Source: Lentisphaera profundi
Lineage (GTDB): Bacteria; Verrucomicrobiota; Lentisphaeria; Lentisphaerales; Lentisphaeraceae
Reading direction: 5' to 3'
Length of the DNA: 64,000 nucleotides
Assembly (NCBI RefSeq): GCF_028728065.1
Contig: NZ_CP117812.1
Span: 1,116,001-1,180,000, forward strand
Shown here piece by piece: positions 1-64,000 of the stretch. Numbering within the stretch: position 1 is the first letter of the stretch; the number at the start of each line of letters is the position of its first letter. The translations under genes were made by a program, and so were the position numbers. Below the pieces are notes generated by a model that was not told the DNA's origin, did not search any database, and saw only the letters and a program-made list of their open reading frames with translations.

Positions 1-1435
1 CTGGCTTAGCGATCTCTGGGTGATAAACTTCAATGGTGTCTTTGGAAGTGATTTTTGCAGTAGCCCACTCCCAAACTCTATCTGAACCGCAGATCTGAAA
101 GTATTTCAGAGGCTCAAAAGTTTCGATCGTGGGTTTCATAAGTTCTTTTTTACCGCTCATTAAACCTGAGTCGACATGATCAAAAGTAATGAGGATTTTA
201 CTGCCTTCAATCAGCGAGCTTTTATAGAGAGGACCACTACAGGTAATATTTTTGCCATAGGCTTTATTCATCGCCAGCAGCATTAGACGCTTGCCGACAT
301 CTATTTTATTTTTTGGATGAATATTTCTCGCTTCACCAATATCATTGAGTACCGCCATGCCCGTATCAGAAGTGAGCGCTAGAACTTCTCTTTGGTAGTT
401 TTGGATATCGGCCCAGGAATCCTTATCAGTGGGTGCTGATTTGGATTTGTGCATATTGGCCAACTGGCACCAGAAAAAATAGAATTTATCTTGGGCCCAA
501 TGAGCCCGCCAGCCCTCTATAAGAGCCAACATATTTTTGCGGTAAAATTTGGTTCGGTAAGTTGTGTTGTTCTCACCCTGATACCAAATAGTACCTTTTA
601 TAGCGTAGGGGGCAAGCGCATGAATAAAGCCATTATAGAGCGCCGCGGGTACTTTGTTTAGCGTGATGCGCTTGGCGGTTTTGCCTTGAGCTCGTTGAGC
701 TGTAGCCTTGGTCGTGGGACTTAACTTGGTCATTTCTTGATCGTAGAAAACTTTAAGTACATCATCCTTCAGATACTGTTCTTTGGGGATCCAGGGTTCG
801 ATATCGGTGCCGCCGCGATTGGCGTCAATGAGGCCAATGGGAACGCGGAGTTTTTTGCGCAGCTCGCGACCAAAGAAATAAGCCGTGCCAGAGAAGTTGG
901 CGTTGTTTTTATCTATGGCAGAAAACCAGCCCGGAGATTTAATCGAACCCACTACTGTGGTGGAGGCTGCGCTCGTGACTGTGAATTGTCTCAGCAGGGG
1001 ATCATGAGACGTTTCAATTTCTTTGACTAAATAATCGTGGATCGGTTTATAATCATCGGAGCCAGGCTTACGAGTCAGCTTTGCCAAAGTCCAATCCATA
1101 TTAGACTGACCGGCACAGAGCCAAACTTCGCCCACCAGGACATTTTTTATGACTAAGCGTTCTTCTGGACTAGAGATTTTTAGTTCAGAGTTTTCGCTGG
1201 AAGCCTTGAGAGGGTCAAGTTTAAGCATCCATTTGCCTTGGGCATCGACGGTGGTGGATATCTTTTGCGTATCAAAAGCGACCGTGATTGAGCTTTCCGC
1301 TTCACCCATGCCCCACACGGGAACTTTGATTCCTTGCTGTAAGACCATGCCATCCGAAAAAATGCCTGCAACGCTGAGCTCAGTCGCGAAGGTATTTGTC
1401 ACGGTGAGCACAAGGATGAATATGAATAGTTTCAT
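1..1435 (-). CDS. Sialate O-acetylesterase family protein (partial)
   Basis: Secreted carbohydrate O-acetylesterase of the sialate O-acetylesterase (SASA, DUF303) type, expected to remove acetyl esters from glycans. The minus frame is open from ATG 1435 to the window edge, so the C-terminus lies outside. A signal peptide ([10 protein letters not shown]...) is followed by the family start motif FSDGMVLQQ and, near residue 100, the serine-nucleophile motif AGQSNM. The start ATG overlaps the TGA of the upstream esterase gene (ATGA), so translation is probably coupled. A paralogue at 31260-31523 keeps the first ~50 and last ~35 codons but lacks about 1.27 kb between them. Family call is firm; the exact substrate (xylan, sialic acid or other acetylated glycan) is not determined. 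Confidence 0.85.
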   Translation of the reverse strand, partial: MKLFIFILVLTVTNTFATELSVAGIFSDGMVLQQGIKVPVWGMGEAESSITVAFDTQKISTTVDAQGKWMLKLDPLKASSENSELKISSPEERLVIKNVLVGEVWLCAGQSNMDWTLAKLTRKPGSDDYKPIHDYLVKEIETSHDPLLRQFTVTSAASTTVVGSIKSPGWFSAIDKNNANFSGTAYFFGRELRKKLRVPIGLIDANRGGTDIEPWIPKEQYLKDDVLKVFYDQEMTKLSPTTKATAQRAQGKTAKRITLNKVPAALYNGFIHALAPYAIKGTIWYQGENNTTYRTKFYRKNMLALIEGWRAHWAQDKFYFFWCQLANMHKSKSAPTDKDSWADIQNYQREVLALTSDTGMAVLNDIGEARNIHPKNKIDVGKRLMLLAMNKAYGKNITCSGPLYKSSLIEGSKILITFDHVDSGLMSGKKELMKPTIETFEPLKYFQICGSDRVWEWATAKITSKDTIEVYHPEIAKP

Positions 1436-2982
1436 ATCTTATTGGGTAATTGTGTGATTTTCTGTGCCTTAAGCCATTGGGCCACTTCTGAGAACCAGTC
1501 GCAGCCACCCATGCCATGGCCACCTTTTTCAAAGAGCTTTAGCTCAATAGCACCACCAGCCGCAGTGAGCTGTTTGGCATAATCGATTCCTCCCTTACAG
1601 AACTTGTCGTCTTTCGAATAAGTGAGGAAAGTAGGTGCTACTTTTCTTTTCATCGGAAAGATTGCCGCATCGAAATCCTTGTCCATCTTTCTACCTTGAA
1701 AATAGGCAGCGCACTGCAGGATCACAAAGTTGGGTTCACAGGATACTTGGTCGGCCTCATCAATGGCTTCATAAACTTTTTGATTGTAGTTTTGACTAAG
1801 GCGAGCGGAGAGGTGACCGCCTGCTGAGTTGCCAAAGATGCCGATATTATTAGGATCGATATTCCATTTTTTTGCTTGCGAACGGACAAGACGCATCGCG
1901 CGCTGCAAGTCTTGGAAAGCCTTATCAGGCTGATCGGGGATGGAGTAGCGGTGAACAAAAACAGTGATGCCCAAATCATTCCATTTTTGGATGTGCTCGC
2001 GATCGGGAATGCCGAGGATCTTGTAGGCGCCACCTGGATTATAGATGAGTGCGACGGCAGGCTTATCATTTTTTGCGGGGTAGACGGTGAGGTAGGGGTC
2101 TTTAACTCCGCAGAGTTGCGGATTTCCCCGGCGATCTCGGAACTCTAGTTTGAGACGATTGGCTTCGCCACCAACTCGTTCGATGGGCCAGAGGCGGATG
2201 ATGGGAGCCTCATTCGGGCTGACTTTCTTTTCTACCTTAGATTTTTTTGCGCTCCTCGCAGAAGCATTATCATATTTTGCTAAAATTGTATTGAGTGCAT
2301 TGCCCCAAGCTGTGTAACCTTGATTACTTAAATGAAGGCGGTCACGCCCGTAGAGTTCAGTTTTTAGTTCACCATTAGCATCTTGAAAGATGGGACTTAG
2401 ATCATGGTGAAAGACTTGCTTGTTATCAGCTAATGCAGGGAGGAGTTTATTTAAAGCTTGGACTTCTTTATAATCTTCACCTTTACCTCTTGAGTGATGA
2501 CGAGGAAAGACATTAAATAAAAGGATTTTAGATTCGGGTAGGCGCTTTTTTAATTCTGCAATAATAGTTTTTATACCAAAGGCAATATCTTCGGTTTTGT
2601 TTCTCGTGATATTATTAGTACCAATCATGATGCTGACAAATTGTGGTGATAATCCGTCAATTTCACCATTTTGAATTCGCCAGAGAACATTTTGGGTGCG
2701 GTCTCCGCCAAAGCCAAGGTTGAGAACTTTGTAGGGAGCAAAACTTTGTGGGTAGGATTTTTGCTTCTCCCAATTATGTGTGATGGAGTCGCCAATCATC
2801 ACGAGATCTATTCCGCTCTTTTTGGCTTCATTCAGTTTTTCTTGGTGACGTGGCGCCCACCATTTATGACTACCCTGTATAGGGCTAATTGTGGCTGGCT
2901 TTTTTTGTTCAGCTTGAAGGCCAAAAAGGCCGGTGAATAACAGTATACTTAGGACTGTAAAGAAATGTTTTGTTTGTAGCAT
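1432..2982 (-). CDS. Secreted GDSL/SGNH esterase fused to alpha/beta-hydrolase
   Basis: Two-domain esterase of 516 aa with a signal peptide. Residues ~30-240 are an SGNH/GDSL hydrolase: block I MIGDSITHNW, NLGFGGDRTQ, block III IGTNNI and the terminal block DRLHLSNQGY. A Lys-rich linker (SAKKSKVEKK, ~245-255) leads to an alpha/beta-hydrolase at ~260-510 with the nucleophile elbow GNSAGG and a terminal GGHGMGG carrying the likely catalytic His. It probably deacetylates plant or algal polysaccharide. A 36-aa pilin-like gene lies 30 nt upstream and the sialate O-acetylesterase overlaps its stop. A near copy at 31.5-33.1 kb is split by a frameshift. The domain order is the reverse of the fusions at 14.5 and 19.3 kb. 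Confidence 0.88.
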   Translation of the reverse strand: MLQTKHFFTVLSILLFTGLFGLQAEQKKPATISPIQGSHKWWAPRHQEKLNEAKKSGIDLVMIGDSITHNWEKQKSYPQSFAPYKVLNLGFGGDRTQNVLWRIQNGEIDGLSPQFVSIMIGTNNITRNKTEDIAFGIKTIIAELKKRLPESKILLFNVFPRHHSRGKGEDYKEVQALNKLLPALADNKQVFHHDLSPIFQDANGELKTELYGRDRLHLSNQGYTAWGNALNTILAKYDNASARSAKKSKVEKKVSPNEAPIIRLWPIERVGGEANRLKLEFRDRRGNPQLCGVKDPYLTVYPAKNDKPAVALIYNPGGAYKILGIPDREHIQKWNDLGITVFVHRYSIPDQPDKAFQDLQRAMRLVRSQAKKWNIDPNNIGIFGNSAGGHLSARLSQNYNQKVYEAIDEADQVSCEPNFVILQCAAYFQGRKMDKDFDAAIFPMKRKVAPTFLTYSKDDKFCKGGIDYAKQLTAAGGAIELKLFEKGGHGMGGCDWFSEVAQWLKAQKITQLPNKI

Positions 2983-3012
2983 TTATGACCTTAGATTTTT
3001 TTGAGGATGTAT

Positions 3013-3123
3013 TTATAATGATAAGCTGGGGAGGAGCAATGAAGCTAGGATGCCAATAATGGCAATGACCACAAGTAATTCAATGAGGGTGAATAGACGA
3101 AGTTTTTTTGAAGTTTGTGACAT
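3013..3123 (-). CDS. Mini pseudopilin (N-terminal helix only, 36 aa)
   Basis: A 36-codon frame that is exactly a type IV pilin-like N-terminus: a short basic leader (SQTSKKLRL), then [22 protein letters not shown], and a stop five codons later. It has a good Shine-Dalgarno (GAGGA) before ATG 3123 and a strong ECF-like promoter at 3161-3188, so it should be expressed. The globular and H-X9-DG parts of the full-length paralogues (18.4, 27.5, 39.1, 40.0, 43.2 kb) are missing. It may be a truncation relic or a peptide retained for expression of the esterase downstream. The residue before the cleavage-site Phe is Leu instead of the usual Gly. Confidence 0.7.
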   Translation of the reverse strand: MSQTSKKLRLFTLIELLVVIAIIGILASLLLPSLSL

Positions 3124-3160
3124 TTGATTATCCTCGATTAAGATTGAGCGCTTTGCTATA

Positions 3161-3188
3161 TAAACAGGGCCTTTAGCCAAACGTATCT
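3161..3188 (-). promoter_or_regulatory. ECF-like promoter of mini-pilin/esterase operon
   Basis: On the minus strand AGATACG, then 13 nt, then CCTGTTTA, about 40 nt upstream of the mini-pilin start. It belongs to a bipartite motif seen before ten operons in this window. Confidence 0.6.
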
Positions 3189-3254
3189 AGCTCATTGAAA
3201 AATAAATATCTTTTTTTTATGTATGACAGGCATTTCCTAATTCTAGGTGAATTG

Positions 3255-3316
3255 CAGTGTTCTCCCACCCTGGGAGGCAAGGTGTGCCCACCTTGAGAGG
3301 CGGTAAAAGTACTGAG
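3255..3316. repeat. Palindromic repeat unit
   Basis: One unit of the family arrayed at 6.05-7.03 kb, in opposite orientation: the arms AAGGTG/CACCTT around GTGCC, followed by GAGAGGCGGTAAAAGTACT. It lies just downstream of the Fic stop codon, as it does at 28.57 kb. Confidence 0.7.
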
Positions 3317-3340
3317 TGCATTGGGAAGCTAGACTTGTCT

Positions 3341-4408
3341 CTATGCAGAAGGGCTTTGGTAGGTAGTAGCTTTCCCTACACCAAACTTTAGAATAAGACC
3401 TTGCTTCACTAAGAAATTAAGGTCTTTTTTAATTGTGGGCAGAGATGCACTCTCGATTTCTCGAGCAAGATCTCCTGAGCGCATTTTCCCTTTTAGATTG
3501 AGTAAGTCAATGATCCTTTTTTGTCGGGCATTGAGATAAGTGTCATTGCGTACAATACGCTCCAACTTATTTTCCAGTTTTGCTGACAACTGGATCATAC
3601 AATCAAGAAAAAAATCAATCCAGCTTCCTATACGTTCATCATCAGTAGAACGATTGCGCTGACATTCCATCAAAATTTGATAATACTCTTTTTTTCTTTC
3701 TTCAATAATATGTTCAAAAGACACATACTGAACAAAATAATATTCTGAACGCACCAAAAGTAAGGTTGTCAAAAGACGTGATAGCCGGCCATTACCATCA
3801 TGAAAGGGGTGAATTGATAAAAACTCATAAACAAAAGTAGCTATTACAATAAGCGGATTCATTTCTATATTAGCCAATTTTGCATTACACCACTCTATGA
3901 GCTCATCCATTTCTTTATCCACTAGATGAGGTTCGGTGGTATTGAATATTGTTTTTTGAGTTCCATCTGGATAGTTCGCAACTACCCGATTTGATATATT
4001 CTTATACTGGCCACGTTGTCGTGTGTCTTTTTCTGAGTATTTGAGCAGAAGGCCGTGCAGTTGAAATATATAACGCTGTGACAAGTCTAAGTCTTCTGCA
4101 TTATCCAGCAAGACCTCAAGCGCATCCCAGTACCCGATGACTTCTTGTTCGTCACGAGTATCGAGTTGTCTCTGCTCAAGGTTATCTAGAAGATGTATAA
4201 CTTCTTGGTCTGATAGTTGACTTCCCTCAATACGTGTAGATGAGCCAATACTCTGAATCGTCGCTATATGCCTAAGCTCCTGAAGGAATTGGTCCTCTTT
4301 AATCTTTAAAGCTTCCCATTTACCTCTAAACTTCTCTATAATTCCTATCTTCGCAATGATCCCTTGAGAAAGCTTAGGACTAAAAACTAATTTATCTGAA
4401 ATATTCAT
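3341..4408 (-). CDS. Fic family protein with C-terminal winged helix, copy 1
   Basis: Fic-domain protein of 355 aa. The full catalytic motif HPFHDGNGRLSR (~195-207) predicts AMP transfer, or transfer of another nucleotide moiety, to a protein target. An N-terminal inhibitory helix motif (STRIEG, pattern SxxxEG, ~57-62) marks a class II self-inhibited Fic. The C-terminus (~290-350) looks like a winged helix-turn-helix, so it may regulate its own gene; two palindromes in the upstream DNA fit this. A near-identical copy lies at 28645-29712, and both sit just upstream of a pilin operon promoter on the same strand. No antitoxin partner gene is adjacent. Cytoplasmic; target unknown. Confidence 0.9.
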   Translation of the reverse strand: MNISDKLVFSPKLSQGIIAKIGIIEKFRGKWEALKIKEDQFLQELRHIATIQSIGSSTRIEGSQLSDQEVIHLLDNLEQRQLDTRDEQEVIGYWDALEVLLDNAEDLDLSQRYIFQLHGLLLKYSEKDTRQRGQYKNISNRVVANYPDGTQKTIFNTTEPHLVDKEMDELIEWCNAKLANIEMNPLIVIATFVYEFLSIHPFHDGNGRLSRLLTTLLLVRSEYYFVQYVSFEHIIEERKKEYYQILMECQRNRSTDDERIGSWIDFFLDCMIQLSAKLENKLERIVRNDTYLNARQKRIIDLLNLKGKMRSGDLAREIESASLPTIKKDLNFLVKQGLILKFGVGKATTYQSPSA

Positions 4409-4416
4409 ATTTTATC

Positions 4417-4470
4417 CGTATTTGATACGTTAATGCATAAGGGATCTGCATTTTATCCGTATTTGATACG
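4417..4470 (-). promoter_or_regulatory. Two palindromic operator candidates upstream of fic
   Basis: CGTATCAAATACG (CGTAT/ATACG arms) occurs at 4417-4429 and 4458-4470, each within a longer direct repeat, centred 41 bp apart; the first lies 8 nt from the fic start. The same pair precedes the second fic copy. The likely ligand is the winged helix of Fic itself (inference). Confidence 0.6.
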
Positions 4471-4522
4471 ATAATTTCTTTTTTAGCTTTTACAAGAAAA
4501 CTGAGAAGGGTAGGTCGCTTTA

Positions 4523-4762
4523 TCAGCCCCCGGTGGCAGCCGGTGAGTAGGCCTGTGTGAAACGGCGGCCAATTTTTGTGAGACGATCAAGGTGGGGTGT
4601 TTCATAAACGGGCTTGCCATCGAGTTTGTGTGAGGCAATATCTTGCCAGCCCATGTCGTCCACCATGATGTGCACAATATTGGGTTTTGGTGCAGCCTGC
4701 AAAGTATGAAGACAAGAAAGTAGGGTGAATAGACTTACGAAATTATATTTTTTGGGGATCAT
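4523..4762 (-). pseudogene. Sulfatase N-terminal stub
   Basis: First ~79 codons of a secreted sulfatase: signal peptide, then KPNIVHIMVDDMGWQDI with the first two metal-binding Asp residues and ETPHLDRL. The frame runs to TQAYSPAAT and then stops (GG*), just where the formylglycine motif CxPxR should begin. The break coincides with a palindromic-repeat fragment (CCCGGTGGCAGCC) at the edge of the duplicated Fic module. It cannot be an active sulfatase. Confidence 0.8.
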
Positions 4763-4871
4763 TTTTTGGCCCTGAGTTTTTAAATGAGACTGATTTGCTT
4801 ATTATAAGCAAGAAGAAAAGTCTAATGCAGCAGAAGGACGTAAAAAAAAATCTCTTTAAATCATGATGTTT

Positions 4872-4900
4872 TGTAACGCTGGTACCTTTTATCTTGTCTA
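4872..4900 (+). promoter_or_regulatory. ECF-like promoter of the DUF1080 gene
   Basis: TGTAACG, 14 nt, CTTGTCTA, ending about 127 nt before the gene at 5028. It is among the closest to a classical ECF promoter (AAC, ~17 nt, GTC). Confidence 0.55.
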
Positions 4901-4998
4901 TAATTGTGTATAAAAATCAAAACCCCTACGATTGCGAGTGTTCCTGCTCGCGATAAATAACTTGCCTAGCTCTTCCACGTACATAGAGATTCGCGACT

Positions 4999-5031
4999 AT
5001 GAATCATTTTAAAAAACGGAAAATAATATGA
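4999..5031 (+). CDS. Leader ORF duplicating the start of the next gene
   Basis: Ten-codon frame MNHFKKRKII whose TGA overlaps the ATG of the DUF1080 gene. Its first six codons nearly repeat that gene's own start (MNQFKKY), so it looks like a short tandem duplication of the start region that turned the old start into an upstream reading frame. A comparable arrangement precedes the gene at 11194. Confidence 0.35.
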   Translation: MNHFKKRKII

Positions 5032-6032
5032 ATCAGTTTAAAAAATATTTGAGTGCTTGTCTCGTACTAGGCTTGAGCCTTATCTCACTGGCTGCGGCTA
5101 AATCCGCAGACTCATTTAGTGGTCGCTGGGAACTGAAGCTACCAAATCAAGGCAAAGGATGGATGAGCCTTCAAGAGCAGGAAGGAGAATGGTCCGGGTC
5201 GATACTCTGGGGAGGTGGAAGTGTAAAGGCACTGAGCACTGTAGAATTAGAAGGTGATAAAATTATTTTCACTCGTAAACAAAGGATTAAAACTAAAGCT
5301 TCTGCGGGTAAAGCAGCGGCATGGAAAGAAACGGTGGAAACCACTACTGCAAGTCTGGAAGGAAATAAAATGAGCTTAGAGCAAGTGCTTCCTAAGTCGA
5401 ATGGATCGGGTGTAAAGCGCGCGACTTATAGCGCCAAAAGAATGTCAGCAATTCCCCCGCAACCCGATCTTAAACAAGCAAGATTTGGTGAGGGAGTTGA
5501 ACTCTTTAATGGAAAGGATTTGAGTGGCTGGAAACTGCTTCATGCGAGCCACAAAAATGGCTGGTCAGCGAAAGACGGCGTCCTAGTTAATAATGCGGTT
5601 CAGGGTCAGCATGGCTACGGTAATCTCATGACCGAAGCAAAGTTTGAAGACTTTAATTTGAAGCTCGATTTCAATGTACCAGCAAAGAGCAATAGCGGAA
5701 TATTTCTTCGAGGCATGTATGAAGTTCAGGTACTCGACTCCTTTGGTCGCAAACCAGATCTTCATAATATGGGTGCAATTTATTCGCGTATTGTGCCTTC
5801 TCAAGCAGCCGCAAAAAAAGCGGGTGAATGGCAGACAATGGATATTACCTTAATCAAGCAGCATGTAACAGTGATCCTTAATGGTATTACCATTATCAAT
5901 AATAAGCCCTTGCTGGGATGCACTGGTGGTGCTTTATCATCTGATCCTTTAGCTCCAGGTCCCATTTTGCTTCAGGGCAATCATGGTGCAGTAAGTTTTC
6001 GCAATATCGTCTTGAAACCCATCATCCATTAA
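5028..6032 (+). CDS. Secreted DUF1080 (3-keto-disaccharide hydrolase-type) protein
   Basis: Secreted protein of 334 aa. Signal peptide (1-23), a beta-rich domain of ~100 residues (SGRWELKLPNQGKGWMSL...), then a DUF1080 domain from ~157 that opens with the hallmark LFNGKDLSGWK and contains SGIFLRGMYEVQVLDS. DUF1080 is a concanavalin-like fold; some members hydrolyse 3-keto-glycosides. In PVC bacteria these proteins commonly occur with polysaccharide-degradation genes. The gene stands alone with its own ECF-like promoter and is followed by a repeat array. The substrate cannot be deduced. Confidence 0.8.
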   Translation: MNQFKKYLSACLVLGLSLISLAAAKSADSFSGRWELKLPNQGKGWMSLQEQEGEWSGSILWGGGSVKALSTVELEGDKIIFTRKQRIKTKASAGKAAAWKETVETTTASLEGNKMSLEQVLPKSNGSGVKRATYSAKRMSAIPPQPDLKQARFGEGVELFNGKDLSGWKLLHASHKNGWSAKDGVLVNNAVQGQHGYGNLMTEAKFEDFNLKLDFNVPAKSNSGIFLRGMYEVQVLDSFGRKPDLHNMGAIYSRIVPSQAAAKKAGEWQTMDITLIKQHVTVILNGITIINNKPLLGCTGGALSSDPLAPGPILLQGNHGAVSFRNIVLKPIIH

Positions 6033-6044
6033 AATATTTAGCAG

Positions 6045-7030
6045 CACTTTTACCGCCTCTCAAGGTGGGCACACCTTGCAGGGAAGGGGACGGAGTCCCA
6101 AGTCATACATGGAAAGACAAAAAGGTGGTGATTACCGCCTCACAAGGCATTTAGCTTTTTACTGCCCGTGTAACAGCACTTTTACCGCCTCTCAAGGTGG
6201 GCACACCTGGCAGGGAAGGGGACGGAGTCCCAAGACTTCAAACAAAAAATATGGGGTGGTGATTACCGCCTCACTCCGGCGGGGAGGTGTTGCCACACGG
6301 GCGGATGAAAATAAAATTACCGCCTCTCAAGGTGGGCACACCTTGCAGGGAAGGGGACGGAGTCCCAAAAATTCAAACAAAAATATAGGGTGGAGATTAC
6401 CGCCTCACTCCGGCGGGGAGGTGCTGCCACACGGGCGGATAAAAAAGTGCTGCCACACGGGCGGATAAAAAAGTGCTGCCACACGGGCAGATAAAAATAA
6501 AATATCCGCCTCTCAAGGTGGGCACACCTTGCAGGGAAGGGGACGGAGTCCCAAAACAGTTGGAGGGTATGATATCGCTTAACAGCGGGTTGCGATTGCC
6601 ATCGCAGGCGGATAATTTAATATCCATGTTGAAGCACTTTTACTGCCTCTCAAGGTGGGCACACCTTGCAGGGAAGGGGACGGAGTCCCAAGAATTCAAA
6701 TAAAAAATATAGGGTGGTGATTACCGCCTCACTCCAGCGGGGAGGTGTTGCCACACGGGCAGATAAAAATAAAATAACCGCCTCTCAAGGTGGGCACACC
6801 TTGCAGGGAAGGGGACGGAGTCCCAGAACAGGTAAAGGGTATTGTATCGCTTAACAGCGGGTTGCGATTACCATCGCAGGCGGATGATTTAATATCTATG
6901 TTGAAGCACTTTTACCGCATCACAAGGTGGGCACAGCTTGCAGGGAAGGGGACGGAATCCCAAAACAAGATGAGGGTATGGTATCGCTTAACAGCGGGTT
7001 GCGATTGCCATCGCAGGCGGACTAGCTTCG
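6045..7030. repeat. Array of palindromic repeats (REP/BIME-like)
   Basis: Non-coding block with seven copies of a ~50-bp unit starting near 6062, 6194, 6329, 6515, 6652, 6787 and 6924, spaced about 130-190 bp. Each carries two hairpins: AAGGTG-GGCA-CACCTT and GGGAC-GGA-GTCCC. Between them are copies of other units, CGCCTCACTCCGGCGGGGAGG, TGCCACACGGGCGGATAAAA and AACAGCGGGTTGCGATT. Reading frames here are by-products of the repeats. Reversed copies lie at 3.3, 28.5 and 29.8-30.2 kb. Confidence 0.85.
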
Positions 7031-7118
7031 CAAAATTTTACCTAACACCCCTTAAGTTCGCTAGCCTTAGGCGGTGCCCCCTTGTTTAAGGCTAATCGTG
7101 ATTTTTTTAATTTTTACT

Positions 7119-7146
7119 AGATACGATTTTATTTTGCTCTTGTTTA
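7119..7146 (+). promoter_or_regulatory. ECF-like promoter of GH95 gene
   Basis: AGATACG, 13 nt, CTTGTTTA on the plus strand, ending 36 nt before the ATG. A perfect match to the form upstream of the 34-37 kb operon on the other strand. Confidence 0.65.
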
Positions 7147-7182
7147 ATTTTTTATAATCAAATAAATTATTCGGGAAACTTC

Positions 7183-9609
7183 ATGTTCAATAAAAAAATC
7201 ATACGCAGTGTCTTCATCAGCTTATCAGTGCTTCAGGCAGTAAGCGTTTTTGGCGCAGATAAGCAAGATAGAGACCAAGTAGCTTCAGCTAGCATAAATG
7301 AAAATAAATCGACAAACTCATTGTGGTACAAGCAAGCCGCGCAAGGCTTTGATCAATCACTCGTACTCGGCAATGGTCGCCTAGGTGCCATGGTCTTCGG
7401 CGATGCTGACGAGGAGCGCATAGTGCTCAACGAAGAATCGGTTTGGTCGGGCTCAGTAGCGGAAAATAATATTTCCGGTGGGTACAAAAACTTAGCAGAA
7501 ATTCGCCGCCTCCTAGGAGAAGAAAAATTTTCCGAAGCGAAAAAACTCATGGGCCAGTCTTTTAAAGCGAAGAATGCCCCTAAATATGCAAAAAGTATTT
7601 CTGCCTTTGGACGCTACCAAGTTCTTGGAAATCTTCACCTGAAATTTCTTGCTAAGAAGAATCAAGTCAGTAAATATCGCCGTGAGTTGGATCTAAGTTC
7701 TGCACTTGCAAGCGTCAAGTACCAAGTTGGTAAAACGAAATATACCCGTGAGCATTTTGTCTCTAAAGTAGATGAAGTCTTTGTGTCGCGCTTTTCGGGC
7801 CCGGTATCTTTTTCTATACAACTCGATCGTCCAGAAAGATTTAAAACCACGGCAGTCAATGAGCGTGAATTACTAATGACCGGTAGTCTTAATGATGGCT
7901 TTGGTAAGGATGGACTGACTTACGCCGCTCGTTTACGTGTTGTCGCACCAGGTGCATCGATCAAAGTCGATGGCAATAAACTCATTGTTGAATCAAAAGA
8001 TGAAGTACTTTTACTGGTGGCTGCGGCGACTGATTACCGCGGTATTGCGGGACGTCAACTTGTTGATCCCTTGGCCGCCACAACTTCCGATCTTGATAAG
8101 GCGGAGAAAAAGTCTTTTGTCAATTTGCGTAAAGCGCAAAAAGCCGATCATGAGAAATTCTATAATCGCGTCAGTTTGGATTTAGATAAGACAAAAATTA
8201 GTGACTTAGCCACTGACGAACGCTTAGCCGCTTACCGCAAAGGTACGGCGGATCCTTCTTTAGCCGCTTTATTTGCCAATATGGGACGTTACCTCTTAAT
8301 TAGCTCATCACGTCCAGGTGGCTTGCCTGCCAATCTCCAAGGGATATGGGCCGAAGAGCTTCACACCATGTGGAATGGTGACTATCACTTCAATATCAAT
8401 ACCCAGATGAATTATTGGCCCGCCTTGACTTGTAACCTCGTTGAGATGCAAGAACCAATGAATAATTTTATTGCTTCACTCGTTGAACCAGGATCAAAAA
8501 CGGCCAAAGCTTATTACGACTCACCGGGTTGGATTGCTCATAGGCTGACAAATGTCTGGGGCTATACCGCACCTGCGGGTATGGATATAGGTGGACCCGC
8601 CTGGTTATGTGAACACCTCTGGGAGCAATACGCTTTCACTAAAGACAAGAAATTTTTAGCTGAAGTTTACCCCATCATGAAAGGCTCTGTTGACTTTTAT
8701 CTTCATAATCTTTGGGAAGAACCTGAAAATAAATGGTTGGTGACGGGCCCCTCGGCTTCACCCGAGAATGGTTTTTTACTTCCAGGTAAGAAAAAGGGCG
8801 GATCGGGAATTTGCGCTGGCCCTACGATTGATATGCAGCAGTTGCGCGAACTCTTTGGCAATACGATACGCGCGGCCAAAGTTCTTGGTATCGATAAAGA
8901 CTTGCAGGGCGAACTCCTTGAAAAACGTGCTCGTCTTGCCCCTAATCAGATTGCACCCGATGGTGTTCTACAGGAATGGCTCAAGCCCTATATCGAACGC
9001 GAGCCGACTCATCGTCACTGCTCACCCTTATATGGTCTTTACCCCTATTATGAGATCACGCCCGATGGAACGCCTAAAATGGCTGAAGCCGCACGTAAAT
9101 TACTTGAACGTCGAGGTATGGGGCAGAGTACGGGATGGTCGAACGCGTGGAGAATCAATCTCTGGGCGCGCATGAATGATGCCCAAAAATCTTGGGACTT
9201 TGTTAAGCGCATGATTATGGATAATTGTTTTGATAATATGTTGAGCTTATTCCGCCCACTGAAAAATGGCAAGGGCAAAAAGCTCTTCCAAATCGAAGCC
9301 AATTTCGGTTTTACTTCGGGATTTGTGGAAATGCTGATGCAAAGCCAGCCCGATAGCGGCGCTATCGATGCCGAGCCAGTAATCCGTGTACTTCCGGCCC
9401 TGCCTAAAGAATGGCCAAATGGCAAAGTAACGGGCTTGTTAGCTCGCGGTGGTTTCGAAGTCGATATCGAATGGAAAGATGGCAAGCTAGTTGAATGTAA
9501 GATCAGCTCGCTGAACGGCAATCCGTGTAAAGTTCGCTACGGCTCCAAAACACAAATCGTAAAATTGAAAGCTGGAAAAGTTAAAAAACTTTCCGCATCT
9601 GATTTTTAA
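7183..9609 (+). CDS. GH95 family alpha-L-fucosidase/galactosidase
   Basis: Secreted GH95 enzyme of 808 aa, full length for the family. Signal peptide to ~24; N-terminal beta domain beginning [27 protein letters not shown] and [13 protein letters not shown]; helical (alpha/alpha)6 catalytic domain with GIWAEELH and [11 protein letters not shown] (the two Asn positions known to assist catalysis in Bifidobacterium AfcA); a C-terminal domain with [28 protein letters not shown]. It removes terminal alpha-L-fucose or alpha-L-galactose, fitting fucoidan- or mucin-like substrates alongside the sulfatases downstream. The last 42 codons of a second GH95 gene survive at 12078-12206. Confidence 0.92.
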
Positions 9610-9706
9610 AAAACAAGAACAGGAAGAAGGACTCATTTTACAGAATGATGGTTCTATAATGAACAAGAGTAGCAGTAAATCTAAATATGAAAGATAAGGA
9701 AAAAAA

Positions 9707-11140
9707 ATGAAACGACTAGCTTTTCTAAAAGCAATATGTGTTGGGGCCGTAATTTTCACGCTGACCACCAGTGCTACTGCCGCGACAAAAAAAACTGCGG
9801 ATAAGCCCAATGTTATTTACATCCTATTGGATGAGTGGGGGTATTTTGAATGGTCTAAGATGGGGCATCCCATCTTAGAGACGCCGAATATCGATCGACT
9901 AGCCTCCGAAGGAATGCGCTTCAATCAGTTTCTGGCGGCTGCCAGTTTCTGTGCGCCTGCGCGCAGCACACTTATGACTGGTCAGCATACCGGACACACC
10001 ACCGTCAGGGGCCCAGGTTGCCTGCGCGCGGATGATGTGACCATAGCTAATATTCTCAAAGACGTCGGCTACGCAACCGGTGGCTTCGGCAAGTGGGGGC
10101 TGGGTGAGCCCGGTACTACAGGGGTGCCGGAGAAACATGGCTTTGATACATTCTTCGGCTACTACAATCAGAAACATGCCCACACCTATTATCCAAACTA
10201 CCTTATCCGCAACAGCAAGAAGGTGCCGCTGGAGGGAAACACCGGCAACGCTCTCACGGGAAAAATAAATTCGCATGATCTGATCTATGCCGACAGTATT
10301 AAGTTCATTCGCGAAAATAAAGATCGCCCCTTCTTTGCTTATCTCCCTTGGACGCCTCCCCATGGTCACTGGGGAATGCCTTTGGATGATCCTGCCTGGC
10401 AGAAATACAAGGACAAGCAGTGGGATGCTGCCAACGAGAAGGGTGAACAGGACGCGCAAATGTACGCTGCAATGGTGGAAATGGTCGATCGCCAGATAGG
10501 TGAAATCATTGCCCTGCTGAAAGAGTTAAATATTGATGATAACACGATCATTTTTGTATCTGGCGATAACGGTGGGCGTACTTATTTCGCAAACGAAAAG
10601 CATCCGCATGGTTTCCTCGCACCCAACCTGAACCCTAAAACCGGCGAGAGATTCCGGGGCGGCAAAGGCAACTTCTATGAGGGAGGTATCAGGATTCCCT
10701 TTATCGTTCGCTGGCCAGGTAAAATAAAGGCCGGTTCAGTTTCCGACCACCTGGGCTACTTCCCGGATGTTATGCCCACGATCGCAGAAATCACGGGAGC
10801 AATACCACGAAAAGACAGCGACGGTATATCCATTGTGCCGACCTTGCTCGGTGCAGAGCAGGCTGGGCGCAAGCAGGAACAGCATGAGTACCTATATTGG
10901 GAAAGTAAAAAGAGCGTTGCCCTGCGCATGAATAACTGGAAAGCGATTAAGCCTTCCAACAAGGCGCCCTTTGAGCTCTATGATTTGAGCAAGGATATCG
11001 AAGAACTCCACGATGTAGCAGCCCAATACCCTGAGATCATTGAGAAGATGAAAAAGTATGCGAAGCAGGCTCACACGCCGGTTGTATTGGGTAAGGTTCT
11101 CGATGCATCATTAGGATTCAAGGGTCATAGTAAAAACTAA
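9707..11140 (+). CDS. Secreted sulfatase (arylsulfatase A-like)
   Basis: Family S1 sulfatase, 477 aa, with a signal peptide (to ~26). The formylglycine motif is CAPARSTLMTG at ~83-93; GKWGLGEPGTTG, a PPHGHWG segment and VSGDNGG carry later active-site residues. The first metal site, normally DD, reads LLDEWGYFEW, so the second Asp is Glu. A C-terminal ALRMNNWKAIKP...ELYDLSKDIEELHDV block is typical. The gene is more G+C-rich than GH95 before it, and together with the GDSL gene it lies between the GH95 gene and a leftover GH95 3' end, suggesting an inserted cassette. The sulfated glycan is unknown. Confidence 0.9.
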   Translation: MKRLAFLKAICVGAVIFTLTTSATAATKKTADKPNVIYILLDEWGYFEWSKMGHPILETPNIDRLASEGMRFNQFLAAASFCAPARSTLMTGQHTGHTTVRGPGCLRADDVTIANILKDVGYATGGFGKWGLGEPGTTGVPEKHGFDTFFGYYNQKHAHTYYPNYLIRNSKKVPLEGNTGNALTGKINSHDLIYADSIKFIRENKDRPFFAYLPWTPPHGHWGMPLDDPAWQKYKDKQWDAANEKGEQDAQMYAAMVEMVDRQIGEIIALLKELNIDDNTIIFVSGDNGGRTYFANEKHPHGFLAPNLNPKTGERFRGGKGNFYEGGIRIPFIVRWPGKIKAGSVSDHLGYFPDVMPTIAEITGAIPRKDSDGISIVPTLLGAEQAGRKQEQHEYLYWESKKSVALRMNNWKAIKPSNKAPFELYDLSKDIEELHDVAAQYPEIIEKMKKYAKQAHTPVVLGKVLDASLGFKGHSKN

Positions 11141-11155
11141 AATAAGCATACCAGC

Positions 11156-11194
11156 ATGAGATTCAAAAAAACAATAAAAAGGAGCATACAATAA
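11156..11194 (+). CDS. Leader ORF duplicating the start of the GDSL gene
   Basis: Twelve-codon frame MRFKKTIKRSIQ ending TAA, whose last A is the first base of the next ATG (TAATG). Its first seven codons repeat the start of the following gene (MRFKKTI), again a short tandem duplication spanning a Shine-Dalgarno (AAAAGGAGC). Confidence 0.35.
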   Translation: MRFKKTIKRSIQ

Positions 11195-11961
11195 TGAGGT
11201 TCAAAAAAACAATATTAGCGGGACTGTTGTCATCGATGTTGATTCCGGCTGCATTTGCCGGGGATCAAGCCAGAACGGTAATCCCTGCGAAATCAGTCCT
11301 GAAGAAATTCTCAAAGCTACACGAAGAGAAGCTTGCTGAGGCAAAAGCCGGCAAGGTCGAGTGGGTGATGATTGGTGACTCGATCACTCACGCTTGGGGC
11401 AGAGATTATAAAGGGACCTTCGCGGGCAGTAAGCTGCTGAACCTTGGCTTTCCCGGAGATGGTACGCAGCATGTTCTGTGGCGCATTCAGCATGGCGCAC
11501 TTGACGGAATATCGCCTAAGTTGGTGACGCTCTTGATCGGCACCAATAATTTAGGACCCGCTAAAGGATTGCACACCCCGGACAAACCGGAGGATATTTT
11601 TGCTGGGATCCAGGCCATCGTGGCCGAAGTGCGCACGCGCCTACCGGAGTCGAAGCTGATGGTTTTCTCTATCTTCCCCCGCGGTCCGCAGGCAGCGAAT
11701 GAAAGGGTGATGGCGGTTAATGCCATGCTACCGCAGCTGACCGACCAGAAGCATGTGTTTCATGTGGATATTAATGCCACATTTCTCGATGATCAGGGCC
11801 AGCAGATTGAAGCGTATTATAACAAAGCTGGGGTGCACTTGCTTCCTGCTGGCTACGTAGCCTGGGCCAAGGCCCTTCAGCCTTTATTGAAGAAAGAAGA
11901 TTTGAGAATTAATCCAGAAGTCCCAGCGAATCGAGTGAATAAAAAAAGGCAAAAAAAATAA
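11194..11961 (+). CDS. Secreted GDSL/SGNH esterase
   Basis: Stand-alone SGNH hydrolase, 255 aa, with a signal peptide (to ~22). MIGDSITHAWG (nucleophile Ser), NLGFPGDGTQHVLWRIQHG, LIGTNNL, and VHLLPAGYVAWAKAL (catalytic His block). It belongs to the same subfamily as the GDSL halves of the three fusion esterases in this window, which resemble PAF-acetylhydrolase-type carbohydrate esterases. It ends in a basic tail (RVNKKRQKK). It follows the sulfatase by ~50 nt, probably in one operon; likely role is deacetylation of the same glycan. Confidence 0.85.
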   Translation: MRFKKTILAGLLSSMLIPAAFAGDQARTVIPAKSVLKKFSKLHEEKLAEAKAGKVEWVMIGDSITHAWGRDYKGTFAGSKLLNLGFPGDGTQHVLWRIQHGALDGISPKLVTLLIGTNNLGPAKGLHTPDKPEDIFAGIQAIVAEVRTRLPESKLMVFSIFPRGPQAANERVMAVNAMLPQLTDQKHVFHVDINATFLDDQGQQIEAYYNKAGVHLLPAGYVAWAKALQPLLKKEDLRINPEVPANRVNKKRQKK

Positions 11962-12077
11962 ACAGAACCTGAATAGGCAGCCGTAAGGAAAGTAAACTCC
12001 CTTGAAACTCGAGCCGTTTCAATAAGCGATCAAGGGCTGCTTATATACTATTTGAATTTTAAAAAAGGAAAAACTTT

Positions 12078-12206
12078 GGCAAGCTTGTTGAATGTAAGAT
12101 CAGCTCCTTGAACGGCAATCCGTGCAAGCTGCGCTATCTTTCACAAACAAAAGAACTCACACTCAAGAGAGGCGAAACTCAAAAAATCACCCTTGCTGAC
12201 TTTTAA
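12078..12206 (+). pseudogene. C-terminal remnant of a second GH95 gene
   Basis: The frame [20 protein letters not shown]...LADF* (42 codons) closely matches the last codons of the GH95 gene at 9481-9609. No upstream part remains. It marks an old tandem GH95 copy, or the right edge of an insertion carrying the 9.7-12.0 kb sulfatase and GDSL genes. Confidence 0.8.
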
Positions 12207-12273
12207 TCGTGAAAAGCCGCGGCTGATCGGAGTCGTCCTTGTTCCTAAACTAACAAAAAAAATCGAGAGTTTA

Positions 12274-12963
12274 ATGAAAAAAATAAGCCTAATTTTAAGT
12301 ATACTCGCATTCTCGCTGAGCCATCTCTACGCTCAGCCAGCTAAAAAAACGCCTTTCACTCATCCCTTTGTTAACCCAGTTGATCAGGCTGGTATTCCCC
12401 GCGTACTTATTATCGGCGATTCCATTTCCATTGGCTATACACCCCGGGTACGAGGTCTACTCGATGGCAAAGCCAATGTCCATCGGCCGACGACAAATTG
12501 TCGCTGGTCAGCCTTTGGTGATCAAGAAATAGAAAAATGGCTCGGTGATTCAAAATGGGACCTGGTCCATTTCAATTTTGGCTTGTGGGATTGGTATGGC
12601 TGGGCGCAGAAGGTCAAATCGACTCCTGAGTCTTATGCCGCTAGCCTCGATAGTATTATTGGTAAAATAAAAAAGAAGTCAAAGGCTAAGTTAGTATTTG
12701 CCATGACCACTCCACCCTGTATCGGACCCGAGGGTAAGGTAAAATTTGTTGTTAGCGAAGAACGTGCCAAGTCCTTCAATGATGCTGCACGAGCAGTGAT
12801 GAAGAAACACGGAGTGCAAATCAATGATCTTTACCAAGTGATTGCTAAAGAGCGTGCAAAATATCAACGCGGCGAAAACAATGTTCATTATACTGATGAA
12901 GGTCGTGACCTGCTCGCTGCGCAAGTCGTAAAAGTCATTAATCAGAATTTTACAAATAAATAA
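12274..12963 (+). CDS. Secreted SGNH-hydrolase family protein
   Basis: SGNH hydrolase of 229 aa, unlike the other GDSL proteins here. An in-frame ATG exists at 12193, but ATG 12274 follows a GAGAG ribosome site and begins a clean signal peptide (MKKISLILSILAFSLSHLYA), so I prefer it. Motifs: RVLIIGDSISIGY (nucleophile Ser), TTNCRWS, VHFNFGLWDWY in place of the GxND block, and NNVHYTDEGRDLLA (His block). Likely a carbohydrate esterase. The sulfatase gene begins 15 nt after its stop, so they are co-transcribed. Confidence 0.8.
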   Translation: MKKISLILSILAFSLSHLYAQPAKKTPFTHPFVNPVDQAGIPRVLIIGDSISIGYTPRVRGLLDGKANVHRPTTNCRWSAFGDQEIEKWLGDSKWDLVHFNFGLWDWYGWAQKVKSTPESYAASLDSIIGKIKKKSKAKLVFAMTTPPCIGPEGKVKFVVSEERAKSFNDAARAVMKKHGVQINDLYQVIAKERAKYQRGENNVHYTDEGRDLLAAQVVKVINQNFTNK

Positions 12964-12978
12964 GCAAGTGAGGGACAT

Positions 12979-14499
12979 GTGAAAATTAGAAAATCATTTA
13001 TTAGTATCGCTCTAAGTCTTCTTAGCCTTAATAACTTTGCCGCTGAGACTAAAAAAATACTTAAGGGGACAAAGCCCAATATCATCATGGTTTTGACTGA
13101 TGATCAAGGCATGGGCGATCTCTCTTGCATGGGCAATCCTATTCTCAAGACTCCGCACATCGATAAAATGTATAAGCAATCGACGCGCTTTACCGACTTT
13201 CAAGTGAGCTCAACTTGTACGCCTACTCGTGCGGCTATTATGAGTGGACGCCCCCCCTTTGAAGTGGGTATAAGTCATACTTTAATGCAACGGGATCGTT
13301 TGGCTCCCAAAGTCATTACTTTTCCTCAGGCTTTACAAAAAGCCGGCTACAAAACAGGCCTCTTTGGCAAATGGCATTTGGGGGATGGAGAAAATTATCG
13401 CCCCCAAAATCGTGGTTTCGACGAAGTTCTCATGCACGGTGCGGGTGGTATTGGTCAATACAGCTTTGGCGATTTCAAGCCTAATGCGACAAACAAATAC
13501 TTTGATAATGTTCTCCTACATAACGACACTATTGTCCAAACCAAAGGCTTCTGCACCGATTTATTTTTCAGTAGCGCACTCAGTTGGATCAAGAAACAAC
13601 ACGTGGCCAAACAACGTTTCTTCGCCTACATCTCTTTAAACGCTCCTCACGGGCCGCTGATTGCGCCCGAAAAATATAAAAAACGCTTTGTGGATGAAGG
13701 TTATAATCAACCCACTGCGGCACGCTACGGCATGATTGAAAATATCGACGATAATTTTGGTCTCATGATGAATAAATTGACGGAGTGGGGCGCGCTAGAA
13801 AACACCTTAGTCATCTTCATGACTGATAATGGTATGGCAATGAAATCAATTGGAAAAAAAGGAGTCAAAGGGAAATTCAATGCTTGGAACGCTGGTATGA
13901 AGGGGCACAAAGATAGTGCTTGGGAAGGCGGATCGCGCGTCCCTTGCTTTTGGTACTGGAAAGGTGTATTAGGGGATGGGGTAGATATTTCTGCCTTAAG
14001 CGCACACATAGATTTATACCGCACCTTTTGTGAGATTGCCGGAGCGAAAGTTCCTAAGAGTTCTTTGCCCCCTAGTGGTCGTTCACTTATCCCTTTACTT
14101 GAAAACTCAGATGCTGAATGGGCCGATAGAACCTTATTCTTTCATCGCGGTCGCTGGGGCGGTGGCGGACGTGGAAAAAAAACGCGTGAACTCGCAAAAT
14201 ACTATGGTATGGCGGTGCGTAATTCACGCTGGCGCCTAGTGAATGATATGAATAGTAAAGAAAGCTGGCTCTGTGATATTTCTCAAGATCGAGGAGAAAC
14301 GAAAAACCTCATTAAGCAATATCCTGAAGTTGCTGAAAAAATGAAAGCTCAATTTGATCAATGGTGGGACAGGACAGAAAGTCTATTAATCAACGAAGGA
14401 CTGCCTAGGCTGCAAGCTGAGCAACATCACCTTCATATCCTTTACAATAAACAGCTCAAAGAAAAGGGAATCCCTGAATGGGCTCCCGATAAACTTTAA
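12979..14499 (+). CDS. Secreted sulfatase, GTG start
   Basis: S1-family sulfatase, 506 aa. The start is GTG (MKIRKSFIS...) with AGGGA 5 nt upstream; no in-frame ATG fits the signal peptide. KPNIIMVLTDDQGMGDLSCMGNP has the first metal Asp pair; STCTPTRAAIMSGRPPFEVG holds the formylglycine Cys; GKWHLGDG, APHGPL and MTDNG follow. The C-terminal third (from GGGRGKKTRELAKYYGM) is duplicated in the fragment at 20747-21087. The next gene, a fused esterase, is also duplicated there in the same order, so sulfatase plus esterase behave as one unit. Confidence 0.92.
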   Translation: MKIRKSFISIALSLLSLNNFAAETKKILKGTKPNIIMVLTDDQGMGDLSCMGNPILKTPHIDKMYKQSTRFTDFQVSSTCTPTRAAIMSGRPPFEVGISHTLMQRDRLAPKVITFPQALQKAGYKTGLFGKWHLGDGENYRPQNRGFDEVLMHGAGGIGQYSFGDFKPNATNKYFDNVLLHNDTIVQTKGFCTDLFFSSALSWIKKQHVAKQRFFAYISLNAPHGPLIAPEKYKKRFVDEGYNQPTAARYGMIENIDDNFGLMMNKLTEWGALENTLVIFMTDNGMAMKSIGKKGVKGKFNAWNAGMKGHKDSAWEGGSRVPCFWYWKGVLGDGVDISALSAHIDLYRTFCEIAGAKVPKSSLPPSGRSLIPLLENSDAEWADRTLFFHRGRWGGGGRGKKTRELAKYYGMAVRNSRWRLVNDMNSKESWLCDISQDRGETKNLIKQYPEVAEKMKAQFDQWWDRTESLLINEGLPRLQAEQHHLHILYNKQLKEKGIPEWAPDKL

Positions 14500-14529
14500 A
14501 TATAACTCCTAATTTAAGAGCCCTTTTTT

Positions 14530-15996
14530 ATGAATATTTCTCGATTACTCATCCTTTCAGTCTTCGTGCTGAATTCCTTTTTTGCCTTGAACGCAAAAAG
14601 TAAAAAAAATCCTTGGCAAGACTATCAGCGCATCAACTTTAAAGTCGATAGCCGTGATGCCTTTTTGATCAAGCCAAAAAATGAAGCGGAAGGTAAACCT
14701 TGGGTATGGCGCGCTCGCTTTCCAGATTATCACCCCGAAGTCGACTTACTTTTACTCGAGCGTGGTTTTCATATAGCTTATATCAATACCAATGACATGT
14801 TGGGAAGTCCCAAGGCCCTTACCCATTGGGATGCTTTCTATAAGCACATGACTGACGAAAAGGGCTTGGCCAAAAAAGTGACTCTCGAAGCGGTTAGTCG
14901 TGGTGGTCTCTTTGCCTACCGCTGGGCATCACAAAACCCCAAAAAAGTTAATTGTATTTACGCCGAAGTCCCCGTCTGTGATTTCAAAAGCTGGCCGGGA
15001 GGTAAAGCTAATGGTGTGGGTAATAAAAAAGCTTGGCAAAATGTATTAAAGCAATACCAGCTAAGTGAACAAGAAGCCATGGACTACAAGAAGAATCCCA
15101 TCGATATCCTTGGCCCAATTGCCAAAGAAAACATTCCCCTTTTACACCTCATCAGCCTCAATGACCGCGTTGTTCCCGCCGATGAAAACACTTTGCTACT
15201 CGCCGAACGCTACCGTAAATTAGGGGGATCAATCGAACTGATTGAAGTCCAAAAGGCACCTCGTGCCAAAGGCCACCACTTCGATCACCCAGATCCTCAG
15301 CGCGTTGCAGATTTTATTCAAAAACATTCTTCTAGCTCTGTAAAACTCTCAAGCATCATCCCCGTCCCATCAAAACTCAAAAAGTTCATGCCAAAGCGTC
15401 ATAATCAAAAACTGGAAGAAGCAAAAAAGCGTCAAATTGATTTTGTGATGATCGGCGACTCGATTACCCACAACTGGGAATCCGAGAAAAATTATGCCCC
15501 GACTTTTAAAGATACTAATATGCTCAATCTGGGCTTCGCTGGAGACCGCACCCAGAATGTACTTTGGCGTATCCAGCATGGGGCACTCGAAGGCATCTCA
15601 CCTAAGCTAGTCACCTTGATGATCGGGACTAATCATTTGCACAATCCAAAGAAAGACTATTCACCAGACAGTTCAGAAGATGTATTTACGGGCATTCAGG
15701 CCGTGGTCAAAGAAATCCGTACGCGCCTACCGAAGGCTAAACTGGTGGTCTTCTCGGTATTTCCTAGAAAATCACCCGAAAATGATCGAGTCCAAGCCCT
15801 CAATCAATTGATCCCCAAAGTCGCTGATAATAAGATGGTTTTTCATGTAGATATCAATGATATTTTTCTTGATAAGAAGGGAGGAATCAATAGGGCGCTT
15901 TACTCAAGAGATGGCTTGCATTTAAGCTCAAATGGATACGAAGCTTGGGCAAAAGCCTTAAAGTCAATTATAGAAGAGTACAGTAGCAAAAATTAA
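14530..15996 (+). CDS. Secreted alpha/beta-hydrolase fused to GDSL esterase
   Basis: Two-domain esterase of 488 aa with a signal peptide. Residues ~25-270 are an alpha/beta-hydrolase (nucleophile region EAVSRGGLFAYRWA, terminal GHHFDHPDP with the likely His). Residues ~280-488 are a GDSL domain: MIGDSITHNWE, NLGFAGDRTQNVLWRIQHG, MIGTNHL, DGLHLSSNGYEAWA. It is about 85% identical by eye to the protein at 19260-20732. The order (alpha/beta first, GDSL second) is opposite to the 1432-2982 fusion. It follows the sulfatase by 30 nt. Likely removes ester groups from the sulfated glycan. Confidence 0.88.
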   Translation: MNISRLLILSVFVLNSFFALNAKSKKNPWQDYQRINFKVDSRDAFLIKPKNEAEGKPWVWRARFPDYHPEVDLLLLERGFHIAYINTNDMLGSPKALTHWDAFYKHMTDEKGLAKKVTLEAVSRGGLFAYRWASQNPKKVNCIYAEVPVCDFKSWPGGKANGVGNKKAWQNVLKQYQLSEQEAMDYKKNPIDILGPIAKENIPLLHLISLNDRVVPADENTLLLAERYRKLGGSIELIEVQKAPRAKGHHFDHPDPQRVADFIQKHSSSSVKLSSIIPVPSKLKKFMPKRHNQKLEEAKKRQIDFVMIGDSITHNWESEKNYAPTFKDTNMLNLGFAGDRTQNVLWRIQHGALEGISPKLVTLMIGTNHLHNPKKDYSPDSSEDVFTGIQAVVKEIRTRLPKAKLVVFSVFPRKSPENDRVQALNQLIPKVADNKMVFHVDINDIFLDKKGGINRALYSRDGLHLSSNGYEAWAKALKSIIEEYSSKN

Positions 15997-16008
15997 ATAA
16001 AATCCCTT

Positions 16009-16570
16009 GGGATCGCCAAGCACTAGCTTGGCCTTGACTTTCCCGGGACAGCGGGCTTCGCCCGCCTCAAACAGCGATAAGGGCTTCGCCCAGCTCAAAT
16101 AGCGATACAGGACTTCGCCCAACTCAAGCCACCTGGGATCGCCAAGCACCAGCTTGGCCTTAATTTCTCGGGAAAGCGGGCTTCGCCCAGCTCAAACAGT
16201 GATACAGGGCTTCGCCCACGAGGGAGCTCTGCCCCTCGAGCACCCCGCAAGGAAATGCCTTTCCTTGACCAGGCGATAAAGGGCTTCGCCCAACTCAAAC
16301 AGTGATATAGGGCTTCGCCCACGAGGGAGCTCTGCCCCTCGAGCACCCCGCAAAGACTTGCCAGCCTTTGATCCGGCTATAGGGCTTCGCCCTGTTCAAA
16401 CAGCGATAAGGGGCTTCGCCCACGAGGGAGCGCTGCCCCTCGAGCACCCCGCAAGGAAATGCCTTTCCTTGACCAGGCGATAAAGGGCTTCGCCCAGTTC
16501 AAACAGCGATATAGGGCTTCGCCCGGCTCAAACAGTGATATAGGGCTTCGCCCACGAGGGAGCGCTGGCC
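16009..16570. repeat. Array of GGGCTTCGCCC hairpins
   Basis: About eleven copies of the perfect small hairpin GGGC-TTC-GCCC (near 16053, 16081, 16178, 16207, 16281, 16310, 16382, 16411, 16485, 16514 and 16543), often ~29 bp apart with CAAACAGTGATA between. They are mixed with longer units: GAGGGAGC(T/G)CTGCCCCTCGAG and AAGGAAATGCCTTTCCTTGACC, and CTTGG-containing units at both ends. No protein frame is credible. Related units occur at 41.05-41.15 kb. Confidence 0.85.
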
Positions 16571-16810
16571 CTAATGGTATGGAACTTAAGGGGTGTTGAC
16601 AGATAATTGAGCTCGAAGAGCTTAGGAACGTAGCCATGGACGTAAGTCGTGGTGTTTGAATAACAGCATCGTGCGTGCCGAAGCTACGCTGCAGAGCGTT
16701 TCCTTCATACCTTCGGCATGAATATCATTTTTTTAACAATACCCACCGGATAAATCCGGTGGCTACCATACTACATACCTTCGGCATGTGCTTAAGTTCC
16801 CTAGCATGGA
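16571..16810 (+). repeat. Complex multi-hairpin repeat element, copy 1
   Basis: About 230 bp that recurs in inverted orientation at 55415-55640. It contains nested hairpins: GAGCTCGAAGAGCTT, ATGGACGTAAGTCGT, ACCGGATAAATCCGGT and repeated CATACCTTCGGCATG. A short reading frame (16675-16869) is shared by the copies but is better explained by the repeat itself. Confidence 0.75.
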
Positions 16811-16872
16811 TGAGTCCGCGATACCAAACTAAGGGAAGTAGTAGTTTACTCTTTTTTAAATGTAACTAAGCC

Positions 16873-18300
16873 TTAGCTCTTTTTCTTCTTCTTTGGTTTT
16901 TTGATTTTCGGCATCATTGCCTTGGTGTCTTTGCGCCAATTCAGCATCTTTTTGTGAAGTTGACTAGCAATTTCGGGGAACTTAGAGGATAAATCCTGAG
17001 TCTCGCCGATATCATCTTTTAGATTGAAGAGTTCAATTTTTCCATCAGCGAAACGTTCAACGAGTTTGTAGTCACCCATTCTAATAGCCGCAGAAGCTCC
17101 CATGCCATTAACGGTATGATCATGTGGAAAATGAAAGTGAAGTTCTTCACGAGAGAGTGAGTTTGATTCTCCTTTGAGAAGGCTTGTTAGGCTGAGACCA
17201 TCAATGTGTTGCTCGGGCTTGAGAGGGAGTCCCGCCATAGCGAGCATGGTGGGATAAAAATCGGTACTGATTACTGGAGTGGAATTTTCTGTATTAGCCT
17301 CTGTTACACCAGGCCATTTGATGATCAAAGGTTCGCGAATTCCGCCTTCATAGACCCAAGCTTTACCACCGCGAAGGGGATAACTGGAAGTGACACCGCC
17401 TTTTTTTGATTTGTTGGTGGAAAGTCCACCATTATCAGAAGTGAAGATTACTACGGTATTTTTATCGAGACCGGAGGACTTTAAGAAATCCATGAGACGA
17501 CCGATATTTTCATCCATGCTTTCCACCATGGCCGCATATTCCGAGTTATCCTGCTTGGTACGAGTGTAAGTCTTATAATCATTAATTGCGGGTGCAGTTT
17601 CTTCTGTACCTAGTTTGGTTTTATATTTCTTTATCTTATCTTTTTTTCCCGTTACCGGAGTGTGAACCGTGTAGTAGCAAAGATTGAGGTAGAAGGGCTT
17701 GCTCTTACTACTTTGCATGAAATCAATTGCTTTAGAAGTCAAAGCATCAGTGAGGTAATCGCCTTCCTTACCATCTTCCATGTTGGGGACATCATTTTTT
17801 GCGTACTTCGCAGCTTTTGCCTTGTAAGGGTAGAAAAATGAAGCGGGTTGTCCTGCGGAATGACCAGCAATATTAATATCAAAGCCATGTTCTTGCGGAA
17901 GGTGCTTGCTGCCTTTTTCTTTATAGAGTCGTAGATGCCATTTACCAATGTGGGCTGTTTTGTAGCCACCTTCTTTGAGGGCTTCAGCTAAAGTCGTTTC
18001 TTCGTAAGGAAGATTATGAGTCGGTGTGGCACGAGTGAAGTTGATTCGCGAAGGATATTTACCGGTTTGGATGCTCGCACGGGTAGGGGAGCAAACGGGA
18101 CTTGCGGCATAAGCATCGTTAAATTTCATGCCTTCTTTTGCCAATTGATTGATATTTGGGGTTTCGTGAAAGTCACTGCCATAACACTCTAAGTCTTGAC
18201 GGCCGAGATCATCAACGAGAATGAAGAGGAAATTGGGTTTGTCAGCGGTGAAAATATTGAGACTGAAAAAGAGGATGAAAATTGAGAAGAAGTATTTCAT
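16873..18300 (-). CDS. Secreted sulfatase
   Basis: S1 sulfatase, 475 aa, with a signal peptide (MKYFFSIFILFFSLNIFTA). KPNFLFILVDDLGRQDLECYGS (metal Asp pair), VCSPTRASIQTGKYPSR (formylglycine Cys at ~75), GKWHL, TVHTPV and TSDNGG. The C-terminus is an unusual Lys-rich tail (IKKPKKKKKS). It lies 69 nt downstream of a pseudopilin gene that carries the ECF-like promoter, so the pair forms an operon. It resembles the sulfatase at 25849-27378, which is also preceded by a pilin. Confidence 0.92.
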   Translation of the reverse strand: MKYFFSIFILFFSLNIFTADKPNFLFILVDDLGRQDLECYGSDFHETPNINQLAKEGMKFNDAYAASPVCSPTRASIQTGKYPSRINFTRATPTHNLPYEETTLAEALKEGGYKTAHIGKWHLRLYKEKGSKHLPQEHGFDINIAGHSAGQPASFFYPYKAKAAKYAKNDVPNMEDGKEGDYLTDALTSKAIDFMQSSKSKPFYLNLCYYTVHTPVTGKKDKIKKYKTKLGTEETAPAINDYKTYTRTKQDNSEYAAMVESMDENIGRLMDFLKSSGLDKNTVVIFTSDNGGLSTNKSKKGGVTSSYPLRGGKAWVYEGGIREPLIIKWPGVTEANTENSTPVISTDFYPTMLAMAGLPLKPEQHIDGLSLTSLLKGESNSLSREELHFHFPHDHTVNGMGASAAIRMGDYKLVERFADGKIELFNLKDDIGETQDLSSKFPEIASQLHKKMLNWRKDTKAMMPKIKKPKKKKKS

Positions 18301-18369
18301 TAAAAACCTTAAATTGTTTATGGGGGTGATTAGGGTTTTGATTTATGTTTAGACTATACAGTGCGGTCT

Positions 18370-19125
18370 TTATCTACCAGCATCCCACATGGTTCCGATA
18401 GTTGTACTTGGGGACAAACCAAGCAATGTTTGTGTAGGAATCATGGCTTGGGCACTTCCGTCAACCATTGAATAATTATACTTATTTTTATGAGCAATCG
18501 GCAAGGCAGGGTTTGGGGTGTAATAATAACCTACCTGTTGATTGCCAACATAATTTCCATAATGAGCCCCCATGCGGTTTGCACTCCAAAAAAACTCTGT
18601 GAGTAGAATTGTTTGAGATGGATTACTTATTTCAGTAATATTTCGCGGTACGAGATTAGAAAAACTAGACGCAGTTATTCCAAGAGCTGTAGCATGTCCT
18701 GGTATATATGTTGTCATAGCATAAGATTTTTTAGGCCAGCTAGCATTATTACGTTTAATAGTATCCCCGGGACAAACATAAAGTTGATTGTCCGTATTGG
18801 CGTTCAAACTTTGTTTCATTTCAGTAGGAGTTAAACTAGCACGACCATCATAACCGGAAATGAGGTCATCCCACGTAACAATATCGCTATTACCATTTTT
18901 ATAAGTATGTGGGTACTTACCATCATTATCATCAGTGTAATTATATAAAGCAAAATTCAATTGTTTTAATTGACTAAGGCAAACGGCTTGTTTAGCCTTA
19001 GCTCGAGCTTTACTTAAAGATGGTAGCAGTAGGCTGGCTAAAATGCCAATAATGGCCACGACAACTAAAAGTTCAATGAGGGTGAAATTTTTCTTTAATG
19101 TCAATTTTTTAAGATGTTCAGTCAT
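18370..19125 (-). CDS. H-X9-DG type pseudopilin
   Basis: Prepilin-like protein, 251 aa. ATG 19125 with AGGAG upstream is the start. N-terminal [32 protein letters not shown] is the class III/type II-secretion pilin helix; the residue at -1 is Asn, not Gly. The globular part contains YTDDNDGKYPH and ends with HKNKYNYSMVDG, an exact H-X9-DG motif. Such proteins abound in Lentisphaerota and Planctomycetota; their job is unknown. First gene of a two-gene operon with the sulfatase at 16873; ECF-like promoter at 19185-19212. Confidence 0.88.
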   Translation of the reverse strand: MTEHLKKLTLKKNFTLIELLVVVAIIGILASLLLPSLSKARAKAKQAVCLSQLKQLNFALYNYTDDNDGKYPHTYKNGNSDIVTWDDLISGYDGRASLTPTEMKQSLNANTDNQLYVCPGDTIKRNNASWPKKSYAMTTYIPGHATALGITASSFSNLVPRNITEISNPSQTILLTEFFWSANRMGAHYGNYVGNQQVGYYYTPNPALPIAHKNKYNYSMVDGSAQAMIPTQTLLGLSPSTTIGTMWDAGR

Positions 19126-19184
19126 CAATATCTCCTAGGATTAGCTTGGGTGATTTTCGCCTTTGAGGCGATTCTTTATAAAGC

Positions 19185-19212
19185 TAAACAAGATAATATA
19201 AGGGTCGCATCT
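19185..19212 (-). promoter_or_regulatory. ECF-like promoter of pilin/sulfatase operon
   Basis: On the minus strand AGATGCG, 13 nt, CTTGTTTA, about 60 nt before the pilin start. Confidence 0.62.
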
Positions 19213-19259
19213 AGTGAACACTAAAAAAGTGGAGTTTTTTATTCTGAAATCACAGGGGC

Positions 19260-20732
19260 TTACTGCTTTAATAAAATATGTAGTTCCTTTGCCCAAGTCT
19301 CATGGCCTTTTGAACTCAAATGCAAGCCATCGCGTGAGTAGAGCGCTTTATTGATTTTAGTATCATCAGCAAGGAAAATATGATTGATGTCTCTATGAGA
19401 AACCATCTGATTATCAACGATTTTTGGGATTAACTGATTGAGAGATTTGACCCGTTCGTATTCAGGTGCTCGGCGTGGGAAAATAGAAAAAACAATAATT
19501 TTTGCTTTGGGTAAACGCGTGCGAATTTCTTTGACGATTTCTTGAATACCGGTGAAAATATCTTCTGAAGAATCAGGTGTGTAGTCTTTTTTTGGATTGT
19601 GTAAATGATTGGTGCCGATCATTAGGGTGACGAGCTTGGGCTCAATGTTATCCAAGGCACCATGTTGAATGCGCCACAAAACATTTTGAGTGCGATCACC
19701 TGCGAAGCCCAAGTTAAGCATATTAGTCCCTTTAAAGATTTGTGCGTAGTTTTTTTCTGATTCCCAATTATGGGTAATCGAGTCACCAATCATCACAAAA
19801 TCAATCTGACGCTCTTTTGCTTCCGCTAGTTTTTGATTATGGCGCTTTGGCATGAACTTTTTTAGTCGCGATGGGACGGGAGTGATTGTTGATAGCTGAG
19901 TTGTCACTTGTAAAGAACTATGTTTTTCGATAAAGTCGGCGACACGCTTGGGATCGGGGTGATCAAAATGATGACCCTTGGCACGTGGGCCTATTTTAAC
20001 TTCTATGATTTCAATGCTACCCCCGAGTTGACGATAACGTTTGGCTAAAACAAAGGTGTTTTCTTTAGCTGGAACCACTTGATCATTGAGGCTGATGAGA
20101 TGCAAAAGGGGAATGTCTTCTTTTGCGATGGGCGCAAGTACGTCGATGGGGTTTTGCTTGTAGTCTAAAGCTTGTTGTTCGTTTAATTGATATTGCTTCA
20201 ATACATTTTGCCAAGCTTTTTTATTACCCACTCCATTAGCTTTGCCTCCTGGCCAGCTTTTAAAATCACAGACGGGGACTTCGGCGTAAATACAATTAAC
20301 TTTTTCAGGGTTTTGTGAGGCCCAGCGATAGGCAAAGAGACCACCACGACTCACCGCTTCGAGAGTCACTTTTTCAGCAAAGCCTTTTTCTTCAGTCATA
20401 TGCTTATAAAAAGCGTCCCAGTGTTTGAGAGCTTTGGGGCTGCCAAGCATGTCGTCAGTATTGATGTAGGCGATATGGAAGCCCTTTTCTAATAAAATCA
20501 GATCAACTTCTGGGTGGTAAGTTGGAAAGCGTGCACGCCAAATCCAGGGCTGGCCTTTAGCAGTTTCTTTGGGCTTGATGATAAAAGCATCTCGTCCATC
20601 AACTTTAAAATCGATGCGCTGAAAGTTTTTCCAAACATTCTTTTTACTCTTTGCTTCCATCGTAAGAAAAGGAGTCAGGAACAGAAGTGCAAGAATGAAT
20701 AACCGAGAAGAGCTTATTCTTTTTATAGTCAT
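19260..20732 (-). CDS. Secreted alpha/beta-hydrolase fused to GDSL esterase, duplicate
   Basis: 490-aa paralogue of 14530-15996. ATG 20732 begins a normal signal peptide (MTIKRISSSRLFILALLF); the longer frame to 20768 adds a poor N-terminus overlapping the upstream sulfatase fragment. Alpha/beta-hydrolase first (EAVSRGGLF, GHHFDHPDP), then GDSL (MIGDSITHNWE, IGTNHLHNPKKDY, DGLHLSSKGHETWA). Both it and the sulfatase fragment upstream are duplicated from, or shared with, the 14.2-16.0 kb plus-strand pair, in inverted orientation. All catalytic residues are kept, so this copy is probably active although its upstream sulfatase is not. Confidence 0.87.
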   Translation of the reverse strand: MTIKRISSSRLFILALLFLTPFLTMEAKSKKNVWKNFQRIDFKVDGRDAFIIKPKETAKGQPWIWRARFPTYHPEVDLILLEKGFHIAYINTDDMLGSPKALKHWDAFYKHMTEEKGFAEKVTLEAVSRGGLFAYRWASQNPEKVNCIYAEVPVCDFKSWPGGKANGVGNKKAWQNVLKQYQLNEQQALDYKQNPIDVLAPIAKEDIPLLHLISLNDQVVPAKENTFVLAKRYRQLGGSIEIIEVKIGPRAKGHHFDHPDPKRVADFIEKHSSLQVTTQLSTITPVPSRLKKFMPKRHNQKLAEAKERQIDFVMIGDSITHNWESEKNYAQIFKGTNMLNLGFAGDRTQNVLWRIQHGALDNIEPKLVTLMIGTNHLHNPKKDYTPDSSEDIFTGIQEIVKEIRTRLPKAKIIVFSIFPRRAPEYERVKSLNQLIPKIVDNQMVSHRDINHIFLADDTKINKALYSRDGLHLSSKGHETWAKELHILLKQ

Positions 20733-20746
20733 TGAATGAGGCCTTA

Positions 20747-21087
20747 TTAAAATTGATCGGGAGCCCACTCAGGGATCCCTTTTTCTTTGAGCTGCTTATT
20801 GTAAAGGATATGAAGATGGTGTTGTTCAGCTTGGAGCCGAGGAAGGCCTTCGTTGATTAAGAGCTCTTCGGTTGTATCCCACCATTTATTAAATTGAGCT
20901 TTCATTTTTTCAGCGACTTCAGGATATTGTTTAATGAGGTTCTTAGTTTCTCCTCGGTCTTGCGAAATATCACAGAGCCAAGCTTCTTCTTCATTCATAT
21001 CATAAACTAATCGCCAGCGTGAATTACGAACCGCCATGCCATAATATTTGGCCAATTCACGAGTTTTTTTGCCTCTGCCTCCGCCAC
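20747..21087 (-). pseudogene. C-terminal sulfatase fragment
   Basis: About 110 codons (GGGRGKKTRELAKYYGMAVRNSRW... to WAPDQF*) matching the C-terminus of the sulfatase at 12979-14499 with few changes. All catalytic parts are absent. Its 5' end is joined directly to a truncated sigma-factor gene at 21088, in a different frame. Confidence 0.85.
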
Positions 21088-21438
21088 ATCATCGTAATTG
21101 ACGTTTTGTAGATTATTGCGATTGGCTTTGGATTGAAAATAATTGTAAACCGTGTTGCGGATAATGACGCAGAGCCAGGTTCTAAAACGGCATTTTTCAC
21201 GTTCGTACTTAAATTGAGAAAGCGATTTCCAGACTTTGACCAAAACATCTTGGATTAGGTCTTCACAGGTCGTTGTATTGACTCCGAGGCCACGAATCAC
21301 CATGTAGATATAACCTTCATATGACTGAACGAATTCATCCCAATATTCGTCACCTTCAGAAAGCTGAAGTTTTTGCAAGAGGGTGTGGCGTGTGTTATTA
21401 CTTTCTTTCATGCGAGCATTTTTGTTTAAAGAGTTCAT
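21088..21438 (-). pseudogene. Truncated sigma-70 (ECF-type) factor
   Basis: Start of an RNA polymerase sigma factor: YWDEFVQSYEGYIYMVIRGLG, EDLIQDVLVKVWKSL and KCRFRTWLCVIIRNTVYNYF correspond to sigma region 2 (core binding and -10 recognition). The frame breaks off at DDVAEAEA and runs into the sulfatase fragment out of frame, so region 4 (-35 recognition) is missing. Upstream, its frame runs on into a broken sulfatase N-terminus. The start is uncertain (ATG 21438 or 21411). As it stands it cannot be a normal sigma factor. It matters because ECF-like promoters control many operons here. Confidence 0.75.
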
Positions 21439-21530
21439 TCTACTTTTGAAACCTAGCCTTTTTAGCCATGAATTTCCAGTTTTGTGACAAGTTGTACTCA
21501 TAATTGGGGGAGAATAATTAAATTTCGTCT

Positions 21531-21803
21531 TTAGATGAATGCGCCAGTTGTAGCGTCCAGTGGGCAGGCCGTTGCGACGGGGGGTGTAAATCGAGGAGGA
21601 GATATGTGCATCGGTGAAGATCATGTCTTCGCTGACCAGCTTGTCCAGGTGCGAGGTCAGAATCTTGCCTCACTTGGGGTTCAGGTACTGCACTTCACCA
21701 TAGCCCATATCGTCCGCGAAAATAAAAACGATATTAGGTCGTTTCGTATCAGCGGCATGAACAACCGCTGCCATCACCATCGTTGCCATTGCTATAATTA
21801 AAT
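21531..21803 (-). pseudogene. Broken N-terminus of a sulfatase
   Basis: Near copy of the first ~90 codons of the sulfatase at 24356-25852 (NKYLIIAMATMV..., KRPNIVFIFADDMGYG, SEDMIFTDAH). It has lost the ATG (AAG instead), carries an in-frame TGA after LNPK, and the formylglycine Cys has become Tyr (SSSIYTPRR against SSSVCTPSR). It ends at the sigma-factor fragment. Clearly dead. Confidence 0.85.
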
Positions 21804-24308
21804 ATTTATTCTTTCTTCTGCGCCTTTATTCATGTTTTTTCTTTCTTCATCCTTTGCTTTTTTCTTTTTTGCATCTTTTGCTCTATTTTCTTCCGATTTC
21901 TTCTCTGGTTTTAATCTATAGCTTTTTTCTTCATTGCCGGGAAACTCGCAGACTTGCTCGGCCTGGTCACGAACATATTTGACTTTGAAAGTGCTGCCCC
22001 GAACTTTGCGTAGAGCCTTTGTGTTTGTCAACTTGGTGTCGTTGATAACGAGGATGAGATCGTTTTCTTTAAGGCCAGCGGATGCCGCGGGAGAATCGGG
22101 GGATATACTGATAATATGTAAACCACCATCTTCTTTATTAACGCCGAAAGCAGAATAAGCTTCACCTTGGAGATCTATAACCACCGCGCCCTGCCAGTAG
22201 AACTTATGAGCCTTTCTAGCCTTTTTGCCCTCGCTTGCCATTTTTTTGCCCTCTGGGATTTGTGGTGTTCGGGCTATGGCTTTGAGTTTGGGCCGTTGGA
22301 CGCCGAATTGATCCATCGGAAAGTTCTTGAATCCAGTTTTGAGGACGGGAGAGGTCCCTTTTACGCGGAAGTCGCCATTGGCAGGATCGATAAACTGGGG
22401 GTCTCCAAAGGCTGAATTGGTATCGGCCCCCTCGTGTTGAAATCTCTTCATGTCGGCTTCATTGGTGAAGAAGTTTTTATCGACTTTCGGCGTCATTGTG
22501 GTGCGAACGGCGCCATAGCGTCTCATCCAGATGTTATTTTTAACTACATCACCAGCATTTTTGTACCAGACGTGTGCGTGAAGTGTATTGAGGTTAGCGA
22601 TATTGTTCCATACATGGCGACGGAAGCCCTCACGGAGTTTGAGGCCGTTGAGGAGCATAAGGTTGTTGTAAATGTCGTAGTTTGTTGAACCGTCATCGAG
22701 GTCGATATCCCAGCCGTGATCGCAGCGCCAGCGACTATTGCGGATGACTGTAGTTTTGACTGCGTCAAGAAACGGCAGCTTCGGATCCTCATCAATCGCC
22801 TGCTGTGATGCTGCATAATCCTTGAGCCAAAAACGGTCTCGTCCCCACGAGTTGAACGATCCATGGTCATGGGTCTCCAGCACCGTATCAAAGACATCAC
22901 ACCCTTCGATCAGATGGCCGCCCCACGTTCCTTCGCTCACGTTAATCCCAGATCGTGCGCAATCGTAAATTGAAACATGGCGAACCGTAATTCCCTGCGC
23001 CATGGAGATCTGTACACCGGCCGGTTGCTTTTCCACCCGGCCAATCCCATGAATCAGACAATCCTCCACAGTGGAATCGGCCGGATAGTTGTCGGTCTTC
23101 GGGCCCGGGGTACGGTCAATTTTGGCAAGGTCATGTTTTTCAAAGTACTCAAACAGAGGATTTCGCACGGCCTGGGGGTCGCCCACAAAACAGACTCCGC
23201 TGGCACCCGCATCGTGGATGTGGCAGCCGGCGATCCGAAATCGACGGTTGTAGTTGTTGACAAAAACCGCGTTCCCGCCGACTTGATCAAACTCACAGTT
23301 AAGAACAGATACATCCTCCGTTCCCATCAGCAGAAAGGCACCGCCGCGATAAATCGCCCAGTCTGAGCGCAGCAAGGGTTCTCTGCAATCCATAAAAGTC
23401 CGAGCCGCATGGCGAACCGTGAAGCCCTGCAGAGTGATGAATTTCACGGGGGCATCCTGGCTTCCCTTAAATTCGACCAGATGCCTAAGGCGCACCACCT
23501 CCACCTTTACGGTAGACAAATCCACACCAGATTCCGGCATGTAGTAGAGCGTGGACTCTTTGCCGTCGTGGAACCACTCGCCGGGTGCATCCAGCTCCTC
23601 GAAGATATTCTCGACCATGCGATAATCCTTGTGCATCCCCATCTGGCGGTTGTTCTGCCAGCCGCCTTCATAGGTCACTTCGCCCTTGTCATCCTTGCCG
23701 GTGATGCGGTAGTGATATCCCCCCCACCTTTTTGAGTGCATGGCATGGATGTACCCCCCGGTCGGATCGGCCCATAGAGCGGCCCGTTCTTTAGAAAAGG
23801 CATCGGCGGCATACCCCTGATAGGCATGCGTTTTCTTGTTGGGATCATAGTTCGGATAGCGCGCCATCCGCTGTGCCTTACCATTGATAAAGAGCTGATC
23901 GATCTCCAAGCCTTCCGGAGTCTTTGCCCGGAAGACCCCATTCTTATAAGAGATCCATTTCAGGTCTAGTTTAGAGCCGCCGGACAGCACTGCACCGCCC
24001 TCGTTGTCCGCTTTGTAAATCACAGGGTTCTTTTCTGAACCGGAGTCCTCTGATGTGAAGACCAGAGTTTCGGGGAGGTAATAAATACCATCTGCCACAT
24101 GCACCGTGACTGCGCTCTTTCCGGTTTCCGGGCGAGCCAGATCACGAGCGCGTGCCAAGGAGGCCACCGGTTTGTCTCGACTCCCCGGGTTCGCATCGTT
24201 GCCCGCCGGGCTCACATAGAGGTCAGTCCCAGCCATCGCAAAATTTACCGACATTGAATAGACTGCTATCAAAAGCTTCCAAGCCTTGGGTATTCTGTTT
24301 TTTTTCAT
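21798..24308 (-). CDS. Right-handed beta-helix protein with PDZ domain (GH141-like)
   Basis: Secreted protein of 836 aa. After a signal peptide it begins TDLYVSPAGNDANPGSRDKP, the usual opening of right-handed parallel beta-helix carbohydrate enzymes (GH141/GH120-like), followed by VHVADGIYYLPETLVF and many helix rungs (~300-560). Residues ~690-780 form a PDZ-like domain (GLHIISISPDSPAASAGLKENDLILVIND). The end is a charged tail (RAKDAKKKKAKDEERKNMNKG) nearly identical to the end of the unrelated sulfatase at 25849. The gene is strikingly G+C-rich compared with its surroundings. It is probably a glycosidase or lyase in the operon with the two sulfatases upstream; the GH family call is tentative. 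Confidence 0.75.
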   Translation of the reverse strand: MKKNRIPKAWKLLIAVYSMSVNFAMAGTDLYVSPAGNDANPGSRDKPVASLARARDLARPETGKSAVTVHVADGIYYLPETLVFTSEDSGSEKNPVIYKADNEGGAVLSGGSKLDLKWISYKNGVFRAKTPEGLEIDQLFINGKAQRMARYPNYDPNKKTHAYQGYAADAFSKERAALWADPTGGYIHAMHSKRWGGYHYRITGKDDKGEVTYEGGWQNNRQMGMHKDYRMVENIFEELDAPGEWFHDGKESTLYYMPESGVDLSTVKVEVVRLRHLVEFKGSQDAPVKFITLQGFTVRHAARTFMDCREPLLRSDWAIYRGGAFLLMGTEDVSVLNCEFDQVGGNAVFVNNYNRRFRIAGCHIHDAGASGVCFVGDPQAVRNPLFEYFEKHDLAKIDRTPGPKTDNYPADSTVEDCLIHGIGRVEKQPAGVQISMAQGITVRHVSIYDCARSGINVSEGTWGGHLIEGCDVFDTVLETHDHGSFNSWGRDRFWLKDYAASQQAIDEDPKLPFLDAVKTTVIRNSRWRCDHGWDIDLDDGSTNYDIYNNLMLLNGLKLREGFRRHVWNNIANLNTLHAHVWYKNAGDVVKNNIWMRRYGAVRTTMTPKVDKNFFTNEADMKRFQHEGADTNSAFGDPQFIDPANGDFRVKGTSPVLKTGFKNFPMDQFGVQRPKLKAIARTPQIPEGKKMASEGKKARKAHKFYWQGAVVIDLQGEAYSAFGVNKEDGGLHIISISPDSPAASAGLKENDLILVINDTKLTNTKALRKVRGSTFKVKYVRDQAEQVCEFPGNEEKSYRLKPEKKSEENRAKDAKKKKAKDEERKNMNKGAEERINI

Positions 24309-24355
24309 ATTCTAAATCCTTCTGTGTTGTTCGGGGTTTGCCTGATTAATGTCAT

Positions 24356-25852
24356 TCATCGTTTCCAGAGAACAACTTTAGATACGTCGTTGCTCGCTTT
24401 AGGGCCATCGGTGCTGCGGCCACGTTCGATGTCGGCGGTCAACTGCTCGAGCAGCTGCTCCACAACCTCGGGCTTTGATTTGTAGAGGTTATTGGTCTCA
24501 CCAGGGTCCGCCTCCAGGTCGTAAAGTTGCGCCTTTGGTGAATCGGCTCCCACGTCCTTCTCTTTGGGTGCGGTCCAGCCACCGGATCCCTTCGCCAGCA
24601 GTAGCTTCCATTTGCCCATGCGATAAGAAAAATGTCCACTGATGGAATGGTGAATCACCCCCTTGCGCGTCGAAACAATCGGCTTGTCTTTTAGAGCCGG
24701 AAGAAAGCTGACACTGTCCTCGGCCGCATTGCTGGGCAGTTGTGCTTCGACGATCTCGGCGCAGGTAGCCATGAAGTCGGTCAAGCAGACCGTCTGATCA
24801 CTTTGGCTTCCTGCTTCTACCACTTTCGGCCAGCGCACGATGAACGGCATCCGATGGCCGCCCTCCCACAGGTCAGACTTAGAGCCGCGGAATTGCGCAC
24901 TGGGAAAATGCCCTTTCGCTTCCATCTCGGGGATTTTGGCCGCTTTCGAGCAGCCATTATCCGAACTGACAATTACTAGAGTGTTGTCGCGCAGGCCGGC
25001 GCTGTCAATCGCGTCGATAATGACACCGATCACGTGGTCAGTCTGCATTTGGAAGTCAGCATATTTACTGATGCCACTCTTGCCTATCCACTCGGCGGTC
25101 GGCCGGATAGGTGTGTGCGGCGAAGTCAGCGATGCGTAGAGGAAGAACGGTGTATCGGGTTTGCTGGCCTTGATATAGGCCGCCGACTGCTTGCCGATAT
25201 GCGGCAGTACTTGGTCGATCTTGAAGGATTTGGTCGTGGAGCTCTTGCCGTCCTGAGGAGGCAAATCTCCAATGAAGTGATCGTTCTCAATATAGAGGCA
25301 GGGCGCCATGTCGAGGGAGGCGGAAATCCCCCAGAAATAATCGAAACCGACTGCGGTTGGACCGTCAGTGATTCTACCATCCCAGACGACGTTGAGCTTC
25401 TTGGGCACACGTGTCTTCGGCAGGACGCCATTGGTCGTGGGTAAGGTCATGCCCAGGTGCCACTTGCCAATGCAGGCTGTGGTGTAACCCTGCTGCTTGA
25501 GAAGGCTCGCCACCGTCAGCCGTTTTGCGTCGATGAGAGCCGGACTAAAGCCGAAGATCACCCCTTTCTGCAGATGCGTGCGCCAGTTGTAGCGTCCGGT
25601 TAGCAGGCCGTAGCGACTGGGGGTACAAACTGAGGATGACGTATGTGCATCGGTGAAGATCATGCCTTCGCTGGCCAGCTTGTCCAAGTGCGGGGTCGGA
25701 ATCTTGCCTCGCTTGGGATTCAGGCATTGCACGTCACCATAGCCCATATCGTCCGCGAAAATAAAAACGATATTAGGTCGTTTCGTGTCAGTGGCATGAA
25801 CAATCGCTGCCGCCACCATCGTTGCCATTGCTATAATTAAATATTTATTCAT
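24356..25852 (-). CDS. Secreted sulfatase
   Basis: S1 sulfatase, 498 aa, signal peptide to ~20. KRPNIVFIFADDMGYGDVQ (metal Asp pair), SSVCTPSRYGLLTGRYNWRTHLQ (formylglycine Cys), GKWHLGM, SPHTPIRP, SSDNGCS and LYDLEADPGETNNLY. The ATG overlaps the TGA of the sulfatase upstream (ATGA), indicating translational coupling. G+C-rich like the beta-helix gene downstream. Its 5' end is duplicated as the dead fragment at 21531-21803. Confidence 0.92.
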   Translation of the reverse strand: MNKYLIIAMATMVAAAIVHATDTKRPNIVFIFADDMGYGDVQCLNPKRGKIPTPHLDKLASEGMIFTDAHTSSSVCTPSRYGLLTGRYNWRTHLQKGVIFGFSPALIDAKRLTVASLLKQQGYTTACIGKWHLGMTLPTTNGVLPKTRVPKKLNVVWDGRITDGPTAVGFDYFWGISASLDMAPCLYIENDHFIGDLPPQDGKSSTTKSFKIDQVLPHIGKQSAAYIKASKPDTPFFLYASLTSPHTPIRPTAEWIGKSGISKYADFQMQTDHVIGVIIDAIDSAGLRDNTLVIVSSDNGCSKAAKIPEMEAKGHFPSAQFRGSKSDLWEGGHRMPFIVRWPKVVEAGSQSDQTVCLTDFMATCAEIVEAQLPSNAAEDSVSFLPALKDKPIVSTRKGVIHHSISGHFSYRMGKWKLLLAKGSGGWTAPKEKDVGADSPKAQLYDLEADPGETNNLYKSKPEVVEQLLEQLTADIERGRSTDGPKASNDVSKVVLWKR

Positions 25853-27378
25853 TCTGCTGTGCCTTTATTCATGTTTTTTCTTTCTTCAGCCTTTGCTTTT
25901 TTCCTTTTTGCATCCTTTGCTCTTTTCTCTTCCGATGGCATGTACGCTTTCGTTTCTGCACGCCATTCGCACATCATCTTTGCCATCATGGCGGTTCGTT
26001 CAGGTTCTTGAGCTGACAGTTCGTTCTGTTCGCCCAGATCCTGAGCAAGGTTATACAGCTCCAGTTTGCCGGTATAGAACTCCTCTACCAGTTTGTAATC
26101 GCCCATGCGTATTGCAGCGGACGGGCCCTTGCTGCTGACGTGGTGGTCTTGAGGAAAGTGAAAATACAGGGCTTCACGCTTAAGGCCTTTTGCTTTGCCC
26201 TTCAGAAGCGGAACGAGGCTCAGGCCGTCGAGATGCTGACTGGGTTGCAACGGCAGTCCTGCCATCTCAAGTATCGTGGGATAGAAATCTGTACTTACAA
26301 CCGGAATGAAGCAGGTTGATCCCGGGTTTGGATTACCTGGCCATTTGATTATCATTGGTACCCGTATGCCACCCTCGTGTAACCAGGCTTTGCCGGCGCG
26401 CAGAGGGAAACTGCAGGCGGGGCCGCCCTTCGTGGACGAAATGGTCGAAAGCCCGCCATTATCCGACGAGAATATTACGATGGTGTTCTTTTCCAGTCCG
26501 CTCTCCTTGAGGTAGTCGAGTATACGCCCGACGTTTTCATCCATACTCTCCACCATGGCGGCGTAGATCGGACTGTCCTGAGCTTTGCGGCTGTAACGTT
26601 TTCCCTCTTTAACGGACCCACTGGGAGATGTGATTCCAAGTTCGGTAAGCTTCTTCTCGTACTTGGCGATCTTTTCCTCCTTGCCCTGAACTGGAGTATG
26701 CACAGTAAAATACCACAGGTTGAGAAAGAAGGGCTTGTCCTTCGTTTCCTTCATAAAGGCGATAGCCTTATCTGTAAGTTTATCGGTTAGATAATCGCCT
26801 TCCTTGCCATTTTCAAAGCCGGGAACAGCGTTGTCCTGTCCTGGTTCACGTCCCTTGCGCTTATAAGGAAAAAAGAAAGTTCCAGGGGCACCCGAGCGAG
26901 TGCCGCCAACATTGACGTCGAAGCCATGGTCTTCTGGGAAGCTTGATTCTCCCTCAGACTTGCTCTTGACCATCAAGTGCCATTTGCCCATGTGGGCGGT
27001 GTGGTACCCGGCGTCTTTCAAGGCTTCGGCTATGGTAATTTCACTCTGCGGGAGATTTTCAATGGGACTTGCACGCCAGAAGTTTATCCGGGAAGGATAC
27101 TTGCCGGTGAGTATGCTGGCTCTGGTGGGGGAGCATACCGCACTGGCTGCGTATGCGTCGGTAAAGCGCATGCCCTGCATCGCAAGACGGTCCACGTTCG
27201 GTGTTTCGTGGAATTTCGCGCCATAGCATCCTATATCCGCCCAACCCAGGTCGTCGATCAGGATAAAGAGGACGTTGGGTTTCGACTGACTTACAATGGG
27301 TGATTTCGGGACTTTTTCAGATCCTTGTACTATATAAGTTGAAAGTAAAGTGCTTAAAAATAAAATTATTTTTATCAT
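25849..27378 (-). CDS. Secreted sulfatase with charged C-terminal tail
   Basis: S1 sulfatase, 509 aa from ATG 27378 (AGGAAA upstream, signal peptide MIKIILFLSTLLSTYIVQG); the longer open frame to 27468 lacks a sensible N-terminus. KPNVLFILIDDLGWADIGCYGA, AVCSPTRASILTGKYPSR (formylglycine Cys), GKWHLM, TVHTPVQ, SSDNGG. The tail RAKDAKRKKAKAEERKNMNK is shared with the beta-helix protein two genes downstream. It follows a pseudopilin gene by 141 nt and overlaps the next sulfatase. Closely related in layout to the pilin-sulfatase pair at 16.9-19.1 kb. Confidence 0.92.
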   Translation of the reverse strand: MIKIILFLSTLLSTYIVQGSEKVPKSPIVSQSKPNVLFILIDDLGWADIGCYGAKFHETPNVDRLAMQGMRFTDAYAASAVCSPTRASILTGKYPSRINFWRASPIENLPQSEITIAEALKDAGYHTAHMGKWHLMVKSKSEGESSFPEDHGFDVNVGGTRSGAPGTFFFPYKRKGREPGQDNAVPGFENGKEGDYLTDKLTDKAIAFMKETKDKPFFLNLWYFTVHTPVQGKEEKIAKYEKKLTELGITSPSGSVKEGKRYSRKAQDSPIYAAMVESMDENVGRILDYLKESGLEKNTIVIFSSDNGGLSTISSTKGGPACSFPLRAGKAWLHEGGIRVPMIIKWPGNPNPGSTCFIPVVSTDFYPTILEMAGLPLQPSQHLDGLSLVPLLKGKAKGLKREALYFHFPQDHHVSSKGPSAAIRMGDYKLVEEFYTGKLELYNLAQDLGEQNELSAQEPERTAMMAKMMCEWRAETKAYMPSEEKRAKDAKRKKAKAEERKNMNKGTAE

Positions 27379-27519
27379 GTTTTTTCCTATATAATGTTTA
27401 ATTTGATTCTTTACTCTAAGTTGCTTATATGCTGAGGTCGGCCCAATAGAATTCTTGTTTTGGCTCACGTTTATGCCTGATATTTCGTTAGAAATCGCAA
27501 AGGAATTAGTGACAGAACT

Positions 27520-28299
27520 TCAATAGGCTGATTCACCAACAGCTGCCTCAAAATATTCCACCCAATTATTGTTTGCTTTTGGAGCCCATAGATCTGGAGG
27601 TAAATACATTTTGATAACAGATCCGTCAGATAAACAAAGGTTTAGAGACCCCGTATTTCTGTGGATTTTTGAGCTTCCAATATTTATGGAATCTGTTGGC
27701 GTTGATATATAATCCATCATAAAGGGCTTTCTTGATGAGTTAGTGAAGGCTTTACCACCACCACCAGCAATATGCATATCCAGATTGTCAGGTTTAACTG
27801 GTCGACGCCAGTTTTTCTCCATAAAGCCAGAATAACTTCTGCCATTATGAATACCAATAGTTACTATTTGGCTGCTGGGATCATAATCAGTGGCAGGGCA
27901 TCGATAGAGTTCTACTTTAGTTGTTGTGTTTTCGATACCAAAATAAGGCTCGAAAAAATCATATTCACCTCCATGAAAATCATACCACACACCAGAACTT
28001 AAATCTCGATAGTTGTTAGCGTCTATCCATGTGACACCTCGGTTACTTGAAAAGACTTCACCCTGATTGTCGTCGGCATAGAGCATTTGTCCCATATACA
28101 TTTGTTTGAGATTATTTTTACAAACTGCCTCGCGAGCTTTCGCACGTGCTTTAGATAAATTTGGTAAGAGGAGTGATGCTAAAATACCAATAATAGCTAC
28201 TACCACGAGAAGTTCTATTAATGTGAACTTATAAAATTTGTATTTCAAATCCGTTTTATCGGGCTTTGAATCGAAGCGTAAATAATGAAAATTGATCAT
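27520..28299 (-). CDS. Pseudopilin heading the sulfatase/beta-helix operon
   Basis: Prepilin-like protein, 259 aa, with a 25-residue basic leader. [31 protein letters not shown] follows a Lys at -1. The globular part has [13 protein letters not shown] and ends [14 protein letters not shown], a slightly longer variant (H-X11-DG) of the usual H-X9-DG. It is the first gene of pilin-sulfatase-sulfatase-beta-helix on the minus strand and has its own ECF-like promoter. The pilin and the start of the operon are A+T-rich, while the enzymes behind it are G+C-rich, as if a resident pilin had captured foreign enzymes. Confidence 0.85.
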
Positions 28300-28392
28300 G
28301 TGCTTATCCCTTGTTTAATTTGCGCGAGGACTCCTCCGAGCGCATCGTAATTATTGAACTACGGGGGGTAGTTCATAGGCCTTCACAAATAG

Positions 28393-28420
28393 TAAACAGA
28401 GTAATATATGAGTCGTGTCT
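28393..28420 (-). promoter_or_regulatory. ECF-like promoter of pilin/sulfatase/beta-helix operon
   Basis: On the minus strand AGACACG, 13 nt, TCTGTTTA, ~95 nt before the pilin ATG. Confidence 0.55.
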
Positions 28421-28494
28421 AGTAAAATGAACAAAAGTTTATTTTTTTTATGTATGACAGGCATTTCCTAATTCTAAATGAATTGCAGATGATT

Positions 28495-28620
28495 TTTATC
28501 TGCCTCCTGTGGCAGCCGCTCTCCGTGCGGCAGCAACTCCCCGTTTTCGATGAATTGTAGGGACTCCGTCCCCATCCCTGCAAGGTGTGCCCACCTTGAG
28601 AGGCGGTAAAAGTACTGATT
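28495..28620. repeat. Palindromic repeat units next to fic copy 2
   Basis: Reverse-oriented units as in the 6 kb array: CTGTGGCAGCCGC, GGGACTCCGTCCCC and AAGGTGTGCCCACCTTGAGAGGCGGTAAAAGTACTGA. At 3.26-3.32 kb the same spot beside the other fic copy has a shorter version, so the units expand or contract independently of the gene. Confidence 0.75.
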
Positions 28621-28644
28621 GCATTGGGAATGCTAGACTTGTCT

Positions 28645-29712
28645 CTATGCAGAAGGGCTTTGATAGGTAGTAGCTTTCCCTACACCAAACTTTAGAATAA
28701 GACCTTCCTTCACTAAGAAATTAAGGTCTTTTTTAATTGTGGGCAGAGATGCACTCTCGATTTCTCGAGCAAGATCCCCTGAGCGCATTTTACCTTTTAG
28801 ATTGAGTAAGTCGATGATCCTTTTTTGTCGGGCATTGAGATAAGTGTCATTGCGTACAATACGCTCCAACTTGTTTTCCAGTTTTGCTGACAACTGGATC
28901 ATACAATCAAGAAAAAAATCAATCCAGCTTCCTATCTGTTCAGCATTAGTAGAACGATTGCGCTGACATTCCATCAAAATTTGATAGTACTCTTTTTTTC
29001 TTTCTTCAATGACATGTTCAAATGACACATACTGAACAAAATAATATTCTGAACGCACTAAAAGCAAGGTTGTCAAAAGACGTGATAGCCGGCCATTACC
29101 ATCATGAAAGGGGTGAATTGATAAAAACTCATAAACAAAAGTAGCTATGACAATAAGCGGATTCATTTCTGTATTAGTCAATTTTTCATTACACCACTCT
29201 ATAAGCTCATCCATTTCTTTATCCACTAGATGAGGTTCGGTGGTATTGAATATTATTTTTTGAGTTCCATCTGGGTAGTTCGCAACTACCCGATTTGATA
29301 TATTCTTATACTGGCCACGTTGTCGTGTGTCTTTCTCTGAGTATTTGAGTAGAAGGCCGTGCAGTTGAAATATATAACGCTGTGACAAGTCTAAGTCTTC
29401 TGCATTATCCAGCAAGACCTCAAGCGCATCCCAGTACCCGATGACTTCTTGTTCGTCACGAGTATCGAGTTGTCTCTGCTCAAGATTATCTAGAAGATTT
29501 ATAACTTCTTGGTCTGATAGTTGACTTCCCTCAATACGTGTAGATGAGCCAATACTCTGAATTGTCGCTATATGCCTAAGCTCCTGAAGGAATTGGTCCT
29601 CTTTAATCTTTAAAGCTTCCCATTTACCCCTAAACTTCTCTATAATTCCTATCTTCGCAATGATCCCTTGAGAAAGCTTAGGACTAAAAACTAATTTATC
29701 TGAAATATTCAT
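28645..29712 (-). CDS. Fic family protein with C-terminal winged helix, copy 2
   Basis: 355 aa, nearly identical to copy 1 at 3341-4408 (scattered substitutions such as VINLL for VIHLL), with intact HPFHDGNGRLSR and STRIEG motifs and the winged-helix tail. DNA similarity covers roughly 28448-29826, i.e. the gene, its two upstream palindromes and ~200 bp downstream, and stops abruptly on both sides. As with copy 1, it points toward, and lies just upstream of, a pilin-operon promoter. Intact reading frames in both copies suggest recent duplication or selection. Confidence 0.9.
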   Translation of the reverse strand: MNISDKLVFSPKLSQGIIAKIGIIEKFRGKWEALKIKEDQFLQELRHIATIQSIGSSTRIEGSQLSDQEVINLLDNLEQRQLDTRDEQEVIGYWDALEVLLDNAEDLDLSQRYIFQLHGLLLKYSEKDTRQRGQYKNISNRVVANYPDGTQKIIFNTTEPHLVDKEMDELIEWCNEKLTNTEMNPLIVIATFVYEFLSIHPFHDGNGRLSRLLTTLLLVRSEYYFVQYVSFEHVIEERKKEYYQILMECQRNRSTNAEQIGSWIDFFLDCMIQLSAKLENKLERIVRNDTYLNARQKRIIDLLNLKGKMRSGDLAREIESASLPTIKKDLNFLVKEGLILKFGVGKATTYQSPSA

Positions 29713-29720
29713 ATTTTATC

Positions 29721-29774
29721 CGTATTTGATACGTTAATGTATAAGGGATCTATATTTTATCCGTATTTGATACG
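29721..29774 (-). promoter_or_regulatory. Two palindromic operator candidates upstream of fic copy 2
   Basis: CGTATCAAATACG at 29721-29733 and 29762-29774, in the same positions as for copy 1. Confidence 0.6.
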
Positions 29775-29819
29775 ATAATTTCTTTTTTAGCTTTTACAAG
29801 AAAACTGAGAAGGCTAGAT

Positions 29820-30200
29820 CGCTTTATCCGCCCTCGGTGGCAGCCGTGCCCGTGCGGCAATACCTCCCCGCCGGAGTGAGGCGTAATAATCTACATTGTT
29901 TTATTCTGTGTAGTAGGGACTCCGTCCCCATCCCTGCAAGGTGTACCCACCTTGAGAGGCAATAACAAATATTTATTACACCACTCTTTCCTTTTATCCG
30001 CCTGCGGTGGCAGCCGTGCCCGTGTGGCAACACCTCCCCGCCGGAGTGAGGCGTAATAATCTTTATTCTCGATGAATTGTAGAAAGTGGAAAATTCTGTA
30101 GTCTTTTGCTAGAGACGGCATTAATCTTTTTATCCGCCTCCGGTGGCAGCCGGGCCCCATCCCTGCAAGGTGTGCCCACCTTGAGAGGCGGTAAAAATCT
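29820..30200. repeat. Palindromic repeat array
   Basis: Reverse-oriented copies of the 6 kb units: GGTGGCAGCCGTGCCCGTG three times (one shortened), CCTCCCCGCCGGAGTGAGGCG twice, GGGACTCCGTCCCC and AAGGTGTGCCCACCTT. It separates fic copy 2 from an esterase remnant. No gene seen. Confidence 0.8.
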
Positions 30201-30206
30201 AAGTAC

Positions 30207-30344
30207 TTATTGATCCGCGACAATTCTCTGTGTTTTCAGCCAATTTGTCACTTCCGCAAACCAGTCGCAGCCACCCATGCCATGGCCACCTTTTTCAAAG
30301 AGTTTTAAGTGAGGGGCATTGCCTGCGGCACTTAATTTTAGTGA
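30207..30344 (-). pseudogene. C-terminal remnant of the alpha/beta-hydrolase
   Basis: About 45 codons (LSAAGNAPHLKLFEKGGHGMGGCDWFAEV... ADQ*) matching the end of the alpha/beta-hydrolase halves at 1432 and 31527. Its first ~80 bp are almost identical to 31590-31672 and form a direct repeat around the 303-aa gene and the deleted acetylesterase. Confidence 0.8.
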
Positions 30345-31256
30345 TTATTTGATGATGATTTTGACTTTCGCTGGATGGAGAGGGTCGGACTTTTTAACTT
30401 TATTAGCGGAACCACTTTTGTTATTTCTGATGGTCGAAGCAAGCATGAGGGTGAAGCCACTAAGCATTGGTGGGTTGTTGCCGTAATTTATAATACCAAA
30501 AGTTGAGCTCGTGCGTTCGCCGTCTAAAACTTCTAAGTCAATCATTCTTCCTTTCCAATAATCTTTTATCGAAGCTTCACTAGAGTGACCACTTAGATTG
30601 GCTGATTCAGTATATTTGAAAGTTTTTTTATTTTTACCTTTTAATTGGATTCCGGAACGTGAGTAGCTTTTTTTTACTTTTGTCCATTCGCTATCCTCTT
30701 TGATAATAAAGGCAGGAGGGAAAATGAGGTTGGCATGTGAGATTGTCATGGGACTTAGTCCAGAGGGATCTACTGTGTTATTTTCAATGATAATTGCTTT
30801 GTCTTCAAAAGCTATATTTAGTGTATGAATAACATTGTTTTGTAATTCACACTTGAGCTTGATTGATTTAGGGTTTTCTAAAGGAGTAGGAGTTTCAAGA
30901 AATTTCACCACGCGTCTAGCAGCAGATCGTTTGGTTTTTTGATCGTAATAAAAGTGTCTAATGCTCAGCTGGATAGCGCCATTATAGGAGTTTTCAGCCG
31001 TTGATTTAGATTTGGGTAGAATATAAAATCCACCTCTTGAATCAAGAAAAGCAGTGTAAGTACTCCCATGATAAATTGTGTTGACCTGTAAAGTGTCTAT
31101 GATTTTTTCATTAGCCTTTTTACTCTTGATTAAATTGGGGCATTGCACCGTAATATCCTTGAGTACTTTTAGACTGTTAATATTTCTGTTCTGAGCATAT
31201 GCTAGGTTGCAGATGAATAGTAGGCCTAAAAGGGCGTAGGAGGAGAGTTTGTTCAT
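30345..31256 (-). CDS. Secreted protein of unknown function
   Basis: 303 aa with a clear signal peptide (MNKLSSYALLGLLFICNLAYAQ) and no family I recognise. It is beta-strand-rich and polar, with a basic end (VKKSDPLHPAKVKIIIK). Internal segments such as YHGSTYTAFLDSRGGFYILPK and HANLIFPPAFIIKEDSEW suggest a lectin-like or carbohydrate-binding fold, but that is a guess. It begins 3 nt after the deleted acetylesterase gene, so it is at the end of that esterase operon, and its stop abuts an esterase 3' remnant. No homologue appears at the equivalent place in copy 1, which is cut by the window edge. Confidence 0.7.
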   Translation of the reverse strand: MNKLSSYALLGLLFICNLAYAQNRNINSLKVLKDITVQCPNLIKSKKANEKIIDTLQVNTIYHGSTYTAFLDSRGGFYILPKSKSTAENSYNGAIQLSIRHFYYDQKTKRSAARRVVKFLETPTPLENPKSIKLKCELQNNVIHTLNIAFEDKAIIIENNTVDPSGLSPMTISHANLIFPPAFIIKEDSEWTKVKKSYSRSGIQLKGKNKKTFKYTESANLSGHSSEASIKDYWKGRMIDLEVLDGERTSSTFGIINYGNNPPMLSGFTLMLASTIRNNKSGSANKVKKSDPLHPAKVKIIIK

Positions 31257-31259
31257 AAT

Positions 31260-31523
31260 TTATTCCTTAATGATTGTTTTAAATAATGAAGCTGGCAAAC
31301 CCGCTTTATTGTAAAGATTAGCCCCTTCGGGGTTGGAGGCCCAGGCGTAGCGAACTTCGACTGGCTTAGCGATGATTGAGCTTTCCGCTTCACCCATGCC
31401 CCACACGGGAACTTTGATTCCTTGCTGTAAGACCATTCCATCCGAAAAAATGCCTGCGACGCTGAGCTCAGTCGCGAAGGTATTTGTCGCGGCGAGCACA
31501 AGGATGAATATGAATAGTTTCAT
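31260..31523 (-). pseudogene. Sialate O-acetylesterase with large in-frame deletion
   Basis: 87-codon frame: the first ~50 residues equal the acetylesterase at the window start ([10 protein letters not shown]..., [18 protein letters not shown]), then it jumps to [31 protein letters not shown], the family C-terminus. About 1.27 kb present in copy 1, including the GQSNM nucleophile, is gone, yet the frame is preserved. Such a peptide would be secreted but not catalytic. Confidence 0.88.
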
Positions 31524-31526
31524 ATC

Positions 31527-32320
31527 TTATTTGGGTAATTGTGTGATTTTCTGTGCTTTGAGCCATTGGGCCACTTCTGAGAACCAGTCGCAGCCACCCA
31601 TGCCATGGCCACCTTTTTCGAAGAGTTTTAAGTGAGGGGCATTGCCTGTGGCACTTAATTTTTTCACGTAATCAATTCCTCCAGCGCAGAACTTATCATC
31701 TTTGGAATAGGTGAGGAAAGTGGGAGCAATTTTGTTTTTAAAGGGAAAAGTTTTTGTATCCATGGTTTTGCCAAAGGGACGGCCATGAAAATAGGCAGCA
31801 CACTGAAGGACTACAAAGTTAGGTTCACAGCTTTCCTTATCGGCCTCATCGAAGGGTTCATAAATTTTTTGATCATAATTTTGACTGAGGCGGGCGGAGA
31901 GGTGACCGCCTGCTGAGTTGCCAAAGATACCGATGTTATTGGGATCGATATTCCATTTTTGTGCTTGTGAACGCACGAGGCGTATGGCGCGCTGCAAGTC
32001 TTGGAAAGCCTTGTCAGGCTGATCGGGGATGGAGTAGCGGTGAACAAAAACAGTGATGCCCAAATCATTCCATTGCTGAATATGCTCGCGATCGGGAATC
32101 CCGAGGATCTTGTAGGCGCCACCTGGATTATAGATGAGTGCGACGGCAGGCTGATCAGTTTTTGCGGGGTAGACGGTGAGGTAGGGATCTTTAACTCCGC
32201 AGAGTTGTGGATTTCCCCGGCGATCGCGAAATTCTAATTTGAGGCGATTGGCTTCGCCACCAACTCGTTCGATGGGCCAGAGGCGGATGATGGGATCCTC
32301 ATTCGGGCTGATTTTTTTTT
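31527..32320 (-). pseudogene. Alpha/beta-hydrolase half, split off by frameshift
   Basis: Corresponds to residues ~260-510 of the fused esterase at 1432-2982 (AVALIYNPGGAYK, GNSAGGHLSA, GGHGMGG; ending QLPK*). The frame is open back to about 32320, where it should join the GDSL half, but a ten-T run (A10 on the coding strand) carries one extra base relative to copy 1. Without slippage it has no proper start; ATG 32063 gives only 178 aa. Catalytic Ser and His are intact. Confidence 0.8.
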
Positions 32321-33063
32321 TCTACCTTAGATTTTTTTGCACTCCTCGCAGGAGCATTATCATATTTTACCAAGATGGCATTGAGTGCCTTGCCCCAAGC
32401 TGTGTAACCTTGATTACTTAAATGAAGTTGGTCACGCCCGTAGAGCTCAGTTTTTAGTTCACCATTAGCATCTTGAAAGATGGAACTTAGATCATGGTGA
32501 AAGATTTGCTTGCTGTCAGCTAATGCAGGGAGGAGTTTATTTAAAGCTTGAACTTCTTTATAATCTTCACCTTTGCCTCTTGAGTGATGGCGAGGAAAGA
32601 CAGAGAATAAAAGGATCTTAGTTTCGGGAAGGCGCGCTTTTAATTCTGCAATAATAGCTTTTATACCAAGGACAATATCTTCGGCTTTGTTTCTCGTGAT
32701 ATTATTAGTCCCAATCATAATACTGACGAATTTGGGTGAGAGGCCGTCAATTTCACCATTTTGCAGTCGCCAGAGAACATTCTGGGTGCGATCACCGCCA
32801 AAGCCGAGATTGAGAACATTATAGGGCGCAAAAACTTTTGGGTAAGTTTTCTGCTTCTCCCAATAATGAGTAATGGAATCGCCAATCATGAGCAAATCAA
32901 TATCGCCTTTTTTGGCTTCGTTCAGTTTTTCTTGGTGACGTGGAGCCCACCATTGATGACGGCCTTTTTGCGGTTTTGTAGTTGATATTGGATCCTGAGC
33001 ATGAAGACTTAAGAAAGTAGAGATTAGCAAGAGACTAAAGATAGCGAGAAAGGGGATTTTCAA
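32299..33063 (-). CDS. Secreted GDSL esterase (fusion split by frameshift)
   Basis: 254 aa: signal peptide, then the GDSL domain (MIGDSITHYWE, NLGFGGDRTQNVLW, IGTNNI, DQLHLSNQGYTAWGKAL) and the start of the Lys linker (KKSKVEKK), after which the frame shifts and stops at NQPE*. The GDSL domain is complete and should be active alone. It has its own ECF-like promoter at 33134-33161. No pilin gene precedes this copy, unlike copy 1. Confidence 0.85.
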   Translation of the reverse strand: MKIPFLAIFSLLLISTFLSLHAQDPISTTKPQKGRHQWWAPRHQEKLNEAKKGDIDLLMIGDSITHYWEKQKTYPKVFAPYNVLNLGFGGDRTQNVLWRLQNGEIDGLSPKFVSIMIGTNNITRNKAEDIVLGIKAIIAELKARLPETKILLFSVFPRHHSRGKGEDYKEVQALNKLLPALADSKQIFHHDLSSIFQDANGELKTELYGRDQLHLSNQGYTAWGKALNAILVKYDNAPARSAKKSKVEKKNQPE

Positions 33064-33133
33064 ATTATGTGCCTTATCATTTTTTTAGTTAAAATAAACT
33101 CAATCATTGTGTGATGAGCTTTGTTTAGAGAAC

Positions 33134-33161
33134 TAAACAAGGTAAAACAGACAGTGTATCT
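33134..33161 (-). promoter_or_regulatory. ECF-like promoter of GDSL/esterase operon copy 2
   Basis: On the minus strand AGATACA, 13 nt, CTTGTTTA, ~70 nt before the start codon. Confidence 0.6.
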
Positions 33162-33182
33162 AGGTCTTGAGTAAGATTGCTA

Positions 33183-34451
33183 TTAAGTCAATATTCCCTT
33201 AACAGTGCCCGTACTCGAGCTAAAGCTTTTGACGGGTACACCAGTTTCTTGGAGAAGGGTAAGCCAGACGTTTTGGAGGGGGGTGGCTTTTGGAAGTTTG
33301 AAACTCTCACCAAGACGCAGTTTTTTAATGGCACCACCGGAAAGGATGACGGGGAAGTCTTTGATGGTGTGGGTATTGCGAATATTAGATCCATAAGCCA
33401 GTAAACTTGTGTCGTAGAGATTGAGGCCATTTTTATCTTTAGTACTTTTTAATTTACCAATTAAGTAGCCTAGAAGCTCCATGCATTTGTGATCTCTTTG
33501 TTTGGCGACTACTTCTCGTTCTGCTGAAATATTGTAGTGCGATAAGCTGTGAACGGGAATGGTGATGCCCATGCTGCTGAGGACTGATTGCGAGGGCATC
33601 ATATAAGTGATAACGCGAGTCTGATCAGTCTGTAGAGCGAGGCAAATCATATCAAACATGAGTTTGACTTCGGCTTCACCATCTACTTCTTTTGGATGCT
33701 TGAAGCTGGCTTTTGGTTTGGGAACGCTGGACCATTCAATTTGTTTTTTTAATCCGAGTTCAATATGACGGATGGATTGGAAGTATTCGTCGAGTTTTTC
33801 CTGATCGTTTTTACCTAGGGTACGATTGACTGAACGGACATTGAGCTTCATGGCATCGAGAATGCTGCGCTCTTCTTTAATTCGCCGTAAAATTTGTTCT
33901 TTGGATTCATGCTTGGCAAAAAGTTTATTGAAGAGTTCGAGTGAAGTATTAAGGCCACTGATGGGTTTGCCATGGGGATTCCAGGCCATTGAACGCACGC
34001 CAGAACCGTGCCCGCTGGCGCGTTCTTTGGTGGATAAAGTTAGGCTATTATAGCGTGTATCTTTGCAAAGGTAACTCGCGGCAATTTGATCGCAGGAAAC
34101 GGTGTTTTTGAAGCCTTTGGGGTTGGCATAGGATGCACCAGTCAAAAAGGTGAGGCTACCTTGATGAGGGTTAGTAGCTCCAATATTTTCTAGGTTGCCA
34201 AGTATGCTAATGTCGTTTTGATATTTTTTGAGTGGTGTCATGCCTTCGGTCAGTCCGATCTTAGAAAATTTTCCTGCCGTACTAGGGAAAAATGATTTTG
34301 ATACAAAGCCGTAACCCTGACCGAGAAAAATCATGCGTTTGATATCTGTGGCAGATTTATTATCGGCATAAGTCTCGAGATGAGGGAGAGCGAGGAAAGC
34401 CGTTGCTGACTGCAGAAAAGAGCGTCTAGAAAACTGTGTAATGCGATTCAT
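33183..34451 (-). CDS. DUF1552 family protein
   Basis: 422 aa from ATG 34451, which has AGGAGAG upstream; the longer frame to 34490 would overlap the previous gene. The N-terminus SRRSFLQSATAFLALPHLETYA is a Tat-type or related export signal. The body fits DUF1552, an uncharacterised secreted family that in PVC bacteria accompanies DUF1592-type cytochromes, as here (10 nt downstream of that gene). Substrate and activity unknown. Confidence 0.85.
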   Translation of the reverse strand: MNRITQFSRRSFLQSATAFLALPHLETYADNKSATDIKRMIFLGQGYGFVSKSFFPSTAGKFSKIGLTEGMTPLKKYQNDISILGNLENIGATNPHQGSLTFLTGASYANPKGFKNTVSCDQIAASYLCKDTRYNSLTLSTKERASGHGSGVRSMAWNPHGKPISGLNTSLELFNKLFAKHESKEQILRRIKEERSILDAMKLNVRSVNRTLGKNDQEKLDEYFQSIRHIELGLKKQIEWSSVPKPKASFKHPKEVDGEAEVKLMFDMICLALQTDQTRVITYMMPSQSVLSSMGITIPVHSLSHYNISAEREVVAKQRDHKCMELLGYLIGKLKSTKDKNGLNLYDTSLLAYGSNIRNTHTIKDFPVILSGGAIKKLRLGESFKLPKATPLQNVWLTLLQETGVPVKSFSSSTGTVKGILT

Positions 34452-34461
34452 GGTGTCTCTC

Positions 34462-37308
34462 CTATTTGGTCCTAAAAGTTTTTGAGGCAATGAGCTGAAA
34501 AATCAGATCTCTCATGGGGTAGTTATCTTTTTTTAGAGCGAGTAAATTTTGGCTTATTTCATCTTCATCAATAAATTCAATTTCTCTACCAATTCCGTAA
34601 GCAAGCATGGATGAATAGAGTGATTCAGCTAATTTAGCTTTGTTTTTTAAGAGTGCTTTCTTAAAGCCAGCGAAGTCCTCGAAGGTTTCATTTTCAGATA
34701 GGTAACCACTCGCATCAATGGCTAATTTTTTCCCTCGTGAACGTTTTTTTCCTTTGACTCGTTTTTTATCAGCTCCGATCGTTTCACTGTCTCGCCAGCG
34801 TCCAAGGTAATCAAAGTTTTCTAAGCCTAGACCCAGGGGATCGATTTTTGCATGACAAGAAGAGCATTGGGGTAATTCTTGGTGATGTTTAACTAAGTCA
34901 CGAACGGTGAATTGGCCTTTCCTGGTATTATCGATTTCGGGAACATTTGCAGGGGGATGAGGGGGAGGGTCGTGCAAGAGAGTTTCGCGAATAAGCGTCC
35001 CACGAATAGAGGGAGAAGTTCTTTGCGCGGCACTTCCCATGATGTGAAATGCGGCTTGCCCTAAGAGACCACCCCGAGGGTTATTTGCGGGGAGCGCAAC
35101 TTTTTGAAAACCTGAAAATTCGCCATCGATTTTATAGTATTTGGCGAGGCTTTGATTAACAACGACAAAGTTTGAATCGATGAATTTATCGACGGGCATA
35201 TTTTCCTGAACTAAAACTTTGAAATATTCACTTAATTCCAGACGTGCGGATTGTTGAAAGTCGCCGAGTAATTTGTTGGGTAAATCGACTTCATCGTAAC
35301 GTTCCATACCTATCCATTGATTGATGAATCCCTCAATAAATTGATGTGCTTTTGGTGACTGGATCATGCGTTTAAATTGAGTTTTCAAAATATCAGGATT
35401 GTAGAGTTTATTGCTACGGGCGAGTTTGTAGAGTTCTTCGTCAGGAGGCGCACTCCATAAAAAGTAAGCCATGCGGATGGCAAATTCGCGTTGATTGAGT
35501 TGAACTCTTTGAGTCGAGCTACTTTCTGTGATATAAAGGAAAGAAGGCGATGAGAGAATCATAGCGAGAGGCGTCACCAAAGAATCTATCTCATTCTTTT
35601 TTGCCGCTTTACTTGAATTGTAGATGCCGATAAGCGCATCGATAAATTCTTCATCCACTGCTTGATGACGAAAGGCTCGTTCGGCAAATTTTGTCAAAAT
35701 TTGGCGTAATTCAAAATTATTAGGAGCTTTCTTTTTAAATATGGGCTGAAGTAAATTTTCGGCAAAAGAAGTTTTACTTTCGAAGGGGCCTTCAATCTCT
35801 TCGTATTCAATATAAACACCCTTGAGGTGCCCAATGGTAAAGCCCACTTTGGGTCTTAGATCTAGGGTGTTGGTGCTGAATGAGAATTCATATGTTTGGG
35901 GCTTGGTGGAAGCTTTAAATTCGAGGGTACCAATCTCTTCGTTTTGCACATAAACTTTTATGTCGGCATCATTCTTGCTCATGCCGTGCACTCTGTAAAT
36001 GTATCGGGCGCCAGGTTTAAGGCCTACATTGCGAGCAAAACGCTCTGTGAATTCGCTGGTTATACCCGTTTTATGAAGATCAATCGCTAGGTATTTTTTA
36101 GGAGCCGCAATGGCTTTTTCGTATCTCATTTTAAATAATTTTACTTGCCCAGCATCCCCGAGGCCAATTTCCTCAATTGAGGCACCTGAATTAATGAGTG
36201 CCATAGTATCGTCTAATTTCTTTAAACTCTTTTTTTGTCGTTCGTAGGCTCGCCCTCCGGGCTGAAATTTTGATTTTTTTGCTTTAGAATTTCCCATTGA
36301 ATAAGATCTCATGACTTGTTTCATGATTTCTTTACCCACGTTCATGTAGGTTTCGTAGTTGCGTGAGGAAAAGAATTGATCAGCACCATTGGTATCGAAA
36401 CGGGGGCTGATTTCATCGTCTAAATAATGATCGGGCAATTTTAGTCCGATCAAATCTTCGACACTTCCGTAGTATTCCCTTTTGTTGAGGTGGCGCATAG
36501 CAATGACACCCCCAGTAGAAGAGAGCCGTTTACGGGCAAGAAGAACTTGGTCAGTGATTAGAGAGATGCTATTGGCGAGTTCTTGTGCATGAGGCTGAGA
36601 ACTCTTTTTTGGAGGCATCTCCCCAACATTCAGTACATCGAGGATATCCTGCCACATATAAACAGCATCGTGCTGAGTCATTTTGAAATCGATAGTATCT
36701 AGACGAATATCGCCTTTTTGTTTTTTCTCGTTGTGGCACTCAAAACAGTATTTATCCATGAAGGGTTTAATTTTCAGTATGAGATCTTGCTGAGCTAGGA
36801 GCTCATCTTTTGAGAAATTTGTTGAACTTAGTTCGGACGAGTGTGAACCATCGCTATCATTTTCTGCGCTAGCAAGATCATTTTCTGAAAGAGCTTGGGA
36901 GATAGGTTCTTTAAAAAAGAAGCCGCCTGTAATCAAAACCACTATGAGGATGCCAAGGATTAATGGCAGTGGCCTTTTGTTCTTTTTAATAAGTTCTTTA
37001 CTTGTGGGTGATTTAGGCTTTAGGGAACTTTTATTTATACTCGTTTTTGAGCGGGTTGAAAATGATTTCTTTCTTTTCTTCCTCAGGCGAATGTTATCTT
37101 CAATGGGATTGTTATTTTCAATTTCTTCGGATATAGCAAGGTCTTCATTGGCTGTCGCTTTTGCTTCAATTTGTTCACTTGAAAGGGCTTCAGGTGCTTC
37201 CGGAACTAAAATCAAATTATTGCATGAAGGGCACTGGATATTAGTGCCAAAAATTTCTTTTGTGGCACTAAGTTTTTGTTCGCAGTGTTGGCAATAAAAT
37301 TTGATCAT
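34462..37308 (-). CDS. Cytochrome-like DUF1592/1588/1585 protein with N-terminal zinc ribbon
   Basis: 948 aa. Residues 1-35 form a zinc ribbon (YCQHC...IQCPSC), then a Lys-rich stretch, one membrane helix (~112-130, PLPLILGILIVVLITGGFFF), and a large external part. There a heme-type CFECH motif (~190) is followed by the DUF1587/1595/1592/1588/1585 series, including CSSCHAKIDPLGLGLENFDYLGRWR and a final LAYGIGREIEF region. This PVC-specific family is presumed redox active. The cytoplasmic zinc ribbon ahead of the membrane anchor is notable. ECF-like promoter upstream; DUF1552 partner downstream. Confidence 0.88.
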   Translation of the reverse strand: MIKFYCQHCEQKLSATKEIFGTNIQCPSCNNLILVPEAPEALSSEQIEAKATANEDLAISEEIENNNPIEDNIRLRKKRKKSFSTRSKTSINKSSLKPKSPTSKELIKKNKRPLPLILGILIVVLITGGFFFKEPISQALSENDLASAENDSDGSHSSELSSTNFSKDELLAQQDLILKIKPFMDKYCFECHNEKKQKGDIRLDTIDFKMTQHDAVYMWQDILDVLNVGEMPPKKSSQPHAQELANSISLITDQVLLARKRLSSTGGVIAMRHLNKREYYGSVEDLIGLKLPDHYLDDEISPRFDTNGADQFFSSRNYETYMNVGKEIMKQVMRSYSMGNSKAKKSKFQPGGRAYERQKKSLKKLDDTMALINSGASIEEIGLGDAGQVKLFKMRYEKAIAAPKKYLAIDLHKTGITSEFTERFARNVGLKPGARYIYRVHGMSKNDADIKVYVQNEEIGTLEFKASTKPQTYEFSFSTNTLDLRPKVGFTIGHLKGVYIEYEEIEGPFESKTSFAENLLQPIFKKKAPNNFELRQILTKFAERAFRHQAVDEEFIDALIGIYNSSKAAKKNEIDSLVTPLAMILSSPSFLYITESSSTQRVQLNQREFAIRMAYFLWSAPPDEELYKLARSNKLYNPDILKTQFKRMIQSPKAHQFIEGFINQWIGMERYDEVDLPNKLLGDFQQSARLELSEYFKVLVQENMPVDKFIDSNFVVVNQSLAKYYKIDGEFSGFQKVALPANNPRGGLLGQAAFHIMGSAAQRTSPSIRGTLIRETLLHDPPPHPPANVPEIDNTRKGQFTVRDLVKHHQELPQCSSCHAKIDPLGLGLENFDYLGRWRDSETIGADKKRVKGKKRSRGKKLAIDASGYLSENETFEDFAGFKKALLKNKAKLAESLYSSMLAYGIGREIEFIDEDEISQNLLALKKDNYPMRDLIFQLIASKTFRTK

Positions 37309-37339
37309 GATTCATGTTCTTATTTGGTGTTAGTAATAC

Positions 37340-37367
37340 TAAACAAGAAAAAAGGCTGATCGTATCT
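37340..37367 (-). promoter_or_regulatory. ECF-like promoter of the DUF1592/DUF1552 operon
   Basis: On the minus strand AGATACG, 13 nt, CTTGTTTA, ~30 nt before the start codon. Confidence 0.65.
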
Positions 37368-37400
37368 AATAAAAATAATTTTGTTTTGCTTTAATAGAGA

Positions 37401-37429
37401 AAAACCTGTAGCGGCATGCTACAGGTTTT
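37401..37429 (-). terminator. Intrinsic terminator of the sulfatase at 37458
   Basis: Perfect 12-bp stem AAAACCTGTAGC/GCTACAGGTTTT with a 5-nt loop; on the minus strand it runs into TTTTTCTC. It ends the sulfatase transcript before the next promoter. Confidence 0.8.
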
Positions 37430-37457
37430 AATTTCAATCAGATGTTTTTAATAAGGC

Positions 37458-38839
37458 TTATTTTTGATTTCTCAAAGTAGAGAAAACATCGCCCGTAGGT
37501 TCTTTGGGAAGAGTTTGCTGCCATCCTTTGATACTCGTAATAAGTTCTTTTACGACTTCTGGTTTCTGCTTTTTAAGGTCGGTACTTTCCATGGGATCGG
37601 CGACGATGTCATAGAGTTCAAAATGAGTGAGGTCGTGATTCGCAAGAAGTTTCCATTTTTTATTCATGGTCGCATAAGTTACCCAGTGAAAACCACCAAT
37701 TTTATCAGAGTTTACTTTGACGGGCATTTTCCAGAAGAGTGGTTTAGTACGTTCAGTATTGCGATCTTGGCCTAAGAGGGCTTTAACTTGTACGACACCA
37801 TCAGGCTTGTAGCCAGCAGGGTATTCTGCACCAGCGAGTGCGCAGAAAGTAGGGAGTAAATCAACAGCGGAAATAGGTGAGACTTTATTGATTTTTCCGG
37901 AAGCAATTTTCTTGGGCCAGCGAGCAATGAAAGGAACACAGATGCCACCCTCAAAAACAGTGGCTTTGTAACCTTTACGACCACCAGTGATGCCTTTGGC
38001 TCCATTGAGACCCCAACCGGCGCCTGTAGCCGTATCGTATTTTAATTCGAGTGTCCCTGGTTTAGACGCACGTGCAGGGCCATTGTCAGAACTAAAGATA
38101 ACAAGAGTATTATCAGTGACTTTTAGGCGATCAAGAGCATCAAGGACTTCGCCAATTCTATCATCGGCATGTGAGAGTACGGAAGCATAGATATTATCAT
38201 CTTCAGGAAGGTCGCGGAAGCGCCATTGGTATTTAGGTTGAGTATGAAAAGGAGTGTGAGGCTCATGAATCCAAAGATTGACGAAGAAGGGTTTGTCTTC
38301 GGCAACACTTTTCTCGATGAATTTTATACAGTGCATGGAATCTTCGTGATAGGGCATTTGCTCACCAGCACAGTTAAAAGCACCATATTCGTCGTAACCA
38401 TACTCACTTGGGAGGGGCGAATCGGGAATCATATTATTAGCCAAATGCCATTTGCCGAAGTGAGCCGTGCGGTAACCAGCTTTTTGAAGCATGCGTTGAA
38501 GCATCGGTGATTTAGGCGAAAGCCAGTCAGGCATTCCGCGCTTGGCATTGCTTGGCACCCAAGCAAAGTGACCATCGATACTAAAACGTGCAGGGAATTG
38601 ACCAGTGACAACCGCGGTACGACTGGGTGAGCAGACACCACTAGCGACTGTAAAGCGGTAGAAGTCAGTACCTTCTGCGGCAAGTCGATCAATATTAGGT
38701 GTTTTTATGTAGGGGTGACCATGGCAACTGAGGTCTTCCCAGCCCCAGTCATCACTAAAGATAAAGAGTATATTGGGTTTTTCAGCTGCACTTAAGATTT
38801 GTACAGAGACTAAGGATAATAACAAAAAAGATATTTCAT
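37458..38839 (-). CDS. Secreted sulfatase, frameshift in signal peptide
   Basis: S1 sulfatase, ~455 aa in the open frame: EKPNILFIFSDDWGWEDLSCHGHP, VCSPSRTAVVTGQFPARFSIDG (formylglycine Cys), GKWHLAN, IHEPHTPF, SSDNGPA. The frame opens at TTG 38825, but the only good start (ATG 38839, with AGGA upstream) reads MKYLF and then shifts out of frame at a six-T run; a seventh T would give a perfect signal peptide MKYLFLLLSLVSVQILSA. So it has either a sequencing error, a real frameshift, or a TTG start. ECF-like promoter at 38871-38898. Confidence 0.85.
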
Positions 38840-38870
38840 TTAAAGGTCCTATTATTTGAAGTTGCTGATA

Positions 38871-38898
38871 TAAACAAGAATGTTTGACAATCGCAACA
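38871..38898 (-). promoter_or_regulatory. ECF-like promoter of the sulfatase
   Basis: On the minus strand TGTTGCG, 13 nt, CTTGTTTA. The first box is the weakest match in the set. Confidence 0.45.
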
Positions 38899-39081
38899 AA
38901 TTTTTACTTTCAAAGGGGATTTTTTAATTAGACAGGGGAAATTGATGGCTGTTACAAAATAAACTGAGCTTTGCCACGCTGAGCTTAGCTTATGGAATTA
39001 CTGAGCTAGTCATCATCTATATAAGTGTGTTTTTTTTGATATCGTAACACTGCCTCAAGATAAATTATCAAAAATAATAAT

Positions 39082-39867
39082 TTATTTATCGCCAGCATCC
39101 CAGTAGGTTCCTGCAGTATCATTACCAGAACCACTGACATCAACGATAGTACCACCAGCTGTAATTAAAGTACTAAAAGATCTCATCGACACGGCATGAC
39201 CGTCTGCCATTAAATAATTTGTTTTGCTCTCATGGGGCTCTTCGCCGCCGTAGCTTAAGCTGGTATAAAAGGAGTTTTGTTGAAAATAAGCCATGGTTCC
39301 GTCGCCACTAGCTCCCATAATGCCATTGCCGCCCCCACCTGAATAGGCAATGACTCTGGTGGGATTTACTATTTCACTAATTATACTGGAGTCTATTAGG
39401 TCGCCAGACACGCCTCTAAAGCCTTTCTGGCCAGCATTGCCTCTAATATTTATTTGATAGCTACGCTGAGGCTCTGTTGAAAAGGGAGTCGAGGGACAGA
39501 CGTACATTTGGGCACTCTTTCCGATTTCCGCTTCGGTGAATCCATTGACTGTTTTCTCTGCCCAACTTAGAGTTTCACGGCTATCATAACCCGCCAAAGA
39601 GTCGTCATAAGTCACACGAATAGTTGGGCTACGCCAAGGGAATTTCCCTTCATTATCATCTGTATATAGATAAGTAGAGATACCTAATTGTTTCATATTA
39701 TTGATACAAGCAGCTCGCTTGGCGTTTTTTCTCGCTCTACCTAGAGAAGGCAAAAGTAAGCTGGCGAGAATACCAATGATGGCAATCACCACGAGCAGTT
39801 CTATGAGGGTGAATCTGTACTTGATTTTAAATTTGGAAAGTGTCTGTGAAGGCTTAGTGAGTTTCAT
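39082..39867 (-). CDS. H-X9-DG type pseudopilin
   Basis: 261 aa from ATG 39867 (MKLTKPSQT..., AGGAT upstream; the frame to 39909 is upstream read-through). The pilin helix [31 protein letters not shown] follows Arg at -1. [14 protein letters not shown] and [12 protein letters not shown] (exact H-X9-DG) are present. Tandem paralogue of the gene at 39984. It lies upstream of the sulfatase at 37458 but each gene has its own promoter. Confidence 0.87.
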
Positions 39868-39902
39868 GAATGAATCCTGCTTTGCTTGAGTTCTTTCAAT
39901 CT

Positions 39903-39931
39903 TATACAAGACGCAGTCTCGGGGCGTTACA
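39903..39931 (-). promoter_or_regulatory. ECF-like promoter of pilin
   Basis: On the minus strand TGTAACG, 14 nt, CTTGTATA; 36 nt before the pilin start. Confidence 0.5.
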
Positions 39932-39983
39932 AATGCATAAAAGTTTTATTAAGCTTGGGTCTGAGAGCCATGCAGTGCTTAGT

Positions 39984-40763
39984 CTAGCGACTTGCGTCCC
40001 AAATCGTGGTTCTGATATCGCTTGTGGCTGCCATCGTTCCATCTGATTTTACAAGTGTACTATGAAAGCCTTTAGCTTCAATATGACCATCGACCATTAA
40101 ATAATTCGTTTTACTTTGGTGGTATTCCTCACCACCATAAACATTATTGGTATACAAATCACGATTTTGAATATGAGCCCATACGACATCTCCTCCAGTT
40201 CGTCCCATAGTGTAATTTGCACTATTATCGCCAGTTTCAGTGTAAGCTATAGAGGATGAAGTCTCTCCAATATCGTTTATTTTCCTCAGCAAATCGGGAT
40301 CATGACTGCTTACGCCTAATCTTGAATTATTCCAATTGAAACTAATCGCATAGGAGCGCTTGGGTTCTACAGTAAATGGGCTTGAAGGGCATGTGTATCC
40401 CTCGCTGCCAGCCGCTTCTAGCTCACTTAAACCATTCTGTTTCATTAATTCATAAGTTAATGAATCACGACCATCATAGCCGGCTAAGTAGTCATCATAA
40501 GAAATCCTAAACGCGCCTGAATTGACTCTGCCTGGAAAATATCCTAAATTGTCGTCTGTATACATTAAGCTGCTGTAGGCAATCTGCTTGAGGTTATTGA
40601 CACACGATACTGCCTTTGTTTTTTTTCTGGCTTTACCTAAAGTAGGTAAAAGTAAGCTAGCGAGAATACCAATGATGGCAATAACCACAAGAAGTTCGAT
40701 GAGGGTGAATTTTTTCTTCGTTTTAAGGTCGAAAAGTGTGTGTGGGGACTTAATGAGTTTCAT
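39984..40763 (-). CDS. H-X9-DG type pseudopilin
   Basis: 259 aa, AGGAT before [34 protein letters not shown] follows Lys at -1; [13 protein letters not shown] and [12 protein letters not shown] (H-X9-DG) are present. Very similar in plan to its neighbour at 39082, so the two arose by tandem duplication. No enzyme gene lies between them. Own ECF-like promoter. Confidence 0.87.
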
Positions 40764-40799
40764 GGGTATATCCTGCTTTAATTATCGTCTATATAAAAT

Positions 40800-40827
40800 T
40801 AGACAAGGCGCAGGGTGGCTTGTTACA
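40800..40827 (-). promoter_or_regulatory. ECF-like promoter of pilin
   Basis: On the minus strand TGTAACA, 13 nt, CTTGTCTA: the closest of all to a textbook ECF promoter (AAC, 17 nt, GTC). Confidence 0.62.
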
Positions 40828-40939
40828 AATTCATGAAAGTTTTTTATATTGGTCCCCGAATGGAAGTTTGAAGACATGGATTGATTAAGTCCTTCAGACA
40901 AGTTTTATATCGTCTTATCTTATTGTTAATTTGAGACTT

Positions 40940-41003
40940 AAAAAAAAAACACGCCCCGCAAAGTGTGTGCGACTAAAGAAGATATTAGTAGATGCGGGAC
41001 GTG
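40940..41003 (-). terminator. Terminator of the xylan operon
   Basis: CACGTCCCGCA and TGCGGGGCGTG pair across a ~32-nt loop on the minus strand and are followed by a run of nine or more T. It lies downstream of the last gene of the transporter-pilin-GH10 operon. Confidence 0.65.
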
Positions 41004-41044
41004 ATTAGAGTGATGAATTTTTTCACGATTAAGCATAATAAAGG

Positions 41045-41150
41045 GATTGATGCTTCGCATAAGAGAGGGACGCTGTCCCCCTCTAGCTCCCCCAGCAAGG
41101 AAATGCCTTTCCTTGACCAGGCGACTAAAGGGCTTTGCCCCTCTTAATGG
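41045..41150. repeat. Repeat units related to the 16 kb array
   Basis: GAGAGGGACGCTGTCCCCCTCTAG, AAGGAAATGCCTTTCCTTGACCAGGCGA and GGGCTTTGCCCC, members of the family at 16.0-16.57 kb. Confidence 0.75.
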
Positions 41151-41170
41151 GTAATCGTGAAGTTTTTACC

Positions 41171-41533
41171 CTAGTCCAGTTCAATCTCTGCAATGGGAAT
41201 CGGGGCTTCTGAAACACTTTTTCGGCTATAAGCGAGTAGGGCTAAACCCACACTCATCATGAAGCCTCCACAGCCAAACAAAGCCCAGCGAGCTGACATA
41301 CTATTCGGTATAAATAGAAGAATCAGAACGAAAGCACCATAGACGCAGGAAAGCCATCCGAGAACTTTTGCCTGATCCTTGTCATTGGCATGACCAATTT
41401 CTTTTTCGAAGTCAACTTCCTTGTTCATTTGCGTAAAGAAAGCCTCGACATTGGCTTTTTGATCTGCTGCATTTGTGAAAGAGATAAAAAATAAGCTAGA
41501 AACCAGTAAGTAGGCGAGTCGAGTTTTAATCAT
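41171..41533 (-). CDS. Small membrane protein of unknown function
   Basis: 120 aa. N-terminal signal peptide (MIKTRLAYLLVSSLFFISFTNA), a charged stretch, then two hydrophobic helices (~57-75 and ~82-103). No family recognised. Begins 2 nt after the sulfatase remnant, with AAGGA upstream, so it is the last gene of the xylan operon. Could be a small inner-membrane accessory protein. Confidence 0.65.
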   Translation of the reverse strand: MIKTRLAYLLVSSLFFISFTNAADQKANVEAFFTQMNKEVDFEKEIGHANDKDQAKVLGWLSCVYGAFVLILLFIPNSMSARWALFGCGGFMMSVGLALLAYSRKSVSEAPIPIAEIELD

Positions 41534-41535
41534 GA

Positions 41536-42102
41536 TTAATGTCCTTTATGAGTTGATTTCTGACGCTTTTTAACGCTGAATTCAGCGATCATCCCGGTGT
41601 CATTTTGTTGTAACATCCAGTCCTGAACTTGTGTTTTTAAATTATTTTTGATCGAGTCGAGTTTTGGATTGTTGGCTAAATTGTTTAGTTCCCACGGGTC
41701 ATTAGCGAGATCATAAAGTTCTTCCGCAGGACGTTTAAGAATGAGTTTGTGACGCTTGGCCCAAAAATCATTAGTCTCACCGAGCTTAGCCCAGTTTGTC
41801 ATCCAACCACCGCCATAGGCTTGGAAACTTTGATTATGAGTCATGATATTACTTGAAATGCCCTCCGGATTTAGATTTTGGATATACTTGTATCGTTTAT
41901 CGCGAACTGATCGGCTAGGGAAGGGTAAACCAGATATGATACCTTGGTTCGTGTGACCGTGATTCATGTGCGCACAATTTTATTGCCATAGCAACCGACA
42001 TCGAAAGTACTGAGGTCGTCAGCTAGAAAGATGAGGATGTTTGGTTTTGTAGAAGCAAAAGAGAAATGACTTAGGAGAGTTAATGTAATAACAATTGGTC
42101 AT
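41536..42102 (-). pseudogene. Sulfatase with catalytic core deleted
   Basis: The 5' part encodes STKPNILIFLADDLSTFDVGCYGNKIVRT and then stops; directly after it the C-terminal part resumes (HGHTNQGIISGLPFPSRSVRDKRYKYIQNLNPEG... to KKRQKSTHKGH*). The formylglycine region and most of the catalytic domain are absent. The signal peptide is also out of frame with the ATG at 42102, which overlaps the GH10 stop (ATGA). Dead, but the coupling shows it was once part of the xylan operon. Confidence 0.85.
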
Positions 42103-43223
42103 TGAGTAGATCCTTTTAATTCAATGGAAGGACTTTGAAGAACGCGATAGTAAGCAGCTTTTGCTTGATGGTTTCGATCAAAAAGCAAGGGATGATTTTT
42201 ACGATCGGAAATGGGCCATTCATTTTTCCAGGAGAACTGATCGTTGAGTCCCCAGAAGTTTACGCGATCAATTTTATCTGAATGCTTCAAGAAGATCCTG
42301 AAAATGTTAGCGTAGCGTGCAGCGAGTTCCTCCTGTTTAGCTTTAGGGAATTCTTTGCGGTAGGGATCCATACTCTGTTTGTAGCTATGGTTTTCGGTGA
42401 TTTCAGCGCCGCCGCTAAAAGATTTTAGCATGGGTAATACATCGATATCTAATTCAGAGATATCAATTTTGAGACCTCTCGAGGAGATTTGGTTGATCAA
42501 GTTCTCGATAGATTTATCGGAGGGGTAGTCGAGTGCCCAATGAGCTTGGACTCCGATGGCATCGATGCGAATTCCTGCAGCTAAAAGCTGATCAACCATA
42601 GATACGATGCCCGTAAGTTTTTTCTTGTTGAAGACATTGAAGTCGTTATAGATGAGCTTTGTTGAACTGGGAAAAACTTCCTCTGCCATTTGAAAAGCCT
42701 GTAGGATCCAGTCGTCACCAAGGATTTTTTTCCAAGGTGTGTTTTTCACGGAGCCATCTTCATCGATAGCCTCATTAACTACATCCCATGATTGGATTTT
42801 ATTGCCATAACGTTGGTGTAATGTGGTGATATGAAAACGCATGCGTTTGAGTAATTCATCTTTACTTACGACATGCCCTTGATCATCTTTGAACAGCCAA
42901 TCAGGGGTCTGATTATGCCAAAACAAGACATGTCCCACGACTTGCATGTTATTTTTGTAAGCAAAGTTCACGAGGGCATCGGCGAGTTTAAAATTATACA
43001 CGCCTTTTTGTGGGTTAAGGGCCTCCCACTTCATGGCATTTTCGGCAACGAGGCTATTGAATTCTTTTTTTATAAGAGCTTCAAATTTTTCTGGGTGTTG
43101 AATAAGTTGTTCTTGGATATTTATGGCACTTCCTATACGAAATTTATCTTTATAAACTTCTTTTAGGGAACTTGCACTTAAATAAAAACTTAAATTTAAA
43201 AGTAATAGAATACGTACATACAT
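42099..43223 (-). CDS. GH10 endo-1,4-beta-xylanase
   Basis: 374 aa from ATG 43223, preceded by GGAGAGGAG; the longer frame to 43355 lies inside the pilin gene. Signal peptide (MYVRILLLLNLSFYLSAS), then a single GH10 barrel: AENAMKWEALNPQKG, GHVLFWHNQTPDWLF, SWDVVNEAID (acid/base Glu), ISELDID (nucleophile Glu), and WGLNDQFSW. It cuts xylan internally. It sits one base after the pilin stop, itself coupled to a sugar transporter. Confidence 0.94.
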   Translation of the reverse strand: MYVRILLLLNLSFYLSASSLKEVYKDKFRIGSAINIQEQLIQHPEKFEALIKKEFNSLVAENAMKWEALNPQKGVYNFKLADALVNFAYKNNMQVVGHVLFWHNQTPDWLFKDDQGHVVSKDELLKRMRFHITTLHQRYGNKIQSWDVVNEAIDEDGSVKNTPWKKILGDDWILQAFQMAEEVFPSSTKLIYNDFNVFNKKKLTGIVSMVDQLLAAGIRIDAIGVQAHWALDYPSDKSIENLINQISSRGLKIDISELDIDVLPMLKSFSGGAEITENHSYKQSMDPYRKEFPKAKQEELAARYANIFRIFLKHSDKIDRVNFWGLNDQFSWKNEWPISDRKNHPLLFDRNHQAKAAYYRVLQSPSIELKGSTQ

Positions 43224-43224
43224 T

Positions 43225-43950
43225 TTAATAATCTCCTCTCCAATAATTATTGCCATAAGCTTGATACTTGGCAAAAGCACTAGCTTCTCTTTGCCATGAA
43301 ACGTGGCCATCGATAAATAAGCTATTGCTACCATTATCATGTCGAATACGATCAAATTTATAAAAACTATTTAAATTAGTACTTGATAATTCACTGGATT
43401 TTCCCAAATCAGTCGCACGTGCATCGGCATTTAAGGGCGTAAGAGAAGGCTTGGCAATGTTGTTTGGATTAGGGTAGGTGATATAGCGTTCCTTCCAATT
43501 TAAGGTACCATCATCAGCAAGAAAGAGGTTCATCCCATAGCCATAAACATTATGTGTATTAGCTCCGCCAGTCATCTGATTAATATCAGCATTATTACAA
43601 TGCAAAATATTGGTGAGGGCGAGTGAGTTCGTATTATAGTTTTCATAACCCCAATCTGCTTGGCCTAGATAAGAACCTAAGGGGGACCACCAACGAGCAG
43701 CACCATTGTAACTACCACCGAAAGAACTTTTCCTATCCCAAGGTGCGGGATAACTTCCCCAGTCATCATTATACATTGAAAAGATAATTGCTTGTTGTTT
43801 TAGATTGGATTGACAGACTGCCGTCATGCCTTTTTGGCGCGCTTTCCCTAGGCTGGGGAGTAAAAGAGATGCTAAGATCCCAATGATTGCGACAACAACT
43901 AAAAGTTCTATAAGGGTGAATGGCTTTTGAGTATGGTTAATAGATTTCAT
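43225..43950 (-). CDS. Pseudopilin inside the xylan operon
   Basis: 241 aa. [31 protein letters not shown] follows Pro at -1; MYNDDWGSYPAPWD and HDNGSNSLFIDG (H-X9-DG) are present. Its ATG overlaps the TGA of the transporter gene (ATGA) and its stop is one base from the GH10 start, so it is locked between a sugar transporter and a xylanase. This is the clearest evidence that these pilins work with the enzymes of their operon. Confidence 0.9.
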   Translation of the reverse strand: MKSINHTQKPFTLIELLVVVAIIGILASLLLPSLGKARQKGMTAVCQSNLKQQAIIFSMYNDDWGSYPAPWDRKSSFGGSYNGAARWWSPLGSYLGQADWGYENYNTNSLALTNILHCNNADINQMTGGANTHNVYGYGMNLFLADDGTLNWKERYITYPNPNNIAKPSLTPLNADARATDLGKSSELSSTNLNSFYKFDRIRHDNGSNSLFIDGHVSWQREASAFAKYQAYGNNYWRGDY

Positions 43951-45281
43951 GATTTAAGCTCTTTAGATGAAAGTTCAGTAATAATTTTTTTGTAGAGTGG
44001 GCCATCTAGTTTATAGAATAAAAGTACGATGAAACAGAGGCTTGAGTAAATGGCAGGGACAATATTAAATAGCCATCGTATCGTTTTATCTGCACTCGCG
44101 GTGAGTACTGTATTGGCTTCATAACCACTTAGGAACATAGCGTAAGCCGCCACGCTACCTGCTAAAGCCATTGCAGATTTTTGCATAAAGGAGAAAAAGG
44201 CAAAGGGAATACCTTCTGAACGTTGACCGGTTTTCCAATGGCCATATTCAACTGTGTCAGGTAACATGCCCCACTGAGCAATCGAGCAAAACATCATAGC
44301 AAATGAACTTATTCCCGAAACGGCAAAAATAAGTGTGAGTTGATCATCTGGAATGAAGTGACGTGATAAAGAGAATATAGCGACTCCAAGACTGGCCCAC
44401 ATAAAGGTTTTGAGTTTGCCAAAACGTTTGGTGATAAAGGGGGTGACAAATGCACCTAACATATTGGCCGGAAGCATCACCATAAAGAAAGTTGATTGTA
44501 GATCGGCGTTACCCAAAACATATTTAAAGTAATAGAGAGCCACTGCGTTGCCTGTAACCCAAACTGCGGTATTAAGTAACATAGCACCAGCCAAAACGAG
44601 TAATGCATCATTTTTGATGATGATGGGTATAATGTCCTTGAGATGATACTTTTCAGCGGGAACTTCGACGCGTTCTTTAGAGAAGAAGAATGAAGTCCAC
44701 AAGAGGATAACCGAACTCGCCCCCAGTACACAAGCTGCGACAAAGAAACCTTGTTGTTCAGTGGCAAAGAGATTGACGAAAGGTTTGACGCCAACGCCAA
44801 TGATTCCGAGGGCAACTACCACAGCAAAAAACATTCGATAAGTTGAAATGACTGCACGCTCTTGTTGATCCTGGGTCATTACAGCACTTATGGATGAATA
44901 GGGCAATGAGACGAGAGTAAAGCAGACACCGTGGATGATATAGGTGACATAGGCGTAAATAACTTTGCCAGTATCGGAGAGTTCGGGGGTATAAAAACAG
45001 GCGAGTAGAATAAGATTGAGTGGAATCGCACCAAAAAGTAGATAAGGCCTAAAGCGACCCCAAGGAGATTTTGTGTGATCAGCAATGAAGCCCATTATGG
45101 GGTCATTGACTGCATCCCAGATTCGAGCTACTAAAAAGAGACCTGCCACATGAGCAGCGGAGATGCCGAAGACATCAGTATAAAAATAAGCAAGATAAAA
45201 GCCAATAAGTTGGAAATTGAGGTTAATTCCCAAATCTCCTAGGCTATATCGAAATATATCTTTTTGTTTTAAAGCTAGCAT
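43947..45281 (-). CDS. GPH-family sugar:cation symporter
   Basis: 444 aa, 12 membrane helices expected. The GPH (melibiose/xyloside) signatures are present: FRYSLGDLGINLNFQLIGFYLAYFYTDVFG at the N-terminus, WDAVNDPIMGFIADHT and WGRFRPYLLFGAIPL. Import of xylo-oligosaccharides or xylosides across the inner membrane is likely from the GH10/GH43/XylR context. First gene of the operon; AGGAA 6 nt before the ATG. Its upstream region lacks the ECF-like motif, consistent with XylR control instead. Confidence 0.9.
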   Translation of the reverse strand: MLALKQKDIFRYSLGDLGINLNFQLIGFYLAYFYTDVFGISAAHVAGLFLVARIWDAVNDPIMGFIADHTKSPWGRFRPYLLFGAIPLNLILLACFYTPELSDTGKVIYAYVTYIIHGVCFTLVSLPYSSISAVMTQDQQERAVISTYRMFFAVVVALGIIGVGVKPFVNLFATEQQGFFVAACVLGASSVILLWTSFFFSKERVEVPAEKYHLKDIIPIIIKNDALLVLAGAMLLNTAVWVTGNAVALYYFKYVLGNADLQSTFFMVMLPANMLGAFVTPFITKRFGKLKTFMWASLGVAIFSLSRHFIPDDQLTLIFAVSGISSFAMMFCSIAQWGMLPDTVEYGHWKTGQRSEGIPFAFFSFMQKSAMALAGSVAAYAMFLSGYEANTVLTASADKTIRWLFNIVPAIYSSLCFIVLLFYKLDGPLYKKIITELSSKELKS

Positions 45282-45509
45282 ATACAGTTCCTAATTAGAG
45301 GAGATTAATAGTTGGTAGAGTCGAATCCTATTTTTTTTAGTGAAACTAGAATTTTTATTGATTGCATCAGACTCTTTTAGAACAGGATATAGCTAACAAC
45401 CCTTGCTTATATGATTATATAGCTCGCCAAAAAGATCATCAATTATAACAAATGGTATACTTATTAATAAAAACGAAATATCATGACTATTTGGGATATC
45501 TTTGTTAAG

Positions 45510-46070
45510 TCATGTTTTTGACTTAAAGCGCTCGTAGTCTTGTTTGAGTGGATGATGATCTTCGCGACTATTAATGAGAGTTGAAACCCATTCGGCAAGT
45601 CGACGACCGAGGCGGTGGCATGATTTTTGTACACGTTCTTCATTAGGTGAGCTAGCCGAGATACTACCGTAGTGAGGTGAAAATTGTTGATCGACGTAGT
45701 CGGTGACGCCAAAAGTGAGGAAGCCATAATTCATCAAAATAGTCATTAAGGTCATGCAAGTAAGTTCAGCACCTCCGCCCCAAGCGCCAGAAGAACTGAA
45801 AGCACAGCCAATTTTTCCATCTAGAGTACCCCAACCTGAGGGAGGGAGTTCATCCCACCAACACTTCATCTTGCCGGAAATAGTGCCGTAGTTGGTTGGC
45901 GAACCAAGTGCGATGCCATCGCACCATTTGAGGTCATCGAAACTAGCTTCATCAGTAGATAGCACACGAACTGTCATTCCTTCGAGTTCGGAAGCGCCAG
46001 CGGCAATTGTATCCGCCATGATTTTTGTGTTACCGCCACGAGAGTGGTAAAGTACGAGTATATTGCTCAT
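45510..46070 (-). CDS. Flavodoxin family / NAD(P)H:quinone oxidoreductase-like protein
   Basis: 186 aa, cytoplasmic. The FMN phosphate loop LVLYHSRGGNTKIMAD opens the protein; GIALGSPTNYGTISGKMKCWWDEL and AFSSSGAWGGGAELTCMTLMTILMNYGF are typical of the WrbA/flavodoxin-like quinone reductase group. It lies between the transporter operon and xylR on the same strand. A role in xylan use is not obvious; it may serve redox balance. Confidence 0.85.
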   Translation of the reverse strand: MSNILVLYHSRGGNTKIMADTIAAGASELEGMTVRVLSTDEASFDDLKWCDGIALGSPTNYGTISGKMKCWWDELPPSGWGTLDGKIGCAFSSSGAWGGGAELTCMTLMTILMNYGFLTFGVTDYVDQQFSPHYGSISASSPNEERVQKSCHRLGRRLAEWVSTLINSREDHHPLKQDYERFKSKT

Positions 46071-46240
46071 CTTATAGTACCTATTATTAATTTATATATA
46101 CTATAATAACTGGGATAAAGTGTTTAATCTATTGCGAAAATTGAATACTAATTCATATAAATGAAACATAATGTTTAGAGCTAGCTGTAGATATCTTAGT
46201 ACTTAGCCGAACAAAGATTGATAGTTTTTCGAATTTTAGT

Positions 46241-47413
46241 TTAGATTTTAGGAATTTTTAAACGTTTATAAGTACCCGGAGTTATGCCTGTTTCTCGTTT
46301 GAAAAATAGATGGAGTGCTTGAATCGAGTAAAAGCCCGTTTGACGGGATATTTCCTCACTGCTCATCTTACTGTGGATGAGTAGGTGTTTAACTCGTCGC
46401 AGTCGTAACTGACGAATAATCTGTCCGGGTGACATATGGAAATGGGCTCGAAAAGAGCGTTGTAGACCTTGTACAGACATATCCATTTTTTGAGCAAGGC
46501 TTGATGCATTGATAGTTACATCATCGTAAATGATAGCTAGAGCACGGTTCACTACAGGATTGGAGGAAGCGATGATGTCAGTACTTGCTCGGGTGATAGT
46601 ATTGAGCGGCTCATGTTGGATCAATAATGGAGAGGCCGACTGAGGCTGGTTGATTAATACCTCCAAGGCCTCGGCGGCTCTGACACCGAGTCCGTGTTGA
46701 TCGGTATCAATACTACTAAGGGAAATATGTGAGGCGGTAGAAATAAGTGGATCGTTATCTGCACCTAAAATAGCTACTTCTGAGGGGATCTTGTAAGCCA
46801 TTGATTCGAGCAAAGCTAACCATTGTGCCGCCCAGCTATCTTCAAAGGCAAAAAGTGCAGCGGGAAATTGTAGCTGGGGAAGTTTCTTTTTCCACCAATC
46901 GGAGGAGTGATTGAAGAGGTGTTCATCGTAGATGTTTGGCGAGTTTAAGACTTGGCATTCGTAGCCGGCTTTTTTGAGTGTATTTTTAAAAGATTTACTA
47001 CGTTCTTCAAACATAGGAAGGCCACATTCGAAAGGGACGTAAAAATTTGTAAATCCTCGTTCTAAAAAATGATTAGCAGCCATTTTTCCGATCATTTCAT
47101 TATTGGTCACCACACGAGGTACCTGCAATCCGTGTTTTTCTAAACCCAAGTCAATGACCGGGATTTTGTGCTCCTTAAAAAAATCTGAAGTTTCTTTGTG
47201 ACCGATCATAGTGATCGCACCATCACCACGCCAGCAAGTTGGGATACCTTGCTGATTTTGAGTTTTGTGCAAACAAAATAAGTCCCAGCCATACTTCTGC
47301 GCCACTTTAGCGACTCCTTGATGAACTCTGTTGTCATACCAATCCAGTGCGAGTAAAATTTTTTTTGTATTGACCTGTGTATTACTGTCCATTGAAGCGC
47401 CCCGATGTTTCAT
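46241..47413 (-). CDS. xylR: XylR-type AraC regulator
   Basis: 390 aa, cytoplasmic. An N-terminal sugar-binding domain of LacI type (KKILLALDWYDNRVHQGVAKVAQKYGWDL, VVTNNEMIGKMAANHFLERGF, VAILGADNDPLISTASHISLSSI) is joined to a C-terminal AraC DNA-binding domain (INASSLAQKMDMSVQGLQRSFRAHFHMSPGQIIRQLRL...). This is the architecture of the xylose activator XylR. The two N-terminal start options differ by 7 codons (47413 or 47392). It faces away from GH43 across a 418-bp gap and probably controls that gene and the transporter operon. Confidence 0.88.
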   Translation of the reverse strand: MKHRGASMDSNTQVNTKKILLALDWYDNRVHQGVAKVAQKYGWDLFCLHKTQNQQGIPTCWRGDGAITMIGHKETSDFFKEHKIPVIDLGLEKHGLQVPRVVTNNEMIGKMAANHFLERGFTNFYVPFECGLPMFEERSKSFKNTLKKAGYECQVLNSPNIYDEHLFNHSSDWWKKKLPQLQFPAALFAFEDSWAAQWLALLESMAYKIPSEVAILGADNDPLISTASHISLSSIDTDQHGLGVRAAEALEVLINQPQSASPLLIQHEPLNTITRASTDIIASSNPVVNRALAIIYDDVTINASSLAQKMDMSVQGLQRSFRAHFHMSPGQIIRQLRLRRVKHLLIHSKMSSEEISRQTGFYSIQALHLFFKRETGITPGTYKRLKIPKI

Positions 47414-47831
47414 TTATAAGTAAGCTATAGCCTTATGATATCATTTGCGAATCACTATTACCATTTTAATCATCATCGTAAGCCTTATTATAAATAAATC
47501 TTGAGATGGGATGAGCAGCTATAGACTTATATTAAGTGTTTCATTTTTATTAAATTTTTGATCATTTATATATATTGTGTGGTTTGCTGATAGGGCTTAG
47601 CTTTAGAGCAATAAGAAAAATGATGATGAACGAGATTGCCTATTATAGACCAAAACACAGCCCTTAGTAAAATGCTATAGCGTACTCTAACTGACATATG
47701 GTGAGGTCTTGAAGATTCTAAAGGTGCAGGGGCATTGAAATCGCAATTACTCAAATATTCACACAGCTCATTAATAGAGCTTAGTTAAAGAGTCTTAAGA
47801 GGCGTTGAGAAGAAAAAAAAGGAATTAAATC
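47414..47831. promoter_or_regulatory. Divergent intergenic region xylR / GH43
   Basis: 418 bp of A+T-rich DNA without a credible gene. It must hold the promoters of both genes and is the natural place for XylR sites, but I could not pick a clear operator. AAAAGGA precedes the GH43 start. Confidence 0.5.
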
Positions 47832-48896
47832 ATGAATGATCTAGTCTATGAAAATGACTTAAATATACAAAAGAGTGATGCAGAGCTGGTGACTGAAAAG
47901 GATCTTATCAGAGCCTCCACACTGAATCCAAAGTCAGCACCTTTAGTGGAGCATATGTATACAGCAGACCCCTCGGCACATGTCTTTAATGATAAGATTT
48001 ATATTTACCCCTCACATGATGTTGAAACAAATCAAGCCCTCAATGATGATGGTGATCATTTTGATATGAAGGATTATCATGTTTTTTCACTTGAGAAGCC
48101 CTTTGGTAAAGCGATTGATCATGGTGTGGCTCTCGATGTGAAAGATGTGAAATGGGCCGACCGTCAGATGTGGGCCCCAGACGCAGCGGAGAAGAATGGT
48201 AAATACTATCTCTATTTTCCCGCGAGGCGTCATGATGGTATATTTTCGATTGGAGTTGCTATCGGAGATCTTCCCGAAGGTCCATTTATACCTGAGGAGA
48301 ATCATATCGAGGGTGCTTACAGTATTGACCCCGCGGTACTTCAGGATGATGATGCTAGTTATTACATGTACTTTGGCGGCTTATGGGGCGGCCAATTACA
48401 GCAGTGGCGTAATAATGCTCCTGGAGAGGATATTTATCCTGCAGATGATGAGCCTGCACTCAATCCACGTGTTGCCAAATTAGCAGGCGATATGATCAGT
48501 CTTGACGAAGAAGTTAAGGAAATAGTCATTCTCGATCAGGAAGGTAAGCCCTTATTGGCGGGAGATACCGATCGCCGTTACTTTGAAGGTCCGTGGGTGC
48601 ACAAACACAAGGGTAAATATTATTTTTCTTACTCTACGGGAGAAACTCATAAAATTGTCTATGCTACAGGTGATTCACCTTATGGCCCCTTTACTTATCA
48701 AGGGGTGATTTTAGAGCCAGTATTGGGCTGGACGACACATCATTCAATCGCTCAATTTGAAGACAAGTGGTATCTCTTTTATCACGACTGCATGCTTTCA
48801 GGGGGGCAGACCCACCTGCGTAACATTAAAATGACTGAACTTCTTCATGATGAAGATGGCTCAATCACAACAATAAATCCTTACTATAATAGTTAA
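47832..48896 (+). CDS. GH43 family beta-xylosidase/arabinofuranosidase
   Basis: 354 aa, without a signal peptide, so probably cytoplasmic. The GH43 catalytic triad is visible: TADPSAHVF (general base Asp), GAYSIDPAV (pKa-modulating Asp) and RYFEGPWVHK (acid Glu). W-A-P-D in the first blades (MWAPDAAEKNGKYYLYF) is typical. It would split imported xylo-oligosaccharides made by GH10. Divergent from xylR. Confidence 0.92.
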   Translation: MNDLVYENDLNIQKSDAELVTEKDLIRASTLNPKSAPLVEHMYTADPSAHVFNDKIYIYPSHDVETNQALNDDGDHFDMKDYHVFSLEKPFGKAIDHGVALDVKDVKWADRQMWAPDAAEKNGKYYLYFPARRHDGIFSIGVAIGDLPEGPFIPEENHIEGAYSIDPAVLQDDDASYYMYFGGLWGGQLQQWRNNAPGEDIYPADDEPALNPRVAKLAGDMISLDEEVKEIVILDQEGKPLLAGDTDRRYFEGPWVHKHKGKYYFSYSTGETHKIVYATGDSPYGPFTYQGVILEPVLGWTTHHSIAQFEDKWYLFYHDCMLSGGQTHLRNIKMTELLHDEDGSITTINPYYNS

Positions 48897-49048
48897 TTAA
48901 AGACTGATTGAAATTAGAGCTTTTATTTAATAATCATTTCGATTTAGGGTAAGAAGCTCTAATGCTATCATATTCTAGACTTAGGAAATCTCAATGAATA
49001 ACAATACTTGGCAATTCAATGAAGTGAGTATGCCTCCTCGAAATTAAA

Positions 49049-49120
49049 GACTTCTCTGCACAATAGCCCGAACGGGTCAAAGAACTTAAACAAATATATA
49101 AATACTGGAGTCTTAAATGA
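49049..49120 (+). pseudogene. Probable sulfatase C-terminal remnant
   Basis: The frame DFSAQ*PERVKELKQIYKYWSLK* resembles the last residues of a sulfatase, with one internal stop. Its TGA overlaps the ATG of the phosphatase gene (ATGA), so a sulfatase was once coupled to it. Short, so the call is tentative. Confidence 0.42.
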
Positions 49121-50526
49121 TAAACAATAGTCTAAAAATATTTAGCTTGATCAGCCTCTTGGCAGTGAGCCTTATGGCAAATGAGGGCCCTCAACAAGCC
49201 AACGGAATTAAAATTGGTGAAGTCACCGCTCATTCGGTCATTATCTGGACACGCTTGACTGATGGTCACGCAAAATTCACCACAACTGAAGCTGAGGATC
49301 GAGTCCGGAAACAGCAGCTCACACCGCCCAAAGTTGCTCCTGGTCATACAGGACAGGTTCGAATTACCCTAACTGAGCAAGAACAACAGTTCTTTCAGAG
49401 TCAGTGGAAAGACGTAAATGCTCAGAGTGATTTCACTTACCAAGTTATGATTGATGATCTGACACCTCGATCTACTTACCAAGTTCGGGTTGATGCTCGC
49501 TATTATTGTTCTGAGACTATTAGCTCGACTAGTAAAGGCAGCTTTACCACAGCTCCTACTCCAAACGATATCGTGACTGCCGAAGTCGCCATTGTGACTT
49601 GCCAAGCTATTCGCTCAGCCGAGGATACACGTGTCGGCCATTCGGTTTATAAGCAGATGCTTGAATTGGAACGCCCCCTCGACTTCTTCATTCATACGGG
49701 TGATATCCTCTATTACGACAAGGGTTACCTCGCCAAGAATGTTCGTGATGCACGTCGCAAATGGAATCATACCTTCGCTTTGCCACTCAACCGTGATTTC
49801 AGTGCCCAAGTCCCCTCCTTTTTTATGAAGGATGATCATGACACTGTGACCAATGATTCCGACCCAAGTTCGGTTCACGGCGACCTCACCTTCAAACAAG
49901 GCATTGAGATTTTTACTGAGCAGGTTCCCATGGGAGACTTGACTTATCGCCGTATACGCTGGGGCAAGGATTTGGAACTTTGGTTAACCGAGAACCGTGA
50001 TTATCGCTCGGTGAATAAGATGAAGGATGGCCCCAACAAAACCATCCTTGGCGCAAAGCAAAAAAAATGGCTCAAAGATACCATCGCGGCTTCTGATGCG
50101 ACTTTTAAATTTATTGTGACTCCAGGCCCCATCATCGGTCCAGATAAACCAGGTAAAAATGATAATCACGCCAACGCGGGTTTCTTTACCGAGGGCGAAG
50201 AATTACGCCAATTTATTGCCACGCAAAACAACCTCTACATCATCTGCGGTGATCGTCATTGGCAATACGCTTCCAAGCACCCCAAATTGGGGATACGCGA
50301 ATTTGGCTGTGGGCCGATCAATGGTCAACACATGTTTGGTGGTGCGCCCAAGAAAGATCCAAAAATGCACGAGTTCTTCAATGCTCGAGGTGGATTTTTA
50401 ACCGTAAAAGTAGAACGTAAAGGCGAAACGCCTCAAGCCATCTTGCGTTGGCATGACGCCGATGAAAAAGACCCAAAAACTGGCAAGCAGCGTATCAATC
50501 ACGAAATCATTCTCGACCTTCAATAA
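49117..50526 (+). CDS. PhoD-like alkaline phosphatase family protein
   Basis: 469 aa with a signal peptide (to ~21). An N-terminal fibronectin-like domain (NGIKIGEVTAHSVIIWTRLT) is followed by a metallophosphatase domain: DFFIHTGDILYYD, MKDDHDTVTND and CGDRHWQYAS carry metal ligands. PhoD-type enzymes release phosphate from phosphodiesters or monoesters in the periplasm; in glycan loci some may act on phosphorylated sugars. A strong hairpin follows at 50544-50575. Confidence 0.85.
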   Translation: MINNSLKIFSLISLLAVSLMANEGPQQANGIKIGEVTAHSVIIWTRLTDGHAKFTTTEAEDRVRKQQLTPPKVAPGHTGQVRITLTEQEQQFFQSQWKDVNAQSDFTYQVMIDDLTPRSTYQVRVDARYYCSETISSTSKGSFTTAPTPNDIVTAEVAIVTCQAIRSAEDTRVGHSVYKQMLELERPLDFFIHTGDILYYDKGYLAKNVRDARRKWNHTFALPLNRDFSAQVPSFFMKDDHDTVTNDSDPSSVHGDLTFKQGIEIFTEQVPMGDLTYRRIRWGKDLELWLTENRDYRSVNKMKDGPNKTILGAKQKKWLKDTIAASDATFKFIVTPGPIIGPDKPGKNDNHANAGFFTEGEELRQFIATQNNLYIICGDRHWQYASKHPKLGIREFGCGPINGQHMFGGAPKKDPKMHEFFNARGGFLTVKVERKGETPQAILRWHDADEKDPKTGKQRINHEIILDLQ

Positions 50527-50543
50527 TACGCGATAAAATCTCG

Positions 50544-50575
50544 CTTATATCACTTTAATAATAAAGTGATATAAG
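50544..50575. terminator. Perfect 14-bp hairpin after the phosphatase gene
   Basis: CTTATATCACTTTA-ATAA-TAAAGTGATATAAG, 18 nt after the stop codon. A+T-rich and without a long T run, so it is a probable but weak terminator or a processing hairpin. Confidence 0.6.
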
Positions 50576-50600
50576 TTCTAAAGCAGATCATACAAGATAA

Positions 50601-50747
50601 ATGAGACTCCCCGGGGCGATTTTGTTACTTCATGAACGTCCGTGGACGCTGGAGGCCTTGCCAGAAATAATAAAATTCTACAGAGAGGCCGGTTATGAGT
50701 TCAAAACGGTCTCAGGGCTTATCTCGATGCAGGGTGAGGCTCTTTGA
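50601..50747 (+). pseudogene. C-terminal remnant of a polysaccharide deacetylase
   Basis: The 48-codon frame GAILLLHERPWTLEALPEIIKFYREAGYEFKTVSGLI... is the terminal segment of NodB-type polysaccharide deacetylases (the LLH...T...LP.II...GY.F.T block). Nothing upstream encodes the rest. Its sequence is richer in G+C than its surroundings. Confidence 0.7.
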
Positions 50748-50890
50748 TATTTACAAAGTAACATTTTTTAAGTTATGCTTTTCTTAAGCGCTCGTATTAT
50801 TCAATGCCGTATAGGCGGTGAATTCACTTTTGTTTTTATAGAGCATATGCTCTTTCAAAAGATAAAGATATAAAATAGGATTGTAAAAAT

Positions 50891-52435
50891 ATGAAGATTT
50901 CAACAAAGACAGTGGTCTATAGCTTGCTATTAATAATGCTAACTCAATGGGCCTTTGCTGCAGATACGTCAAAAAAAATGAATGTTTTGTTCATTCCAGT
51001 CGATGATTTTAAACCACTCATTAACAGCTTCGGTGAAAAATATATTCATACTCCTAACCTCGATCGTTTAGCGGCACGCGGTGTAAGCTTTAATAATGCC
51101 CATTGTCAGTATGCAATTTGCGGATCCTCACGTGTGAGCGTCATGAGTGGACTCTATATTGATTCGGCGCGGGTATTTCACTTCTCTCCCAAAATGCGTG
51201 TAGCTAATCCAGACGTATTAACTCTACCTCAGCATTTTAAAAATAATGGCTATATTACGACGGGTATTGGTAAGACATTTGATAGTCGAACGGTGGATGA
51301 AAAAAGAGATGAACTCTCTTGGTCGGTTCCTTATAGGGAGTATGTCATGCCCTACAAAAAATATGGGCATCAAAAAGGTGGTTATCGAAATAGTGATAGG
51401 ACAAAGAAAATAGCTGAACTCGAAGAAAAGTATAAAAATAACAAAGATGAGCTCAATAAAGCCTTGGCTACACAAAGCTTACGTCCCTTGACGGAAAAGG
51501 AAGATTACCCGGATATTGCTTATTCAGATGGTCAGAAAACTATTGTAGCGATGCGCATGCTCGCAGAGTTTTCTCGTCAGGATAAACCCTTCTTCTATTC
51601 AGTGGGCTTTCAAAAGCCGCACTTGCCTTTTGTAGCGCCTAAAAAGTATTGGGATATGTATTCTCGTGAGGATATACAATTAGCTTATCAAGATAAAGGG
51701 CAGGGCATTCCCAAACATGCTTTTGGAGGTATGGAAGAATTACACGCATATTCGCTAAAAGAAAAACTACCATTTTCCGATGACTATCAACGTGAAATCC
51801 TTCATGGTTATTTTGCCTGTGTTTCTTTTATAGATGCTCAGGTCGGACTGATTCTTGATAAGTTAGATCAACTAAAGTTGACCGAGAGTACCATCATATG
51901 TCTTTGGGGAGATCACGGTTTTCACCTGGGTGACCATGGTCTTTGGTGTAAACATTCTAACTTTGAACAAGCGGTGCGCTCGCCACTGATTATTGCAGCT
52001 CCCCATATAAAAGAAGCGGGGGGAAGTTCAAATGCACCCGTAGGCTTAATTGATATGTATCCCACATTATGTGATTTAGCGGGTATCGAAAAACCCAAGC
52101 ATCTACAGGGGAAAAGTCTGGTTCCGATACTCAATGATATAAATGCCACAGTTAAGCCTATAGAGATGGCTCAGTATCCACGACAAATTAACGGCAAGCA
52201 TGTCATGGGCTATACCGCACGTTCCAAGCGTTATCGCTATACTTTATGGAAAGCTCTAGATCACAAGAAATCTGAAATGGACGGGCCTGTCGTAGATGAG
52301 GAACTTTATGATTACGAAAAAGATCCCGAGGAAAAAATAAATTTTGTAAAGAACCCTGAGTATAAGCAAATTAAGGAAGAATTACGTCGTGAGCTCGAGG
52401 CGATGATTAAAGTAGGACAAAATCGTTTTAAATAA
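50891..52435 (+). CDS. Iduronate-2-sulfatase-like protein with atypical CGSSR motif
   Basis: 514 aa, signal peptide (to ~23). NVLFIPVDDFKPLINSFGEKYIHTPNLDRLAARG is typical of the iduronate-2-sulfatase/choline-sulfatase-like branch. The active-site block reads CGSSRVSVMSGLY, where the formylglycine consensus CxPxR has Ser in place of Pro (TCC for CCC). Later metal and catalytic blocks (GKTFD, FQKPHLPF, WGDHGFHLGDHGLWCK) are intact. A weak relative of the ECF-like promoter is visible at ~50757-50787. Activity depends on whether the sulfatase-modifying enzyme tolerates Ser. Confidence 0.88.
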   Translation: MKISTKTVVYSLLLIMLTQWAFAADTSKKMNVLFIPVDDFKPLINSFGEKYIHTPNLDRLAARGVSFNNAHCQYAICGSSRVSVMSGLYIDSARVFHFSPKMRVANPDVLTLPQHFKNNGYITTGIGKTFDSRTVDEKRDELSWSVPYREYVMPYKKYGHQKGGYRNSDRTKKIAELEEKYKNNKDELNKALATQSLRPLTEKEDYPDIAYSDGQKTIVAMRMLAEFSRQDKPFFYSVGFQKPHLPFVAPKKYWDMYSREDIQLAYQDKGQGIPKHAFGGMEELHAYSLKEKLPFSDDYQREILHGYFACVSFIDAQVGLILDKLDQLKLTESTIICLWGDHGFHLGDHGLWCKHSNFEQAVRSPLIIAAPHIKEAGGSSNAPVGLIDMYPTLCDLAGIEKPKHLQGKSLVPILNDINATVKPIEMAQYPRQINGKHVMGYTARSKRYRYTLWKALDHKKSEMDGPVVDEELYDYEKDPEEKINFVKNPEYKQIKEELRRELEAMIKVGQNRFK

Positions 52436-52595
52436 GGCCATTAATATTGTGTTATCTTCCATTCGCTTATAAACCAAGTCGCAGAGAGCTTCCCTCTCGT
52501 ACGGGTCGCATCATGCCCTCTATTCTGGGTAATCGTGATTTAATAATAAGTGTTTTTATGAACATAAATAATATAACTCATTGAATTTAATTAGG

Positions 52596-53255
52596 TTACA
52601 TCAACTTTTTATAAAGGTAATTAATAATCGTTTTTAAATTGGCTAAGAATTGAGGGTTTGAGGTGGCCGAAGGTGCATGACCGGGAAGCAGGCCAATGAT
52701 TTCGCCACCCCATGGAGTGGGACAAGACCAAGCCTGAACGTAACGTTTCTTATCATAGTAAGTTTCCATGAGGTCAATTGTGGGTGCAGTTTGTTCTAAA
52801 TTGATATAAATTTCATCCGTATCAAAATCCATGGGTAGGAGTTTCTTTGCGAGGGGATGAATGGCATTGCAAAGCGAAACGGAATAAGGTTCCACTGGAT
52901 GAGTCGACTGTTCTGAGCCATCCGGGTCATCACGACGTACCCAGCGATGACCAACGATTTTTCTCCACCAATCCCATTCCCAGAAAGCGGCACTAGAACC
53001 GTGGTGTAGCAGCATGTTGCCACCCTTTCCTAAATAGGCTTTGAGGGCATCTTGTGAGGCTTGATCGGGGTGATCATTATTACAAGTACCCGCAATCATG
53101 TGGAGCATCAGTAATTGATACTTGCCTGAGTTTATATCTGCGAGCTTCGCAAAATCATCTTCGCTAAAATCGATGGCGTAATCATTTTCTATTTCGCCGT
53201 GAATATTTTTGCCACTGAAGGCATTATAGTGATTGTCTGCTAAAAATAAAATCAT
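52596..53255 (-). CDS. ThuA-like (trehalose-utilisation type) protein
   Basis: 219 aa, no signal peptide. A class I glutamine-amidotransferase-like fold of the ThuA family: YQLLMLHMIAGTC, GGNMLLHHGSSAAFWEWDWWRKIVGHRW, HPVEPYSV, DEIYINLE, PTPWGGEIIGLLPGHAPSATSNPQF. ThuA proteins are linked to sugar oxidation/keto-sugar pathways. Last gene of a three-gene operon with nagB and a dehydrogenase; AGGAA precedes the ATG. Confidence 0.85.
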   Translation of the reverse strand: MILFLADNHYNAFSGKNIHGEIENDYAIDFSEDDFAKLADINSGKYQLLMLHMIAGTCNNDHPDQASQDALKAYLGKGGNMLLHHGSSAAFWEWDWWRKIVGHRWVRRDDPDGSEQSTHPVEPYSVSLCNAIHPLAKKLLPMDFDTDEIYINLEQTAPTIDLMETYYDKKRYVQAWSCPTPWGGEIIGLLPGHAPSATSNPQFLANLKTIINYLYKKLM

Positions 53256-53262
53256 ATTTTTC

Positions 53263-54258
53263 CTAGGCTAAATAAGCTAATTCTTCTAAGCTAACTTCAC
53301 CAGAAAGCTCTTTGTTGTTTTGCCAATTCTTAACTTGTTCAATAACAAAATCAGCCATGCGTACGTACTCATCATTAATGGAGCCCGCAAGATGGGAACT
53401 CATATGTACATTGGGGAGATCAAATAATTCCGAATTGGGAGAGGAGGGCTCAGGGTGAGTGACATCGAGCAAAGCACAGAGGTCAGGGCGTTCTTTCATG
53501 ACTCGAATAAGATCATCTTCATTGACTTGAGCTCCGCGACCGGTGTTGATAAAGGTCGCACCATAACGCATTTGGCTCAGTAAATCATAGTTGATGACGC
53601 CAATATTATCGTCACGATCAGGGAGGTGATTACTAATGATGTAGGCTTGTTCAAAAGCTTCTTCCATAGTCACTTTTGAGATACTATTCTCTTGGCAGTA
53701 GCTAGCGCTCAAGGAACGCGATACGGCTAACTTATCGAAGTGAAAGGGACTTAAAAGTTCCATGGTGTGTTTCGTGATTTTACCGACGCTGATGAAGGCG
53801 ATCTTTTCGCCATAGGCACCTTTACCTTTGTAAGCACCGCCAAAATGATCGTTATTGCGCATCCTCTTGGTATCGAGAACATTTTGAAAAAAGCCTTTTG
53901 AGGCCAAAAGAATTTGCGCTAAACAAAATTCGGCCACGGGGATGCTATTAGATTCGGCGGCACAAAAAACCCGTACGCCCGCTTCAAGAAAAGGCTGAGC
54001 AAAGGATTTGGTACTGCCAGCAGCATGCATGAGCAATTTTAGATTGGGTAATTTGGCCACTTGCTCAGCAGTACAGGCGGGCATGCCCCAGGTAGTAAAA
54101 ATCACTTCTACTTCTTTGAGCAGTTCAGCATTCTCTGCAAAGTTCTCTGAGGTGATGATTTGAGGAAAGAGTTCGAATTCTTTTTCAATGATTTCTTTTC
54201 TTCCATTGGCATAAACATCGAAAAGACGATTTCCATTATTAAAAAAAGCAGCTTTCAT
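53263..54258 (-). CDS. D-isomer-specific 2-hydroxyacid dehydrogenase-like protein
   Basis: 331 aa, cytoplasmic. The overall plan fits D-2-hydroxyacid dehydrogenases: an N-terminal substrate domain, TGRGAQVNEDDLIRVM, LDVTHPEPSSPNSELFDLPNV and a terminal HLAGS block. The Rossmann glycine motif is degenerate (FISVGKITKHT instead of GxGxxG), so NAD binding may be altered. AAAGGAGA precedes the ATG, 12 nt after nagB. Confidence 0.8.
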   Translation of the reverse strand: MKAAFFNNGNRLFDVYANGRKEIIEKEFELFPQIITSENFAENAELLKEVEVIFTTWGMPACTAEQVAKLPNLKLLMHAAGSTKSFAQPFLEAGVRVFCAAESNSIPVAEFCLAQILLASKGFFQNVLDTKRMRNNDHFGGAYKGKGAYGEKIAFISVGKITKHTMELLSPFHFDKLAVSRSLSASYCQENSISKVTMEEAFEQAYIISNHLPDRDDNIGVINYDLLSQMRYGATFINTGRGAQVNEDDLIRVMKERPDLCALLDVTHPEPSSPNSELFDLPNVHMSSHLAGSINDEYVRMADFVIEQVKNWQNNKELSGEVSLEELAYLA

Positions 54259-54270
54259 TTTTATCTCCTT

Positions 54271-54999
54271 TTAGCAGCCGATAAGTTCGGCTGTTTCGCT
54301 TAAGAGTGATGCAGCATTGAGGTCAGCTACAATGGTGATATTACTATGAGCCTGAAGGATTGACGCGGGAAAATTTTCCGTGATCTGCCCTTCGACTAAT
54401 TGCTGTAAAGCTTTAGCTTTATGTTCACCTGTGACCAGCATGATGATCTCTTTGGCATTGATGATCGATTTTATCCCCATAGAAATTGCGGTGTCAGGCT
54501 GAAATTCACCAGCTTGAAAGAAGCGTTTATTATCTCGAAGGGTTTGATTACTCAGTTTCACTTTACGTGTTGTTGAATCAAAAGAACTTCCCGGTTCGTT
54601 AAAAGCGATATGGCCATTTGTTCCGAGGCCGAGCAGTTGAATATCAATGCCAGCATTAACTTCTATGGCTTCATCATAATTAATTTCTTCACAAGGGAAG
54701 AAACAATTTAAAGGAAGTATATCGACATGATCAAAAAGGTGTTTTTTCATGAATGAGCGGTAACTCTGGGCATGGAGAGCATGAATCCCGAGGTATTCAT
54801 CGAGATTAAAAGTTTTGATATGTCGAAAACTAATCTGGCTAAAATGAAAAGCTTTTACTAAAAAATTATAGACGATGACGGGGGTGCCACCAGTAGCAAG
54901 GCCTAGATTTGCCTTAGGATTAGATTGTAGATGCTTAATGAAAATTTCAGCACAGGCTTTTTCAGCACTGGACTTATTATCGCAGATATGAAGTTTCAC
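54271..54999 (-). CDS. nagB: Glucosamine-6-phosphate deaminase
   Basis: 242 aa from a GTG start (MKLHICDNK) with AAGGAGAT upstream. NagB family: NLGLATGGTPVIVYNFLV, KTFNLDEYLG, LLGLGTNGHIAFNEPGSSFDS, and a terminal LVTGEHKAKALQQLVEG. It converts glucosamine 6-phosphate to fructose 6-phosphate and ammonia, feeding amino-sugars from glycan breakdown into glycolysis. First gene of an operon with a dehydrogenase and thuA. Confidence 0.92.
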   Translation of the reverse strand: MKLHICDNKSSAEKACAEIFIKHLQSNPKANLGLATGGTPVIVYNFLVKAFHFSQISFRHIKTFNLDEYLGIHALHAQSYRSFMKKHLFDHVDILPLNCFFPCEEINYDEAIEVNAGIDIQLLGLGTNGHIAFNEPGSSFDSTTRKVKLSNQTLRDNKRFFQAGEFQPDTAISMGIKSIINAKEIIMLVTGEHKAKALQQLVEGQITENFPASILQAHSNITIVADLNAASLLSETAELIGC

Positions 55000-55139
55000 G
55001 CGTATCTCCTTGAATTCAAAAATTGATTATTAGGGAGATACCAATGAAAAGAGCTCAATGTGACACTTACTTAGGCTAGGAAGCGATAAAGTTCCCTTTT
55101 TTATAGAAGGAGTTATTAAAATGAAATAAAGCTTGGCAT

Positions 55140-55945
55140 AGATTTGGAGTCAGTGGCAAGCTAGTGCTCGGTGTACACATGGACGGTTTGCACCACGGGC
55201 GGATAAAAAGCATTTGCCCATACGGCAGTATCTTGGTGGGAGTGTGAGGGACTCGTCCCTCATTTAGTCAAACTTGGGGCGGAGCCCCAGTATAAATACC
55301 TCCGGTGGCCGAGGAGCCCTCGGGGCCAGACTAAAAAAGGTGGCAGCAGCTCCCCGCTGGAGTGAGGCGAATTCCTCAGCCCTTTGTGTTTTGTTTGCCG
55401 CCTTGGGCCTCTGTCCTAATGGATGGGAACTTAAGCACATGCCGAAGGTATGTAGTATGGTAGCCACCAGATTTATCCGGTGGGTATTGTTAAAAAAATG
55501 ATATTCATGCCGAAGGTATGAAGGAAACGCTCTGCAGCGTACCTTCGGCACGCACGATGCTGTTATTCAAATACCACGGACTTACGTCCATGGCTACATT
55601 CCTAAGCTCTTCGAGCTCAAATATCCCTTAAGTTTCCACCCATTAGGCTCCGCCCCCACCCCCGTTTAAGGTACTGCCGTATGGGCCAATAATTTTTATC
55701 CGCCTGTGTGGCAATAGCCCTTAAAAACTCCTATACTCGGAGCTTCGCTCCAGCGCTTAAGCTTCATCAGTTCACAGGTCTGATTAAGCACGGATTTAAT
55801 CTTGTAATCTCTTAAGTTCCCTATCATTACGGGTTACGCTTGCCATCACGGGCGGATGAATTAGGAGTAGCCATTATTTGAATCGATGCCAAGCTGGTGC
55901 TCGGCGTACCCAGGGGGTGGTTTGCAACGTGGGCGGATAAAAGAC
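55140..55945. repeat. Mixed non-coding repeat region
   Basis: Between nagB and the DUF1501 gene I see no credible gene. It holds GCCAAGCTGGTGCTCGGCGTACCCAGG-type units (55150, 55885; a third near 60452), CGGGCGGATAAAA units, CTCCCCGCTGGAGTGAGGCG, and the inverted copy of the complex element (55415-55640). Confidence 0.8.
55415..55640 (-). repeat. Complex multi-hairpin repeat element, copy 2
   Basis: Reverse complement of 16571-16810, over ~220 bp with few changes, containing the same four hairpins (CATGCCGAAGGTATG, ACCAGATTTATCCGGT, ACGGACTTACGTCCAT, GAGCTCTTCGAGCTC-like). Confidence 0.78.
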
Positions 55946-55958
55946 GGGCTTGTTTCTC

Positions 55959-57470
55959 TTAAGTTAGGATATCCTTGATGACATGACCATGAACATCGGT
56001 GAGCCTGAAATCACGACCCTGATATTTGTAAGTGAGTTTCTCATGATCAATTCCCAGCAAGTGGAGGATGGTCGCATTGCGATCGTGGACATGCATGGTG
56101 CCAGGCGTCCATTTGGCATCTTTACTGGGCTGAGGAGTGAGGGTGTTACCATCTTTGTCCGTTATATTATAGCCATAATCATCAGTACGACCATAAGTGA
56201 TGCCTGGCTTGATGCCACCACCCGCCATCCAAGTTGTGAAACAACGAGGATGGTGATCACGACCATAGTTTTCTTTTGTTAGGGGTCCTTGGCAATAAGC
56301 GGTACGACCAAATTCACCGCCCCAGACCACGAGGGTATCATCGAGCATGCCGCGTTGCTTGAGATCCGTAATGAGGCCATAGCAGGCTTGATCAATATCC
56401 CGGCATTGATCTTCGTGTTCTTTGGGTAGGTTTCTATGAGCATCCCAACCACGATGGAAAATTTGAATATTGCGCACGCCTCGCTCAGCCAAGCGACGAG
56501 CATTCAAACAAGAGGCCGCAAAGGTTCCAGGGATGCGAGCATCTTCGCCGTAGAGTTCATAGGAGCTTTTGGGTTCTTTAGATATATCCATCAATTCTGG
56601 AACGGCCATTTGCATTCTATAGGCCATTTCATGCTGACGAATACGAGCGAGGACTTCAGGGTCACCAAAGGAATCATAATGTTGCTGATTAATGGCCGCT
56701 AAGGCATCTAATTGGTTGCGACGATTAGCTCGACTGACGCCTTTGGGATTATTGAGGTAGAGCACCGCATCTTTTTGATTGCGCAATAAGACGCCCTGGT
56801 GATCAGAGGGCATGAAGCCACTGCCCCAAAGTCGACCGAAAAGGCTTTGTTCCGCATGCTTGCTTTTCGCGTGCATGACAACATAACCAGGGAGATCTTT
56901 GTTGTCACTACCGAGTCCATAGCTCAACCAGGCCCCCAGGCTAGGGCGACCGGGCACCTGACTGCCGGTTTGAATGTAGGTAATCGCGGGATCATGATTG
57001 ATCGCTTCAGTGAAAGTACTATTGATGATACACATTTCTTTAACAGCTTTTGCCGTGTGGGGCAATAAGGAACTGACGTGCACACCATCTTCATTATTGG
57101 CGTATCGTTTGAATTCGTATTTACTGGGGCAGACGGGAAAACTCTTCTGCCCTGCAGTCATACCTGTAACACGTTGGCCATCACGAATTTCTGCGGGCAA
57201 TTCCTTGCCTAGCATATCTTTCATTTTTGGTTTGTAGTCCCAGGTATCATGATGGCTTGGGCCACCGCTCATAAAAAGGTAGATGACTCGTTTGGCTTTT
57301 GCTTTGTGGTGAATGCCACCATTGAAATCAGGGTTTGCGGGTGCAGCCTGTAAATCGGGGCCCAGTAAACTCGCCATTGCCGCGGTGCCTAGGCCTAAGC
57401 TAGCCTGACCAAAAAGTTGACGTCGGGTCATCATGAGTTCATGTTCACGCATTGGATTTAGATCAAACAT
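55959..57470 (-). CDS. DUF1501 family protein
   Basis: 503 aa. A twin-arginine signal (MTRRQLFGQASLGLGTAAMASLLG) is followed by a DUF1501 body: KAKRVIYLFMSGGPSHHDTWDYKP, NHDPAITYIQTG, VLYLNNPKGV, TLVVWGGEFGRTAY and HHPRCFTTWMAGGGIKPG. DUF1501 is related to the alkaline-phosphatase/sulfatase superfamily and in PVC bacteria is almost always paired with a DUF1549/DUF1553 cytochrome, as here (24 nt upstream). Function unknown. Confidence 0.9.
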   Translation of the reverse strand: MFDLNPMREHELMMTRRQLFGQASLGLGTAAMASLLGPDLQAAPANPDFNGGIHHKAKAKRVIYLFMSGGPSHHDTWDYKPKMKDMLGKELPAEIRDGQRVTGMTAGQKSFPVCPSKYEFKRYANNEDGVHVSSLLPHTAKAVKEMCIINSTFTEAINHDPAITYIQTGSQVPGRPSLGAWLSYGLGSDNKDLPGYVVMHAKSKHAEQSLFGRLWGSGFMPSDHQGVLLRNQKDAVLYLNNPKGVSRANRRNQLDALAAINQQHYDSFGDPEVLARIRQHEMAYRMQMAVPELMDISKEPKSSYELYGEDARIPGTFAASCLNARRLAERGVRNIQIFHRGWDAHRNLPKEHEDQCRDIDQACYGLITDLKQRGMLDDTLVVWGGEFGRTAYCQGPLTKENYGRDHHPRCFTTWMAGGGIKPGITYGRTDDYGYNITDKDGNTLTPQPSKDAKWTPGTMHVHDRNATILHLLGIDHEKLTYKYQGRDFRLTDVHGHVIKDILT

Positions 57471-57494
57471 TATATTTTCCTTTTCATAAGCGCT

Positions 57495-60233
57495 TTAATA
57501 AAGTAATAGGGCCAAATCAGAGGCCATAAGCATGGCAGAAACTTGGGTCCAAGCGGCGTGGTCGATGATATCTAGTTGTTGCTGACGAGGTTTATCACCA
57601 GTGGAGAGCAATTGTTTGGCATCATCTGGTGAGTCGCTAAATTTTGTTTTCATTTGAGCTAAGAGTTTTAGGCAGATTTGAGTTTCCGCGGTAGAAGGGC
57701 TGCGACTCGTAATTCGTTTGAAAATCATCTCTAATCGAGATTGATCATCGTTTGCTTCTTTTAAAAGAGCTTCGGCAAGCATGCGCGACATTTCAATACG
57801 TTGCGTTTCGTTAAGTAGAGCCAAAGACTGTAAGGGGGTATTGGTACGGGAACGGTTGACGCAGCTGACTTCGCGACTCGGCGCATCGAATAAATTCATC
57901 ATGGGGTGAGGGCTTGTTCTCTTCCAATAAACGTAGAGGCTACGGCGATAGAGTTTACTGCCCTCATCCTTTTTGTAGTCTTTGGTATCACTTGAGGGGT
58001 GAGCAATAGATTCCCACATACCAGCAGGTTGATAGGGTTTGACGCCTTCGCCACCCATGTGTGGGTCCAATAAACCACTCGTCCACAAGCCCATATCTCG
58101 CAGGACTTCTGCATCTAAGCGGAAAGAGGGGCCACGGGCATAGAGTTTGTTTTCTGGGTCTGTTAGATCTTTGCGCCATTGCGAAGACTGCATAAAAGTC
58201 TGACTCAAAACCATCATTTTCAAAGTCTTTTTTAAATCCCATTTATTTTCTTGTAGGCTGACTGCTAACCAATCGAGTAATTCAGGGTGCGTGGGTTGCT
58301 CTCCTTGCAGTCCAAATTCTTCGGAGGTGCGTACGAGTCCGGTTCCAAAGACTCGTTGCCAAATGCGGTTGACGAGAACACGTGAAACAGTGGGGTGATT
58401 GGGGGAAGTCAACCATTGAGCCAAACCCAGGCGATTCTTGGGTGCGCCTTTTGGCATTTCGCCCATGACGGATATTACGTCCGGTTCAAGCGCTTCACCA
58501 ATAGGCCTGTTGTATTCACCTCGTTCGAGTACAAAAGTATCGCGTTTGGGTCCTTCCTGGGCAATGAGGGTATTGGTGAAACGATATTCAATTTTAGCTA
58601 AGGGAGTTTTGGGTATGAGTTTGCTTACGGATGATAATTGAAAACGTTTTGGATTGATTGAAGCGGAATTTGAAATGAGTTCAAAACGAAGTTTAGCACC
58701 TTTAAGGCTATTGAGCGTTTCTGATAGAACCAATGTGATAGCGTGCTTAAAAGCTTTTTTAGTTTGGATCTCCCAACCTTTGGCCATTTTATCTTTAATA
58801 ATATCTTCAATGCTAAATCCTCTTCTTGTGGAATTAGCAGAGGCGTGTTCAAGTTTTAAATCTTTAATTTTGCCATCAGGTGAAATGTATTTGACTTTAA
58901 ACTGCTTTAAACGAAAATCACCCGATTTGTCTAGCTTAAGACCTTTGTCTGACATGCTTTTATCGTTTAAAATATCTAAACGGAAGCCATCGATACTGCC
59001 CTGAAAGAGCTCAGTCTCCAGTATATAAAGAGAGATGTTTTCATTTTTTGGTGTTTTACTTGGGGCGACCTCTTGCGTCAAAAGCGCGTTAAAAATGGGT
59101 GGTTCCACTATTTTTCCCTGCGCCTTTAGTTTTTTCCATTGCTTCCAGTCGTGAATATTTGAAGGTGCTTTAATCACTGGGGCATAATCGTATTTATTGG
59201 CGTCGACAGATTTTTCTGCCGTATTATTGAAAAAAGCCATGAGCTGATAGTACTCATCATGGATAATGGGGTCGTATTTGTGGGTGTGGCAACGTACGCA
59301 AAGTAAACTTGAACCCAGTAGGACAGTGCCCAGGTTTTCGACTCGGTCAAAATTATTCTTGACTTGGAACTCTTCTTCTAGGGCACCGCCTTCACCAGTG
59401 GTGGGGTTCATTCTCACAAAACCCGTGGCCACTTTCTGCTCTAAAGTGGGATTGGGGAGTAGATCTCCGGCAAGCTGCCAGGTGATAAAATCATCGAGCG
59501 GTAGATTGTCGTTCATGGCCATAATAACCCAATCGCGGTAGGGGTAAATCGCACGCTTATTATCAAGGTGTAATCCATGGGTATCGCCATAGCGAATCGC
59601 ATCTAGCCAATAACGCGCCTGATGCTCTCCGTATGAAGGACGAGCAAGTAATTGATCAATGAACTTTTCATAAGCTTGCGGGTTTTTGTCTTCTAAAAAA
59701 GTTTTGAGCTCTACTCGCTCAGGGGGGAGACCCGTAAGTACCAAAGATGCTCGACGAGCTAAAGTAGCTTTATCGCTTGCGGGAGCAAAGTCGATTTTCT
59801 TTTCGGCAAAACCCGCTTTGATGAACTCATCAATACTCCCGTGCTTAGTGCTCTTTACTGGGGGTACATAAGCCCAGTGCTTTTCGTATTTTCCACCGGA
59901 CTTAATCCATGCGGTGAGTAAATCTTTTTCTTGCTTACTGAGTTTATTGCCTTTCTTAAGAGGCGGCATGGGGTCTTCATCATCATTTAATCGGTAAATA
60001 ATTTCACTCTCATCAAGGTCCTTGGGATTAATGGCGTGATAATCACCTAGGTCTTTGCTCGCATGTTCAAAAGAATCCAAGCGCAGTTCCTTTTTCTTGG
60101 CATCGGGTCCGTGGCAGGCAAAGCATTTGTCTGACAAAATAGGTAAAATTTCTCTTGCAAAATCAGGTTTTTTTGCGTAGCTAGGGAGATATAAACAAGA
60201 GATTAAAAAAATTATAAGTAGATGCTTGTGCAA
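57495..60233 (-). CDS. DUF1549/DUF1553 planctomycete-type cytochrome
   Basis: 912 aa, signal peptide, TTG start with GGAG six bases upstream. A PSCyt1 heme-like motif (ILSDKCFACHGPDAKKKELRLD) at ~35-55, DUF1549 (ARRASLVLTGLPPERVEL, RYWLDAIRYGDTHGLHLD), a concanavalin-like middle region, and DUF1553 (NRLGLAQWLTSPNHPTVSRVLVNRIWQRVFGTGLV, FDAPSREVSCVNRSRTNTPLQSLALLN). Presumed redox protein outside the inner membrane; substrate unknown. Confidence 0.9.
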   Translation of the reverse strand: MHKHLLIIFLISCLYLPSYAKKPDFAREILPILSDKCFACHGPDAKKKELRLDSFEHASKDLGDYHAINPKDLDESEIIYRLNDDEDPMPPLKKGNKLSKQEKDLLTAWIKSGGKYEKHWAYVPPVKSTKHGSIDEFIKAGFAEKKIDFAPASDKATLARRASLVLTGLPPERVELKTFLEDKNPQAYEKFIDQLLARPSYGEHQARYWLDAIRYGDTHGLHLDNKRAIYPYRDWVIMAMNDNLPLDDFITWQLAGDLLPNPTLEQKVATGFVRMNPTTGEGGALEEEFQVKNNFDRVENLGTVLLGSSLLCVRCHTHKYDPIIHDEYYQLMAFFNNTAEKSVDANKYDYAPVIKAPSNIHDWKQWKKLKAQGKIVEPPIFNALLTQEVAPSKTPKNENISLYILETELFQGSIDGFRLDILNDKSMSDKGLKLDKSGDFRLKQFKVKYISPDGKIKDLKLEHASANSTRRGFSIEDIIKDKMAKGWEIQTKKAFKHAITLVLSETLNSLKGAKLRFELISNSASINPKRFQLSSVSKLIPKTPLAKIEYRFTNTLIAQEGPKRDTFVLERGEYNRPIGEALEPDVISVMGEMPKGAPKNRLGLAQWLTSPNHPTVSRVLVNRIWQRVFGTGLVRTSEEFGLQGEQPTHPELLDWLAVSLQENKWDLKKTLKMMVLSQTFMQSSQWRKDLTDPENKLYARGPSFRLDAEVLRDMGLWTSGLLDPHMGGEGVKPYQPAGMWESIAHPSSDTKDYKKDEGSKLYRRSLYVYWKRTSPHPMMNLFDAPSREVSCVNRSRTNTPLQSLALLNETQRIEMSRMLAEALLKEANDDQSRLEMIFKRITSRSPSTAETQICLKLLAQMKTKFSDSPDDAKQLLSTGDKPRQQQLDIIDHAAWTQVSAMLMASDLALLLY

Positions 60234-60482
60234 CTTTCACTCCAAATTTTAAAGATTTTAATTTGTGTTCCTCGCTTCATAATTGAGAAGTAATCTAAGG
60301 AACTTAGGTCAAAAAATGCTTGTGAGAGCCATTATTTATCTGTAGGATTGTATATAACAAAAAAATGTCTTTATTACGGGCATAAAGTTTTTATTTGTTA
60401 GATATGTAGGAAAAAGTCAGGATGTTTTTTAAATATGCTGCCGATTGAGTTAGGCCAAGCAGGTGCTCGGCGTACCCAGGGT

Positions 60483-62969
60483 TTACTTATCTTGGTGGTC
60501 GATTTGCCCATCTTTATTTTTGTCGAGGTCGCGGAATTGACCGCTATAAATAGCTTTGTGTTCAGCGCGGCTGAGTTTGTTATCCTTGTTGGTGTCACCG
60601 CCCTTGAAGGCTTGAGGGTGGGGGAATTCAGTGGGGCTCAGGCTATTGTCTTTATTTTTGTCATCATGATCAAACATGGGAGCCCAGAATGAAATAAAAT
60701 CCTTTTCGCTAATGATCTCATCCGAGTTTGTGTCGATACGTCCTACCATGCCACGAGAGATGACGCTGATGGGCTTGGGTGGTGCTTTTCTTTTGGGCAC
60801 GGATTGGAAGCTATAGCGAAAGGCATCGAGGCTTTTATCGTAGTCGACATCGGGGATAATCCACATATTGCGGAAGAAGACATTGGAACCCTTGTGATCC
60901 TGAATTCTGAGGGGGCGTTTACCATGAGCCTTGTAAGGCTTGTTGACTTCACCGAGAAAATACGTGTCGTTTTGAATGAGTTCGCCATTGTGAAAAATGG
61001 TGGCGCGCATGGGTTCTAGGACTTCACCATCGGCAGAAAAAATGGGGGCTTTCATTAAGATATCATAAGACTGCCACTCACCGGGAGGACGACTAGCGTT
61101 GACGAGGGGTGGTTGCTGACCCCAGATGGCGCCGCACATGCCATCGGCATTAGTGTCGTTTTGGTAGCTATTCATAACTTGCAGTTCGTAGCCGGACATG
61201 AGGAAGATACCTGAGTTGCCATAGAGTTGGCCAGTGATTTTTGGGTCTTTGGTTTTTTCAGTCATGAACTCGAGGTGAATTCGCGAGGTGCCAAAAGCTT
61301 GCTTCGTATCAAGATTGCCTTTGCTGCGTTTCCAGAGTCCTGGCTTATCTGTTTGCCAATTTGGATTAGTCCATTGTGATTGATCGAGAATGATCGCTTT
61401 ACTAGGAGTTTTAGCCTGTGTTTCAGCAAAGGACTTCGGTGTTTTTATTGAGGGGAGAGGGCGACGACCATCATTTCTTTCCCAGCCTGAACCAGGGATG
61501 AGTGGGCGTGCCCGCCGCTTAGTGATCTTTTTAGGCAGTCTCTTATTGAGGGTATAAAAAGCTGAACGATTGAGCAATTTTGCGCCATTCGCAGAAGTCA
61601 TCTCAGGGAAAGTGAGCTCATAGATCTTTTTAGTTTCCAGGGGAACTTTAATATCGAGAACTTTGCCATCCTTGGAAAGACTTGAAGAGGTGATTTGGAG
61701 GTCTTTTTGGTCGAGGCGGTCCGAGCCATAAATTGCCCAATAATTGTAGTGCCAACTTTTAACACTAGGAAGTGACTTTTTGCTCATGGGCTGAGTGAAA
61801 GTGAGGCGGAAGCCCTCTTGAGTGAGCTCTACTTTATAGATTTCAAAAGGAATCGTTTTACCATCCCAGCTGACTTTTTGTAGTGCGGTTCTTTTACCAC
61901 CCGCAGATTTCCATCCACGTCCCACTTGCGCGGTCCAGAGCTGGCCCTGGGCATCGAAATTCATTTTTACCGTGCCCGATTGGGTGCCTCTAAGGAACTC
62001 TACACACCAGCCTTGATAATCACCATCGACTTTTTCAAGTCCGCAGCGAATGAGGTTGGATTGAGATTGATCACCAATGAAAAATTGATCTTTGAAGAAA
62101 CCGAACTTGCCTTTGGTTGTATCCCAAACTGGACTGCCAGGCGAGTTGGAAATCTGTGTACGTGGGAGCCAAATGGCGGGACGGGTACGAATTTTTTCGA
62201 AATCGGCGGCTTTCATTGAGAGGATTTTTTTCTCGTCAAAATCAGGGCGCCCTAAAAGGCTACCGGGATGACCATAGAATTTGCCTTCTTGCACATGGAA
62301 AAGTGCACAGTCGGGCATCCAGTCACCTTGGTTATCAGTGACAAAGATTTCATCTTTGGGACTCATGCCAATGCCACACGGAGAGCGAAAACCACTCGCA
62401 ATGGGATGGAAATGACCTTGACGGTCCGAACGATAAACCCAGCCACGATAAGGAGCGGTGTAGGTCATAACGCCACCTTTACCTGGACGGCCATCACGAA
62501 CAACGAGGCCTTTGCCATCAATGGGTGTCGCACTTAAATTGAGCGAAGCATATTTTCTACCTAATTTATCAACGACGGGGCCGAAATGATATTCATGATA
62601 ACCACGGGTAATACCAAATTCAGCGCAGTAAGTTTCGTAGATATCAGCCTTGCCGTCACCATTAGTGTCTTGCAAGCGGGTGAGCTCGGGCTTTTGCGCA
62701 ACATAGTAGGACTTATCTTTTTTATCATAATAAATGCCGTTGGGTTCCATGAGGTTCTCGGCGAAAAGTGTCCAAGTGCCATTGGTATATTCCCAGACTT
62801 CGCCTTCCCAAGTACAGATCGCCATCGTATCGGCATCTTTTTGGCAGACACCTAAAAGCGATACGGCGCCTTTGGGGAGCGTAATCGTTTCTAATTTGTA
62901 ACCATCGGGAATAGCTGCAAAAAGAGCCAGCATAGGCATGATAAGTAGTGTGACTAATTTAATTTTCAT
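60483..62969 (-). CDS. Secreted beta-propeller + DUF1080 + EF-hand protein
   Basis: 828 aa from ATG 62969 (signal peptide MKIKLVTLLIMPMLALFA; the longer frame to 63035 is upstream read-through). Residues ~20-360 are a sugar-dehydrogenase-like propeller of the PVC membrane-bound dehydrogenase type (GIYYDKKDKSYYVAQKPELTRLQDTNGDGKAD, SGFRSPCGIGMSPKDEIFVTDNQGDW). Residues ~520-720 are a DUF1080 domain (GNSGIFLMSGYELQVMNSYQN). The C-terminus has three to four EF-hand loops (DTNSDEIISEKD, DKNKDNSLSPTE, DTNKDNKLSRAE, DKNKDGQIDHQD). Probable calcium-binding sugar oxidase/keto-sugar hydrolase fusion. 13 nt downstream of a cytochrome c gene. Confidence 0.85.
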   Translation of the reverse strand: MKIKLVTLLIMPMLALFAAIPDGYKLETITLPKGAVSLLGVCQKDADTMAICTWEGEVWEYTNGTWTLFAENLMEPNGIYYDKKDKSYYVAQKPELTRLQDTNGDGKADIYETYCAEFGITRGYHEYHFGPVVDKLGRKYASLNLSATPIDGKGLVVRDGRPGKGGVMTYTAPYRGWVYRSDRQGHFHPIASGFRSPCGIGMSPKDEIFVTDNQGDWMPDCALFHVQEGKFYGHPGSLLGRPDFDEKKILSMKAADFEKIRTRPAIWLPRTQISNSPGSPVWDTTKGKFGFFKDQFFIGDQSQSNLIRCGLEKVDGDYQGWCVEFLRGTQSGTVKMNFDAQGQLWTAQVGRGWKSAGGKRTALQKVSWDGKTIPFEIYKVELTQEGFRLTFTQPMSKKSLPSVKSWHYNYWAIYGSDRLDQKDLQITSSSLSKDGKVLDIKVPLETKKIYELTFPEMTSANGAKLLNRSAFYTLNKRLPKKITKRRARPLIPGSGWERNDGRRPLPSIKTPKSFAETQAKTPSKAIILDQSQWTNPNWQTDKPGLWKRSKGNLDTKQAFGTSRIHLEFMTEKTKDPKITGQLYGNSGIFLMSGYELQVMNSYQNDTNADGMCGAIWGQQPPLVNASRPPGEWQSYDILMKAPIFSADGEVLEPMRATIFHNGELIQNDTYFLGEVNKPYKAHGKRPLRIQDHKGSNVFFRNMWIIPDVDYDKSLDAFRYSFQSVPKRKAPPKPISVISRGMVGRIDTNSDEIISEKDFISFWAPMFDHDDKNKDNSLSPTEFPHPQAFKGGDTNKDNKLSRAEHKAIYSGQFRDLDKNKDGQIDHQDK

Positions 62970-62982
62970 AATAGTATTGATC

Positions 62983-64000
62983 CTATTTAAAAATGAATTT
63001 AAAGTTGCTGTTATGTGAGTTGGGATCCGCATCACTTTTACTGAGGTCGATGGAGAAGTCGCTTATGTCTTCTTTGCTTTTTCCCTCGATGGAATAAGCA
63101 TCAGCACCCACAGGAGCAATGATGATTTTGTGTTGTTTCCCACTGATCGAGGTAGTGATTTTAACTTTGTCAGCGTCATAACGATATGAAAGTAATTTTA
63201 TCGGACTTGAAGCTCTAATTCCCAATAGTTCAGCTTCGACTTTATCACCTTTGATAGTAGAGGCATTGGCACTACGCGAATTAAGTGAAGGGGTCTGATC
63301 GAGTAGGGCATTCTTCCAAACGGCTTCGACTTTACCTTGGTAGGGATTGTAGGCAACCATGACTTTATTGGGTAAGAGGCAGAGTAGGGTGCGGGGAGAT
63401 ATTCCATGGATATATTTGCGCAGGACTTTGGCTTCGCCTGAAGCACGAACAACTTTTGGCTCAGAGCCCTCGAGACTTTTCCCCATTAGACCCACGTGAC
63501 TTTTACCCTTGATAAGTAAGACGGCATGAAATCTAAGAGCGTGTTGGGGGCGTTCATCATGTATGATATCTAGCTTGTGTACGCCCTTCTTAAGGTGAGT
63601 ACTTTTATTAAGACTCTGACTCGGTTTCTTCTTGTCGTCTTGAGCAAATATTTTTTCACCATTGAGGTAGGCCACCGTGCGGCCGATATTATTGATTTTG
63701 ATTTGATATTCACCATCCTCGGGAACATGTAAATTGGTCTCTAGGTGGGAAGTGCCATTGTAATTATTTTTAAAAAAGATGAGGTTCTCTTTGACGTTTT
63801 TTTGCTCGATAGATTCTACCGTCTTGAGTGCTTCAAGGGAAAGATCCTTATCCTTAAAGTGATTTCGCGGATAAGTGGAGAGGACGAGTGAGCGCATGCC
63901 GACTTGTTTGGACATGATATAATCGCGAACAGCGCTGATTTGATCATCTTTGAAGAGGTGTTTATAGGGAACCATCTCAGAGTTGGGGATACCTTCTTTG
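62983..64000 (-). CDS. C-terminal part of a c-type cytochrome protein (partial)
   Basis: The frame is open to the window end, so the N-terminus is missing. The first visible residues (EGIPNSEMVPYKHLFKDDQISAVRDYIMSK) are the end of a cytochrome c domain with the likely axial Met; they are followed by a PA14- or carbohydrate-binding-like segment (YQIKINNIGRTVAYLNGEKIF) and a beta-rich C-terminus. It would pass electrons from the propeller protein encoded next to it. Confidence 0.7.
   Translation of the reverse strand, partial: KEGIPNSEMVPYKHLFKDDQISAVRDYIMSKQVGMRSLVLSTYPRNHFKDKDLSLEALKTVESIEQKNVKENLIFFKNNYNGTSHLETNLHVPEDGEYQIKINNIGRTVAYLNGEKIFAQDDKKKPSQSLNKSTHLKKGVHKLDIIHDERPQHALRFHAVLLIKGKSHVGLMGKSLEGSEPKVVRASGEAKVLRKYIHGISPRTLLCLLPNKVMVAYNPYQGKVEAVWKNALLDQTPSLNSRSANASTIKGDKVEAELLGIRASSPIKLLSYRYDADKVKITTSISGKQHKIIIAPVGADAYSIEGKSKEDISDFSIDLSKSDADPNSHNSNFKFIFK

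What the first reader, a model, noticed from the sequence alone, without database searches (positions are those of the whole stretch)
6045..7030. Dense array of paired hairpins between two enzyme genes
Seven units with two hairpins each, plus interleaved other units, fill almost 1 kb. Units occur reversed next to both fic genes and at 30 kb. They look like REP/BIME elements but no REP-associated transposase is visible. They may end transcription, stabilise mRNA, or act as recombination hot spots explaining the many broken genes nearby.
Basis: partly seen in the sequence, partly recalled or inferred. Interest (0 to 1): 0.5.

Follow-up and report, generated by a model that had tools for sequence, protein, structure and literature searches.

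The report
Modular hairpin repeats invading gene ends
A marine bacterium carries dozens of copies of a small modular hairpin sequence that settles just after genes and appears to multiply in place; it resembles known bacterial "REP" repeats but is built differently, and no enzyme that moves it was found.

Summary
Window 6052-7021 holds seven copies of a two-hairpin module (A), all on the + strand, with three B modules, two extra B half-hairpins and three C modules. The unit is genome-wide: A 58, B at least 64, C 12 matches in this 5.46-Mb Lentisphaera genome. Of 28 relatives searched with A, only the two congeners match.

Copies are extragenic and lie nearest to gene 3' ends in 27 of 36 arrays; A points one way in 17 of 17 multi-copy arrays. 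At one syntenic locus both other species have overlapping stop codons where this genome has a ~440-nt array that now supplies a gene's last codons and stop. So it is an inserted element that probably then multiplies in tandem.

"No RAYT" holds for the window, not the genome: 17 Y1 transposase matches exist. None of 57 Y1 loci examined in six genomes is convincingly flanked by A or C hairpins; 3 have a B half-hairpin. It is a REP/BIME-like family with mostly direct orientation. The mobilising enzyme is unknown.

The parts
6052..6101 (+). module A copy 1 (hairpins 1 and 2)
6184..6233 (+). module A copy 2
6319..6368 (+). module A copy 3
6505..6554 (+). module A copy 4
6642..6691 (+). module A copy 5
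6777..6826 (+). module A copy 6
6914..6963 (+). module A copy 7
6113..6143 (+). truncated B head behind A copy 1
   Evidence: family D7
6164..6179 (-). inverted B half-hairpin (two mismatches)
   Evidence: inverted repeats
6263..6306 (+). module B copy 1
6397..6440 (+). module B copy 2
6447..6498 (+). two further tandem copies of the 26-nt B half-hairpin
   Evidence: family D6
6721..6764 (+). module B copy 3
6573..6614 (+). module C copy 1
6845..6886 (+). module C copy 2
6982..7021 (+). module C copy 3
7058..7108 (+). terminator-like hairpin with following T-run, between the array and the GH95 gene
   Evidence: fold (z -2.36; 5 of 200 shuffles fold as well); T-run by reading; not listed by the scan
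5028..6032 (+). upstream gene, 3-keto-disaccharide hydrolase domain (PF06439)
7183..9609 (+). downstream gene, GH95 (PF22124)
3277..3307 (-). partial A (hairpin 1) 3' of fic copy 1
28496..28610 (-). A plus a related right end, 3' of fic copy 2
29824..29963 (-). A plus B plus a related right end
30014..30057 (-). module B
30130..30195 (-). A with hairpin 2 replaced, behind a detached gene end

Best explanation
It is a Lentisphaera-specific family of short, composite, non-coding mobile repeats, REP/BIME-like. One unit is roughly 100-150 nt: a left head with two hairpins (module A), an AT-rich spacer, and a right end with two hairpins (B, C or a related end) closing in a GGCGGAT-type motif. SHOWN: many copies; extragenic; nearest to gene 3' ends; uniform orientation of A within arrays; presence here against absence in two congeners at one syntenic site; spacers more alike within an array than between arrays; heads and ends combined in different ways. 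INFERRED: units are dispersed by an enzyme acting in trans that recognises hairpins, most plausibly one of the genome's Y1/HUH (RAYT-type) transposases; insertions survive mainly just after stop codons; an inserted unit then multiplies in place by slippage or unequal exchange between direct copies, which also swaps modules. In the window the array would be transcribed as the 3' untranslated end of the 3-keto-disaccharide hydrolase gene, ahead of a separate terminator-like hairpin. Its effect there is probably passive: RNA 3'-end structure and homology for rearrangement.
For: 58 A, at least 64 B and 12 C matches in the genome. Of 99 A and B copies 1 overlaps an ORF of 200 aa or more, against 65.6 expected at random places in the same loci. 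Nearest gene boundary is a 3' end for 27 of 36 arrays, p=0.004; median distance 66 nt to 3' ends, 235 nt to 5' ends. A orientation uniform in 17 of 17 multi-copy arrays. Filled against empty site: ~440-nt array in G000 where G001 and G002 have overlapping stop codons; the gene's C-terminus ...LCRKCCHTGG* is read from the B half-hairpin. Spacer after A scores 0.62 within and 0.45 between arrays, shuffled 0.36. Mixed heads and ends. Y1-type repeats within or close to a few arrays, and one G002 Y1 gene among composites that join a B half-hairpin to its own repeat.
Against: No cognate transposase: 0 of 57 Y1 loci have GTAG-tagged hairpin 2 or C within 1 kb. The clean empty site is one locus. No target duplication was identified. 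The direction bias is not absolute: 1 of 35 full B and 4 of 59 half-B are inverted. Covariation is thin: one pair in A, one in B, none for the outer stem. A gene end plus element shared with G002 shows that some copies are old rather than mobile. Gene boundaries rest on ORFs of 100 aa or more.
Confidence: 0.6

Rival explanations
1. A canonical REP/BIME family with its own RAYT: hairpin 2 is (or was) a GTAG-tagged REP, moved by a RAYT that is among the 17 Y1 genes or has been lost from the genome.
For: GTAG stands at the foot of hairpin 2 (other strand) in 7 of 9 aligned G002 copies (from three loci) and 3 of 43 in G000. 17 Y1 matches in the genome. A decayed Y1 match (L037) has B hairpins about 40 nt away, and a G002 Y1 gene (L115/L139) has a B half-hairpin upstream. 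In 7 of 17 Y1 genes RAYT-like proteins were seen by reading.
Against: Tag absent from most G000 copies. No A or C hairpin convincingly within 1 kb of 57 Y1 loci, B half-hairpin at only 3. A orientation does not alternate.
Confidence: 0.2
2. The arrays are selected RNA elements: 3'-end structures that protect or regulate the upstream transcript.
For: Preference for gene 3' ends; sense to the nearest 3' end in 19 and antisense in 8 (p=0.052); terminator-like hairpin downstream of the window array.
Against: Patchy presence between congeners; 7 convergent and 6 divergent as well as 23 tandem placements; single modules fold only moderately better than shuffles as RNA; little covariation. Survival of insertions only where harmless explains the 3' preference equally well.
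Confidence: 0.1
3. Integron-type arrays: hairpins recombined by integron integrases.
For: Uniform A orientation. Full-length C modules lie within about 1 kb of a TIGR02249 integrase at 4 of 7 places in G002 and 1 of 7 in G000, mostly just 3' of it. C contains GCTTAAC-5 nt-GTTGC (by reading).
Against: A paired attC-motif scan found 0 in the window and 0 in 26 array loci (0.2 and 1.8 expected from shuffles). In 11 integrase loci it found 4 strand-hits, i.e. two sites, against 1.4 expected, both 5' of the integrase and unlike C. A and B lack the motifs (by reading); no cassette ORFs. The integrase loci with C fall into two or three lineages (by reading), so the association rests on few events.
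Confidence: 0.05
4. Plain tandem duplication of an ordinary intergenic stretch, without mobility.
For: Tandem copies with homogenised spacers.
Against: Dispersed over both contigs with unrelated flanks; filled and empty orthologous site.
Confidence: 0.05

Closest known systems
REP / BIME (bacterial interspersed mosaic elements) and GTAG REPs with RAYTs
   Same: Short palindromes, extragenic, many copies, modular clusters, frequently 3' of genes, hybrids of several hairpin families (passages of PMC2817692 and PMC3733652).
   Different: A copies in one orientation instead of alternating; GTAG tag in 10 of 52 copies only; no flanked RAYT found.
CGTC REPs
   Same: High-copy palindromes described as lacking a dedicated transposase (passages of PMC3733652).
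   Different: The CGTC tag was not tested here; composites of several hairpins rather than single 8-9-bp stems.
REPINs (paired inverted REPs)
   Same: A composite of two end hairpins with a spacer, acting as a miniature mobile unit (abstract start of PMC3116915; detail recalled).
   Different: Left and right ends are different modules, not inverted copies of one REP.
Pneumococcal BOX elements and MITEs (recalled, from no call)
   Same: Modular, non-coding, intergenic, non-autonomous.
   Different: No sequence relation was tested; no target duplication found here.
Integron attC arrays
   Same: Folded recombination sites in one orientation (general knowledge; passages of PMC3108266).
   Different: No paired attC motifs in the arrays and no cassettes.

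Membership tests
REP/BIME | Short palindromic units (20-40 nt) able to form hairpins | tested here: met
   Hairpins of A, B and C; 96.8% and 93.2% of cells paired in 43 and 44 distinct sequences
REP/BIME | Extragenic | tested here: met
   1 of 99 A and B copies in an ORF of 200 aa or more, 65.6 expected
REP/BIME | High copy number in the genome | tested here: met
   58 A, at least 64 B, 12 C; below the >100 copies given for many REPs (abstract of PMC2817692)
REP/BIME | Alternating orientation of units within clusters | tested here: not met
   A uniform in 17 of 17 multi-copy arrays; B and half-B mostly the same, 4 of 59 half-B inverted
REP/BIME (GTAG superfamily) | GT[AG]G tag at the hairpin foot | tested here: inconclusive
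   GTAG at hairpin 2 in 10 of 52 copies: 7 of 9 in G002, 3 of 43 in G000; tags of B and C not tested
REP/BIME (GTAG superfamily) | A RAYT gene flanked by the same units | tested here: not met
   57 Y1 loci: GTAG-tagged hairpin 2 at 0, C at 0, loose hairpin 1 at 1 and hairpin 2 at 1, B half-hairpin at 3. All 17+16+6 matches of G000, G002, G001 but 18 of 37 of G003-G005; six of those 18 loci are cut by contig ends
Integron attC array | Paired R''/R' and L''/L' motifs in each site | tested here: not met
   0 in window and in 26 array loci (own simple scan, not HattCI)
Integron attC array | Adjacent integron integrase | tested here: inconclusive
   C modules near an integrase at 5 of 14 places in two genomes; none in the window
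Mobile element | Presence against absence at an orthologous site | tested here: met
   L077 array 2 against G001 and G002; one clean locus
Mobile element | Target-site duplication | not tested
   Sites too diverged to align base by base; none noticed by reading
Intrinsic terminator | Hairpin followed by a T-run | tested here: not met
   Terminator-like hits 3 against 2.0 expected in 5900-7200, none on an A or C module of the + strand
Known Rfam family | Gathering-score match | tested here: not met
   0 matches in the window

The most novel reading that the evidence does not exclude
The composites are moved as directional units, not as REPs: a hairpin-recognising recombinase other than a RAYT inserts them at gene 3' ends in a fixed order of modules, and arrays grow by repeated insertion next to an existing copy. 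This would explain the uniform orientation, the insertion exactly at overlapping stop codons, and the C modules beside integron-type integrases.
Probability: 0.12. Interest if true: 0.65.

Novelty: new variant of a known kind. Interest (0 to 1): 0.36.

Why it matters
The family is a clear case of hairpin repeats that spread without an identifiable cognate transposase, with an empty site in two sister species that shows insertion at overlapping stop codons. It gives a concrete system in which to ask which enzyme moves such repeats, why one orientation prevails, and how a repeat comes to supply a gene's last codons.

Tried and rejected
Integron attC arrays: suggested by C modules beside integrase genes; set aside because a paired-motif scan found none in the arrays. 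That scan was a simple one of my own, and its two attC-like sites in integrase loci are not a significant excess (4 strand-hits, 1.4 expected). The C-integrase association itself is unexplained and rests on few lineages.

Cognate RAYT: sought in 57 Y1 loci of six genomes; not found. Six loci of G003-G005 are cut by contig ends; in three of them the scripts assumed a wrong position of the match, so those scans are approximate.

Outer CCGCC/GGCGG stem closing the whole composite: start and end variants do not covary. Coding array: the 130-aa ORF at 6076-6468 crosses units whose spacing (132-186 nt) is not constant; taken as spurious, no protein search was run on it. Promoter role: four promoter-like sites in 5900-7200 against 1.3 expected (sd 1.3), all formed by B or C half-hairpins plus the following AT-rich DNA; not followed up.

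Wider distribution: the exact A pattern gave 0 in genome contigs and 0 in viral contigs and a C pattern one match, Lentisphaera marina; the tool may leave out this genome and near ones. L066 flanks found no syntenic locus in G001 or G002. Literature: the listings showed no paper on repeats of this genus; listings were capped (15 of 511, 10 of 58 and 10 of 262). Of papers I saw listings, and passages of PMC3733652, PMC6006769, PMC2817692, PMC3108266 and PMC4666352; none was read whole.

Rows dropped: the A alignment uses 52 of 54 copies (two with a replaced hairpin 2 left out), all with at least 75% coverage in the loci held. One search ignored ORFs that overlap a module by more than 25 nt, which favours intergenic placement; one search repeated the coding test without that step. 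One search counts 75 A hits, partial ones included, in 36 arrays; 52 are full-length. For one search the tool scored 40 of 85 first candidates in G000, so the B count is a lower bound.

Full report
1. What is there. The window is G000:C2:1116001-1180000 of a 5,457,903-base, two-contig genome. Region 6052-7021 lies between a 3-keto-disaccharide hydrolase gene (5028-6032, +) and a GH95 gene (7183-9609, +). It holds seven copies of module A, from 6052 to 6963, three B modules (6263, 6397, 6721), two further B half-hairpins (6447-6498) and three C modules (6573, 6845, 6982), plus one inverted B half-hairpin at 6164. A carries hairpins CAAGGTG-GGCA-CACCTTG and GGGAC-GGA-GTCCC; B and C carry two each. 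Two hairpin patterns gave 27 and 17 matches in the window against 2.9 and 2.2 expected. Folded singly as RNA the modules are only moderately better than shuffles (z -1.95, -1.43, -1.53); four composites as DNA gave z -2.43, -3.57, -2.39 and -3.02. Reversed copies lie at 3277-3307, 28558-28607, 29914-29963 and 30143-30192.

2. Genome-wide count. A has 58 matches on both contigs, B at least 64 (40 of 85 first candidates scored) and C 12. Of 29 genomes searched with A, 3 match: this one, G002 (13) and G001 (one partial), all of one genus; the other 26 do not. For B and C six genomes were searched and the same three match. G001 is Lentisphaera marina: its contig 2 has the length of NZ_JAQZZL010000002.1, which holds the C match at the same place. 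The genus is therefore Lentisphaera. That G000 is L. profundi and G002 L. araneosa is recalled and unproved.

3. Anatomy. In 36 of 52 aligned A copies a closing motif of the GGCGGAT type lies 91-141 nt downstream of the start of A, so most copies belong to a composite of roughly 100-150 nt. The same hairpin 2 occurs behind different heads, and A is followed by B, C or other ends: the parts are interchangeable. Alignment scores are 0.94 within arrays and 0.90 between arrays for A, 0.62 and 0.45 for the 32 nt after it (shuffled 0.36), 0.59 and 0.40 for the 20 nt before it. This suggests local tandem multiplication. Compensatory change exists but is thin: one pair in A (A-U to G-C in 5 of 43 distinct sequences), one in B (G-C to A-U in 11 of 44). 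In both, the number of doubly changed cells exceeds all 500 shuffles while the number of pairs with such a change does not. The outer CCGCC/GGCGG pairing shows none.

4. Placement. Of 99 A and B copies, 1 overlaps an ORF of 200 aa or more and 8 one of 150 aa or more; 65.6 and 67.1 are expected at random places in the same loci. For 36 arrays (27 in G000, 9 in G002 and G001; partial A hits counted) the nearest gene boundary is a 3' end in 27 and a 5' end in 9 (p=0.004). Median distance is 66 nt to 3' ends and 235 nt to 5' ends (Mann-Whitney p=9e-5). A is sense to the nearest 3' end in 19 and antisense in 8 (p=0.052); 23 arrays are in tandem, 7 in convergent and 6 in divergent gene pairs. A copies agree in orientation in 17 of 17 arrays with more than one. 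Full B copies agree with the nearest A in 34 and disagree in 1 (12 have no A within 400 nt); half-B hairpins 55 and 4. Arrays of one genome are not independent samples, and genes were called as ORFs of 100 aa or more.

5. Insertion. Locus L077 is syntenic in G001 and G002. There a pilin-like gene and a convergent gene have overlapping stop codons in both relatives. In G000 an array of about 440 nt with three A copies separates them, and the convergent gene ends ...FLLPALLLCRKCCHTGG* instead of ...LFLPALLSLKEKL* or ...LLLPALLSLKQRD*; its last codons and stop are read from a B half-hairpin. A second array at the locus stands where both relatives have another pilin-like gene, which in G002 appears to be interrupted (by reading). 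At the GH95 locus G002 has three-copy arrays upstream and downstream; G001 has none, and 29 nt between GH95 and the next gene, but gene content differs there. At L072 the left flank is collinear in both relatives and the right flank is not; at L071 the two sides match different places. Arrays thus often mark gene-order differences, without a proper control. Conversely, window 30155-30305 matches G002 across a gene end plus element at 84% over 152 nt, so some copies are old or moved together with the gene end.

6. Which enzyme. The genome holds 17 PF01797 matches, none in the window; several stand among repeat families of their own (by reading). Of 57 Y1 loci in six genomes, none has GTAG-tagged hairpin 2 or C within 1 kb, one has a loose match to hairpin 1 and one to hairpin 2, and 3 have a B half-hairpin. 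One G002 Y1 gene sits among composites that join a B half-hairpin to its own repeat (by reading). Y1-type repeat motifs lie in or within 200 nt of 4 and of 1 of 36 arrays. GTAG, the tag of the GTAG REPs (passages of PMC3733652, PMC6006769), is at the foot of hairpin 2 in 7 of 9 G002 copies (three loci) but 3 of 43 in G000. A Y1 enzyme acting in trans is my best guess, not a result.

7. Integrons. Full-length C modules lie within about 1 kb of a TIGR02249 integrase at 4 of 7 places in G002 and 1 of 7 in G000. They do not look like attC sites: a paired-motif scan gave 0 in the window and 0 in 26 array loci; in 11 integrase loci it gave two sites (4 strand-hits, 1.4 expected), 5' of the integrase in G001 and G002 and unlike C. 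The association is recorded as unexplained.

8. Function. Terminator-like matches in 5900-7200 do not exceed shuffles (3, expected 2.0); promoter-like ones are 4 against 1.3. A terminator-like hairpin lies at 7058-7108, so the array would be part of the upstream gene's 3' untranslated region. Whether it alters mRNA life is untested.

9. Verdict. Observation confirmed; a REP/BIME-like composite repeat family with mostly direct orientation and no identified mover. New variant of a known kind, moderate interest.

Noticed in passing
window 16053-16554: A second tandem array of another hairpin family, with units GGGCTTCGCCC and a longer GAGGGAGCTCTGCCCCTCGAGC part, period 28 and 103.
   Followed up: no
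window 30207-33048: A broken copy of a GDSL/alpha-beta hydrolase gene: the body is split between two frames (31545-33048) and its last 44 codons stand apart at 30207-30338, directly before a reversed hairpin element. An uninterrupted copy is at 1432-2982.
   Followed up: partly
window 3341-4408 and 28645-29712: A duplicated Fic gene, 97% identical over 1267 nt, whose downstream hairpin elements differ in module content, so elements changed since the duplication.
   Followed up: partly
L140, L142, L143, L145 (G002) and L158 (G000): C modules beside integron-type integrase genes, mostly 3' and in sense; unexplained.
   Followed up: partly
L173 5355-5435 and L175 7622-7702: Two similar 81-nt attC-like palindromes 3-4 kb 5' of integron-type integrases in two species.
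   Followed up: no
L032 and L033: Y1 transposases of 142 and 154 aa embedded in arrays of their own hairpin repeats; possibly the REPtron-like class 3 Y1 of PMC6006769 (passage), not tested.
   Followed up: no
L068 4041-4766: A 241-aa ORF whose first possible start lies inside an A element.
   Followed up: no
L160 3' flank of the integrase: A long run of the short repeat GGCATCA directly after an integrase gene, followed by hairpin repeats.
   Followed up: no
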